DNA from: an uncultured SAR116 cluster alpha proteobacterium
GTDB taxonomy: Bacteria > Pseudomonadota > Alphaproteobacteria > Puniceispirillales > Puniceispirillaceae
DNA: 45,045 bases
Direction of reading: 5' to 3'
NCBI GenBank assembly: GCA_902520885.1
Contig: CABYPW010000017.1
Span: forward strand, 1-45,045
Shown piece by piece: positions 1 to 45,045 of this stretch. Numbering within the stretch: position 1 is the first letter of the stretch; the number at the start of each line of letters is the position of its first letter. The notes under the pieces were generated by a model. That model saw nothing but the letters and a program-made list of their open reading frames with translations. It was not told the origin of the DNA and ran no database searches. The translations under genes and the position numbers were made by a program.

Positions 1-510
1 CCACATGTCTGGTTAGACCCAAAAAATGCATCTTTATTGGTTGAGAAAATAGCAGATGAATTATCTTTAATTGATCCATCTAATGCTACTAAGTATGAAA
101 ATAATGCCAAAAAAATTCAAGGTGATTTGAATCAACTAGTCGAAGATATAACGGTTGAATTAAAACCACTCAGTAATGAGGGTTATATCGTCTTTCATGA
201 TGCATATCAGTATTTTGAAAAACGCTTTGGCGTCTCAGCTATTGGTTCGGTTACAGTGTCTCCAGAAATACTACCGAGCGTAGAGAGAACCAAAGAATTA
301 AGGGAAAAAATTGTTAGCTCAGAGGCTAGTTGCGTGTTTTCTGAACCTCAATTTGAGCCAAAGATTGTTAATACTTTGGTTGAGGGCACTGGATTGGGGA
401 CAGGTGTTTTGGATCCCTTGGGGGCTTCAATTGAAAATGGTCCAGATTTATATTTCAAATTGATAAGAAATATGGCCTCTTCCCTAAAGAATTGTTTAAC
501 GAAATCGTAA
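1..510 (+). CDS. znuA: Zinc ABC transporter substrate-binding protein ZnuA, 3' part
   Basis: The reading frame is open from the first base, so the N-terminus, including any signal peptide, lies outside the window. The visible part starts with PHVWLDP, the metal-site motif of the ZnuA/TroA cluster A-1 binding proteins, whose His is a zinc ligand. It continues with VFHDAYQYF (second ligand His) and ends with FSEPQF and a GVLDPLG segment carrying the conserved acidic ligand. In this family the protein captures Zn2+ in the periplasm and delivers it to the ZnuB permease and ZnuC ATPase; neither gene is visible here. A strong hairpin with a T-run follows at 536-582. Family assignment is firm. Zinc rather than manganese is inferred from the similarity pattern. 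Confidence 0.9.
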   Translation, partial: PHVWLDPKNASLLVEKIADELSLIDPSNATKYENNAKKIQGDLNQLVEDITVELKPLSNEGYIVFHDAYQYFEKRFGVSAIGSVTVSPEILPSVERTKELREKIVSSEASCVFSEPQFEPKIVNTLVEGTGLGTGVLDPLGASIENGPDLYFKLIRNMASSLKNCLTKS

Positions 511-532
511 AAGGGTAAACAAAAATAGTAAG

Positions 533-1636
533 TTAAAAAAAGTGCTGCATGTCTACTGTTTTTCCAGTTGCAGCACTTTTTTGTGCAGCGAGAGCTATTT
601 TAACTGCAGCATATCCGTCTTTTAAGCTAACTTCGGGTTGAGATTGTTCTTTAAGCATCTTTGCAAAATTTGCATGTTGGAAATAAGTTGCTCCGTTATG
701 GTCTCCGACATTCAATAAAGTTGTATCTACCGGAGTATCTATAAATTGAACTGGCTCTCCTTCGCGAGGTGATATAACAACTTGCGGTGTTGGTTGAGGA
801 TGAGTTTTGTGCTGCCAAAAACGCCCTGGACCAGGCACTAAAGCCTCTATTTTCCCAGATTTGCCCACAACAGAAATCTCTTCTTGATATCGAGAGCCCT
901 CAGCAAACATACACAATTCAAGCATACCTTTAATTCCGTTCTCAAATTCAATCATAACATATCCATGGTCATCTATATCAGGGGTCTTCCCGTCATATTT
1001 TTCATCTTTATGATTAACAGCTTGACCACTAATAGCTATTACCTTCTTTGCTTCGCTTTTCGTAATGAGCCGCATTAAATCGAAAAAATGGCAACATTTT
1101 TCAACAAATGTTCCGCCAGAATTTCTGTTAAATCTGTTCCAATTATTCACTTTAGTTAAGAACGGAAACCGATGTTCCTTAATAGATACCATGGAGACAC
1201 CATCTGTGACTTGCTCTACCTGCTCTAAAAGATATGCTATAGGGGGCATGTATCTATATTCCATAGCAACCCATACTGGTTCAGGATAGGTTAATATAAG
1301 TTTGGAGATACGTTTGTCATCTCCGGGATTTGTGAATAGTGGTTTTTCAATCATCAAGGGTATTGGATGAGTTGCGGCTATTTCTTCAAACTGTTCTAGG
1401 TGTAAGTTGTTAGGTGATGCAATTACCAAGCAATCTAACGATTTTATTTCTAATAATCCCCGAATGGATTCGACATGCGACGCGTTTGGAGCGATAATAG
1501 AGGCTTTTTCTCTCATTTTCTTATCGGGTTCAAAGATGCCGACAACATTAGACCCTTTAATCAGATTAATATTTTTAATGTGTTCCTGACCCATCATACC
1601 GCAACCGACAAACCCATAATTCAATTTTTTAGCCAC
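533..1636 (-). CDS. Gfo/Idh/MocA family NAD(P)-dependent oxidoreductase
   Basis: The protein has 367 residues, the usual size for the family. The N-terminal Rossmann fold shows GFVGCGMMG at about residues 8-16. The family signature EKPLF follows at about residues 97-101, and YRYMPP lies at the start of the second domain. A CHFFD segment supplies the expected catalytic-region His and Asp. Such enzymes oxidise or reduce sugars, inositols or related ring alcohols with NAD(P); the substrate cannot be read from sequence. The start is a GTG at 1636, with AAAGG about nine bases upstream. The gene diverges from the monooxygenase at 1801, and the 160-base gap is likely a shared control region. Confidence 0.85.
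   Translation of the reverse strand: MAKKLNYGFVGCGMMGQEHIKNINLIKGSNVVGIFEPDKKMREKASIIAPNASHVESIRGLLEIKSLDCLVIASPNNLHLEQFEEIAATHPIPLMIEKPLFTNPGDDKRISKLILTYPEPVWVAMEYRYMPPIAYLLEQVEQVTDGVSMVSIKEHRFPFLTKVNNWNRFNRNSGGTFVEKCCHFFDLMRLITKSEAKKVIAISGQAVNHKDEKYDGKTPDIDDHGYVMIEFENGIKGMLELCMFAEGSRYQEEISVVGKSGKIEALVPGPGRFWQHKTHPQPTPQVVISPREGEPVQFIDTPVDTTLLNVGDHNGATYFQHANFAKMLKEQSQPEVSLKDGYAAVKIALAAQKSAATGKTVDMQHFF
536..582. terminator. Bidirectional intrinsic terminator between znuA and the convergent oxidoreductase
   Basis: Bases 536-549 and 569-582 form a perfect 14-bp inverted repeat (AAAAAAGTGCTGCA and its complement) around a 19-base loop. Read on the plus strand it is a GC-containing stem followed by six T, a classical terminator for znuA. 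Read on the minus strand the A-run becomes a T-run, so it can also end the oxidoreductase mRNA. It lies inside the last codons of that minus-strand gene, so coding sequence and terminator overlap. Confidence 0.8.
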
Positions 1637-1671
1637 TAAAAAGTACCTTTACAGTTATGAATTTATTTGCA

Positions 1672-1691
1672 ATTAAATTAATCAATTTAAT
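1672..1691. promoter_or_regulatory. Inverted repeat in the divergent promoter region
   Basis: ATTAAATT and AATTTAAT form a perfect 8-bp inverted repeat separated by AATC, between the divergent oxidoreductase and monooxygenase genes. Its position suits an operator for both. The region is nearly all A and T, so a chance palindrome is quite possible. Confidence 0.25.
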
Positions 1692-1800
1692 GATTTTTTT
1701 GAAATATAATAGAGTTTAAAATAAATCCCAAGCGTTTCTCATAGGCTTTTTTATTTTCGAAGTCATAATTATAATGAGACATAAAACTTTTGGAGAAAAA

Positions 1801-2958
1801 ATGACTGTAGTTCAAGTTACTTCACAGGAATCAAATTCGATAGAGGTATCATGGTTTTCAGCATTATGTTCAGATGATTATGCCTATCTCGGAGTGCCTG
1901 ACACCTCTCTTAAGTCATCTTGGCAGCACTGTTCCGAGATTGTAAAAACTGCAGAGCAACAAGGATTCCGAAATATTTTGTGTCCGTCCTCTTATCAAGT
2001 TGGCCAGGATACTCTAACTTTTGTTGCCGGCTGTGCACCTATAACTTCAAAAATAAATTTACTCGCTGCTGTGAGATGTGGAGAGATGCAACCAATTATG
2101 TTAGCGAGAACGCTTGCTACATTGGACCATATGCTTGAGGGGCGCTTAACAGTAAATATCATCTCTTCTGATTTTCCTGGTCAAACAGAAGATAGCGCTT
2201 ACCGATATCAGCGTTCTAAAGAAGTTGTGCAGATTTTAAAGCAAGCTTGGACTCAAGATCAAATTAATTTTAAAGGTAAAATTTATCAATTTGAAAATAT
2301 AACTACGGATCCAGCAAAACCATATCAGCAAAACGGTGGACCATTATTATACTTCGGAGGTTATTCTCCATCTGCTTTAGCTCTATGTGCTGAGTTTTGT
2401 GACATATATCTTATGTGGCCTGAAACAAAGGAGATACTAGCACATAGAATGAAGACAGTTTCAAATTTGGCAGAAGAGCATAACCGGACTTTAGACTATG
2501 GATTGCGCATTCATGTGATAGTAAGGGACACAGAAAAAGAAGCAAGGGAATACGCAGAGAGCCTTGTCTCAAAACTTGATGATAATAAAGGAAGCGAAAT
2601 AAGAGGACGTGCATTAGATAGCACTTCTTTAGGAGTGGCTAATCAGACAAAAAATCGTGAGAATGCAGACCGTTATGGGTACATAGAACCGAATTTGTGG
2701 ACTGGGGTTGGTAGAGCCCGCTCTGGATGTGGGGCAGCTCTTGTTGGATCAGCTGACCAAGTGCTATCCGAACTCGAATCATACCGAAAAATGGGCATTA
2801 GAGCATTCATTCTATCTGGTTATCCACATATAGATGAGTGCAAACATTTTGGAACAAAAGTAATTAGTAATTTGAATACTTGCTCATTACCCCATCTTTA
2901 TGGGAGGGTGCCTGAATCCTCACCTTTAACACCGCTTGCAGCTGGAGACCGATACTAA
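1801..2958 (+). CDS. LLM-class flavin-dependent monooxygenase, SsuD-like
   Basis: A luciferase-like TIM-barrel monooxygenase of 385 residues. Its closest visible pattern is the alkanesulfonate monooxygenase group: the segment VGQDTLTFVAGCAPIT, then RTLATLDHMLEGRLTVNI, matches the SsuD core. Such enzymes use reduced FMN from a partner reductase and O2 to attack sulfonates or other small organics. No SsuE-type reductase or SsuABC transporter is nearby, so the substrate is unknown. I chose ATG 1801 over ATG 1774 because GGAG at 1792-1795 lies five bases before it. The stop is one base before the aldo/keto reductase start, so the two genes are translationally linked. Confidence 0.8.
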   Translation: MTVVQVTSQESNSIEVSWFSALCSDDYAYLGVPDTSLKSSWQHCSEIVKTAEQQGFRNILCPSSYQVGQDTLTFVAGCAPITSKINLLAAVRCGEMQPIMLARTLATLDHMLEGRLTVNIISSDFPGQTEDSAYRYQRSKEVVQILKQAWTQDQINFKGKIYQFENITTDPAKPYQQNGGPLLYFGGYSPSALALCAEFCDIYLMWPETKEILAHRMKTVSNLAEEHNRTLDYGLRIHVIVRDTEKEAREYAESLVSKLDDNKGSEIRGRALDSTSLGVANQTKNRENADRYGYIEPNLWTGVGRARSGCGAALVGSADQVLSELESYRKMGIRAFILSGYPHIDECKHFGTKVISNLNTCSLPHLYGRVPESSPLTPLAAGDRY

Positions 2959-2959
2959 A

Positions 2960-3850
2960 ATGGAACGAATAAAAGTAAGCGAAAATGTTTCCTTATCTCG
3001 AATTATTTATGGAATGTGGCGATTAACAGATGATAAGGATACAAGCTCGTCGCACATAACAAAAAAATTAGAGGCTTGTCTTGAACAGCAAATTACAACT
3101 ATAGACCAGGCTGATATTTACGGTGGGTATGAAGCAGAGGAATTATTAGGAGTATCCTTAAAAGAAAACGGTTATAGAGATAAGCTCGAAATCGTAACTA
3201 AATGTGGAATAATTGCTCCGGTTGGTAGATTTAAGCAATCACCAGTTAAATATTATGATACGTCGAAAGAACATATTAACCAATCAGTTGAGCAATCTTT
3301 GAAGCTGATGAATATAGATTACATCGACTTACTTTTACTACACCGTCCAGACCCCTTTATGAATCCGGAAGAAACTGGGTCTACATTAGATAGTTTGGTT
3401 GGGCAGGGAAAAGTTAGAGAAGTAGGGGTCTCAAATTTTAAACCCTATGATTTTTCGTTATTGCAATCATTTATGCACAAAAAACTTGTAACAAATCAGA
3501 TTGAAATAAGTATAATGTCGAATGATTGTTTTACAAATGGTGATCTAGCATTCATGCAAAAAAAACGATTGCCAATAATGGCTTGGTCTCCATTGGCCGG
3601 CGGAAAACTCTTTGATAGCGATAATAAATTTTTAATCGATCTCCTTAAAGAGATTTCAAATATTTACGACACCACACCGGCAGCTATCGCAATTGCTTGG
3701 TTGCTTGCTCACCCAGCCAATATTATGCCAGTTATGGGGACCAATTCACTACCACGAATCAGGACTCTTTCTAAGGCATGTGACATAAATTTAGACAAAC
3801 AAAGTTGGTTTAGAATTTATGAAACTGCTGTGGGTCACGAGGTACCTTAA
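2960..3850 (+). CDS. Aldo/keto reductase, YdhF-like
   Basis: A 296-residue aldo/keto reductase resembling E. coli YdhF along its length: YGMWRL near the start, DQADIYGGYEAEELLG carrying the catalytic Asp and Tyr, VTKCGI with the catalytic Lys, LLLHRPDP with the catalytic His, GVSNFKP, TNQIEIS, and a closing RIYETAVGHEVP that matches the YdhF C-terminus. The family reduces carbonyls with NADPH in the cytoplasm; the physiological substrate of YdhF-type members is not known. ATG 2960 is one base after the preceding stop. An in-frame TTG at 2936 would overlap the upstream gene and is less likely. Confidence 0.85.
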   Translation: MERIKVSENVSLSRIIYGMWRLTDDKDTSSSHITKKLEACLEQQITTIDQADIYGGYEAEELLGVSLKENGYRDKLEIVTKCGIIAPVGRFKQSPVKYYDTSKEHINQSVEQSLKLMNIDYIDLLLLHRPDPFMNPEETGSTLDSLVGQGKVREVGVSNFKPYDFSLLQSFMHKKLVTNQIEISIMSNDCFTNGDLAFMQKKRLPIMAWSPLAGGKLFDSDNKFLIDLLKEISNIYDTTPAAIAIAWLLAHPANIMPVMGTNSLPRIRTLSKACDINLDKQSWFRIYETAVGHEVP

Positions 3851-4067
3851 TTTTCTATTTAAAATCAAAACTTATATATCTATAAAAACCTACGTTTCCA
3901 TTTATTAATTATCTGTTTTATATAAATTTTTTAAAAAAATTTTTATTATTAAGTTGATTGTTTGTTGAGAAACTAAATCGGGTAATTTTAAAATACATTT
4001 TAGCTACTTGTGTATTTAAATAAAATATGTGTAAGGTCGTGGTCGTTAAGGGGATTGGTATTTCAAA

Positions 4068-4091
4068 TTTTGATCCATTAGTGGGTCAAAA
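4068..4091. promoter_or_regulatory. 24-bp near-palindrome just before the aglE ribosome-binding site
   Basis: The left half TTTTGATCCATT and right half AGTGGGTCAAAA match as inverted repeats at 10 of 12 positions. Both mismatches would be G-U pairs in RNA. The element ends six bases before the AAGGAGG ribosome-binding site (4097-4103) of aglE. It could be an operator for a dimeric sugar-responsive repressor, or a leader hairpin that controls access to the ribosome site. No regulator gene for this operon lies in the window. The rest of the 259-base gap upstream is very AT-rich and shows no clear promoter. Confidence 0.45.
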
Positions 4092-4109
4092 ATTTTAAGG
4101 AGGAAATAA

Positions 4110-5444
4110 ATGAAATATACTCGTAATATGATTGGTGCAGCCACTTTTGCATCATTTTTGTTAGCAGGGTCTGCCTACGCAGACGTTTGCGATACACCAT
4201 CAAAATTGGGTGACTTAGGAAGTTTTCCTGGTGAGGTTATCACTATGCAGGGTTCCATGTTGGGTACCGACCAAGAAATGCTTGAAGCAACATTTAGTTG
4301 TTTTGAGAAAGCAACGGGTGCTACTATTCAATATTCGGGTTCTCGAGATTTTGCAGCGTTGGTTGTTGCGGATTTACGTTCTAACAATGCTCCAAACATC
4401 GCTATTTTCCCGCAGCCCGGTCTCGCGGCAGATATGGCAAAAGAAGGACACTTAGTTCCTCTTGGTAATGACATGGCTGATTGGATGGCTAAAAATTATG
4501 GGGCAGGCTCATCGTGGGTTGACTTAGGGACCTATGCTGATGCAAACGGCAAAGAGAATTTTTATGGTTTTGCCTATAAAATGGACCTTAAGTCTTTAGT
4601 TTGGTATTCGCCAGAACAATTCGAAGATAATGGCTATGAAATTCCAAAAACAATGGAAGAGTTAATTGAGCTATCCGACCAGATGGTTGCTGACGGAAAC
4701 ACACCTTGGTGCATCGGCATCGAGTCTGGTAACGCGACAGGTTGGACTGCTACAGATTGGATGGAAGATCTTATGCTCAGAACAGCTTCACCTGCAAAAT
4801 ATGACCAATGGGTCTCAAACGAATTACCATTTAATAGCCCAGAGGTTATAAACGCGATGGAAGTTTTTGGAAAATTTTCGAGAAACGACGATTATGTTGC
4901 AGGTGGTGCATCTTCAGTTGCTACAACTTCATTTGGTGATGCTCCGAAAGGTCTTTTCACATCTCCACCAAGCTGTATGATGCATCGTCAAGCATCCTTT
5001 ATCTCTGGGTTTTTCCCGAAAAAAGGACAAGAAGTTGCAGATGGTGAGGCAGATGCATTTTACTTTCCACCTTATGCGTCTAAAAATTTAGGCAATCCTG
5101 TTCTTGGTGCAGGAACTCTTTACACAATGACTAAAGATTCGCCCGCTACACGTGCTTTCTTTAAGTTTCTAACTGAAGCCTCAGCCCATGAAGCTTGGAT
5201 GCAACAAGGAGTGCTTTTAACTGCGCATAAAGGGGCAAGTCTAGATGCCTACGCAACTCCGCTACTTCGCAAACAGGGCGAAATTTTGGTGAATGCTACA
5301 ACTTTTCGTTTTGACGCTTCAGACTTGATGCCTGGCGCAATCGGAGCTGGTGCATTTTGGAGTGAAATGACTGCATTTGCAAATGGCCAAGACGCTCAAA
5401 CAACTGCTGATAATATTCAAGCAGCTTGGGATGCTATTAAGTAA
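4110..5444 (+). CDS. aglE: Alpha-glucoside ABC transporter, periplasmic binding protein AglE
   Basis: A 444-residue family 1 extracellular solute-binding protein with a clear signal peptide (MKYTRNMIGAATFASFLLAG core, likely cut after AYA at residue 24). It is the first gene of a run whose order (binding protein, two permeases, GH13 glucosidase, ATPase) equals the aglEFGAK operon of Sinorhizobium and Rhodobacter, which imports sucrose, trehalose, maltose and other alpha-glucosides. A perfect-spaced AAGGAGG precedes the ATG, consistent with high expression. A 12-bp hairpin follows the stop and separates it from the permease genes. Identity of the sugar is inferred from the operon, not from binding residues. 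Confidence 0.85.
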   Translation: MKYTRNMIGAATFASFLLAGSAYADVCDTPSKLGDLGSFPGEVITMQGSMLGTDQEMLEATFSCFEKATGATIQYSGSRDFAALVVADLRSNNAPNIAIFPQPGLAADMAKEGHLVPLGNDMADWMAKNYGAGSSWVDLGTYADANGKENFYGFAYKMDLKSLVWYSPEQFEDNGYEIPKTMEELIELSDQMVADGNTPWCIGIESGNATGWTATDWMEDLMLRTASPAKYDQWVSNELPFNSPEVINAMEVFGKFSRNDDYVAGGASSVATTSFGDAPKGLFTSPPSCMMHRQASFISGFFPKKGQEVADGEADAFYFPPYASKNLGNPVLGAGTLYTMTKDSPATRAFFKFLTEASAHEAWMQQGVLLTAHKGASLDAYATPLLRKQGEILVNATTFRFDASDLMPGAIGAGAFWSEMTAFANGQDAQTTADNIQAAWDAIK

Positions 5445-5466
5445 TTTCATCCAGTTTTGTTAAGCA

Positions 5467-5496
5467 TTGGAGCACGGGTTTATTCCTGTGCTCCAA
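5467..5496 (+). terminator. Intercistronic hairpin between aglE and aglF
   Basis: TTGGAGCACGGG (5467-5478) pairs with CCTGTGCTCCAA (5485-5496) over 12 bp with one G-U pair and a six-base loop. A T-rich stretch follows. In binding-protein operons such a structure typically stops some transcripts or blocks 3' decay, so the binding protein is made in excess of the permeases. Both roles are inferred. Confidence 0.75.
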
Positions 5497-5523
5497 TTAT
5501 TTTAAAATCTAGGTAATTAAGAC

Positions 5524-6777
5524 ATGCGACCAATTATGAAAATAGTTGCCAGCAACGGATTGGCTATTTTGTTGACGATTATCTGTGTATTGCCTATTAC
5601 AGCCATCTTCGCATTCTCTTTTACTGCACCCCTTGATAATCTTTTTTCCAATTTAGGATTATGGTTGCGTGAAAGTCGAGATTGGTCAATAGCAGCGATA
5701 GATGTAGAATTAAGATTTGCTAAAATTAGCTTTGCAGTTCGCTCAGTGTTAATTGCTGTTGGCATTTCATGTTTATATTTTTGGATTACTAATTGGCTTA
5801 ATAGTGGTTTGGCTAGAGCACAAGAGCAAAAGTCAATTGGCCGCCAATCTGCCATCATAGAGGCCATTCAGCCCTGGATTTTTGTTGGGCCAGCGCTTGT
5901 CCTGCTCACCTTATTCCTTGTCGTTCCCGCTTTTATAACACTGGGAATTTCATTTCAGGAGGCCAATGGAGATTTTACAACTAATAATTATTCATTCATA
6001 TGGGATCCGAAAGCATTAGGGTACATCCAATTTAGATTTGCAATGAGAAATAGTTTAATGTGGCTAATTCTTGTGCCAACATTTTGCATTATTTTTGGGC
6101 TTGCAGTTGCTGTATTGGCTGATTCATTGAAGTGGGGTGTTGTTGCAAAAACATTTATTTTTGTTCCCATGGCTATTTCTTTTGTTGGTGCTGCTGTCAT
6201 ATGGAGAAATATTTTTGCTGGCGGTGGCATCGAAGCTCAACAAGTTATGAATGGTTTTACTCCCTCTTATCAAACTGGATTATTAAAATCTTTGCTCGGG
6301 CACCCTCCTTCATATAATGAACCACTTTATAATTTAAAATTTTGGGGTAATTTCTTTTTGATGTGGATTATGGTTTGGATTAAGACTGGTTTTGCTATGG
6401 TCATTTTTTCTGCGGCACTAAGAGGAGTTCCAAAGGAAACGGTAGAGGCCGCGATCATTGATGGAGCAAATCCATGGCAACTTTTTTTTAAAATCAAACT
6501 ACCACAAATTTATTCTACAGTAGTTGTCGTTTGGACATACATGGTGACAGAGGTCCTTAAAGTCTTTGACATCCCATATGCATTATCTGCAAATGACGAT
6601 GATAAATTATTGCTTGCAACAATGATGGAGGCAGCAAAAAATACCTGGTCAATTGGCGGTGATGCAGTAGATAATTTATTTGCGTCAATAGCGATTATGT
6701 TAATGATAACTGTTATACCTCACATGATATTCAACGCTTGGCGGCTCAGAAAAGAGCAAAAAGAATTAGGTAATTGA
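5524..6777 (+). CDS. aglF: Alpha-glucoside ABC transporter permease AglF
   Basis: A 417-residue inner-membrane permease of the MalF type. Hydrophobic segments lie at about 8-32 and 68-92, ahead of the core transmembrane domain that starts near residue 118 (WIFVGPALVLLTLFLVVPAF). The EAA loop that docks on the ATPase is at about 308-326 (VEAAIIDGANPWQLFFKI). The N-terminal roughly 100 residues, with two extra hydrophobic segments, are an extension relative to minimal permeases. ATG 5524 is the first in frame; ATG 5536 is an alternative. The gene is followed 13 bases later by aglG. Confidence 0.85.
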   Translation: MRPIMKIVASNGLAILLTIICVLPITAIFAFSFTAPLDNLFSNLGLWLRESRDWSIAAIDVELRFAKISFAVRSVLIAVGISCLYFWITNWLNSGLARAQEQKSIGRQSAIIEAIQPWIFVGPALVLLTLFLVVPAFITLGISFQEANGDFTTNNYSFIWDPKALGYIQFRFAMRNSLMWLILVPTFCIIFGLAVAVLADSLKWGVVAKTFIFVPMAISFVGAAVIWRNIFAGGGIEAQQVMNGFTPSYQTGLLKSLLGHPPSYNEPLYNLKFWGNFFLMWIMVWIKTGFAMVIFSAALRGVPKETVEAAIIDGANPWQLFFKIKLPQIYSTVVVVWTYMVTEVLKVFDIPYALSANDDDKLLLATMMEAAKNTWSIGGDAVDNLFASIAIMLMITVIPHMIFNAWRLRKEQKELGN

Positions 6778-6790
6778 GGATATTGACACC

Positions 6791-8017
6791 ATGATAAACC
6801 GAACTTTGAGTAATATTGTGTTGAGCTTGATAGTGGTAATTTGGGTTGTTCCTTTCATAGCGCTTGTCGCCACCTCGCTTCGTTCTGAGATGGCTACAAA
6901 AACCTCTGGTTTCTGGACCTCATTTACACCAACCATATTAGGGCATCGTTTTAGCACTCATGACAAGAATGAAGTGTTAGAATCAGACCAACTAACCGGA
7001 AATATATTCAAAAGAATAAATAAAGAGCAAGAGTGGTTTCCTGTCTCCGGTGGCGTTGAGTCTATTATGTTTAAAGGTCGTGTGCCAGATCCTAACAATC
7101 CTGGAAAAACTGTTTTACAAAAAAAACTCGTACCTGTTGGGGAAGTCATGAAAGTAAGGGGTGGTGATTTTATTTTTCAGACAAACGGAGACTTTATATG
7201 GACCTTCCCTCAGGGCTCTGAGCTAAAACCAAAAAAATTAGATGTTTTTATTAATCAGGACCCCGTATTTGCGCCGGAGGCTTACGTCGAGGTCCTCATT
7301 GATAATGAAAATGTGCCTAATGCCCTTATTTCCTCATTTATTGTCACAATACCCGCTACTATTATTCCTATTACAATAGCGGCATTTGCTGCATATGCAT
7401 TTGCATGGATGAAATTTCCAGGAAGAGACTGGATATTCATTGCAGTTGTGACATTAATGATCGTCCCAACCCAATTAGCTTTTTTACCAATTTTGCAGGG
7501 ATTTAACGGAATAGCTACCTGGATGATGGCGCTCCAAGAGTTGCTTACAGATTGCGAGATAACAGATAGTTGTTCTGTTCCCTCAAAGTCTTTTGCAAGT
7601 CTTTGGATTACTCATACCGCATTTGGGCAACCTCTTGCTATTTATCTTTTGCGAAATTATATAGTTGGACTTCCTAAAGAGCTGCTTGAGAGTGCAAGGA
7701 TAGATGGCGCTTCTCATATGCAAATTTTTCTCAAGATTATAATACCTTTATCTGTTCCTGCACTAGCATCTTTCGCTATTTTTCAATTTTTATGGATATG
7801 GAACGACCTTTTAGTAGCTCTTTATATTGGTCCCAGTAACTCAGATGAACGTGTTTTCCCAATTTTATTAGAGCAGCAGTTAGGTACTTTTGGAGATCAG
7901 CTCCATCTTTTGAATGCGTCTGCCGTTATTTCAATGATAATTCCCGTGTTAGTGTTTCTTGCTATGCAGCGATATTTTATTCGTGGGTTGCTTGCTGGTT
8001 CGGTAAAAGGAGGCTAA
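6791..8017 (+). CDS. aglG: Alpha-glucoside ABC transporter permease AglG
   Basis: A 408-residue MalG-type permease. The first membrane segment (about 8-30) is followed by a long polar stretch, residues 33-178, expected to sit in the periplasm, before the core membrane domain. The EAA loop is at about 300-318 (ESARIDGASHMQIFLKI). A smaller insert near residues 250-268 contains two Cys (DCEITDSC) that could form a disulfide if exposed to the periplasm. Large first periplasmic domains are known in AglG-type permeases. The start has AGGA about ten bases upstream. The glucosidase gene begins three bases after the stop. Confidence 0.85.
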   Translation: MINRTLSNIVLSLIVVIWVVPFIALVATSLRSEMATKTSGFWTSFTPTILGHRFSTHDKNEVLESDQLTGNIFKRINKEQEWFPVSGGVESIMFKGRVPDPNNPGKTVLQKKLVPVGEVMKVRGGDFIFQTNGDFIWTFPQGSELKPKKLDVFINQDPVFAPEAYVEVLIDNENVPNALISSFIVTIPATIIPITIAAFAAYAFAWMKFPGRDWIFIAVVTLMIVPTQLAFLPILQGFNGIATWMMALQELLTDCEITDSCSVPSKSFASLWITHTAFGQPLAIYLLRNYIVGLPKELLESARIDGASHMQIFLKIIIPLSVPALASFAIFQFLWIWNDLLVALYIGPSNSDERVFPILLEQQLGTFGDQLHLLNASAVISMIIPVLVFLAMQRYFIRGLLAGSVKGG

Positions 8018-8020
8018 TAA

Positions 8021-9571
8021 ATGTCTCAGCTTAAATGGTGGGAAACAGCGGTAATCTATCAAATTTATCCCCGCTCTTTTCAAGATTCTAATGCAGATGG
8101 TATTGGAGATCTTAATGGCATTACATCTCGTCTTGATTATATTGCAAACTTGGGCGTTGATGCCATTTGGATAAGTCCATTTTTTAAATCACCACAAAAA
8201 GATTTTGGATACGATGTCTCAGATTATTGTGATATTGCTCCGGAATATGGAACCCTAAATGACTTTAAAAGGCTTTTATCGACGGCGCATTCTTTAGGTC
8301 TCAAATTAATGGTTGATATCGTAGCAGCACATTCTTCTGATCAGCACCCGTATTTTCAGGAGAGCAGGCAATCAAAAAGAAACTCAAAATCAGACTGGTA
8401 TCATTGGGCAGATCCTATGCCAGATGGAACACCACCAACAAATTGGCTTTCGTTTTTTGGCGGCGGCGCTTGGAGTTGGGAGCCTCGACGCCAGCAATAT
8501 TACTTGCATAATTTCCTGCCTTCTCAGCCTAACTTTAATTTTAGCAATCCAAAAGTTTTGGATTATTTCGAAGAAATTGCACGTTTTTGGTTTGATATAG
8601 GCGTAGATGGTTTCAGATTAGACGCTGTTCATACCATAAATGCGGATAAGCCTCCTTACAAAAATAATACCCCAAATCCAAATTTTATATTAGGACCTCT
8701 ACCTCTTGATCAACAACCCTTTTTCCGTCAATTACATGATTTTGCGCAGCTTAATCAGCCGGGCATACAAGAATTCAGTGCTCGCATGAGGATGGTCTCC
8801 GATAGTTATGATGATCGATTTCTAATGGGTGAAGTTGATGGTGATAACGAAGATGCCATGAAAGTTAGTAAATCTTTTACAGAAGATGGAAGATTACACG
8901 CGACCTATAATTTTGATTTACTAGAGTGGAAGGGTCTTACTGTCGACGGAGTAAAGCAAGTAATCAATAAAGCTGTTGAAATTTTTAATAATACGGGGAA
9001 ACTTTGCTTTGCATTTTCTAACCATGACGTTCCTCGTTCTCTCTCGCGGCAACTTGCCCCATTAAATATAAAAAACGAGCATGGAGAAGCGTTACAGTTA
9101 TTATTACTTAAGCTCGAGAGTTGCCTTATTGGTTCCACATGCATATTCCAAGGTGAAGAGCTTGCATATGAAGATGTTGAAGATATACCTGTAGAGGCAA
9201 TGAAAGATCCTTGGGGGATAGAGTTTGCTCCATTTTTTCCTGGTCGAGATACCTGTCGCACACCTTTGGTTTGGGATGCCAATTTACCAAATGGGGGGTT
9301 TTCAGATGCCAATAAAACATGGTTACCAATTGGGAAAAAGCATTTAAAAAAAGCTGCTCTTGAGAAAGTAAAGAATGATGGTTCAACATATAATAAGTTT
9401 GCTCAATTTCTTTCATGGAGGAAAAAACAGCCTGCATTTATGCAGGCAAACGAAATGACACAGCTATCAGGAAGTGATAGGCAAATTATTTTTGATCGAA
9501 TTTCAGATCAACAAACTTTACGTTGCTGTTTTGATTTTGATGGTTTGACAGCTTCATTTGAGGAGATTTGA
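8021..9571 (+). CDS. aglA: GH13 alpha-glucosidase AglA
   Basis: A 516-residue glycoside hydrolase family 13 enzyme without signal peptide, so cytoplasmic. Landmarks are YQIYPRSFQDSNADGIGDL near the start, GFRLDAVH with the catalytic nucleophile Asp201, FLMGEVDGDN with the acid/base Glu271, and FSNHDVPRS with the transition-state His335-Asp336. This is the oligo-1,6-glucosidase/alpha-glucosidase type, which releases glucose from short alpha-glucosides. Placement inside the transporter operon means imported sugars are cut after entry. Its last codons contain GAGGAG, which serves aglK, whose ATG follows the TGA directly. Confidence 0.9.
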   Translation: MSQLKWWETAVIYQIYPRSFQDSNADGIGDLNGITSRLDYIANLGVDAIWISPFFKSPQKDFGYDVSDYCDIAPEYGTLNDFKRLLSTAHSLGLKLMVDIVAAHSSDQHPYFQESRQSKRNSKSDWYHWADPMPDGTPPTNWLSFFGGGAWSWEPRRQQYYLHNFLPSQPNFNFSNPKVLDYFEEIARFWFDIGVDGFRLDAVHTINADKPPYKNNTPNPNFILGPLPLDQQPFFRQLHDFAQLNQPGIQEFSARMRMVSDSYDDRFLMGEVDGDNEDAMKVSKSFTEDGRLHATYNFDLLEWKGLTVDGVKQVINKAVEIFNNTGKLCFAFSNHDVPRSLSRQLAPLNIKNEHGEALQLLLLKLESCLIGSTCIFQGEELAYEDVEDIPVEAMKDPWGIEFAPFFPGRDTCRTPLVWDANLPNGGFSDANKTWLPIGKKHLKKAALEKVKNDGSTYNKFAQFLSWRKKQPAFMQANEMTQLSGSDRQIIFDRISDQQTLRCCFDFDGLTASFEEI

Positions 9572-10633
9572 ATGGCGCAAGTTGAGTTAAGGAATGTTAA
9601 TAAATCGTTTGGGAAAACGGAAGTTATTCATAATGTTGATTTAGAGATTGAAAAAGGAGAATTTGTTGTTTTTGTTGGCCCTTCAGGATGTGGTAAATCA
9701 ACTCTTCTTCGTTTGATCGCTGGCCTCGAAACATTATCAAGTGGAGAAATTATCATTGCAGATATGCCTGTAAAAGATTTGCCACCGTCAAAACGCGGCA
9801 TTGCTATGGTATTTCAGTCATACGCATTGTACCCGCATATGACTGTTTTTAACAATATGGCTTTTTCACTTAATTTACAGGGAATGACGAAAAATGAAAT
9901 AAAAGAAAGAGTTGACTCCGCAGCAAAAATTTTACAAATGGAGCATCTTTTGGAAAGAAGACCTGCTGCTTTGTCAGGTGGCCAGCGTCAACGAGTTGCA
10001 ATAGGAAGAGCAATTGTTCGTAACCCAGAAGTGTTTTTATTTGATGAACCATTATCCAATTTAGATGCTGCATTAAGACATGACACCAGAGTAGAAATAG
10101 CTAAATTACATAATCAATTGGGAGCGACTACTATTTATGTAACGCACGACCAGGTAGAAGCTATGACTTTAGCAGACAAGATAGTAGTTCTAAAAGACGG
10201 GGAGGTTATGCAGGTTGGCTCACCGATGGAATTATTTAATAATCCAGCAAATGAGTTTGTAGCTGGTTTCCTTGGGTCCCCAAAAATGAATTTTTTTGAT
10301 GGTACTATTGTTGCAAAAAATGGAAGTGCAAATACAGCTGATTTTGAAGGCGAAGGTATTGAGATTAAAAATATTAAACTTGTATCTCAAAAGAAGGAAA
10401 AATCAGAAGCAGTGAGGCTTGGAGTCAGGCCACAACATCTGAAAATTGATCCAAAAGGCATTATACATGGCAAAATCATGCTGATAGAAAAACTAGGCGT
10501 TGAAACAATAGTAGAGCTTGTTACAAAAACAGAAAAAACTCCTTTTCGGTTTGCTACTCAGGAGATGCTAGATTTTACAATTGGACAGGAAGTTACCTTT
10601 AGTTTTGACTCATCAAAAGTTAATCTTTTTTAA
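9572..10633 (+). CDS. aglK: Alpha-glucoside ABC transporter ATPase AglK
   Basis: A 353-residue MalK/UgpC-type ATPase. Walker A is GPSGCGKST at 36-44, the Q-loop glutamine is Q82, the signature LSGGQ is at 134-138, Walker B VFLFDE at 154-159, and the switch His is H192. The C-terminal third (from about 240) is the TOBE/regulatory region of this subfamily. It energises the AglF-AglG permease pair. The gene abuts aglA with no gap. ATPases of this subgroup sometimes serve several importers, but a second MalK-type ATPase exists at 41085, so each system here has its own. Confidence 0.9.
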
Positions 10634-10645
10634 ATTAAGTATCGA

Positions 10646-11983
10646 ATGTTATCATCACTTAAGACACATGTTAAAAGATTGCCAGATGACTTTTTGTTTG
10701 GAGTTGCAACATCTTCCTATCAAATAGAGGGGTCTAATTTTGGCGGTTGTGGTTTATCTCATTGGCATGAATTCGCAAAAAAATCAGAACGTGTTTTTAA
10801 TCAAGACGACGGCACCATCGCCTGTAATCATTATCATCTATGGGAAACAGATTTGAACTTAGTTCGCGATGCTGGCTTTAAATCATATCGATTTTCATTT
10901 TCGTGGCCACGTTTGTTACCAGAAAATTCGAAAAAAGTTAATCCAGAGGGCATTGGTTTTTATGATAAATTAATTGACGGCATGCTAGACCGGGGAATTA
11001 AGCCTTTTGCTACCTTATATCATTGGGATTTACCTGTTAGGCATGCTAAAAAAGGAGGCTGGCAGATACGAGATACTGCAAATTATTTTGCAGACTACAC
11101 AGAGCTAATAATGCGTAATTTTGGTGATAGACTTTTTTCTGTAGCGCCAATTAATGAGCCATGGTGCGTAGCTTGGTTAAGTCACTATTGGGGCCATCAT
11201 GCACCAGGAATTGAATCATTACCCTCTGCTGCTAAAGCAATGCACTTTGTTCAACTAGCGCATGGTTTGTCGATACAAGTGATGAGGTCGTATGGTCATA
11301 AATATTTGGGGTGTGTATTAAACAAAGAATATGCAGTACCTTTCGATGATACAGACGAGACAGTTCGTTTGACGGATTTGTTTGATGCTATTTATAATAA
11401 ATGGTTTGACCAGTCTATTTTTACAGGTTCTTATCCAAGCAAGGTATTAGCTTTGTTTGGGGAACATATGCCTAATAACTACATTGATGACTTGTCTATC
11501 ATTTCTCAGCCCCTTGATTGGGTTGGAACAAATTATTACACACGGTCAGTTATAAAACCTGATAAATCAGAAACAGTTATTGGGTTTAGATGTGCCAGGG
11601 GTGATTTACCAAAAACAGATATGGGATGGGAAATAGCACCGGAGGGATTGGCTCATTTCATAAAAAGAACTGCTAAGAATTATGCACCTCAATTGCCACA
11701 TTATATTACAGAAAATGGAATGGCTTCGACTGATATAATTCAGCAGGGCAAAATCAACGACACAGATAGGGTTGATTACTTTGATAGGCATCTTCAGATA
11801 ATTACAGATCTAAAATTACAAGGTGTAAATCTTGCCGGATATTTTGCTTGGTCTCTACTTGATAATTACGAATGGGCTTATGGATATGCGAAACGGTTTG
11901 GAATCGTTCACGTTGACTATAGAACACAGATAAGGACGCCTAAATCAAGTTATAGGGCTTGGCAAAAGGCTCTAACACGATAG
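10646..11983 (+). CDS. GH1 beta-glucosidase
   Basis: A 445-residue family 1 glycoside hydrolase, the normal length for bacterial BglA/BglB. The N-terminal FLFGVATSSYQIEG is the family signature. INEPW holds the acid/base Glu171 and YITENG the nucleophile Glu356. No signal peptide is present, so it acts in the cytoplasm on imported beta-glucosides or related disaccharides. It follows aglK by 12 bases in the same operon. That is unusual, because the operon otherwise handles alpha-linkages, so the transporter may accept both anomers or mixed disaccharides. The ribosome-binding site is weak. Confidence 0.9.
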   Translation: MLSSLKTHVKRLPDDFLFGVATSSYQIEGSNFGGCGLSHWHEFAKKSERVFNQDDGTIACNHYHLWETDLNLVRDAGFKSYRFSFSWPRLLPENSKKVNPEGIGFYDKLIDGMLDRGIKPFATLYHWDLPVRHAKKGGWQIRDTANYFADYTELIMRNFGDRLFSVAPINEPWCVAWLSHYWGHHAPGIESLPSAAKAMHFVQLAHGLSIQVMRSYGHKYLGCVLNKEYAVPFDDTDETVRLTDLFDAIYNKWFDQSIFTGSYPSKVLALFGEHMPNNYIDDLSIISQPLDWVGTNYYTRSVIKPDKSETVIGFRCARGDLPKTDMGWEIAPEGLAHFIKRTAKNYAPQLPHYITENGMASTDIIQQGKINDTDRVDYFDRHLQIITDLKLQGVNLAGYFAWSLLDNYEWAYGYAKRFGIVHVDYRTQIRTPKSSYRAWQKALTR

Positions 11984-11995
11984 TTTGAATAATTA

Positions 11996-13138
11996 ATGTC
12001 TAAATTGCAATTTCTTAAAGATTGGCTAATGGTTGCTAGTGCTTTTATATTGGCAGGAAGCACTTTTGGCATTTGGGCATCCAGAATACCAGTATTCGTA
12101 AAACGTTTTGATTTAAGTCCAAAAGAATTGGGAGTATTGCTGTTTTTATTAGCATTTGGTGCTATTCTTTCTTTCGCTTGTTCTGGCTTTCTCTCTGATA
12201 GATATGGAGCAGTGCGCATATCAAAAATACTAGCTTGTTTATGTCTTGTTGCTTTTATTTGTTTACCACTAGCTAAAGATTTGTTGAGTTTTGGTTTTTT
12301 TTTATTTTTGTTTGGAATGTTCAATGGTGGGTTAGATATCTCAATGAATGTTTGGGCGAGTGAGATTCAAAGACGGTATGAAAAACAGGTGTTATCTTCG
12401 TTCCACGCCATGTTTAGTCTTGGGGCAGGCATAGGTGCAGTTTTAGGGTTTAGCGCTGCGTCTAATGAAATGTCTATTGAAGCAAATTTTTTTATAGGGG
12501 CATTTTGTTTAATACCAGTTTTAGTGCTTATTTTAAGCAGTAGTTGGCAGTCAGAGAGAAAAAAATTAGATAGATTTTTTAAACAGGTTGCATTACCAAA
12601 AAAATCGATAATTGGTTTAGGTGTTATAGCATTTTGCTCTTCTCTCGGAGAGGGAGGCGTTGCAGATTGGAGTGCCTTATTTCTCGTTCTTGTAACTCGA
12701 GTCAGCCAAGCAGATGCAGCACTTGGATTTGGTGTTTTTTCATTTAGCATGGTTGTTTTTAGACTTATGGGAGATAACGTTATTACAAAGTTAGGAAAAG
12801 AATTAACGGGGCGAATATCTGCGCTAACTGCATTTTTGGGTTCTGTTCTTGTAATTTTTTTTGGTCATTATTTTGTTATTCTTTTGGGACTTATTTTTAT
12901 GGGCGCAGGGTATGCTATATTAATTCCGGTTTGTTTCAGCAGAGCGGCAGAGGATACAACTGTTACACCTGGAACTGCAATAGCTAGCGTATCTACATTT
13001 GGATATAGTGGTTTTTTACTTGGCCCACCCATATTGGGATTAATTGCTGACTATACATCTATTAGGGTTATTTTCGTAATATTAATGCTTCTTACAGGGG
13101 TAATTTTTGCTATGTCAAAGCAATTAAGACCTCATTAA
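11996..13138 (+). CDS. MFS transporter, YbjJ-like
   Basis: A 380-residue membrane protein of the major facilitator superfamily with about twelve hydrophobic segments. The pattern FGIWASRIPVFVKRF near the N-terminus, a loop GFLSDRYGAVRI, then SMNVWASEIQRRY and SSFHAMFSLGAGIGA resembles the YbjJ/fucose-permease branch. Substrate unknown. It sits 12 bases downstream of the beta-glucosidase and closes the operon, so export or import of a sugar or sugar product is a reasonable inference. It is convergent with glpK, with only 56 bases between them and no obvious terminator there. Confidence 0.75.
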   Translation: MSKLQFLKDWLMVASAFILAGSTFGIWASRIPVFVKRFDLSPKELGVLLFLLAFGAILSFACSGFLSDRYGAVRISKILACLCLVAFICLPLAKDLLSFGFFLFLFGMFNGGLDISMNVWASEIQRRYEKQVLSSFHAMFSLGAGIGAVLGFSAASNEMSIEANFFIGAFCLIPVLVLILSSSWQSERKKLDRFFKQVALPKKSIIGLGVIAFCSSLGEGGVADWSALFLVLVTRVSQADAALGFGVFSFSMVVFRLMGDNVITKLGKELTGRISALTAFLGSVLVIFFGHYFVILLGLIFMGAGYAILIPVCFSRAAEDTTVTPGTAIASVSTFGYSGFLLGPPILGLIADYTSIRVIFVILMLLTGVIFAMSKQLRPH

Positions 13139-13194
13139 TTAAATATACAAGACCTTTTTATTAATAAAATATTATGTTGAGGTGATACTCAGAG

Positions 13195-14682
13195 TTACAT
13201 AATTGAAAATCTAGTTTTCATGACTGCTTCACTCCAATTTTCAGTTAAGGTTCGTCGATTAGAGGGCGTCATATTAGAAGTAAATTTTTTTTCTAGGCGC
13301 CAGGAAGATGCAGTATGTTCAATAGAACTGAACACACCGTCTGCCAGACCAGCTAGCATTGCTGAGCCAAGAGCAGTAGTTTCTAGTTGTGAAGGACGTT
13401 CTACTGAAATATCAACTATATCGGATAAAAATTGCATGAGCCAGTTGTTGGCTGCCATTCCACCATCAACCTTTATATTTGTTGGTCTCATGCCATCTTG
13501 TGCCATCGCTGATATTAAATCATTTGTCTGATAAGCAACAGCTTCAAGAGCTGCTCTTATAAAATCTTCTGGGCTAGTGTCTCTCGTAATTCCAAAAATC
13601 GCCCCACGAGCATCAGCTGACCAATAAGGCGCACCAAGTCCAGTAAACGCAGGAACCATATAAACACCATTGTTACTTGCAAGCTCAGAGGCAATTTCCT
13701 CTGACTGTTTTGCATCTTTAAGAAAACCAATGCCATCTCGAAGCCATTGAATAACTGCACCCGCAACGAATATTGATCCTTCCATTGCATACGTCTGTTT
13801 TTGATTAAGTTGCAAACCAATCGTTGTTAGCAATCTATTTGAAGACTTTAAGATTTGGTCTCCAGTATTTAATATAACAAAGCATCCGGTTCCGAAGGTT
13901 GCTTTTACGGAGCCTGGATGAAAACATGCTTGACCAACGCTGGCACTTTGCTGGTCTCCGATGGCAGATAATATTGGTAGTTGTTTAGATAATCCTGCAT
14001 GAGCATTTCCAAGGTTTCCAGCACAATCAACAATTTCTGGTAGTACGGGCATTGGCACATTAAATAGCTCACATAACCGTTTATCCCATTTAGCAGTTTT
14101 TATATTAAGAAGACTCGTTCTAGATGCATTTGTTGCATCACTTATATGTTTGTCTCCATTTGTTAGTCGCCAAATAAGAAAGGTTTCAATTGTACCAAAT
14201 GCAAGCTCACCATTTTCGGCACGAATTCGAGCACCTTTTACATTATCGAGAATCCATGCAATCTTTGAGGCGCTGAAATATGGGTCTATAACAAGACCAG
14301 CTCGATCTGCAATTTCATCTTCAAGTCCATTAGATATAAGTCCGTGACATTGTTTGGATGTACGCCTATCCTGCCAGACTATAGCTCTGTGAATAGGCTT
14401 GCCTGTTTTGCGGTCCCAAATAAGAGTAGTTTCTCGCTGGTTAGTTATACCGATACCTACAACATTTACCCCTGCTTTTTCAGACTGAAGAAGCGCTTGA
14501 TTTGCAACATTGCAAACAGATTGCCAAATTTCCTCGCCATCATGCTCAACCCATCCAGATTGCGGGAAAAATTGGGTAAACTCTTTTTGAGCTTGAGCTA
14601 TAACCCCACCAGTTTCTAAATCAAATACAATGGCTCTACTGCTCGTGGTTCCCTGATCAATCGACAAATAAAACCTATTCAT
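13195..14682 (-). CDS. glpK: Glycerol kinase
   Basis: A 495-residue FGGY kinase with the glycerol-kinase opening YLSIDQGTTSSRAIVFD (phosphate-binding loop), the WVEHDGEEIW segment, GIGITNQRETT, IVWQDRRT, and the ATP-site region with TFGTGCF and ALGSAMLAG. Length and motifs fit GlpK, which makes sn-glycerol 3-phosphate from glycerol and ATP in the cytoplasm. AGGAGA lies about nine bases before the ATG. No glpF, glpD or glpR is adjacent, so it appears to be a lone gene. Confidence 0.93.
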   Translation of the reverse strand: MNRFYLSIDQGTTSSRAIVFDLETGGVIAQAQKEFTQFFPQSGWVEHDGEEIWQSVCNVANQALLQSEKAGVNVVGIGITNQRETTLIWDRKTGKPIHRAIVWQDRRTSKQCHGLISNGLEDEIADRAGLVIDPYFSASKIAWILDNVKGARIRAENGELAFGTIETFLIWRLTNGDKHISDATNASRTSLLNIKTAKWDKRLCELFNVPMPVLPEIVDCAGNLGNAHAGLSKQLPILSAIGDQQSASVGQACFHPGSVKATFGTGCFVILNTGDQILKSSNRLLTTIGLQLNQKQTYAMEGSIFVAGAVIQWLRDGIGFLKDAKQSEEIASELASNNGVYMVPAFTGLGAPYWSADARGAIFGITRDTSPEDFIRAALEAVAYQTNDLISAMAQDGMRPTNIKVDGGMAANNWLMQFLSDIVDISVERPSQLETTALGSAMLAGLADGVFSSIEHTASSWRLEKKFTSNMTPSNRRTLTENWSEAVMKTRFSIM

Positions 14683-14747
14683 AAATTTAATTCTCCTGAA
14701 TTATAGGTGCTCTTAAGCTAGGTTGAATAAAAAGAATGGTTTTTTGT

Positions 14748-15755
14748 TTATATTTTATAGTAAGACAAATACCATTCTACAAAATTTTCTACGCCTTGCA
14801 TAACTGATGTACCTGGTTTGATTCCGGTCCAATTTTCCAAGCTTTGTGTATCTGAAAACGTTTCTAAAACTTCTCCTTTCTGCATGGGCAAAAAGTTTTT
14901 TTTGGCCTCTTTTCCTAGCACTTTTTCAATCGCAGAAATGTAATCCATTAGAGGAGTTGGTTTCCCGTTGCCTATATTAAAAATACGCCACGGACTATTG
15001 CTAGTACTAGCATCTGGCTTTTGCGTATTATAATTAGTGCTTGTTGTTGCAGGTGTATTCACTAGTTTTGTTATCGCGTGGACGACATCGTCAATATAAG
15101 TAAAATCTCGAACCATATTACCATGATTGTAAATATCGATTGGCTTGTTTTCAAGAATGGCTTTCGTAAATTTGAAAAGAGCCATGTCTGGCCGTCCCCA
15201 TGGACCATAGACGGTGAAAAAGCGAAGCCCAGTAGTAGGTATTTTAAATAAATGACTATAGCTATGCGCCATTATTTCATTTGCTTTTTTAGTTGCACCA
15301 TATAAGGATATAGGATGGTCAGTATTGTGGGTTTCTTTAAAAGGTTTTTCTTCATTTGAACCATATATTGATGAAGAACTCGCGTAGATAAGATGCGATA
15401 CTTTATAGTTTCTGCATGCCTCTAAAATATTCAAAAACCCAATAAGGTTACTTGAACCATAGGCATCAGGGTCAACTAGACTATACCTTACACCAGCCTG
15501 TGCAGCCAAATTAATGACACATTCTGCGTTAGTCTCTAAAAATATCTCCATAATTGTGTTTTTATCTGCAATATCTTGCTCATAAAATATGAAATTCTTA
15601 TAACCAGAAAGAGAGTTAAGTCTATTCTGCTTTAAGGTTTGGTCATAATAAGTGTTAAGATTATCTATTGCTATTACATTATGTCCGTCATCGAGTAATT
15701 TCTTGCTAACATGCATCCCGATAAAACCAGCTGCACCTGTGATAATAATATTCAT
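14748..15755 (-). CDS. NAD-dependent epimerase, UDP-glucuronate 4-epimerase type
   Basis: A 335-residue extended short-chain dehydrogenase. It starts with the nucleotide-binding GAAGFIGMH, has YASSSSIYG and the catalytic YGATK (Tyr-xxx-Lys), and carries YGPWGRPDMALFKFTKAI. That last block is characteristic of UDP-glucuronate 4-epimerases (LpsL/CapI), which make UDP-galacturonate for lipopolysaccharide or capsule. The start has GGAAAAG directly upstream. The gene diverges from hldA, which also serves lipopolysaccharide synthesis, across a 235-base gap in which I see no clear element. Confidence 0.87.
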   Translation of the reverse strand: MNIIITGAAGFIGMHVSKKLLDDGHNVIAIDNLNTYYDQTLKQNRLNSLSGYKNFIFYEQDIADKNTIMEIFLETNAECVINLAAQAGVRYSLVDPDAYGSSNLIGFLNILEACRNYKVSHLIYASSSSIYGSNEEKPFKETHNTDHPISLYGATKKANEIMAHSYSHLFKIPTTGLRFFTVYGPWGRPDMALFKFTKAILENKPIDIYNHGNMVRDFTYIDDVVHAITKLVNTPATTSTNYNTQKPDASTSNSPWRIFNIGNGKPTPLMDYISAIEKVLGKEAKKNFLPMQKGEVLETFSDTQSLENWTGIKPGTSVMQGVENFVEWYLSYYKI

Positions 15756-15990
15756 ATCTTTTCCACTTTAGTATTAATTGACTCTTTTCTACAATAATAG
15801 GTCTTTAATTCCTATTTTAATCTTTTCTTCCAGGTTAATCATAAGCTATTTTTTTAGATTAGAAGCAACGTTTTATTTTAATGAGAATATCACTTGTTTT
15901 TTGTTAGATATTTAGGATTATCATTGAAATAAGGTTAAAATAATGACAATTTTCTCTAATTAATTGAATAAATATAAATTATAATCGAGA

Positions 15991-16935
15991 ATGACTATGA
16001 TTCATGTGATTGGCGATGTTATCCTTGACCGTTATATAAATGGAGCTGTTGACAGGATATCACCTGAAGCACCAGTGCCGGTTGTGAATATGTATTCGCA
16101 AGAAAATAAGCTTGGAGGAGCAGGCAATGTTGCCAGCATATTGTCAGATTTTAAGGCACCGATAAAAGTTTGGACGAGTTTTGCTTCTGATAATGCTGGT
16201 GAGTTAGTTAACAATTTATTAATAAACCGAAAGATTGACTTTCATAATTTCCAGAAATCTGAGGTCTCGACGTGTAAAACGCGTATTCTGGCAGGCGGTC
16301 AACAGATAGTTAGATTTGATGAAGAAAAACAATCTTTGCCAATCAGCGAAGATGAACTTGAGTTTATAGAATCCCAAATTAAATCTGAGGACTTAGTCAT
16401 TATAAGTGATTATGATAAAGGCCTACTGCCAGCACTTGGTGATTTTTTATATGCTTTAAAGAAAAAAAACGTTGAAACATACATCGATCCAAAAAGCGCC
16501 GATTTCGGCAAATATAAAAATTGTTTTTTGATAAAACCAAATCTAAAAGAGCTTAGTCTCGCGACATTAGCGAATGAGGCATTAAACACAGACTCAAGGG
16601 TTAAACATCTGATGCAAAAATCTGAGGCTGATGTCTGCCTCTTAACAAAATCAGCAGAAGGAATGTCTTTATATCATTCGGAAGGCAAACAGGATTTTGA
16701 GATTATTCCCAGTGAAGTCTATGATGTCACAGGCGCTGGAGATACTGTAATCTCTGCTTTTACTTTTGCACGTTTTAAACAACTTAGTATTCCTAACTCT
16801 GCTTTGTTTTCTAATTATTGTGCTGCGTATGCCGTTACGAAAATTGGATGTGCAGAAATGAATATACCCGATTTGTCCATTATCATGTCAAATCATAAGT
16901 CGTTTATTGATATTCTTCCGGTTGATTGGAAATAA
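15991..16935 (+). CDS. hldA: D-glycero-beta-D-manno-heptose-7-phosphate kinase (HldE domain I)
   Basis: A 314-residue PfkB-family sugar kinase that matches the N-terminal half of HldE/RfaE: GDVILDRYINGAVDRISPEAP with the heptose-kinase start motif, LGGAGNVAS, and the PfkB signature DVTGAGDTV with catalytic Asp251. It phosphorylates heptose 7-phosphate at O-1 on the way to ADP-heptose for the lipopolysaccharide inner core. In E. coli this domain is fused to the cytidylyltransferase-fold domain; here the latter is the next gene. The phosphatase GmhB, isomerase GmhA and epimerase HldD are not in the window. Confidence 0.9.
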   Translation: MTMIHVIGDVILDRYINGAVDRISPEAPVPVVNMYSQENKLGGAGNVASILSDFKAPIKVWTSFASDNAGELVNNLLINRKIDFHNFQKSEVSTCKTRILAGGQQIVRFDEEKQSLPISEDELEFIESQIKSEDLVIISDYDKGLLPALGDFLYALKKKNVETYIDPKSADFGKYKNCFLIKPNLKELSLATLANEALNTDSRVKHLMQKSEADVCLLTKSAEGMSLYHSEGKQDFEIIPSEVYDVTGAGDTVISAFTFARFKQLSIPNSALFSNYCAAYAVTKIGCAEMNIPDLSIIMSNHKSFIDILPVDWK

Positions 16936-16939
16936 ATTT

Positions 16940-17434
16940 ATGGAATGTGCTCCAATTATAAATTTTTTACAGGCTGATAAATCTAAACAATTATTATCGT
17001 TGATCCGCAAGTGCAAGCAGCCAGTTGTATTTACAAGTGGCGTTTTTGACCTATTGCATGTAGGCCACCTCGAGTATTTGAGGGAGGCAAAACGGTATGG
17101 CAAGTCACTTATTGTGGGTGTAAATACAGATAATTCTGCTAAGAAACTTGAAAAAGGACCGTCACGTCCTTTTAATAATGAAAATGATAGAGCGAGTCTC
17201 ATTGCAAGTTTGAGATATGTTGATGGTGTAATTTTATTTAATGAAGACACACCTAACGCTCTTATTAAATTAATTAAACCTAGCTTCTTTGTAAAAGGTG
17301 GCGATTACTCAGAAACTTACTTAAGGGCCACAGATCTTTTTGGTTTAAAGAATACTGAGCTTAAAATTATCCCGCTTAAAACCAATTACTCCTCGACACG
17401 TTTAATTAAAAAAATTATCACAGCTCATCAATAA
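16940..17434 (+). CDS. hldC: Heptose-1-phosphate adenylyltransferase (HldE domain II)
   Basis: A 164-residue nucleotidyltransferase of the cytidylyltransferase fold. GVFDLLHVGHLEYL carries the nucleotide-binding HxGH motif at residues 40-43. FVKGGDYS and the terminal NYSSTRLIKKI agree with the HldE C-terminal domain, which joins heptose 1-phosphate with ATP to give ADP-heptose. ATG 16940 is four bases after the hldA stop. An in-frame start at 16907 would overlap hldA and adds no family-like sequence. The stop is followed by 31 bases and then the convergent cupin gene. Confidence 0.88.
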   Translation: MECAPIINFLQADKSKQLLSLIRKCKQPVVFTSGVFDLLHVGHLEYLREAKRYGKSLIVGVNTDNSAKKLEKGPSRPFNNENDRASLIASLRYVDGVILFNEDTPNALIKLIKPSFFVKGGDYSETYLRATDLFGLKNTELKIIPLKTNYSSTRLIKKIITAHQ

Positions 17435-17465
17435 AAACATTCCTAGAAAAACCCATAAATTTATT

Positions 17466-18014
17466 TTAATCCAGCAGCCCTCTATTAGATAATTCCTCCA
17501 TTGCTTCAGGAGAGAATTCTGCTCGCGGTGCATTTCCGCCTATTATAACCATCAAAATGTGCTCGGTGTCTGGTTCATTAAAGGTTATGTTTTCAAATCG
17601 CCTTTGCACTCCAGCTGGAAATGAAACAACATCTAATGGTCCAACCTCATAATATTCTACCGCATTATCCACTTCCCAAGAACATCTCCATTTGCCCGTC
17701 ATTGGTATAAATGTCTCATTTGTATCATGATTGTGCATCATTGGGCCTTTTCCAGGCTTCGCTTTGCAATACCCAAGGTTAAATCCTTCTGATATTTTAA
17801 TAGCTGCTGCCTCTGCTGCTTGTGAGCCAACTGGCGAGGTTGCAGCAGGATCATTATTTTCTGGTGGTTGAAAACCAATTACATTAAATAATGTGCGAAT
17901 ACTATCTGGGTGTTTACTATCGGGCAAACCTCCATCAAACCCTTGTAATTGGTCGAATCTAGCAACTCTTGAATTCATTTCTTCCTTGGTAAAGCGAATA
18001 GTTTTTAAGGCCAT
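17466..18014 (-). CDS. Cupin-domain protein
   Basis: A 182-residue protein with one cupin barrel. Motif 1 is HNHDTNETFIPMTG, giving the metal ligands His-x-His and Glu. Motif 2 is PAGVQRRFEN, in which the usual fourth His is replaced, so the metal site may be altered. The N-terminal about 70 residues are unrecognised. It is the last gene of an operon after the thiolase and CoA-transferase, 42 bases downstream, with its own strong AGAGGAG ribosome site. A role in the same, unknown acyl-CoA or aromatic pathway is inferred from position only. Confidence 0.75.
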   Translation of the reverse strand: MALKTIRFTKEEMNSRVARFDQLQGFDGGLPDSKHPDSIRTLFNVIGFQPPENNDPAATSPVGSQAAEAAAIKISEGFNLGYCKAKPGKGPMMHNHDTNETFIPMTGKWRCSWEVDNAVEYYEVGPLDVVSFPAGVQRRFENITFNEPDTEHILMVIIGGNAPRAEFSPEAMEELSNRGLLD

Positions 18015-18056
18015 ATTAATCTCCTCTAATTCTATTTCTATTCCATAAAAAAAGAC

Positions 18057-19274
18057 CTAATCTTTATCTACGACAGAATTTGATAACAATTTCTCTGTCT
18101 TTTCAGGTGAATAACCAAGCAGTTCTTTGAGAACATACTCTGTATCCTCACCCAAGTTTGGCGCTGAATTTTTCGGTAATTCAGGCGCTTTTGAAAGATG
18201 AATTGGCGTGCGTGCGAAAACTGTGTCACCAACATCTTTATCTTTAATCGGCATAAGCATTCCTCGGGCTCTTACGTGTTTATCATTAAAAACCTCTTCA
18301 GCATTATATACAGGTCCAGTAGGAACACCGGCTGAGTTAAGTTTATCAACAACTTCGTCTCTATCAAAATTTGCAAGCCATTCTTCTATAATTGGTTGAA
18401 GTGTATCTGCATTTGCTGCTCTTTCGGTCCCACTTCGTGTTTCTGCTGTGTTCGCTAATTCTGGGCGATCCATTACTTCACATAAACGTGTCCAAATACG
18501 GTTATCAGGCACGTTAAGTGCGATATACCCGTTTTTAGTTTTATAGGCACCTCTTGGAAATACATTTTTTAAAATTCCTCGTTCTCCAATCTGCCCAGCC
18601 GAAGCATAAGAGGTAATCATAGCCTCATTTAAAGATAACATATTGTCAAACATGGCGGAGTCGACAAACTGACCTTCCCCCGTTTGGGTCCTCATGAATA
18701 GAGCTTGCATAATACCATAGGCTGTCGTTAATCCGCTATATACATCAGCCATTCCATAAATAGTCCATGATGGTGGTTTGTCCTTAAACCCAACAAGATT
18801 CATGATACCACTCATTGCTTCAGCAACAATATCAAACGTAGGACGCTTTGCGTAGGGGCCTAAATAGCCATCTAATTGTCCAAATCCAGAAATAGTTGCC
18901 CAGATCAGTTGAGGGTTATCTGTTTTTAAATCTTCATAGGATAGGCCAAGTTTTTTCATAGATCCAGGTCTCAGATTTTCAACTACAACGTCTGCTTTTT
19001 TTGCCAGGTCTTTAAATATTTCCTGCCCTTCACTAGTCGAAACGTCAAGTGCAAGGCTTTTTTTATTACGATTATAGCCTAGAAAACCAGCGGCCTTTTT
19101 ATTTCCATCTTTTTCAATGAAAGGTGGCATAGAACGTCTAGGGTCTCCTATTTTAGGGCGCTCAATTTTTATAACCTCGGCACCAGCATCAGCGAGTAAC
19201 ATAGTACAGTAAGGACCAGCCATATATTGCTCTAGCCCGATTACCCTAATACCCTCTAATGGTCTTTTGATCAT
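18057..19274 (-). CDS. Class III (CaiB/BaiF) CoA-transferase
   Basis: A 405-residue family III CoA-transferase. The start GIRVIGLEQYMAGPYCTMLLA and the following DAGAEVIKIERP are typical, as is the block VVENLRPGSMKKLGLSYEDL. The likely catalytic Asp is in DSAMFDNM, which forms the aspartyl-CoA intermediate in the family. It moves CoA between carboxylic acids; the acids are not predictable. Its ATG overlaps the thiolase TGA (ATGA at 19271-19274), showing translational coupling. A free-acid activation step coupled to thiolysis is plausible. Confidence 0.88.
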   Translation of the reverse strand: MIKRPLEGIRVIGLEQYMAGPYCTMLLADAGAEVIKIERPKIGDPRRSMPPFIEKDGNKKAAGFLGYNRNKKSLALDVSTSEGQEIFKDLAKKADVVVENLRPGSMKKLGLSYEDLKTDNPQLIWATISGFGQLDGYLGPYAKRPTFDIVAEAMSGIMNLVGFKDKPPSWTIYGMADVYSGLTTAYGIMQALFMRTQTGEGQFVDSAMFDNMLSLNEAMITSYASAGQIGERGILKNVFPRGAYKTKNGYIALNVPDNRIWTRLCEVMDRPELANTAETRSGTERAANADTLQPIIEEWLANFDRDEVVDKLNSAGVPTGPVYNAEEVFNDKHVRARGMLMPIKDKDVGDTVFARTPIHLSKAPELPKNSAPNLGEDTEYVLKELLGYSPEKTEKLLSNSVVDKD

Positions 19275-20527
19275 CTTTCACCTATCCATTCAACTAACGT
19301 GGAGGAGCCCATTCCTACGCCTACGCATAATGTTGCGAGCCCATAAAATGGCTTATCTTTTGGCATAACAGAAGCGCGTCTTTCCATTTCATGCATTAAA
19401 GATACAAGAATTCTAGCACCAGAACATCCTGTTGGGTGACCAAGGGCAATGGCACCACCGTTTACATTTGTTTTCTGTGGGTCCAAGTCTAATTCTTTTA
19501 TACAACCAATTGCTTGAGCGGCGAAGGCTTCATTTAATTCAAATAGACCAATATCATCTACGCTTAGGCCAAACCTCTTAAGCAATTTCTGCGTTGCAGG
19601 TACAGGCCCATATCCAAAATGACTTGGTGCAGTTCCTGCACTAGCTGACCCAAGCCATTTCAATTTTGGTTTAAATCCGTGATTGAGTGCGGCTTCTTGG
19701 TTGGCTAGTAACAAAGCAGCTGCTCCGTCATTTATTCCACTAGAGTTACCAGCAGTTACAGTACCATTTTTTTTGAAGGCAGCAGGTAATTTTGAAAGCC
19801 CCGCCATATCGATGGCAAGCTCATATCCTTCTTCAGTTTTATTATAACGAGGATGCTCATCTATATTTACTAAAACAGCATCGCCACGTCTTTGTTTTAC
19901 GGGTATTGCGCAAATCTCTTTCTCGAACTTTCCAGAATTTATTGCATCTATTGCCCTTCGATGACTTTCAAGTGCAAACGCATCTTGTTCTTCTCGGCTA
20001 ATTTGCATCTCTTCCGCAATTACTTCTGCTCCCTCGCCAAGGCTAATAATTGGGTAAAGTGCATCTAATGCTGGATTATTAAATCGCCAACCTACTGTAG
20101 TATCCCAGATTTTTGGCGGTTTAGTGGTGGGCACGCGTTCTGGCTTTAAGAATGACCATGGAGCTCTGCTCATGGACTCAACACCTGAGCCGATTGTGAA
20201 ATCACCTTCACCACAAGCGATGGTTTTTGCAGCAATATTCACAGCATCTAACGCAGAAGAGCAATTTCTATTTATAGTTACACCTGGAACCTCTTTTGGC
20301 ATACCGGACAGAAGAGCAGCCATGCGCGCAACATCTCTATTATCTTCCCCACCTTGATTTCCACAACCCGAAAAAACCTCTGTAAGTATGGATGGGTCAA
20401 GTCCAGTTTTTTTAATAAGGCCTTTGTAGGCATGTGCGAGCAAATCATCAGGACGTATAGATGATAAGGAGCCACCCATTTTTCCAATTGCTGTGCGAAC
20501 ACCGTCAATGATAACTACATCGCTCAT
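19271..20527 (-). CDS. Thiolase (acetyl-CoA acyltransferase)
   Basis: A 418-residue thiolase. NRNCSSALDAV contains the acyl-accepting Cys89; NGGAIALGHPTGCSGARI carries the catalytic His; LCVGVGMG near the C-terminus carries the second Cys. The size and the DEVFSGCGNQ-like segment (EVFSGCGNQGG) fit the FadA-type degradative group more than the biosynthetic one, but this is not certain. ATG 20527 is chosen because the family starts with DVVIIDGVRTAIG; the longer frame to 20581 adds a non-homologous leader. It is the first gene of the thiolase, CoA-transferase, cupin operon. Confidence 0.88.
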   Translation of the reverse strand: MSDVVIIDGVRTAIGKMGGSLSSIRPDDLLAHAYKGLIKKTGLDPSILTEVFSGCGNQGGEDNRDVARMAALLSGMPKEVPGVTINRNCSSALDAVNIAAKTIACGEGDFTIGSGVESMSRAPWSFLKPERVPTTKPPKIWDTTVGWRFNNPALDALYPIISLGEGAEVIAEEMQISREEQDAFALESHRRAIDAINSGKFEKEICAIPVKQRRGDAVLVNIDEHPRYNKTEEGYELAIDMAGLSKLPAAFKKNGTVTAGNSSGINDGAAALLLANQEAALNHGFKPKLKWLGSASAGTAPSHFGYGPVPATQKLLKRFGLSVDDIGLFELNEAFAAQAIGCIKELDLDPQKTNVNGGAIALGHPTGCSGARILVSLMHEMERRASVMPKDKPFYGLATLCVGVGMGSSTLVEWIGER

Positions 20528-20702
20528 GTGACTGTTTTTCCCCTTAAAAGACCCATTAAATATAAATATTACTAATAACAAATAAATTAAAAAAACAGTA
20601 ATTCATTTGAAACCACAATAAATTAGCTCAGAAAAACATAAAAATATAGCTAAAATGCGAAGATCTTGGTGTAATTATAACAAAAATGCAGGAACATAGG
20701 TG

Positions 20703-21713
20703 ATGATGAAGCAAGTTGAAATTAGTGAGCCGGGTGGGCCAGAAGTTTTAGTTTTGAAAGAAGCGAAGATAGTAGAACCAAAACCATTTGAGGTTTTAAT
20801 TAAGGTGGTTGCTGCCGGAGTAAATAGACCAGACATTGTTCAGAGACAAGGAAATTATAAACCACCTGAGGGCGCAAGTGAAATACCAGGCCTTGAGGTG
20901 TCAGGAATTATTACACAAGTGGGACATGATGTTAGAGGATACAATGTCGGTGATAAAGTATGTGCGCTCTTAACGGGAGGAGGGTATGCTGAGTATTGTT
21001 GCGCACCCGTCTCTCAAATTTTGCCAATTCCAGACGGGATCTCAATAGCTGATGCTTCGTGCATCCCAGAGACTTTTTTTACCGTATGGTCTAATCTTTT
21101 CATGAGTGCAAATTTAGTTGCCGGGGAAAAATGTTTAATTCATGGTGGTGCCAGTGGTATAGGAACGACTGCTATTCAACTCGCAAATTTATTTGGGGCA
21201 GAAGTTATAGCTACAGCAGGTTCAGACGAAAAAATACGTTCATGTTATCAGCTTGGAGCCAAATTTGCTATAAATTATAAAAGTCAAGATTTTGAAACTG
21301 AAATTAGTAAATTTACAAATAAAAATGGGGTAAATGTAATATTAGATATCATAGGTGGGGAATACCTAAATAAAAATATCTCCTGTTTGTCACAGTACGG
21401 TAGACTAATTCAAATTGCTTTTCAAAATGGTGTAAATGGAGAATTAAACTTAGCGAAAGTTATGTTTAAGAACCTGACTATAACCGGTTCCGCTTTGCGT
21501 CCAGCCTCAATAGAATTTAAGGCTGAAATAGCCCAACAGCTATATAAACATGTATGGCCTCTATTTACGCAGGGAAAGCTAAAAATTCCAATTTATCAAA
21601 GGTTTTCTATCTTTCAAGCAGCAGAAGCCCATAAATGCCTGGAAAAAGGTGAACATACAGGCAAGATTGTTCTAGATGTCATAAATGATGATGAGGAATC
21701 ATACTCTCTTTAA
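20703..21713 (+). CDS. Zinc-independent quinone oxidoreductase (PIG3/QOR type)
   Basis: A 336-residue medium-chain dehydrogenase of the quinone oxidoreductase group. GPEVLVLKE at the N-terminus, GVNRPDIVQRQGNY, and the NADPH-binding IHGGASGIGTTAIQLA are diagnostic. The zinc-ligand cysteines of alcohol dehydrogenases are absent. The family reduces quinones and reactive enones with NADPH. AGGA at 20690-20693 favours the ATG at 20703 (next ATG at 20706) over the GTG at 20700. Its last 15 bases overlap the end of the convergent glycosyltransferase gene, so the two mRNAs can pair at their ends. Confidence 0.87.
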   Translation: MMKQVEISEPGGPEVLVLKEAKIVEPKPFEVLIKVVAAGVNRPDIVQRQGNYKPPEGASEIPGLEVSGIITQVGHDVRGYNVGDKVCALLTGGGYAEYCCAPVSQILPIPDGISIADASCIPETFFTVWSNLFMSANLVAGEKCLIHGGASGIGTTAIQLANLFGAEVIATAGSDEKIRSCYQLGAKFAINYKSQDFETEISKFTNKNGVNVILDIIGGEYLNKNISCLSQYGRLIQIAFQNGVNGELNLAKVMFKNLTITGSALRPASIEFKAEIAQQLYKHVWPLFTQGKLKIPIYQRFSIFQAAEAHKCLEKGEHTGKIVLDVINDDEESYSL

Positions 21714-22763
21714 TAAAAATAAGCATATTTCATATAAGATGAGTATAACAAAAAGACATAATACAAGTATAGGCATATTGCTCTGAAAAATTATTGCACC
21801 AATACCGGTTATTGCAGGTAAAGCACAACAGCTAGCTCCAGCTATCGCATTAGGGATCCATATTTTATTTTGATTGGCATCGTTAAATTTTATTACTTTT
21901 GAAACAACCCTATACATAAAATTATGGAAGTGCCTGTCATCTGCAATTGAAAAGTTAGTATTCTTATCGAAGGTTCGGCGAATAAAAGAGCGCACTGTCT
22001 CATAGATGGGGTAACTAACAATAAGCAGGCTCGCGAACGAAGACACATTATAATTTCGCTCGGCTAACAAAATAGCCAAGACCGCAATAATACATCCTAA
22101 TAAATATGCGCCACCATCTCCAACAAAAAGAAATCCTCGTGGAAAATTAAAAATGAATAATCCTAATAAGCATGTAAAGAAGAACCAACTAAATTGCGTC
22201 AGTTCAGAATCTCCATTGTTAAAAGCAATGATACCGATGGAGGCAATCATGATTAAAGTAGCCCCAATTGATAATCCGTTTAATCCGTCAATTATATTTA
22301 TAGATTGAGCCATTAATGCAATTGAAAGTATTGTAATTATAAGGGCAATAAATTTGATGCTAAATAAATTATTTAGTAGTGGGATGCCATTGGCTGTTAA
22401 TTGCAGAGAAAATATCCATACTAGTGTCATTGCGCTAATAATACTTGCGCTAAGTCTAAAGAGCGGTGAAATTTTGTTTGAAATATCTTCTGTGATACCT
22501 GTTAAAAATACCGGTAGGCCGCCAATGAGAAAGCCGGCAGCAAATGGAATCTCAAACAAAATTGCTGTGACGATACCGGCTAATAATGAAAAACCACCAA
22601 TTCTTGGGACCAGATCTTTATGTATTTTCTGTGGGCCAACATTTGAGTCACTTGAATACTTTAAATGCCACTTTTTACTAGTCAAAATGATGAAACATGT
22701 AACTAAAACAGATAAAAATCCGTATAGATATGCCAATAGATTACTTTCTGTTACGAGTGTCAT
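21699..22763 (-). CDS. WecA/MraY-like polyprenyl-phosphate sugar-phosphate transferase
   Basis: A 354-residue polytopic membrane protein of glycosyltransferase family 4. KIHKDLVPRIGGF is the family's first cytoplasmic motif. NIIDGLNGLSIG carries the metal-binding Asp, and FVGDGGAYLLG and DDRHFHN complete the active site. Such enzymes attach a sugar 1-phosphate (GlcNAc in WecA) to undecaprenyl phosphate and so start O-antigen or other surface glycans. The ligase-like gene ends five bases before this start, so the pair forms one operon. The sugar is not readable from sequence. Confidence 0.87.
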   Translation of the reverse strand: MTLVTESNLLAYLYGFLSVLVTCFIILTSKKWHLKYSSDSNVGPQKIHKDLVPRIGGFSLLAGIVTAILFEIPFAAGFLIGGLPVFLTGITEDISNKISPLFRLSASIISAMTLVWIFSLQLTANGIPLLNNLFSIKFIALIITILSIALMAQSINIIDGLNGLSIGATLIMIASIGIIAFNNGDSELTQFSWFFFTCLLGLFIFNFPRGFLFVGDGGAYLLGCIIAVLAILLAERNYNVSSFASLLIVSYPIYETVRSFIRRTFDKNTNFSIADDRHFHNFMYRVVSKVIKFNDANQNKIWIPNAIAGASCCALPAITGIGAIIFQSNMPILVLCLFVILILYEICLFLLKRV

Positions 22764-22767
22764 TGAT

Positions 22768-24057
22768 TCATTCTTTTTTATTTATAGCTTTTTCTGGTGT
22801 AATGTTAGATGAGCATAATGATAAAGATATAGCGCTCCACATAAAGCAATTGTTCCATTGTCCGAATAAGTCACTAGAGGATGCTATGGGCCAAAATAAG
22901 CTAAGAGGAATAATAAATGCAATCGCAACAAAAACATTATCGGGATTTCGTTTTCTGGCTATATAGCAGAAAAATATAATCGAAATGAAGAATGTTGTGC
23001 CAGTTATAAGTCCGATTATACCAGTTTCTCCTGCCATCTGTATATAAAAATTATGTGGATGTGGATGACAGTCTAATTCTTGTCTATTCGAAATTATTTC
23101 TGGGCATAATTCTCTAAATGCTGCTGTACCAACACCTAATATTGGAGCCTGTTGGAACGCTACAATTCCAGGCATCATTGAACGGTAATATGGGCTATTA
23201 GTATGAACAGGTAATTGATCTACGAAAGTTGTCAAAAATCGGTCAGCCATTTCAGGTCTATTGTAGAATAAAAAAATTACTGCTGTAACTTCAATCGCGA
23301 TAAGAATTAAATATCTGTTCCATTTTGGACGCCACATTAAACCAGCTAGCATTCCCGCGCAGGCACGCAAAATAAAATTTATTCGTTCACCGGTTAAAAC
23401 GCTAAATATCAATGTTATTAGGGATAATAATGCTGCTATACTAGCAATATTATGGCGTGCTGAGACTGCGAGTGCTACCATTACTAAAAATGCAGGTAGG
23501 CCGACTTTCGCGAGATAGTTTCCAGAAGTAAGGTCGCCATAAGGCCAACTAAGGCGTTGGTTTACTTGACCAACAAAATATAGCTCTGCAGCTAAAATAA
23601 CACACATGACAAGCATTGCGATAGCTGTCGTGGATAGCATAGCGTATATAAGCCTTTTATCAGTGCCAAGCCAAAAAACGCATGCCATTGCAAATAATGG
23701 AAAGCGAAACCAAACAAAGGCCTCAGTTAATGCATAAAAAGGTATTTTAGAAAACGCAGCTGATATCAGACATACTAACCAAAAAACAAACGCTGCTTGC
23801 ACCCAAAATATGCGCAAAAATTTAGTCTGTTTTAATTTAATTGTGCGGACAATAAACCCTATACAAATAAGAGATATCCAAGCATCCGCAGGACTCCTCT
23901 CTATGAGTAAAATAAAAGGCCCTAATATCCAAAAAATGCGCCAGATACGCTCAAATTTAGACAATTCAGATAATGCGGCTAAACTATCATACCAAACCTG
24001 TCGCGCAGCATTTATGACAGAAGAAGGTCTACCTAATTTAGGAATATCATTAGTCAA
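22768..24057 (-). CDS. O-antigen ligase / Wzy-type polymerase family membrane protein
   Basis: A 429-residue membrane protein with about ten or more hydrophobic segments. Its large periplasmic loop is followed by HPHPHNFYIQMAGETGIIG, the conserved His-containing block of the Wzy_C/WaaL family, which polymerises or ligates lipid-linked O-antigen. Ligase and polymerase cannot be separated by sequence alone. The best start I see is TTG 24057; no in-frame ATG exists near it, and AGAGA lies about ten bases upstream. Its partner downstream is the WecA-like initiator. Confidence 0.75.
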   Translation of the reverse strand: MTNDIPKLGRPSSVINAARQVWYDSLAALSELSKFERIWRIFWILGPFILLIERSPADAWISLICIGFIVRTIKLKQTKFLRIFWVQAAFVFWLVCLISAAFSKIPFYALTEAFVWFRFPLFAMACVFWLGTDKRLIYAMLSTTAIAMLVMCVILAAELYFVGQVNQRLSWPYGDLTSGNYLAKVGLPAFLVMVALAVSARHNIASIAALLSLITLIFSVLTGERINFILRACAGMLAGLMWRPKWNRYLILIAIEVTAVIFLFYNRPEMADRFLTTFVDQLPVHTNSPYYRSMMPGIVAFQQAPILGVGTAAFRELCPEIISNRQELDCHPHPHNFYIQMAGETGIIGLITGTTFFISIIFFCYIARKRNPDNVFVAIAFIIPLSLFWPIASSSDLFGQWNNCFMWSAISLSLCSSNITPEKAINKKE

Positions 24058-24232
24058 AATATCATTTTCTCTATGGCGTACTATTCTAAAAAATAATAAT
24101 TTATCTGGTATAAATACTTACGGTATTTTTTTTTACAAGGAAAATATTATATTTCTTAATGGAGCCAAGTTATTTACCTTGTTTGTTATATGCAACTACG
24201 GGTAAAGGAATAAAATTTATGGAGAAAATTTC

Positions 24233-24712
24233 GTGACAGAGGTTACACTCACAGTTAATGGAAAAAAGTATACACAGGTTGTGTTTGATCATTTATTGCT
24301 TGCTGACTTCATAAGAGAAAAGCTTAAACTTACGGGGACACATATTGGGTGTGATACAAGTCAATGTGGTGCATGTGTGATTCATGTAGATGGAAAGTCT
24401 ATAAAATCTTGTACAATGTTAGCTGTTCAGGCTGACGGTCGTGATGTTTTAACAATTGAAGGTCTTGCAGATGGAGATGTGTTGCATCCTATGCAGAGAG
24501 CATTTCATGAAAACCATGGATTACAATGTGGGTTTTGTACTCCTGGCATGATTATGAGTGCAATTGAACTGATAAAGGGAAAACCTGATATAACTGATCA
24601 GGAAATTAGGCAAGGGCTAGAAGGTAATTTGTGTAGATGTACAGGTTACCAAAATATTGTTAAATCAATTCAAGAAGCAGCAAAAAATGAGAATAATTTA
24701 ACAAACAGGTAA
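24233..24712 (+). CDS. (2Fe-2S) subunit of a xanthine dehydrogenase/CO dehydrogenase-type enzyme
   Basis: A 159-residue protein with two 2Fe-2S clusters. CDTSQCGAC with a later SC forms the plant-ferredoxin-type cluster. QCGFCTPGM and [11 protein letters not shown] form the alpha-helical cluster next to the molybdopterin site. This is the CoxS/small subunit of the molybdenum hydroxylase family, which passes electrons from the Mo centre to FAD. It starts at GTG 24233 with GGAG eight bases upstream. The FAD subunit follows 32 bases later; the catalytic Mo subunit is not adjacent. Confidence 0.9.
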
Positions 24713-24744
24713 TAAAAATCGATGTACAGTAATAGGAATTAAAT

Positions 24745-25545
24745 ATGTATTCATTTAACTACCTTAAGCCAGATTCTATTAAGGAGGCAGAAAGCCTTCT
24801 TTCTGGGGCGGATGATAACAAAGTGATTTCAGGCGGAATGACGTTACTGCCAACATTAAAACAGCGTTTAGCACGCATTGAAAATTTAATTGGTCTAGAA
24901 AAATGTGGGCTCGATAAAATTGTATTAAAAGAAGGGTTGTTGAATATTGGCGCGATGGTAACTCATTTTGATGTATCAAACTCTGCACTTGTAAAGACTG
25001 AAAATCCTGCTATCGCGCAACTTGCATCTCATATTGGCGATAGACAGGTTCGCAATCGTGGAACCATCGGCGGGTCTCTTGCGAATAATGACCCATCCGC
25101 ATGCTATCCAGCTGCCATATTAGCTATGTCAGGCACAATTCATACTACTAAACGTGATATAAAAGCAGAAAACTTCTTTGTTGATTTATTTGAAACTGCC
25201 TTAGAAGAGGATGAAATAATTACTTCAGTCAGTTTACCTAAACCAGAGAGAGCGGCCTATGAAAAATTTCCTAATCCAGCATCACGATATGCTATTGTTG
25301 GTATTTTTGTAGCAAAGTTTGACTCAGAGGTAAGAGTTGCTGTTACGGGTGCAGGAGAAGAAGGTGTATTTAGATGCCAGCAGATAGAAACGGCTTTATC
25401 TGCGCGGTTTCTACCAGAATCTTTATCTGAAATTAATATTTCTGCTGATGGGCTAATGAGTGATATACATGCTGAGGCAGATTATCGAGCGCATTTAATC
25501 GTAGAGTTGGCGAAGCGTGCTGTTGCAAAATCAATAGCAAGATAA
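24745..25545 (+). CDS. FAD-binding subunit of a xanthine dehydrogenase/CO dehydrogenase-type enzyme
   Basis: A 266-residue CoxM-like medium subunit. YLKPDSIKEAESLL opens it, VISGGMTLLP is the first FAD loop, and RNRGTIGGSLANNDPSACYP is the second, pyrophosphate-binding loop. Length is normal. It would take electrons from the 2Fe-2S subunit. In most operons a roughly 770-residue molybdopterin subunit lies between or beside these two; here the next gene is an MFS transporter. Either the large subunit is elsewhere in the genome or it was lost. Confidence 0.88.
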   Translation: MYSFNYLKPDSIKEAESLLSGADDNKVISGGMTLLPTLKQRLARIENLIGLEKCGLDKIVLKEGLLNIGAMVTHFDVSNSALVKTENPAIAQLASHIGDRQVRNRGTIGGSLANNDPSACYPAAILAMSGTIHTTKRDIKAENFFVDLFETALEEDEIITSVSLPKPERAAYEKFPNPASRYAIVGIFVAKFDSEVRVAVTGAGEEGVFRCQQIETALSARFLPESLSEINISADGLMSDIHAEADYRAHLIVELAKRAVAKSIAR

Positions 25546-25560
25546 CAAATATTTTCTTAT

Positions 25561-26763
25561 ATGTTTGAGCTATTTTACATACCAGCATTTAGGACTTTAT
25601 TTGCTGCGCAAATTATTGCCTTGATTGGGACTGGACTAACAACAATCGCATTGGCATTGCTTGCATTTGAGCTTGCTGGAAATCAAGCAGGTATCGTGCT
25701 AGGTACAGCGCTTGCTATAAAGATGATAGCATATGTTTTTATTTCCCCACTCATTACAGGTCTAATTGGGAATAATTATAAAAAACTTTATCTCATTGTA
25801 TTTGATCTAATGCGTGCATTCGCCGTAATCCTATTGTTTTTTGTTAACTCTATATGGCAAATTTATTTAATTATTTTTTGCCTTAATGCATTATCTGCTG
25901 GGTTTACTCCTATTTACCAGTCAGTAACTTCAGAGATTTTAAAAGAGGATAGTTTGTTTGTAAGGGGTTCCTCTTTATCTAGAGTGGCTTATAATCTGGA
26001 AAATATTTTAAGCCCCACTTTTGCTATATTGTTGCTTTCATTCATGAATTATTCATGGTTTTTCATAGGAAATACAATTTGTTTTTTACTCTCCGCATTA
26101 CTTATATCGGTTACTACTTTTCCAGAAATAGATGTAAAAAAAATGGAGTTTACTCCTATTTGGAAAAAGGCTATTGGTGGAATCGTTTTATTTCTTAGAA
26201 ACCGAAATTTGCTCGCAATATTAAGTTTAAATATGGTCATTGCTACATCTGGTGCAATGATACTTGTAAATAGTGTCACAATCATTCAGGGAATTTTTGG
26301 ACTATCAGAAAGCAAACTTGTTTTAGCAATGCTATATTATGGAATAGGTGCCGCTCTCTCTGCTATGATAGTTTTTATAATAAGTGCCATCTCAAATTAT
26401 AAACTCATTATGTTAGCAGGGGCATTCTTAACCGCATTAATTAGCCTAGGCTCTTCGTTCATTCAATCTTATGAAGCGCTTCTAATTTCATGGGCATGTT
26501 TTGGATTTTTATCAAGTCTTATCTTGGTGCCAATTGGCCAAATCTTAAGAGAAGAAACAGATATAAAAGATAGAACAGTAATTTTTGGTGCACAATTTAG
26601 CCTTTCACATGCCTGTTGGTTGATTGCTTACCCACTTATAGGGTTTTTGTTAGTATTTTTTGGTCTAAAGGCTAGTTTCATGATAATTTTTAGTATTGTG
26701 TTAGTTGCAACATTCACAGCATGGTTTTTATGGTATAGGCCAAAGGGTAAAATGTGCTTGTAA
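25561..26763 (+). CDS. MFS transporter
   Basis: A 400-residue membrane protein of the major facilitator superfamily, close in pattern to the MFS_3/enterobactin-exporter-like group: FRTLFAAQIIALIGTGLT at the N-terminus, an asymmetric loop around residues 70-85, and about twelve hydrophobic segments. It begins 15 bases after the FAD subunit and ends 15 bases before the next gene, with no good ribosome site, so it is probably co-translated in the same operon. Substrate unknown. Confidence 0.75.
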   Translation: MFELFYIPAFRTLFAAQIIALIGTGLTTIALALLAFELAGNQAGIVLGTALAIKMIAYVFISPLITGLIGNNYKKLYLIVFDLMRAFAVILLFFVNSIWQIYLIIFCLNALSAGFTPIYQSVTSEILKEDSLFVRGSSLSRVAYNLENILSPTFAILLLSFMNYSWFFIGNTICFLLSALLISVTTFPEIDVKKMEFTPIWKKAIGGIVLFLRNRNLLAILSLNMVIATSGAMILVNSVTIIQGIFGLSESKLVLAMLYYGIGAALSAMIVFIISAISNYKLIMLAGAFLTALISLGSSFIQSYEALLISWACFGFLSSLILVPIGQILREETDIKDRTVIFGAQFSLSHACWLIAYPLIGFLLVFFGLKASFMIIFSIVLVATFTAWFLWYRPKGKMCL

Positions 26764-26778
26764 TCAAGAGAGAAACTT

Positions 26779-27762
26779 ATGAAATTTTCAATCGCTTGTG
26801 TGGCTACAGATAGAAGCCGTCCCATACAAAACGGAGATGTAAAATCAAATAAATATGAATTTGATTTTCATTTTGGGGAACCTGAAGAACTTTTTAGAAT
26901 TGCGTTACAGGAAGCAAGATATGATATCACAGAACTATCGATGGGAAGCCATATAACAAAGACTGCGAGAGGGGATACCGAATATATTGGTATTCCTGTT
27001 TTTCCATCACGGTCGTTTAGGCATTCAGGGATTTTTATTCGTTCCGACAGAGGCATAAATTCTCTCGCAGATTTAAAGGGAATGCGCGTTGGTGTACCAG
27101 AATTTCAGCAGACTGCAGGTATTTGGTTGCGTGGGATGATGGCTGATGAATATGGAGTAAAAAGTGAAGAGATATCATGGAAGGTAGGTGCATTGAACAG
27201 CCCAGGTCCCGGTGAGCGAATGAAAATTACGCTTCCAGAGCATATGGATGTACAATCAATTAAAAAAGATGATTGCCTTGATAAGCTTATCCGTAAAGGT
27301 GAAATCGACGCTATTTTCTCTCCAAGGGAGCCCAATAGCTTACTAGACCCAGACGCACCAGTGATACGTATTTATGATAACGTAGGTGCAGCAGAACGCG
27401 ATTATTGCAGAAGAACAGGTTTTTTCCCAATAATGCATTGTCTGGCAGTCAAGAAAACGCTCCTATCAAACTACCCTGATTTACCAGAACACCTGTTTCA
27501 ATTATTTGTGAGAGCAAAAGAATTTAGCTTACATGAGTTATCATTAGGAAACGTGCTCCGTGTTTCGCTACCATGGGTACATGAGCTACAAAAAGAGCTC
27601 ACTAATTTAATGGGGGGCAATCCTTGGCCATACGGCTTATCTGCTAATCATGAGGAAATAACTGCCCTGATACGATATGCTGTAATGGATGGTATTGCTA
27701 TTAAGTCTGTGCAAGCTGAGGATTTATTTCACCCTGAAACACACTCTCTTTTGGACAGGTGA
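26779..27762 (+). CDS. 4,5-dihydroxyphthalate-decarboxylase-like protein (periplasmic-binding-protein fold)
   Basis: A 327-residue protein without signal peptide. YDITELSMGSHI, FRHSGIFIR, LKGMRVGVPEFQQTAGIWLRG and DDEYGV-type segments (ADEYGVKSEEI) resemble the Pht5 4,5-dihydroxyphthalate decarboxylase group, cytoplasmic enzymes built on an SsuA/NMT1 binding-protein fold. The true substrate is unknown, as many proteins carry this label by similarity only. Co-location with hydroxylase subunits and a transporter fits breakdown of an aromatic or heterocyclic acid; that is inference. Confidence 0.7.
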   Translation: MKFSIACVATDRSRPIQNGDVKSNKYEFDFHFGEPEELFRIALQEARYDITELSMGSHITKTARGDTEYIGIPVFPSRSFRHSGIFIRSDRGINSLADLKGMRVGVPEFQQTAGIWLRGMMADEYGVKSEEISWKVGALNSPGPGERMKITLPEHMDVQSIKKDDCLDKLIRKGEIDAIFSPREPNSLLDPDAPVIRIYDNVGAAERDYCRRTGFFPIMHCLAVKKTLLSNYPDLPEHLFQLFVRAKEFSLHELSLGNVLRVSLPWVHELQKELTNLMGGNPWPYGLSANHEEITALIRYAVMDGIAIKSVQAEDLFHPETHSLLDR

Positions 27763-27793
27763 GTATAAAATGGTTATTTAGATGAAAGTTAAC

Positions 27794-28297
27794 TTAATTC
27801 TTAATAGATAATTCTCCTAAATAACGTGCAACATAAAAATGTCGCTTTGATGCCCAAAAGCAATTTTTTTTATCTGGAATAACAGCATAGTAGTTCTCTG
27901 CTTTTTTAAACGAAAACCGTTGTTTGCATCCAAGATATTTAACAAATAAGTGATCGGGTCCAATATCAATCTTGCCAATGGGAGATTCTTTCACGGAAAT
28001 ACTATTCATATTGCTATTGAAGCAATGTCCTTTTTTGTTGCCGCGACAGTTTTCTTCAGTTGAATTTATCATTTCAAGATAGGTAAATATGCCATTGTTG
28101 ACTTTAAAACCTTCATTATCAAACATTTTGCATTTGTCATCAGGTGCTCTTGTACGCTGGGAAAATTCGCATGTAAACCAAACACCATTCCAAATCTCGG
28201 CTGTCTTAGTCTCTGCTTCTAGGTATTTTATGACTGGGAAAAAAAATATCATTGTTAACAAAAAAAATTTTGTCATAAGCAGAAAATGAAGCATCAT
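27794..28297 (-). CDS. Hypothetical secreted protein with six cysteines
   Basis: A 167-residue protein of no family I recognise. The first 28 residues are strongly hydrophobic and end YLEA, a likely signal peptide. The mature part has six cysteines (TCEF, KCKM, NCRG, HCFN, GCKQ, NCFW), an even number that fits three disulfides in the periplasm or outside. It is basic and aromatic-rich. Its ATG overlaps the stop of the small membrane protein upstream (ATGA-type overlap at 28294-28297), so the two are translated together. Confidence 0.6.
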   Translation of the reverse strand: MMLHFLLMTKFFLLTMIFFFPVIKYLEAETKTAEIWNGVWFTCEFSQRTRAPDDKCKMFDNEGFKVNNGIFTYLEMINSTEENCRGNKKGHCFNSNMNSISVKESPIGKIDIGPDHLFVKYLGCKQRFSFKKAENYYAVIPDKKNCFWASKRHFYVARYLGELSIKN

Positions 28298-28533
28298 CGG
28301 TCCTGTGAAAAAGGTTTTTTTGGTTTTTTTTGATTTTGAATGTTTAATTCTTTAATTACTTTTTCTTCATTCCAGGGCTGATATAATCTTGCAATAAAAG
28401 AAATGATTATTAATGAAAAAAGACATACTAGCGCTGCAATTATATCATCGGTTAACCACCAGAGAATTAAAGCAGCAGTTACCAAAATACCTATTAGTAA
28501 CAATCTGTCATAAAAAAAAGATTTAAGTGACAT
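28294..28533 (-). CDS. Small membrane protein, unknown function
   Basis: A 79-residue protein with two adjacent hydrophobic segments (LLLIGILVTAALILWWL and IIAALVCLFSLIIISFIA) and a basic C-terminal tail ending KKPKKPFSQDR. I choose ATG 28533; the TTG at 28548 is an alternative. It is coupled by overlap to the secreted six-cysteine protein downstream. No family recognised. Confidence 0.5.
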   Translation of the reverse strand: MSLKSFFYDRLLLIGILVTAALILWWLTDDIIAALVCLFSLIIISFIARLYQPWNEEKVIKELNIQNQKKPKKPFSQDR

Positions 28534-28631
28534 TTTATTCTCTATCAAACAAAATTAACCAGCACTCAAATTATACCATAAAAAAGAAAATCTTATTTGT
28601 AATTTTAATACTTAAAATAGTTTTGTTTTAC

Positions 28632-28868
28632 TTAAAACCATCTTAACATGCCGACAAGCCCTGCAGAGGCGTAAAAAACTTGTAATACTAATATCCCTTT
28701 AAAATTATTGCGATATGCCCAGATAGCAATTGAAATAGCTGAAATTAATAAAAGCGTAAAACCAAGAAACTCCGCCCCGATATTAAGAGCAATTAACATG
28801 GAATACAAAATAGCTGTTATAACCCCAAACCACTCTAATATTATGTTCTTTGGTAATTTTTTAAGCAT
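28632..28868 (-). CDS. Small membrane protein, unknown function
   Basis: A 78-residue protein with two to three hydrophobic segments between short basic stretches, starting MLKKLPKNIILEWFGV. It lies 98 bases upstream of the next small membrane gene in the same direction and may share its transcript. Its ATG is preceded by GGACAT-like sequence rather than a strong ribosome site (AGAGGCGGAC). Function unknown. Confidence 0.5.
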   Translation of the reverse strand: MLKKLPKNIILEWFGVITAILYSMLIALNIGAEFLGFTLLLISAISIAIWAYRNNFKGILVLQVFYASAGLVGMLRWF

Positions 28869-29018
28869 GTCCGCCTCTTAACTTAATAAATAAACGCTAT
28901 ATTGTACCTAGTCCAAATATTTGTCTAGGATACTGAAAAGAGAGAATAGCAGAATTAAGTGAAGTTGCATGAGTTATAATCACTATTTTGGTAGAATGAA
29001 ATAAAAAGGAGATTGTTT

Positions 29019-29426
29019 TTGTCTATTTTCAAACTAGATCAGAGGCTAGAAGATAATAGTTTTTTGATTGATATTTTTGAGGACATTCAAATTAGAGTAT
29101 TTAATGATTCTCGCTATTTCTGGTATATTCTTGTTCCAACGATTTCTGAATTAAAAGACTGGCATGATTTACCAATTAAGGTAGAAAAAAATCTGCTTAT
29201 TTATACAAGGAAACTCAGTCAGTTTTTATGTCAAACGCAAAATGCGGATAAAATAAACATTGCCTCTATTGGAAATATTGTATCTCAATTTCATTTACAC
29301 GTTATTGCACGCCATAAGGATGATGCAAAATGGCCTCACCCTGTTTGGGGGGACCCAATTATAGCAGCCTTATCGCAAAATGATTTAGACATAAGAAAAT
29401 ACCTTATTAAAAGATTAAAACTTTAG
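29019..29426 (+). CDS. HIT-family nucleotide hydrolase/transferase
   Basis: A 135-residue histidine-triad protein. The core motif reads FHLHVIARH, and it is followed by AKWPHPVWG, the tail typical of a bacterial HIT subgroup. In these proteins the triad His attacks nucleotide phosphates such as Ap4A or AMP-lysine. No ATG is available. AAGGAG at 29006-29011 lies seven bases before TTG 29019, so I use that TTG and not the TTG at 29013. The gene is convergent with the sugar dehydrogenase, 18 bases away. Confidence 0.8.
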   Translation: MSIFKLDQRLEDNSFLIDIFEDIQIRVFNDSRYFWYILVPTISELKDWHDLPIKVEKNLLIYTRKLSQFLCQTQNADKINIASIGNIVSQFHLHVIARHKDDAKWPHPVWGDPIIAALSQNDLDIRKYLIKRLKL

Positions 29427-29444
29427 TTATTAAAGAAAAACCGA

Positions 29445-30602
29445 TTAGTTTTTTGAAGAATTAGTGAATTTTATTAATTTTGCATCAATGCCATCTTCTA
29501 TCACCCAGATAAAACCCTTCTGGCACACCTCTACGTCACGAACTCTTTTTGACCAATGAAATCTCTCTTTTTCTATCGGACCATTTTCATCGAATGTTAC
29601 TCTAATAAGCGCTCTACTTCTCAAACCACCTATTAGTGCGTTACCTTGCCAAGATGGAAATTCATCTCCTTCATAAAAATCTAAACCAGAGGGAGCAATT
29701 GTCGGGTTCCAAAACACCATTGGAGCTTGAAATTCAGAGCGTGTTTCGTGAGGCGGAATGGGTATACCACTGTAGTGGCTTCCTTCAGATACGATTGGCC
29801 AACCATAATTCTTACCTTTTTGAATTAAATTAAGCTCGTCACCGCCCTTAGGCCCCATCTCAGTAGACCAAAGTTGGTCGTTGCTATCAAAAGCAAGACC
29901 AAGAGCATTCCTATGTCCCATTGTCCAAAAGGATTTAGCGCGATTACCATTATCTTGAAAAGGGTTATCTTTTGGAATTGCTCCGTCTTCTTTTAGTCTT
30001 ATTATTTTGCCCAAGTCGCTATTCCAGTTTTGGGCAGGGGTCATTATTTGCCTATCACCAGAACTTATAAATAAATCTAACTCATAGTCAGAATCGGAAG
30101 GTCCAAAGACCATTCTGTAAGAGAAGTGACCATTTCCGATAGCTGCTGGAGTTTGCAGCCATATATCAGTTACATCAGTTAAGTAAGGTTCATCTGTAAT
30201 TTCTAACTTTGCCCTAATAACTTTGGCAAATTTTGAAATCCCAAAGTCATCGGATGAGACATAAGATAGATAAATAAGATTATTAGAAGCAAAATCTGGG
30301 TGAATAATCACATCCCCTAAGCCACCTTGGCCTCCAACTGATACTTTAGGAATATTTGCAATTGATTTTTTAAACCCAGAAGAATCCACAAGCCATAACA
30401 TACCACCTTTCGTTGTAACAAGCATGGTATTGCTATTGATAAAAGATATGGCCCAAGGCTGGTTAAACGTTGATACTATTTCTCCAAAAATCTTGCTGCC
30501 TTTAGTCCCAGAAATCTCTTTCGCTTGACTAGGGTGATAGAAGATGTTGGTTACACATATTATAAGAAAAATAAAAGAGATATTTTTTATGGTATTTCTC
30601 AC
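29445..30602 (-). CDS. PQQ-dependent aldose sugar dehydrogenase, YliI type
   Basis: A 385-residue six-bladed beta-propeller of the glucose/sorbosone dehydrogenase family with a signal peptide (cut likely after SQA at residue 27), hence periplasmic. NQPWAISF, GHRNALGLAF, STEMGPKGGDELN, KNYGWP and APSGLDFYEG are the hallmark blocks of YliI-like enzymes. They oxidise aldoses to lactones with PQQ; no PQQ biosynthesis genes are in this window. It lies eight bases after an AhpD-like gene, forming a two-gene operon. Confidence 0.87.
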   Translation of the reverse strand: MRNTIKNISFIFLIICVTNIFYHPSQAKEISGTKGSKIFGEIVSTFNQPWAISFINSNTMLVTTKGGMLWLVDSSGFKKSIANIPKVSVGGQGGLGDVIIHPDFASNNLIYLSYVSSDDFGISKFAKVIRAKLEITDEPYLTDVTDIWLQTPAAIGNGHFSYRMVFGPSDSDYELDLFISSGDRQIMTPAQNWNSDLGKIIRLKEDGAIPKDNPFQDNGNRAKSFWTMGHRNALGLAFDSNDQLWSTEMGPKGGDELNLIQKGKNYGWPIVSEGSHYSGIPIPPHETRSEFQAPMVFWNPTIAPSGLDFYEGDEFPSWQGNALIGGLRSRALIRVTFDENGPIEKERFHWSKRVRDVEVCQKGFIWVIEDGIDAKLIKFTNSSKN

Positions 30603-30610
30603 TTTTAATT

Positions 30611-31261
30611 TTACTCAACATCTCGAAATTTTTGATCGGGAAATTTAGAAGCAAAATTCTCCAATGCTTGAATAGACAACTTTCCAACTGCATTCCATTG
30701 TTTTTTGTTATATGTTTCACTCTCTAGTTCAGATACAAAAGAATCATTTAATCTATTACCAAGATTGAACAAACCAGAGGCGAGTGTAATTTCTATAACT
30801 TCCCTATCTGAAAACTCAGATTTCATCCTATCCGCAAGTTCTTGGTTATCACGAGATTGATTTAAAGTGACAGCTTCTGCCCATTCAAGAGCCAATTTTT
30901 CTCGATTTGTAAATAAAGACGATGTCTTATAATCATCTGTTGATAATGCTATAATTTGTTCATCACTAAGACCAATGCCTTTTGCATAAATTCTTGTATG
31001 AGATGTGCAATAGTTACATTCATTTGTCATGGAAGTTTTTACGCAGGCTAGTCCACGTAACTTTACATCAGAGTTGGAGCCAAGACCATCTTGACGAATA
31101 GATACAAGAAATCCTAACCACCAGCGGGCAATCTCTGGCGTATGTGTAATTAGAATTTTCATAAGGTTTGATGTCCTGCCCAAAAACTGCTCTGCTGCTT
31201 CAAAGATTTCTTTTTCTGACGTGGTGTAGTCTTCTTTTTCTAAATTAGAAACCCGTTGCAT
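30611..31261 (-). CDS. AhpD/carboxymuconolactone decarboxylase-family protein
   Basis: A 216-residue all-helical protein. ECNYCTSH at about residues 81-88 is the Glu-Cys-x-x-Cys-x-x-x-His redox centre of AhpD-like alkylhydroperoxidases. The ATG at 31261 is supported by AAGGGG seven or so bases before it; the longer frame to 31357 adds an unrelated leader. Probable role: peroxide reduction with the Cys pair. Why it is paired with a PQQ dehydrogenase is unclear; dealing with oxidant by-products is one guess. Confidence 0.8.
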   Translation of the reverse strand: MQRVSNLEKEDYTTSEKEIFEAAEQFLGRTSNLMKILITHTPEIARWWLGFLVSIRQDGLGSNSDVKLRGLACVKTSMTNECNYCTSHTRIYAKGIGLSDEQIIALSTDDYKTSSLFTNREKLALEWAEAVTLNQSRDNQELADRMKSEFSDREVIEITLASGLFNLGNRLNDSFVSELESETYNKKQWNAVGKLSIQALENFASKFPDQKFRDVE

Positions 31262-31436
31262 AGCTTTCCCCTTAATTGATTCCAATGGTGTAATTTGAGC
31301 AAAATTGAAAAATAGTGTCAAATAGTTAAAAGAAAAGAAACTAAACTTACCAGACAAGCACGCTATTGAATTTGACTTTTATTGCTCTGTATACAACAGT
31401 TAAAGAATTCAATAATTGCGAGGGTTGTTTTATTTC

Positions 31437-33168
31437 ATGACAAAAATTACTTTTAATGATGGTATGAAAATTTACTGGGATCATCCTATTGAAATGGATG
31501 ACGGTCTCATTTTAAGAGCAGATATTTATTGTCCTGAGAGAGTTGGTAAATATCCAGTAATTATGACTTATGGGGTTTATGGTAAATGGCTCGACTTTAG
31601 AGATGGTTATAAGCCCCAATGGGATATTATGGTAGATAAGTTTCCAGAAGTTATGGCTAATTCTTCTTGCAAATATCAGAATTGGGAAGTTGTAGATCCT
31701 GAAAGATGGGTTCCTGACGGTTATGTTTGTGTGCGAATAGATTCGAGGGGTGCAGGACGCTCACCTGGTTATTTAGATCCATTTTCACCACGTGAAACTA
31801 AGGATTTTTATAACTGTATTGAATGGGCTGCCCAGCAAGAGTGGTCAAATGGAAAAATTGGTTTAAACGGAATTTCCTATTATGCAATAAATCAGTGGCA
31901 AGTTGCTGAATTACAGCCGCCTAACCTTGCGGCAATGTGTATTTGGGAGGGAGCGCATGATCTATATAGAGAATGGGCTTATCATGGCGGTATATATTGT
32001 ACATATGGTGGCAATTGGTATAAAGGGCGATGCATTCCAAGACAAAATGGCTTAGGCGTGAACGGATATAAAGCTCGGATTAATGGTGACTATGTGTCAG
32101 GACCGCTCACGCTATCAAATGAAGAGCTTGGTTATAATCGCACTAATATGAATAGAGATATGTCCAGTAATAAATTAGTTACGGACCAATATTGGCAGGA
32201 AAGAATACCCGATTTTTCAAAAATTACTGTCCCTGTTTTATCAGCAGCAAATTGGGGGGGGGCAATCACTTCATTCTCGAGGTAATTTTGAAGGTTTTAA
32301 CAAGATTGCTTCTACTGAGAAATGGCTTGAAGTTCATGGCATGGAGCATTGGACAGAGTTTTATACAGATTATGGCGTAAATATACAGAAGAGGTTTTTT
32401 GGACATTATCTTAAAGGGGAAGATAATAATTGGAGAAATGAGCCCAGAGTTACTTTGCAGGTAAGGTATCCTGGCAATAAATTTGTTGAAAGAAAAGAGA
32501 ATGAATGGCCATTAAAGCGAACAAATTGGACCAAGTTATATCTAACACCAACTGGCTCGCTTTCTTCAGAAGAACAAACATTTGAAAAAACCAAAATTGA
32601 ATATGATGGTTTTGGAGAAGGTATAACTTTTGTAAGTCAGCCTTTGTCTGGCGAAACAGAAATAACAGGCCCAATGGCATCAAAACTATTTATTTCATCT
32701 GAGTCTTCAGATGCTGATTTGTTTTTAGTCGTGCGAGTGTTTTCCGAAGATTTTAAAGAAATTACTTTCAAAGGTGCATTAGACCCAAATACCCCTGTAG
32801 GACAGGGATGGCTGCGTGCGTCTCACAGAAAACTAGATCCAAATATGAGCAAACCTTACAGGCCCTATTACACACATGACGAAATTCAGCCTTTAGAGCC
32901 TCAAAAAATCTATGAGTTAGATATCGAGATTTGGCCAACTTCAATAGTAATACCTAAAAATTACAGAATAGCGCTTACAGTCAGAGGAAGAGACTATGTA
33001 AATCAATCTGGTGGAGGCAGTACACTTCCTAATATGAATAAATTTTCGGGTTGTGGCCCGTTTTTACATAACGACCCTGATGACAGACCACTGGATATTT
33101 TTGGAAAAAAAATATCGCTTCACTTTTCAGAAAAGGATGTTCCATATTTATTGCTGCCTATCATTTGA
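31437..33168 (+). pseudogene. CocE/NonD (S15-type) hydrolase split by a nine-G tract
   Basis: Two consecutive frames encode one protein. The first part (stop at 32285) has DSRGAGRSPGY and GISYYA with the nucleophile Ser147. The second, in the next frame, has HGMEHWTEFY and the C-terminal jelly-roll of CocE/NonD hydrolases up to 33168. The break is at nine G (32254-32262). With eight G the frame reads Trp-Gly-Gly-Gln-Ser-Leu-His-Ser-Arg-Gly-Asn straight through, giving 576 residues, the normal family size. The rest shows no decay. Three readings are possible: recent inactivation, a switchable slippage tract, or a homopolymer sequencing error. The family cleaves esters, amides or X-Pro bonds. 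Confidence 0.85.
32254..32262 (+). repeat. Poly-G tract (G9) at the frameshift
   Basis: Nine consecutive G in an otherwise AT-rich region, located within codons for Trp273-Gly-Gly of the hydrolase. Loss of one G restores the full reading frame. Such tracts are the standard substrate for slipped-strand phase switching, and also for base-calling errors. Confidence 0.9.
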
Positions 33169-33388
33169 TAAATTAAACGCGCTATTTAGGGGAAAATTTC
33201 ATTGATGTTTCAAGACAAAAACTATTTTTCACTGGTTTAGATCGAACTTTCATTAGTTCATTTATATTAAAGTCAGTAGAGTTCAAACAACTAATAGAGT
33301 CTCAATTTATGTTTTAATTTCGTATAGTAATTTTTAAATATTTGCTATTAGTATTTATAAGATCTAGCCTTAAAATAATTCTGCAGAA

Positions 33389-34024
33389 TCATCTTTTTTT
33401 TGTTATTAAATTTAATACCTCCTTTAGTGACGTTATTGAAAAATCTGCAGATTTCGCTAGGTTTCCACGAACATTTACTGCGGCAACCAGCAGTTCTGCT
33501 TTTTGTGCTGAGATAATGCCAGAGATGCTGTCTTCAACAGCTAAAATTTCATATGGTTTAAGCCCCAGTTTCTTTGCAGCTATTTTATAAGGAGTTGGGT
33601 CTGGTTTACCTATTTTTACATCGTCCAGAGAGAGAGAAAAATTAAATATTTTTGACACTCCAAGTGCGGCAAGATTAATGTCTACTACGAGCCGGTTAGA
33701 GTTTGAAACAGCTACTTGTAAAATATCCATAATCTGCAGTTCTTTTATAACTTCTGAAGCATCTGGCATCGTAGTTAAAGTTGAACTATTAATAAAATAA
33801 AAATTATTGATTTGGTGTGCCCATTCTTCAAATTTTAGCCCAGCAGGGAAGCGTTTTTGAAGTGATTTCCAAACACCAGGGAGATTTACACCGATGAAAT
33901 ATTCATTTGGGAGGTCAGAAATATCAACGTCGTATTTTTCACAAACCAATATTAGTGATTTTAAATGAAGAGGTTCGCTATCTACGAGTGTTCCATCTAT
34001 ATCCCAGGCTACTGCCTTTATCAT
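33389..34024 (-). CDS. HAD-superfamily sugar phosphatase/phosphomutase-like
   Basis: A 211-residue HAD hydrolase of the beta-phosphoglucomutase-like subgroup. Motif I is DIDGTLVDSEP (Asp8 nucleophile, Asp10), motif II VSNSN, and motifs III/IV are KPDP and AVEDSISGI. A helical cap sits between motif I and II. It dephosphorylates or isomerises a sugar phosphate. It is the last gene of the DeoR, BtpA, kinase, HAD operon, three bases after the kinase stop, so it should act on a phosphorylated intermediate of that pathway. A 220-base AT-rich gap without visible genes separates it from the hydrolase. Confidence 0.85.
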   Translation of the reverse strand: MIKAVAWDIDGTLVDSEPLHLKSLILVCEKYDVDISDLPNEYFIGVNLPGVWKSLQKRFPAGLKFEEWAHQINNFYFINSSTLTTMPDASEVIKELQIMDILQVAVSNSNRLVVDINLAALGVSKIFNFSLSLDDVKIGKPDPTPYKIAAKKLGLKPYEILAVEDSISGIISAQKAELLVAAVNVRGNLAKSADFSITSLKEVLNLITKKR

Positions 34025-34027
34025 AAT

Positions 34028-35521
34028 TTATACTTCAACTAAGGCTTGATATGTTTGACGGAAGGTGCGGTATCCCTTGTTATAAAGTTCAGCATTTTGG
34101 GTATTAGGTTCAATAAGGTTACTGTAAGAAACAAAATCTGTAATGCCAAACCAGTCATCACTCATTTCTGACCCAATAACTGCCATCCAAGCCGCCCCAA
34201 GACAGGAACCTGGGTGTCCTCTCAACAATTGTATAGGTTGTTGCAATATGTCGGCACAAATTTGCATCCAAAGATTTGAATTGGAGCCACCATCTGAGGC
34301 CAGAAAACGTGTAGTTGGATGGCCCATCTCATTAAAAACCTCTATATGGTGTCGGAACGCATATCCAAAACCCTCAAGCAGTGCGCGCCACAAATGTCGT
34401 ATGTCATGGTTTAAACTGATTCCGCGAATAATTCCACGAGCATATGGGTCATGTATTGGTGTCTTTTCACCTAAGAAATAAGGAATAATCTGGACACCCT
34501 CGGACCCAGGAAGTGTTTCAGTAGCGATTTTGTCAAGGTATTGATGTAGTGTAATCCCGCATGACTGTGCATTTTCTCTCTCACCTTTGGCTAACTTATC
34601 AACAAACCAGTTAAGAGCAGAGCCACCAGATGCCATACAACCATTTGGCATATACAGACCAGGTATTAAATGGAGGTCAAGAAACATACGAGGGTCAGGT
34701 TTCAATTTGTCAGTAGCAATCATAATGTCAGTCGCTCCACCAAACTTTAGCAAAACGTCTCCAGGTTGGTTCACTCCAGCAACATAAGCTGATGCTATAT
34801 GATCAGCTGCACCACCAACAACCAATGTACTTTTCGAAAGTCCAGTTGCCTTTGCAGAGTCCTCATTTATTTTTCCGAGAACAGAATGAGAGGCAATTTT
34901 GCGAGGTATAGCAGAACGGGGGATGTGTCCTAAAGAGACCAAGTCATCAGAAATCAAACCAGTAGTAGTATCGACAAACCCTGCTTCAAGTGCCCAGTTT
35001 TGTTCAACTGCTTTTTCACCAGTGAGTTTCCAGTTGATGAAGTCGTAAGAACCAAAAACTGTACTGATTTGTGCAAATATCTCAGGTTCATGTTTTTCTA
35101 TCCAACGCAATTTTGCAGCAACCAATTGCTGATTTATACCATTTCCCGTTTTTTTGATGAATTCTTGTTCTTCAAACTCTAATTTTATCTCCTGAACTTG
35201 CTCACCACAACGACCGTCACTTTGTTGGATAGAAGGACGGAGTACTCTACCTAAAGAGTCGAGTAATACCACAGCTGGAAGCATACCTGTTACACCTACA
35301 GCCTGGATTTCCTCCGGACCAATTTTCGCTTTTGACATGAGTTCAGGAATGATTTCAACAACATTCTTCCACCATTCGTCTGGATTTTCCTCTGCCCATC
35401 CTGGGAATGGAGAGCTCAGTTTTACAGGTCGAGTGGCGTGACCTAAAATTTTATCAGGTAAACTAAGCAAAATGCCTATTGTAGATGTAGTTCCAATATC
35501 AAGCCCAATTACGTAACTCAT
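34028..35521 (-). CDS. FGGY-family carbohydrate kinase, xylulokinase-like
   Basis: A 497-residue FGGY kinase. It begins YVIGLDIGTTSTIGILL (phosphate loop), has the GWAEENPDEWW segment, IQQSDGRCGEQV with the catalytic Asp region, and FLASDGGSNSNLW for the ATP site. It resembles xylulokinases but the sugar cannot be fixed. Its ATG overlaps the BtpA-like gene's TGA (35518-35521), showing coupling. In context it should phosphorylate the ketose or sugar made by the SDR or imported by the ABC transporter of the divergent arm. Confidence 0.88.
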   Translation of the reverse strand: MSYVIGLDIGTTSTIGILLSLPDKILGHATRPVKLSSPFPGWAEENPDEWWKNVVEIIPELMSKAKIGPEEIQAVGVTGMLPAVVLLDSLGRVLRPSIQQSDGRCGEQVQEIKLEFEEQEFIKKTGNGINQQLVAAKLRWIEKHEPEIFAQISTVFGSYDFINWKLTGEKAVEQNWALEAGFVDTTTGLISDDLVSLGHIPRSAIPRKIASHSVLGKINEDSAKATGLSKSTLVVGGAADHIASAYVAGVNQPGDVLLKFGGATDIMIATDKLKPDPRMFLDLHLIPGLYMPNGCMASGGSALNWFVDKLAKGERENAQSCGITLHQYLDKIATETLPGSEGVQIIPYFLGEKTPIHDPYARGIIRGISLNHDIRHLWRALLEGFGYAFRHHIEVFNEMGHPTTRFLASDGGSNSNLWMQICADILQQPIQLLRGHPGSCLGAAWMAVIGSEMSDDWFGITDFVSYSNLIEPNTQNAELYNKGYRTFRQTYQALVEV

Positions 35522-36324
35522 CCTCGTAGCCTATTTACTACACCCATAAATCGTTTTACACGTTCACCGTCGACCTTATTCCATGTATTGCCGTCAACCT
35601 TAAAATGTGTTCCTATAACGCAACCAGATGCAACTGACATGACTTTATTTACATTGTCTATATTCACTCCCGTATTTGCAAAAACTGGTACTAAATCTCC
35701 GACAGCCTCGGCAACTTTTTGAAGGTCTGAGCTATCCGCAGGTTGGCCTGTGATCGGACCTGATACTAGGATGGCGTCAGCTAAAGACGAAAATATGGCA
35801 GATTTTGCCCTTAATTCAATATTTCGCTGGTCTAAAGAATGGGCAAATTCGGCATTTATGTTAAAAAACATTTTCATATCGTTTTTGTTTAGACTGGAAC
35901 GAAGTCGGCTTGCTTGTGCACAGTCTGGAGCCCAAACACCCATGTCAGAAGCAAATACTCCTGTAAAGATTTCGCGAACAAATGATGCACCCGTCACAGA
36001 ACCAATAGCAACAGTAGCAGTCGGATCCCATAAATAGTTTACACCGAATGGTACTTTCAACATTGGCTTAAGTGTCGATACAATCATTGTCATAGCTGCA
36101 ATGCTTTCGGGTGTCGCTTTAAGAACATATGGCCGATCATTTTCATTGCCAAACATTATTGAATCGACCCCCCCAGATTGTAGCTGTTCAATGTCTATTG
36201 ACACATCTTCAATTAGCTTATCTATTCCGCCGTCAGCGTCAAAAAGTGGCGAGCCTGGCAGAGCACCAATGTGTGCCATGGAGATCACCACCTTTTTCTT
36301 CTCTCCAAAGAAGTCAAAAACCAT
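35518..36324 (-). CDS. BtpA/SgcQ-family TIM-barrel protein
   Basis: A 268-residue protein matching the BtpA/SgcQ family: VISMAHIGALPGSPLFD at the start, GVDSIMFGNENDRPY, PFGVNYLWDPTATVAI, FVREIFTGVFASDMGVW, and LVSGPITGQPAD near the phosphate-binding end. BtpA was linked to photosystem I assembly in cyanobacteria, while SgcQ lies in an E. coli sugar operon; the biochemical function is not established. Here it sits between a DeoR regulator and a sugar kinase, which argues for an enzyme acting on a sugar or sugar phosphate. AAGGAG precedes the ATG, inside the end of the regulator gene. Confidence 0.87.
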   Translation of the reverse strand: MVFDFFGEKKKVVISMAHIGALPGSPLFDADGGIDKLIEDVSIDIEQLQSGGVDSIMFGNENDRPYVLKATPESIAAMTMIVSTLKPMLKVPFGVNYLWDPTATVAIGSVTGASFVREIFTGVFASDMGVWAPDCAQASRLRSSLNKNDMKMFFNINAEFAHSLDQRNIELRAKSAIFSSLADAILVSGPITGQPADSSDLQKVAEAVGDLVPVFANTGVNIDNVNKVMSVASGCVIGTHFKVDGNTWNKVDGERVKRFMGVVNRLRG

Positions 36325-37144
36325 TATAAATCTCCTTTCTCATTTCAGTAACGACACTCGATGCAATTAGAATTTCGACACCAGCTGCATCTAAAGATTC
36401 TAGCAAAGGTTCAGGCGGTATTTTCTCTGTTATAAGCATGCTGATATTAGTAAGTTCAGAAACTCTTGCAACCGATACTCTGCCAAATTTAGAACTATCC
36501 ATTAAAACAATATTGCGTTTAGATTGCGAGACCATTGCTGCTTTTATTTCTGTTTCTTCTATTGAATAATCGTAGAATCCGTCTTCCGCCAATCCCGAAA
36601 CACCAAGGAAAGAGATGTCAAAGTGGAAGCGCCTTAAATCCTCAACTGCTTTTACACCCACTATCGATGGTTCTGATCCCTGAACTTCGCCGCCGGGAAC
36701 ATACACCTTTGCACCTGATTGTCCGAGGTGACTGGCAATTGGTAGTGAGGTGGAAAAAACTCGAATAGGCATTTGTTTGATACGATCCGCTAGAGCAAAC
36801 ACGGTAGAGCCTACGTCTAATGCAATTGTTTGATTTGGTCCAATTTGTTGCGCTGCTAAAGCAGCAATAGCAAATTTTGCCCGTTGATTTAAAACGTTTC
36901 GGCGGTCAAGGCTAGGTTCTATTGTATCAAACTTTTTTGCCGATGGACTATTAGGTAGAATTGCACCACCGTGTGTGCGAGCTAGTAGTCCTAGCCCTTC
37001 CAAAAAATCAAAATCTCGACGAATAGTCATCTCTGAAGTTTCACAGAGCTTAGCGATCATAGGAACTGTTACTAGCCCTTCTTCTTCAAGGGAGGAAAGA
37101 ATCATATCACGACGCTGAGAGGCATGAAATTTTTTAGAGGTCAT
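36314..37144 (-). CDS. DeoR-family transcriptional regulator
   Basis: A 276-residue DeoR repressor. The N-terminal winged helix is complete: RRDMILSSLEEEGLVTVPMIAKL followed by the recognition helix block SEMTIRRDFDFLE and ARTHGGAI. The C-terminal domain is the sugar-phosphate-sensing DeoRC/ISOCOT fold, with ALDVGSTVFALAD and DSSKFGR. ATG 37144 has AGGGA upstream. Its 3' end overlaps the BtpA-like gene by 11 bases. It likely represses both divergent arms until a phosphorylated sugar intermediate builds up. The inverted repeat at 37210-37234 is a candidate binding site. Confidence 0.9.
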   Translation of the reverse strand: MTSKKFHASQRRDMILSSLEEEGLVTVPMIAKLCETSEMTIRRDFDFLEGLGLLARTHGGAILPNSPSAKKFDTIEPSLDRRNVLNQRAKFAIAALAAQQIGPNQTIALDVGSTVFALADRIKQMPIRVFSTSLPIASHLGQSGAKVYVPGGEVQGSEPSIVGVKAVEDLRRFHFDISFLGVSGLAEDGFYDYSIEETEIKAAMVSQSKRNIVLMDSSKFGRVSVARVSELTNISMLITEKIPPEPLLESLDAAGVEILIASSVVTEMRKEIYNGF

Positions 37145-37209
37145 ATAATGTTCCCTGTTGATTATTTTTAACAATAAAAATCATAAACAAACAAAATTCT
37201 CAACCTTTT

Positions 37210-37234
37210 AATGAAAAAGCACCATTTTTTCGTT
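37210..37234. promoter_or_regulatory. Candidate DeoR-type operator
   Basis: AATGAAAAA (37210-37218) and TTTTTCGTT (37226-37234) form a 9-bp inverted repeat with one mismatch and a seven-base spacer, in the 143-base gap between the DeoR gene and the SDR gene. TTTCRTT half-sites are common in DeoR-family operators such as AgaR boxes. Binding is inferred. Confidence 0.4.
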
Positions 37235-37287
37235 GAATATTGTTATATTATGTGAATTAATTGTGGGATGTTGGAGCCTAAAAAATA

Positions 37288-38058
37288 ATGGGTACTTTTC
37301 AAAGAACAGCTCTTATAACTGGAGGAGCAACAGGTATTGGGCTTGCAAGCGCACAAGCGTTTTCAAAAGCTGGATATAATGTTGTCCTCACAGATTTAGA
37401 ACAAAAGGTTGTGCAGGATGTTGCCAATACCATAAAGGGCCCAACTTTAGCTATAAAACTCGACGTTTGCGACCAAACTTCTATTTATGTTGCGTTTAAA
37501 GAAGGAGAGCGAGTTTTCGGTCAAATTGATGTTTTGCATGCTAATGCTGGTGTATCAAGCATGAAACGAGCTTTGGATCTGACCGAAGAGGATTGGGACT
37601 TTAACTTCAATGTTAATGCTAAGGGTGTTTTTCTTTCCAATCAGGCTGCGATACGTCATTTTTTGAAACACCAAAATAAAGGTGTCATTGTGAATACTGC
37701 GTCTTTAGCTGCCAAAGTAGGCGCCCCTCTTTTGGCGCATTATTCAGCATCAAAATTTGCAGTGTTAGGATGGACACAGTCGCTTGCTAGAGAGCATGCT
37801 GGGGATGGAATAAGGGTTAACGCTGTTTGTCCAGGCTTCGTTAAGACAGGAATGCAAGATCGTGAGGTTAAATGGGAGGCTAATTTGCTTGGCTCCACCC
37901 CTAGTGACGTATTTCAATCTTACATTGATCAAACTCCACTTGGCCGGATCGAAACTGCAGAAGATGTTGCTGATGTTGTCGTTTTTCTTGCTTCCGATAA
38001 AGCTCGGTTCATGACAGGACAAGGCATCAACGTAACTGGTGGCGTGTATATGGGATAA
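37288..38058 (+). CDS. Short-chain dehydrogenase/reductase
   Basis: A 256-residue classical SDR. TGGATGIG is the cofactor loop, NAGVSS the structural Asn-Ala-Gly block, and YSASK the catalytic Tyr-x-x-x-Lys with an upstream Ser (NTASLA). The Asp in VVLTDLEQ after the second strand favours NAD over NADP. The C-terminus GQGINVTGGVYM is typical of sugar and polyol dehydrogenases. First gene of the plus arm, directly before the ABC transporter, so it probably oxidises the imported polyol or sugar in the cytoplasm. Confidence 0.88.
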   Translation: MGTFQRTALITGGATGIGLASAQAFSKAGYNVVLTDLEQKVVQDVANTIKGPTLAIKLDVCDQTSIYVAFKEGERVFGQIDVLHANAGVSSMKRALDLTEEDWDFNFNVNAKGVFLSNQAAIRHFLKHQNKGVIVNTASLAAKVGAPLLAHYSASKFAVLGWTQSLAREHAGDGIRVNAVCPGFVKTGMQDREVKWEANLLGSTPSDVFQSYIDQTPLGRIETAEDVADVVVFLASDKARFMTGQGINVTGGVYMG

Positions 38059-38095
38059 CATGTCACATTATAAATTTAACAAATGGGAGATAAAT

Positions 38096-39337
38096 ATGAA
38101 AAAACTTAAATTAAGCACTGCTATCGCAGCAATTGCCTGGGCTACAATAAGTACATCCCAAGTTGCTCACGCGGGTGAAATTAATATTATTATGGAAGAA
38201 GTTCCAGATTATGATATTGTAGCAAAGCTCACCGATCAATTCACTGAGCAGAACCCTGGGATCACAGTAAATTTTGACGCTATGCCGTTTGATGCTATGC
38301 GCGATAAGATTCTAACATCATCATTAGCACCTTCAGCGACATACGACGTTATTATAATTGATAACCCTTGGACTGACGAGTTCGCAAGAGCTGGCTTCTT
38401 AGAGCCTTTAGACTCACTAATTTCTAGCCAAGATGGTTATGCATATGATGACTTCGTTCCAGCTCTTGCTGACATAAGCAAGGTCGACGGTTCTATTTAT
38501 GGTGTGCCATATTATAACTATGCTCTTGGTTTAATAGTTCGTCAGGATATTTTTGACTCGAAAGGTTTAGCAATTCCAAAAACAATTGAAGATTACATGA
38601 GCGTTGTAAAATCATTAACGACTAATGGTATGTACGGCGCTGCTATGCAACCTCAAAAAGGTTATAAAATTATGGAGGAATGGAAAAATTGGTTATATGC
38701 TAACGGTGGTGAATTGTTTGATGATGCAGGCAATGTGATTATTAATAACCAAGCTGCTATTGATGCACTAAATCAGTATATCGAGACCCATAGTCAGGCT
38801 GCTCCACCTAACTCTGCAAACTGGGGTTTTGATGAAGCTTTACGTTCGGTGTCCTCGGGTAAAGCTGCCACAATGCTTTCTTACAACTGGATGCTTCCAG
38901 CGTTGAACGCAAAAGATGGAATGTCTGGTGACCTTGCAGGTAATTTTACCCTTCATGAAGTCCCTGGCGGTAAGTCCGTTTTAGGGCTTTGGTCATGGGG
39001 AATTACTGCAAACTCAGAGAATAAAGATGATGCTTGGACGTTTATTTCATGGATTTCTAGTCCAGAGGTTGCAAAACAAAGAGCTATTATGGGTGGCGCA
39101 CCAGTCCGCAACAGCGTAATGAATAGTCCAGAAGTTTGGGAAAAGGGTTATGGTAAGGCCTACTACACTGCGCTAGCTGACATTCTGGATGGCTCAGCAC
39201 CATTGTCCTCTGGAAACAACGCCGAGGAATTGATAGAAATAGTTGGTACTGAATTGAGTGCTGCTGTTACTGGCCAAAAGAGTGTAAAAGAAGCATTAGA
39301 TGCAGCTGCAAATGGTGTGGAAAGAGCAATTAAATAA
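38096..39337 (+). CDS. Sugar ABC transporter periplasmic binding protein
   Basis: A 413-residue family 1 extracellular solute-binding protein. The signal peptide ends AHA at residue 26. Patterns such as EINIIMEEVPDYDIVAKL, YDVIIIDNPWTDEFARAGFL and VYGVPYYNY-like IYGVPYYNY are typical of oligosaccharide or polyol binders. ATG 38096 is set by GGGAG at 38085-38089; the longer frame from 38039 would overlap the SDR gene. A hairpin follows the stop. The ligand is unknown. Confidence 0.87.
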   Translation: MKKLKLSTAIAAIAWATISTSQVAHAGEINIIMEEVPDYDIVAKLTDQFTEQNPGITVNFDAMPFDAMRDKILTSSLAPSATYDVIIIDNPWTDEFARAGFLEPLDSLISSQDGYAYDDFVPALADISKVDGSIYGVPYYNYALGLIVRQDIFDSKGLAIPKTIEDYMSVVKSLTTNGMYGAAMQPQKGYKIMEEWKNWLYANGGELFDDAGNVIINNQAAIDALNQYIETHSQAAPPNSANWGFDEALRSVSSGKAATMLSYNWMLPALNAKDGMSGDLAGNFTLHEVPGGKSVLGLWSWGITANSENKDDAWTFISWISSPEVAKQRAIMGGAPVRNSVMNSPEVWEKGYGKAYYTALADILDGSAPLSSGNNAEELIEIVGTELSAAVTGQKSVKEALDAAANGVERAIK

Positions 39338-39347
39338 TGTTAAATGG

Positions 39348-39373
39348 AGGGGTGGCGATTTATCGCTACCCCT
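39348..39373 (+). terminator. Intercistronic hairpin after the binding-protein gene
   Basis: AGGGGTGGCGA (39348-39358) pairs with TCGCTACCCCT (39363-39373) over 11 bp with one G-U pair and a TTTA loop, ten bases after the stop and before the permease genes. Same placement as the hairpin after aglE; probably partial termination or 3'-end protection that raises binding-protein output. Confidence 0.75.
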
Positions 39374-39396
39374 AAATAATAACGAATGCAGCTCAA

Positions 39397-40248
39397 ATGC
39401 ATATTAAATATAAGCTAATTTTACCATTGGTTTTTCTCCTATCTGGCATAATGCTATACCCGTTCATATTTTCTTTGTGGCTATCGCTTCAAGATTATCG
39501 GCTTACAAGAATAAATGACGTTCAGTTTGTAGGTTTCGAAAATTTTGGCTTTATCGCAACTGACCAAAGTTTTTTAAACGCAATGGGGAATACCATAAGC
39601 TTTGTAGCTAGTGCCGTAATAATTGAGTTAATTTTCGGACTCTCACTTGCCCTTCTCATTCAAAAGTTATTGATTTTCAGGGGATTTGTTCGTTCAATAT
39701 TACTTGCCCCCATGTTTATAACTCCTATCGCGGTAGGCTTAATGTTTCGTTTTTTACTAAACTCAGAAATCGGTATAATACCTTTTTACCTATTAAGATT
39801 TGGAGTTTCTTTAGACTGGTTTGGTCCAGAGTTAGCATTATTTTCGATAGTTCTTATCGACGTATGGCAGTGGACACCATTCATGCTTTTAATGTTTCTT
39901 GCAGGTTTGGAGGCCTTACCAAAAACACCATTCGAGGCTGCTCGTGTCGATGGTGCAGGACGATGGTTAACCTTCTCTTCAATTACGTTACCCATGTTAC
40001 GGCCTGTTATAGTAGTTGCATTAATCATAAGAGCATTGGATGCATTTAAAGTCTTTGAATATGTATTTGCCATTACGCGAGGTGGACCAGGTAATTCTAC
40101 AGAGACCATTATGTATTATATATATCAAACAGGTTTTCGTTTTTTCCGCATGGGTGAAGCTGCTGCCGCGTCTATTTTGCTGATTATATTTATTTTAGTT
40201 TTCGTAATTTTAATCGTGTACTTATCGCGACCAAAGGTGATAAAGTGA
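39397..40248 (+). CDS. Sugar ABC transporter permease (MalF-type)
   Basis: A 283-residue permease with six hydrophobic segments. LILPLVFLLSGIMLYPFIFSL forms the first, and the EAA loop reads FEAARVDGAGRWLTFSSITLP in the C-terminal half. It pairs with the next gene's product to make the channel. The stop overlaps the GTG start of the second permease (GTGA at 40245-40248). Confidence 0.9.
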   Translation: MHIKYKLILPLVFLLSGIMLYPFIFSLWLSLQDYRLTRINDVQFVGFENFGFIATDQSFLNAMGNTISFVASAVIIELIFGLSLALLIQKLLIFRGFVRSILLAPMFITPIAVGLMFRFLLNSEIGIIPFYLLRFGVSLDWFGPELALFSIVLIDVWQWTPFMLLMFLAGLEALPKTPFEAARVDGAGRWLTFSSITLPMLRPVIVVALIIRALDAFKVFEYVFAITRGGPGNSTETIMYYIYQTGFRFFRMGEAAAASILLIIFILVFVILIVYLSRPKVIK

Positions 40249-41069
40249 TTGTATCATTTGAAAATCGATTGTCGCGTTTTCTTGGCACAACAGCAATTTT
40301 TATAGCGATTATATTGGTATTGTTTCCCTTTCTTTGGATATTTTTAGAGTCTATAAAACCACCTTCACTAGGTGGGAGACCGGATATTTGGCGTTTTGAA
40401 CCATCATGGGAAAATTGGCACGAGATTGTGTTCAATAGTAACGTTCCACTCAACATCTTGAATTCGTTTTTTATCGCATTAATTACGGTGGTTATTTCAC
40501 TGATATGTGGAGCACCTGCGGCGTATGCATTCTCTCGTTTTCGTGGCTTTCAGGGGGCAAGATACTCAATTCTCGCGGCGGAGATGATGCCTCCTGCAAT
40601 TTTAATTCTTCCGCTTTTCTTACTTCTTTATAAATTAGAGTTAATAGATAGTCGTGTCGGAGTAATAACTGCGCACCTTACTTTTGTGGTTCCGGTAGTT
40701 GCCTGGTTTCTAATTGGGTTTTTTGATGAAGTTCCAAAAGACTTAGAGGACCAGGCTATGATTGATGGCTACACAAGGTTCCAAGCATTTTATAAAGTAA
40801 TACTTCCAGCAGTAAGGCCTGGTCTTGCAGCGGCTGGTATCTTTGGCTTTGTTCTTTCTTGGAATGATTTGTTTTATTCGTTGCTACTCACTGGTGCTGA
40901 GAGTCGCACATTGCCAGTTGCAATTGCTGGTTTTTGGACGTTCCGGGGAATCGAACTAGGCAAAATGGCAGTTGCTATTCTTATTGCAGTAATACCAGTC
41001 TTAATTTTATCCTATTCAATTCAAAAGCATCTTATAAGAGGAATTGGGGGTAGTGGTGTTAAATATTAG
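40245..41069 (+). CDS. Sugar ABC transporter permease (MalG-type)
   Basis: A 274-residue permease with six hydrophobic segments and the EAA loop LEDQAMIDGYTRFQAFYKVI. The C-terminal QKHLIRGIGGSGVK is the usual MalG-type end. It starts at a GTG that overlaps the first permease's stop, so synthesis of the two subunits is linked. The ATPase gene follows after 15 bases. Confidence 0.9.
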   Translation: MIVSFENRLSRFLGTTAIFIAIILVLFPFLWIFLESIKPPSLGGRPDIWRFEPSWENWHEIVFNSNVPLNILNSFFIALITVVISLICGAPAAYAFSRFRGFQGARYSILAAEMMPPAILILPLFLLLYKLELIDSRVGVITAHLTFVVPVVAWFLIGFFDEVPKDLEDQAMIDGYTRFQAFYKVILPAVRPGLAAAGIFGFVLSWNDLFYSLLLTGAESRTLPVAIAGFWTFRGIELGKMAVAILIAVIPVLILSYSIQKHLIRGIGGSGVKY

Positions 41070-41084
41070 AGAGATTTGTTTGTA

Positions 41085-42152
41085 ATGGGTCAAGTTGATT
41101 TTAAAAATCTCAGAAAGTCCTTTGGTTCTACAAACATTATTGATGGGCTTAACTTAGAAATACATAATTCTGAATTCCTAGTTTTGCTTGGACCCTCCGG
41201 ATGCGGTAAATCTACAACCTTGCGCCTACTTGCAGGTTTAGAATCAGTTTCGAGTGGAACAATCTCTATAGATGGTTGCGACGTTACTGAGCTTGAGCCT
41301 CGTGATCGCGATATAGCGATGGTTTTTCAGAATTATGCACTTTATCCAACAATGACAGTAGAACAAAATATAGGATTCGGCCTCAAAGCTAAAAAAATGT
41401 CTCCTAAATTAATAAAAGAAAAAGTTAACGAAGTAGCTGATTTATTGGGGTTAACACATCTTCTAAATAGAAAACCTAATGCTCTTTCAGGAGGACAACA
41501 GCAAAGGGTAGCTATCGGCAGAGCAATAGTCCGAAAGCCAAAAGTTTTTTTGTTTGATGAACCATTATCCAATCTCGATGCAAACTTGCGTTTAGAGATG
41601 AGGGCTGAAATAATGAAATTGCATAGAGAATTAGGTGCAACCACTATTTTTGTAACTCATGACCAGGAAGAGGCTATGGCAATGGCCGATAGGATCGTGA
41701 TTATGGATAAAGGATTAATTGAGCAGGTTGGAACGCCAACTGAAATTTATTTTCAGCCGAAGACGCGCATGGTAGCGGGATTTATTGGTAATCCGAGCAT
41801 GAATTTTATGAAAGGCGAAATTTCTAAAAATTCAGAACTCAAACTGCCTATTGGAAACATTAAGGTGAATACTATCTTAAACTTAGGCCAGCACATAGAT
41901 GTCGGAATTCGACCAGAAAAAATAAAGCTTGCTGACCCAAAAAGAAAACCGAATGAAAATATAGTGAGAGTAATGGTGACAAACATTGAACTGCTCGGGC
42001 CTCGCGCCATAGTAAAAATGGAGCATGAGAGCGGTCAGGTACTTACTTCTGTAGTGGATCATGATGAAATAGGCAAATATGAGCTAGGGACTAATATTAG
42101 TATTTCTTTAGCTAGTAATGCTCTACACATATTCCCAAAAATAAAAGATTAG
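41085..42152 (+). CDS. Sugar ABC transporter ATPase (UgpC/MalK-type)
   Basis: A 355-residue ATPase with Walker [10 protein letters not shown] at 36-44, signature [14 protein letters not shown], Walker [13 protein letters not shown] and the switch HDQEEAMAMAD. A TOBE-type C-terminal region follows from about residue 235. ATG 41085 is preferred over an in-frame TTG at 41076. It ends the plus arm of the divergent locus. Closely similar in its first half to aglK of the upstream operon, as expected within this subfamily. Confidence 0.9.
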   Translation: MGQVDFKNLRKSFGSTNIIDGLNLEIHNSEFLVLLGPSGCGKSTTLRLLAGLESVSSGTISIDGCDVTELEPRDRDIAMVFQNYALYPTMTVEQNIGFGLKAKKMSPKLIKEKVNEVADLLGLTHLLNRKPNALSGGQQQRVAIGRAIVRKPKVFLFDEPLSNLDANLRLEMRAEIMKLHRELGATTIFVTHDQEEAMAMADRIVIMDKGLIEQVGTPTEIYFQPKTRMVAGFIGNPSMNFMKGEISKNSELKLPIGNIKVNTILNLGQHIDVGIRPEKIKLADPKRKPNENIVRVMVTNIELLGPRAIVKMEHESGQVLTSVVDHDEIGKYELGTNISISLASNALHIFPKIKD

Positions 42153-42296
42153 GCGCTATTTTTTTCGCAAATTGGTTTTTCCAAAAGTATAAGATAAATC
42201 GATGGTTATTAGTAATCTTATACATGAACGCGTTAAATTTTTTAATTATTATTTTTTGTTATTACTCGGTTAAAAAGTTGTTTTATTTTAAATAAA

Positions 42297-42373
42297 TGGC
42301 GCGCCCGAGAGGATTCGAACCCCTGACCCCTAGATTCGAAGTCTAGTGCTCTATCCAGCTGAGCTACAGGCGC
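42297..42373 (-). tRNA. tRNA-Arg(UCG)
   Basis: Read on the minus strand, 77 bases fold into a complete cloverleaf: acceptor GCGCCTG/CGGGCGC (one T-G pair), D-stem GCTC/GAGC, anticodon stem CTAGA/TCTAG with loop CTTCGAA (anticodon TCG), variable GGGTC, T-stem AGGGG/CCTCT with loop TTCGAAT, discriminator G and encoded CCA. It reads CGA (and CGG by wobble). Two related but truncated copies lie upstream at 43402-43461 and 44467-44522. Confidence 0.95.
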
Positions 42374-42391
42374 TTGAATTTATATCAATTT

Positions 42392-42634
42392 CTAATGTTT
42401 GCAACAGCCACAGCTTCTTTTAGAGGCTAGTTTTTCTTTCTTTGTCATTTTATTTTGGTCACTATTTGCGAATTCCTCATCTATATTAACATGAGTTTGT
42501 AGCCTTTGCAGAAGTTTGTTTTCAATGTAATCTTCGAAAGAATGAAAGCCTAGTTTTTTAGATTTTTTTTGTTCGTAAGCTTTCCTGCCTTTAAGGCTTG
42601 AAATATAGCTTGCCACATCCTGATCTGATATCAT
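42392..42634 (-). CDS. Small hypothetical protein with Cys-rich C-terminus
   Basis: An 80-residue, highly charged protein, no family recognised. The C-terminus reads SKRSCGCCKH: three Cys and one His in five to six residues, a pattern that can hold a metal ion. The middle (ENKLLQRLQTHVNIDEEF) is probably helical. ATG 42634 has AAAGG eight bases upstream; the longer frame to 42676 is less likely. It lies directly upstream of the tRNA-Arg gene on the same strand, 18 bases away. Confidence 0.55.
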   Translation of the reverse strand: MISDQDVASYISSLKGRKAYEQKKSKKLGFHSFEDYIENKLLQRLQTHVNIDEEFANSDQNKMTKKEKLASKRSCGCCKH

Positions 42635-42848
42635 TTGAAAACCTTTTTTAAAAATATTTTTAACTAGTATCATCAAATTGTAATAAACGAAAAATAATTA
42701 ACAAGACCAAAAAAGAAGTTTGTAACTGAAAATTTAAACTTATAACTTTTAAATTAAAATTCCTATACTTTATAATTTGTGACTTTGCACTTTTACCAAT
42801 TTATTTATTCGAACGAATTTGAAAAGATTGAAACTCTGCTGCTATTTG

Positions 42849-43307
42849 TTAGCTAGCATTTAAAACTCTTTTTATAGTGGTTAAAGATGATTGTTTTACC
42901 TGTTCCCAATTTTGATAATTATCAATGATAGTCTGACCGCTCGCTATTAATTGTGAAGACAAAACCCTATAACATCTGACTACTTCTTCATACATGACAT
43001 CATCAAAGGTTTCGGTATTGTAAGCAGCAATAATTTTATCCAAGTTAACGGCGAGTATTTGGTCAGCGATTTGTAAATCATCCTGTGAGTATTGCCCCTC
43101 AAAAACTATTGACAAGTAAGCAGTATAAGCAATGTCTGCTGCAACATCAAAGGCCTCCTCGTCTCCCATGTAAAAGTCAACAGCGCCATTTCCAATAACC
43201 ACACCTGCGCATGCCGCGATGCTGTCAATTTCAGCAGTTTCAGCGGTTGTAGAAAAAGACCAAACAAATAGAGGTAGCATAAACAAAAACTTCTTTAAAT
43301 TTGACAT
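42849..43307 (-). CDS. Hypothetical secreted protein
   Basis: A 152-residue acidic protein with a clear signal peptide (MSNLKKFLFMLPLFVWSFS then TTA, likely cut there). Two Cys are left in the mature part (AACAG and VRCYR), enough for one disulfide. The mature chain is predicted mostly helical. ATG 43307 has AAAGGAG about nine bases upstream. No family recognised. It stands between the tRNA gene and a tRNA remnant. Confidence 0.6.
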   Translation of the reverse strand: MSNLKKFLFMLPLFVWSFSTTAETAEIDSIAACAGVVIGNGAVDFYMGDEEAFDVAADIAYTAYLSIVFEGQYSQDDLQIADQILAVNLDKIIAAYNTETFDDVMYEEVVRCYRVLSSQLIASGQTIIDNYQNWEQVKQSSLTTIKRVLNAS

Positions 43308-43401
43308 TATAGTTTTCTCCTTTGTGTTCTCTTTCAAACCATTTAAGCAATTATTATGTTAATACCTAATTACATGATATCACAATAATTTTAAAATAGA
43401 T

Positions 43402-43461
43402 CCGCTCGAGAGCTTTTGAACTCTTCATAACTAATCTTGCAGTGTGGCACTCTATCCAGCT
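43402..43461 (-). pseudogene. Decayed tRNA remnant
   Basis: Sixty bases align without gaps to the 3' four-fifths of the tRNA-Arg at 42297 with 40 of 60 identical, including an exact nine-base D-loop match (AGCTGGATA on the minus strand). The anticodon stem no longer pairs, the 5' acceptor half is missing and no CCA is present. It cannot fold as a working tRNA. Confidence 0.7.
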
Positions 43462-43504
43462 AAATTTATGTTATCAAGTAAATATGAATTATAAAAACAC
43501 TTCT

Positions 43505-44386
43505 TCATGGGCGAGACTTAAACGAGGGGTGGGGATAGCCTTTCCAGCATCTTGGAATAAAAGGGAACTCTTTTGTGATTAAGTAAATGTAGCCATGTGT
43601 ATTGGTATCCATTCCGTTACACTCATCTAAGTCACCTATACCATTTAAAAACTCAAAGTCTTGTGTATAGGTTCCGTCATGCACGCCATTTGGACCGCTA
43701 TTTCTAGCACCATTTTTAAGTCGATAACTTGATTTAAACTCGTCTTTTAAAGATACAAAAATTTTAAACCCATCACCAGCGAAACCTACATGAATTAAGT
43801 TATTAGGTGTAATTTGTGTTTCAATTAGACCGGTGGGTAATCCATGGTAATGATACATTCCATTCAGCTGCACATGAGCGTTATTCATATCTAAGCCTAG
43901 TCTTTTTTTGTCCAAAACAATTGCTTCTTCACGCCAATCACACTGTCCTTTGGTCCTTATCCGTGGTTCGAGTCTAATTATTAAAGGAGGTCGTTTATTT
44001 GTTTTTAAGTGAACTTGTTGTTTCTCAGGACTCCAGCATTCCGCTGTCTGAGGTACAAACATTACACCATTCAAAGCGACACCAAAAAATTTGCTAGGTG
44101 TTATGTGATCGCTTTTCTGCGGGTATTTAGTAAAATATAAGGAATGTGTTTGTTCCCGTATTTTGTGCGGATTTCCATTAGTTGGAAACATTCCAGTTTT
44201 ATGATTAGGAATACCGTTTGATTTTATGTTTACTGTGTTTTCAAGTTCTGTAAACTTTACTTGATTACTTAAATTTTTAGCTAAGGTCAAATCAGAACTC
44301 TTGTATGGCCGTGTAATTTCATGCGCTTGTAAAACTGTCGCTAGCAATATTGCAATTCCAATAATAGTTGCTTTAAATGTTTTCAT
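43505..44386 (-). CDS. YHYH-domain secreted protein
   Basis: A protein of 293 residues with a signal peptide (cut likely after LQA, near residue 21). The motif MYHYHGLP and the later GVHDGTYTQDFEF define the YHYH domain, found in exported proteins of marine and soil bacteria and of unclear function. HGYIYL and CNGMDTNTHGY precede a Pro-rich end FPFIPRCWKGYPHP. The Tyr-His-Tyr-His cluster suggests metal binding, as inference. ATG 44386 and ATG 44398 are both possible; neither has a strong ribosome site. Confidence 0.75.
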   Translation of the reverse strand: MKTFKATIIGIAILLATVLQAHEITRPYKSSDLTLAKNLSNQVKFTELENTVNIKSNGIPNHKTGMFPTNGNPHKIREQTHSLYFTKYPQKSDHITPSKFFGVALNGVMFVPQTAECWSPEKQQVHLKTNKRPPLIIRLEPRIRTKGQCDWREEAIVLDKKRLGLDMNNAHVQLNGMYHYHGLPTGLIETQITPNNLIHVGFAGDGFKIFVSLKDEFKSSYRLKNGARNSGPNGVHDGTYTQDFEFLNGIGDLDECNGMDTNTHGYIYLITKEFPFIPRCWKGYPHPSFKSRP

Positions 44387-44466
44387 AAAAATCAACATCA
44401 ATCGTTTGAAAACCTCATTTGACTAATTTGATGATTGAATTAAGGCTAAAATTTGACGATGTTAAT

Positions 44467-44522
44467 GCGCTCGAGAAGATTCGAACTCCTGACCCCTAGA
44501 TTCGTAGTCTAGTGCTCTATCC
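44467..44522 (-). pseudogene. Truncated tRNA-Arg(ACG) remnant
   Basis: On the minus strand, 56 bases match the tRNA-Arg at 42297 at 52 positions. The loop reads CTACGAA, anticodon ACG. The T-stem carries a paired change (AGGAG/CTTCT against AGGGG/CCTCT), which keeps pairing and suggests descent from a working isoacceptor. Similarity stops abruptly in the D-loop, so the 5' acceptor strand and D-stem start are missing, and CCA is absent. Confidence 0.8.
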
Positions 44523-44589
44523 ATTTTTCCATTTAAGTACTTGTTTTTAAACAGATCCTATTTATGAATATAGCATACCTGACTGATGC

Positions 44590-44609
44590 ACTGTGTCAAT
44601 ACTGTGTCA
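44590..44609. repeat. Tandem ACTGTGTCA direct repeat
   Basis: ACTGTGTCA occurs at 44590-44598 and again at 44601-44609, an 11-base period, one helical turn. Direct repeats at this spacing are seen in recombinase arm sites and in some operators; which, if either, applies is unknown. Confidence 0.5.
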
Positions 44610-44617
44610 TACATCGG

Positions 44618-44634
44618 ATGCACTTTATGTGCAT
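44618..44634. repeat. ATGCAC inverted repeat
   Basis: ATGCAC (44618-44623) and GTGCAT (44629-44634) are a perfect 6-bp inverted repeat with spacer TTTAT, followed by A-rich sequence. GATGCAC also occurs directly at 44585-44591. It may be a small operator or part of an attachment site. Confidence 0.4.
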
Positions 44635-44700
44635 AAAAAGGGTAAAAATAATTAAATGTTTTTCCTACATGTCATCAAAAACTCAATGATTTTTGTATAA

Positions 44701-45045
44701 TTAGTCCAACGAAAATTCGGTCCCAATTTTTCGAAGGGCGTTATAAAAAATATTGTTGTAACTCAAATTCTCAATTGCGCCAGAAAATGTTTCTAGTTTA
44801 CTTCCAGTCAATTCTAGAGATTTTATTATAGAACTAAATTCATTCTTCGCGTTCAAGAAGAGTTTTTCTGAAGGATAAATTATTATGAATATGCCAGTAC
44901 TAGGAGATATTTTTACCCAAAATTTTAGCAATGCCCCAAATTTTTCGAATCTATCATGATCAGCGCCCTTATCTGTATAATTTAAAAGGGATTTTAAAGC
45001 ACTTTCATCCTTTAGGTTTGCTTTTATTACGTTACAATACAAAAC
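44701..45045 (-). CDS. Hypothetical protein, 5' part outside the window
   Basis: An open frame running to the right edge; at least 114 residues are visible and the start is probably beyond the edge (only a TTG at 45042 is present). The visible part is a mixed alpha/beta sequence with a hydrophobic strand GIFIIIYPSEKLFLNA and a helical C-terminus. No family recognised, no signal peptide visible. Confidence 0.45.
   Translation of the reverse strand, partial: VLYCNVIKANLKDESALKSLLNYTDKGADHDRFEKFGALLKFWVKISPSTGIFIIIYPSEKLFLNAKNEFSSIIKSLELTGSKLETFSGAIENLSYNNIFYNALRKIGTEFSLD

Follow-up and report, generated by a model that had tools for sequence, protein, structure and literature searches.

A CocE/NonD hydrolase gene split by a G9 run

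The window, a stretch of 45,045 nucleotides from an uncultured SAR116 cluster alpha proteobacterium, carries a gene of the CocE/NonD hydrolase family that is read in two frames on either side of a run of nine G. The features at the locus are as follows.

31437-33168, + strand: CocE/NonD hydrolase gene, both parts, split by the G9 run
31437..32285, + strand: first part, alpha/beta-hydrolase domain with Ser147 (PF02129, E 2.1e-41; TIGR00976, E 2e-43; 3ib3, E 1.4e-44)
32254..32262, + strand: G9 run that covers the codons for conserved W-G-G and causes the frameshift, seen directly in the sequence
32263..33168, + strand: second part in the other frame, C-terminal domain (PF08530, E 4.9e-28; 3ib3, E 3.7e-36)

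The first frame starts at ATG 31437 or at an upstream TTG at 31416, and its stop codon ends at 32285, just past the tract; the second frame is open across the tract and through to 33168. Both Pfam matches lie above their cut-offs, and the S15-type domain is followed by the PepX_C domain in the correct order for the CocE/NonD family. The best TIGR00976 stretches cover profile positions 2-241 in the first half and 280-356 in the second; the first half scores 149.3 bits, above the cut-off of 66.3, and the second half alone scores 57.5 bits, below it. The two halves thus match TIGR00976 and the nearest solved chain (3ib3/3iii) in order, serine region first and C-terminal domain second. In contrast to such hydrolases, the frame in the window is broken at 32254-32262, where six close orthologues have one uninterrupted frame.

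The initial annotation, made from the sequence alone, had placed a G9 run at exactly these positions and described it as splitting a CocE/NonD hydrolase, and both statements are borne out by the two frames and the domain matches on either side. Its joined protein of 576 residues agrees with the lengths found here, namely 272 codons before those of the tract, three for W-G-G and 301 after. The proposed nucleophile Ser147 aligns, as counted by hand, with Ser117 of cocaine esterase chains, which we take to be the nucleophile of that enzyme. A second CocE-like gene (L106, G000:C2:139571-140377) was found elsewhere in the same genome; its frame is open over 579 aa, and it is 50% identical over the first half.

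The assembly of the window comprises 2,172,012 bases (2.17 Mb) in 39 contigs, and this is its sole G9, beside seven G8 sites. Exact G7 words occur four times in the window, three of them within the G9 run, against 1.48 expected, and four were reached in 12 of 100 shuffles of the window. As a run, the G9 is rare and within reach of chance; the notable point about it is the disruption of a conserved gene.

The tract in related genomes

Relatives of the first half were found in 13 of 61 searched genomes, that of the window included, and eight of the 13, again with the window, have a close orthologue with at least 91% amino-acid identity. G9 is present in the window and in AG-422-K21 (nucleotide identity 98.9%), two of these eight, while AG-893-K07 (95.6%) and SW42618_bin_29 (94.2%) have G8 and an open frame. 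In the remaining four orthologues, at 80-83%, the run is interrupted by another base and the frame is open. Programmed frameshifting was rejected because of the single open frame of these six orthologues. Compared with the open genes of AG-893-K07 and SW42618_bin_29, neither half in the window has a further indel or stop, as had been claimed at the outset.

We also scanned a larger collection and considered the best 80 of 187 confirmed related stretches, some of these loci being second copies in one genome. The pattern W-x-x-x-x-L-H is in frame at the site in 79 of these 80 loci, the exception being AG-422-K21. The motif reads W-G-G-Q in 68 of the 79 in-frame loci and W-S-N-Q in 3ib3 (two alignments). 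The longest G run at the site is four or less in 75 of the 79; the other four have G8 (AG-893-K07, SW42618_bin_29 and L070) or an in-frame G9 (L087), and L070 and L087 come from distant organisms. Since 75 of the 79 in-frame loci lack a G run above four, the conserved slippable tract expected of a phase-variable locus is not present here. Given the short runs of most relatives, the simplest view is that glycine codon choice in a small clade produced the tract by chance and that it is not maintained.

The initial annotation had left open whether the G9 is an ON/OFF slippage switch or a base-calling error. A reversible switch, with slippage turning the hydrolase on (G8) or off (G9) in some cells of the population, would fit the presence of both lengths among the four closest genomes (G9, G9, G8, G8) in a gene that is otherwise undamaged and whose halves are both still under selection. 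We nevertheless hold it to be improbable: the tract is not conserved beyond these closest genomes, the assembly that supplies the second G9 has overlong G runs (see below), mismatch repair is intact, and no break of frame occurs at the seven G8 runs elsewhere in this genome. Scrambled glycine codons without variation in length had been named beforehand as the pattern in relatives that would speak against a switch. The scrambling is found in the distant relatives, but the four closest genomes differ in tract length as assembled. Between the two readings, error is the better supported.

Substitutions between the two G9 copies

The copies of the window and AG-422-K21 differ at 19 positions, 14 synonymous and 5 nonsynonymous when each change is placed singly on the window sequence; a codon-wise count gives 13 and 6, with two changes falling in one codon. 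Neutral simulation with the same base changes produced a mean of 12.8 nonsynonymous changes, and five or fewer in about 1 of 10,000 trials (P about 0.0001). The second half alone has 7 synonymous and 2 nonsynonymous differences (neutral P 0.004), and the branch of the window alone carries 6 and 3. Nine neighbouring ORFs, compared between the same genomes, range from synonymous to nonsynonymous ratios of 8:1 and 10:2 to 4:3 and 9:11, and the hydrolase gene ranks among the better-kept of its neighbourhood. The absence of stop codons is a weak sign, as 36% of the neutral simulations were equally stop-free.

On this substitution pattern of 14 against 5, which gives no indication of relaxed selection, we rejected a pseudogene inherited since the two lineages parted; because of the ratio and its neutral P of about 0.0001, the gene appears not to have been dead over that time, and an inherited pseudogene is unlikely. 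A very recent break, or a merely apparent one, is possible.

The equal run length in the two genomes, together with the purifying pattern between them, would also suit a G9 inherited by both and tolerated through slippage in transcription or translation that yields some full-length protein. This account depends on the G9 of AG-422-K21 being real, and the two nearest relatives with G8 need no rescue; we give it hardly any credence.

Long G runs across the genus

As a control, all G8 (53 sites) and all longer runs of at least G9 (18 sites) in ten genomes of the genus were surveyed and the frames around each inspected. The 71 tracts were classified partly by hand into 13 broken, 45 in frame and 13 left out. 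Ten were called broken by script (L203, L204, L205, L159, L118, L113, L126, L116, L127 and L128). Three were added by hand, L114 and L124 from orthologue comparison and L115 from its orthologue L197, which is in frame at G8; L144 and L146 were judged in frame by eye. Those left out as leader, spacer or unclear are L110, L112, L122, L134, L143, L147, L153, L157, L191, L198, L200, L201 and L207, of which L143 and L200 had been called spanning by the script. Among the broken tracts, matches of the two pieces to a single family, in the correct order, are limited to L205, L159, L118, L128 and L116; at L128 and L116 one piece matches the N-terminal and the other the C-terminal domain of the same enzyme. 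A single piece is matched for L203, L204 and L127, and neither piece for L115.

In AG-422-K21, six of the seven coding tracts of at least G8 that could be classified are out of frame. The breaks fall in rpoB, an SDR gene, an ABC permease domain gene, an aldehyde dehydrogenase gene, a dnaE2-like polymerase gene and the CocE/NonD hydrolase gene. In rpoB the break lies at a G8 run (L205:1502-1509; G004:C30) between pieces of 510 and 535 codons, which meet inside RNA_pol_Rpb2_3 at profile positions 1-27 and 21-68. The dnaE2-like gene has G10 near its start against G8 in SW42618_bin_29, and the other seven aligned genomes have no such long run. Since a living cell cannot lack rpoB, its run must be overlong by error, which points to a systematic G-run problem in the AG-422-K21 assembly, and we suspect the other five broken runs as well. 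With 6 of 7 tracts out of frame, rpoB included, the G9 of AG-422-K21 at the hydrolase is of little weight.

In AH-326-N16 (G001), 4 of 9 coding tracts are broken, in lysA (G11, L128:1501-1511), a dehydrogenase E1 gene (G8, L159), a pirin gene (G9, L116) and a cupin gene (G9, L127). AH-287-O21 (G003) has 1 of 9, a small membrane-type gene at G9 (L115), whose in-frame orthologue L197 belongs to AG-325-M05 (G007). The latter has 1 of 6, in a PALP enzyme gene with the junction of its pieces at profile positions 168 and 166, and AG-893-K07 has 0 of 2. Taken together, 12 of 33 coding tracts are broken in the five AG-/AH-named assemblies against 0 of 13 in three binned ones (SW42618_bin_29, BS307-5m-G6 and SI073_bin19; Fisher P 0.011). 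The same contrast without AG-422-K21 is 6 of 26 against 0 of 13 and is not significant (P 0.08). G005, with 6 of 6 tracts in frame, stands outside the main contrast; pooled with the bins it gives P 0.002. Names such as AG-422-K21 presumably denote single-cell assemblies. Among the five with AG-/AH- names, four have a record title that starts with 'MAG'.

Outside the genus, 23 genomes of the family were searched and 58 sites of G9 or more were found in 17 of them, with no confirmed frame break at any of these sites. Five automatic 'broken' flags were rejected: at each site there is a longer ORF that runs entirely, or very nearly so, to one side of the tract, and Pfam matched none of the ten pieces.

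G runs and mismatch repair in the genome of the window

All five other classifiable coding G8 runs in the assembly of the window are in frame, so that no general tendency to overlong runs is seen in it. Two further G8 runs precede likely start codons by a short distance, and no frame break was seen at any of the seven other G8 runs of this genome. General poor quality of the window was also rejected: in a 12.8 kb alignment with AG-893-K07, no gene body has a single-base gap other than the G9, and the seven remaining gaps of this size fall in spacers or at the edge of an ORF. Were this a single-cell assembly, a single overlong run in six would agree with what is seen in AH-287-O21 and AG-325-M05; were it a binned one, a real mutation would become more likely.

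Runs of G8 or G9 just upstream of likely starts were seen at L110 (G005), L143 (G006) and L200 and L201 (genome of the window). One such site differs in length between two genomes (G9 and G8), and a G run in this place could affect the spacing of the ribosome site.

Open frames for MutS (889 aa) and MutL (622 aa) are present in the genome of the window, so that loss of mismatch repair is rejected. Each protein was found in 9 of 10 genomes of the genus, the misses being assemblies that are 61% and 64% complete. Intact MutS and MutL speak against fast natural slippage.

These data bear on the possibility that the sampled cell or strain recently acquired a real +1 slippage mutation. This would be an ordinary frameshift, without regulatory meaning, in a gene that can be spared for a time. 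G8 is the type of run in which such mutations arise, the other coding G8 runs of the assembly are all in frame, and the second CocE-like gene is open. We consider it a serious but rather unlikely alternative, as mismatch repair genes are present and open, the hydrolase gene is under purifying selection, and comparable breaks in the genus fall in genes that cannot be dead, so that a source of error is known.

Interpretation

The weights given to the explanations are judgements and were not computed. The run is probably G8 in truth and was called one G too long, the gene being intact in the living cell. This reading rests on three observations: relatives read through the site, G runs of sister assemblies are out of frame in indispensable genes, and the two G9 copies differ mainly by synonymous changes. 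Against it stand the five in-frame G8 runs of the same assembly, the contrast between AG-/AH-named and binned assemblies, which loses significance without AG-422-K21, and the 'MAG' titles of four AG-/AH-named records. Within this clade, both glycine codons of W-G-G-Q would have become GGG by chance, giving G8. An extra G may then have been added by amplification, library preparation, sequencing or assembly to give G9, and the hydrolase gene would most likely be unbroken in the cell. We infer that the same kind of error occurred in the assembly of the window as in its sister assemblies.

Phase-variable homopolymer genes of bacteria are attributed to slipped-strand mispairing in the part of PMC3711429 available to us. 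The locus resembles them as described there in having a coding G run whose length sets the frame on or off across genomes. Unlike them, it lacks a conserved tract and lies in a genome with intact mismatch repair, it encodes a hydrolase of a type that is probably cytosolic rather than a surface or modification function, and one of the two genomes in the off state has G runs that demonstrably cannot be relied on. The same source regards singleton frame transitions as likely indels or sequencing errors. The hydrolase is like these singletons in that most relatives are unbroken and the break is not common to the orthologue cluster, but it differs by a near-identical second genome with equal run length, whose assembly is out of frame at most long G runs.

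No published report of overlong G-run errors was found in our search, nor any literature on phase variation by poly-G tracts in alphaproteobacteria; in this literature, judged short of full texts, there was also nothing that dealt specifically with G runs following single-cell amplification and nothing related on marine phase variation. A comparison of single-cell amplification methods with NextSeq sequencing has nothing on G runs in the portion available (PMC5519541), and the words 'frameshift' and 'phase variation' are absent from the text of a SAR116 study of 120 SAGs and 63 MAGs (PMC8547437).

It is very improbable that a reversible G8/G9 switch operates at W-G-G of the hydrolase in this free-living open-ocean alphaproteobacterium with intact mismatch repair and that some of the out-of-frame runs of its sisters are real cell-to-cell variants. 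A real switch would add a contingency locus to an oligotrophic ocean bacterium, a kind of organism for which our literature search turned up none. For the genus, the result is a caution: rpoB and lysA are among the genes thrown out of frame by G runs of at least eight in certain AG-/AH-named assemblies, and frameshifts at such runs should be taken as phase variation or gene loss only after the reads have been inspected.
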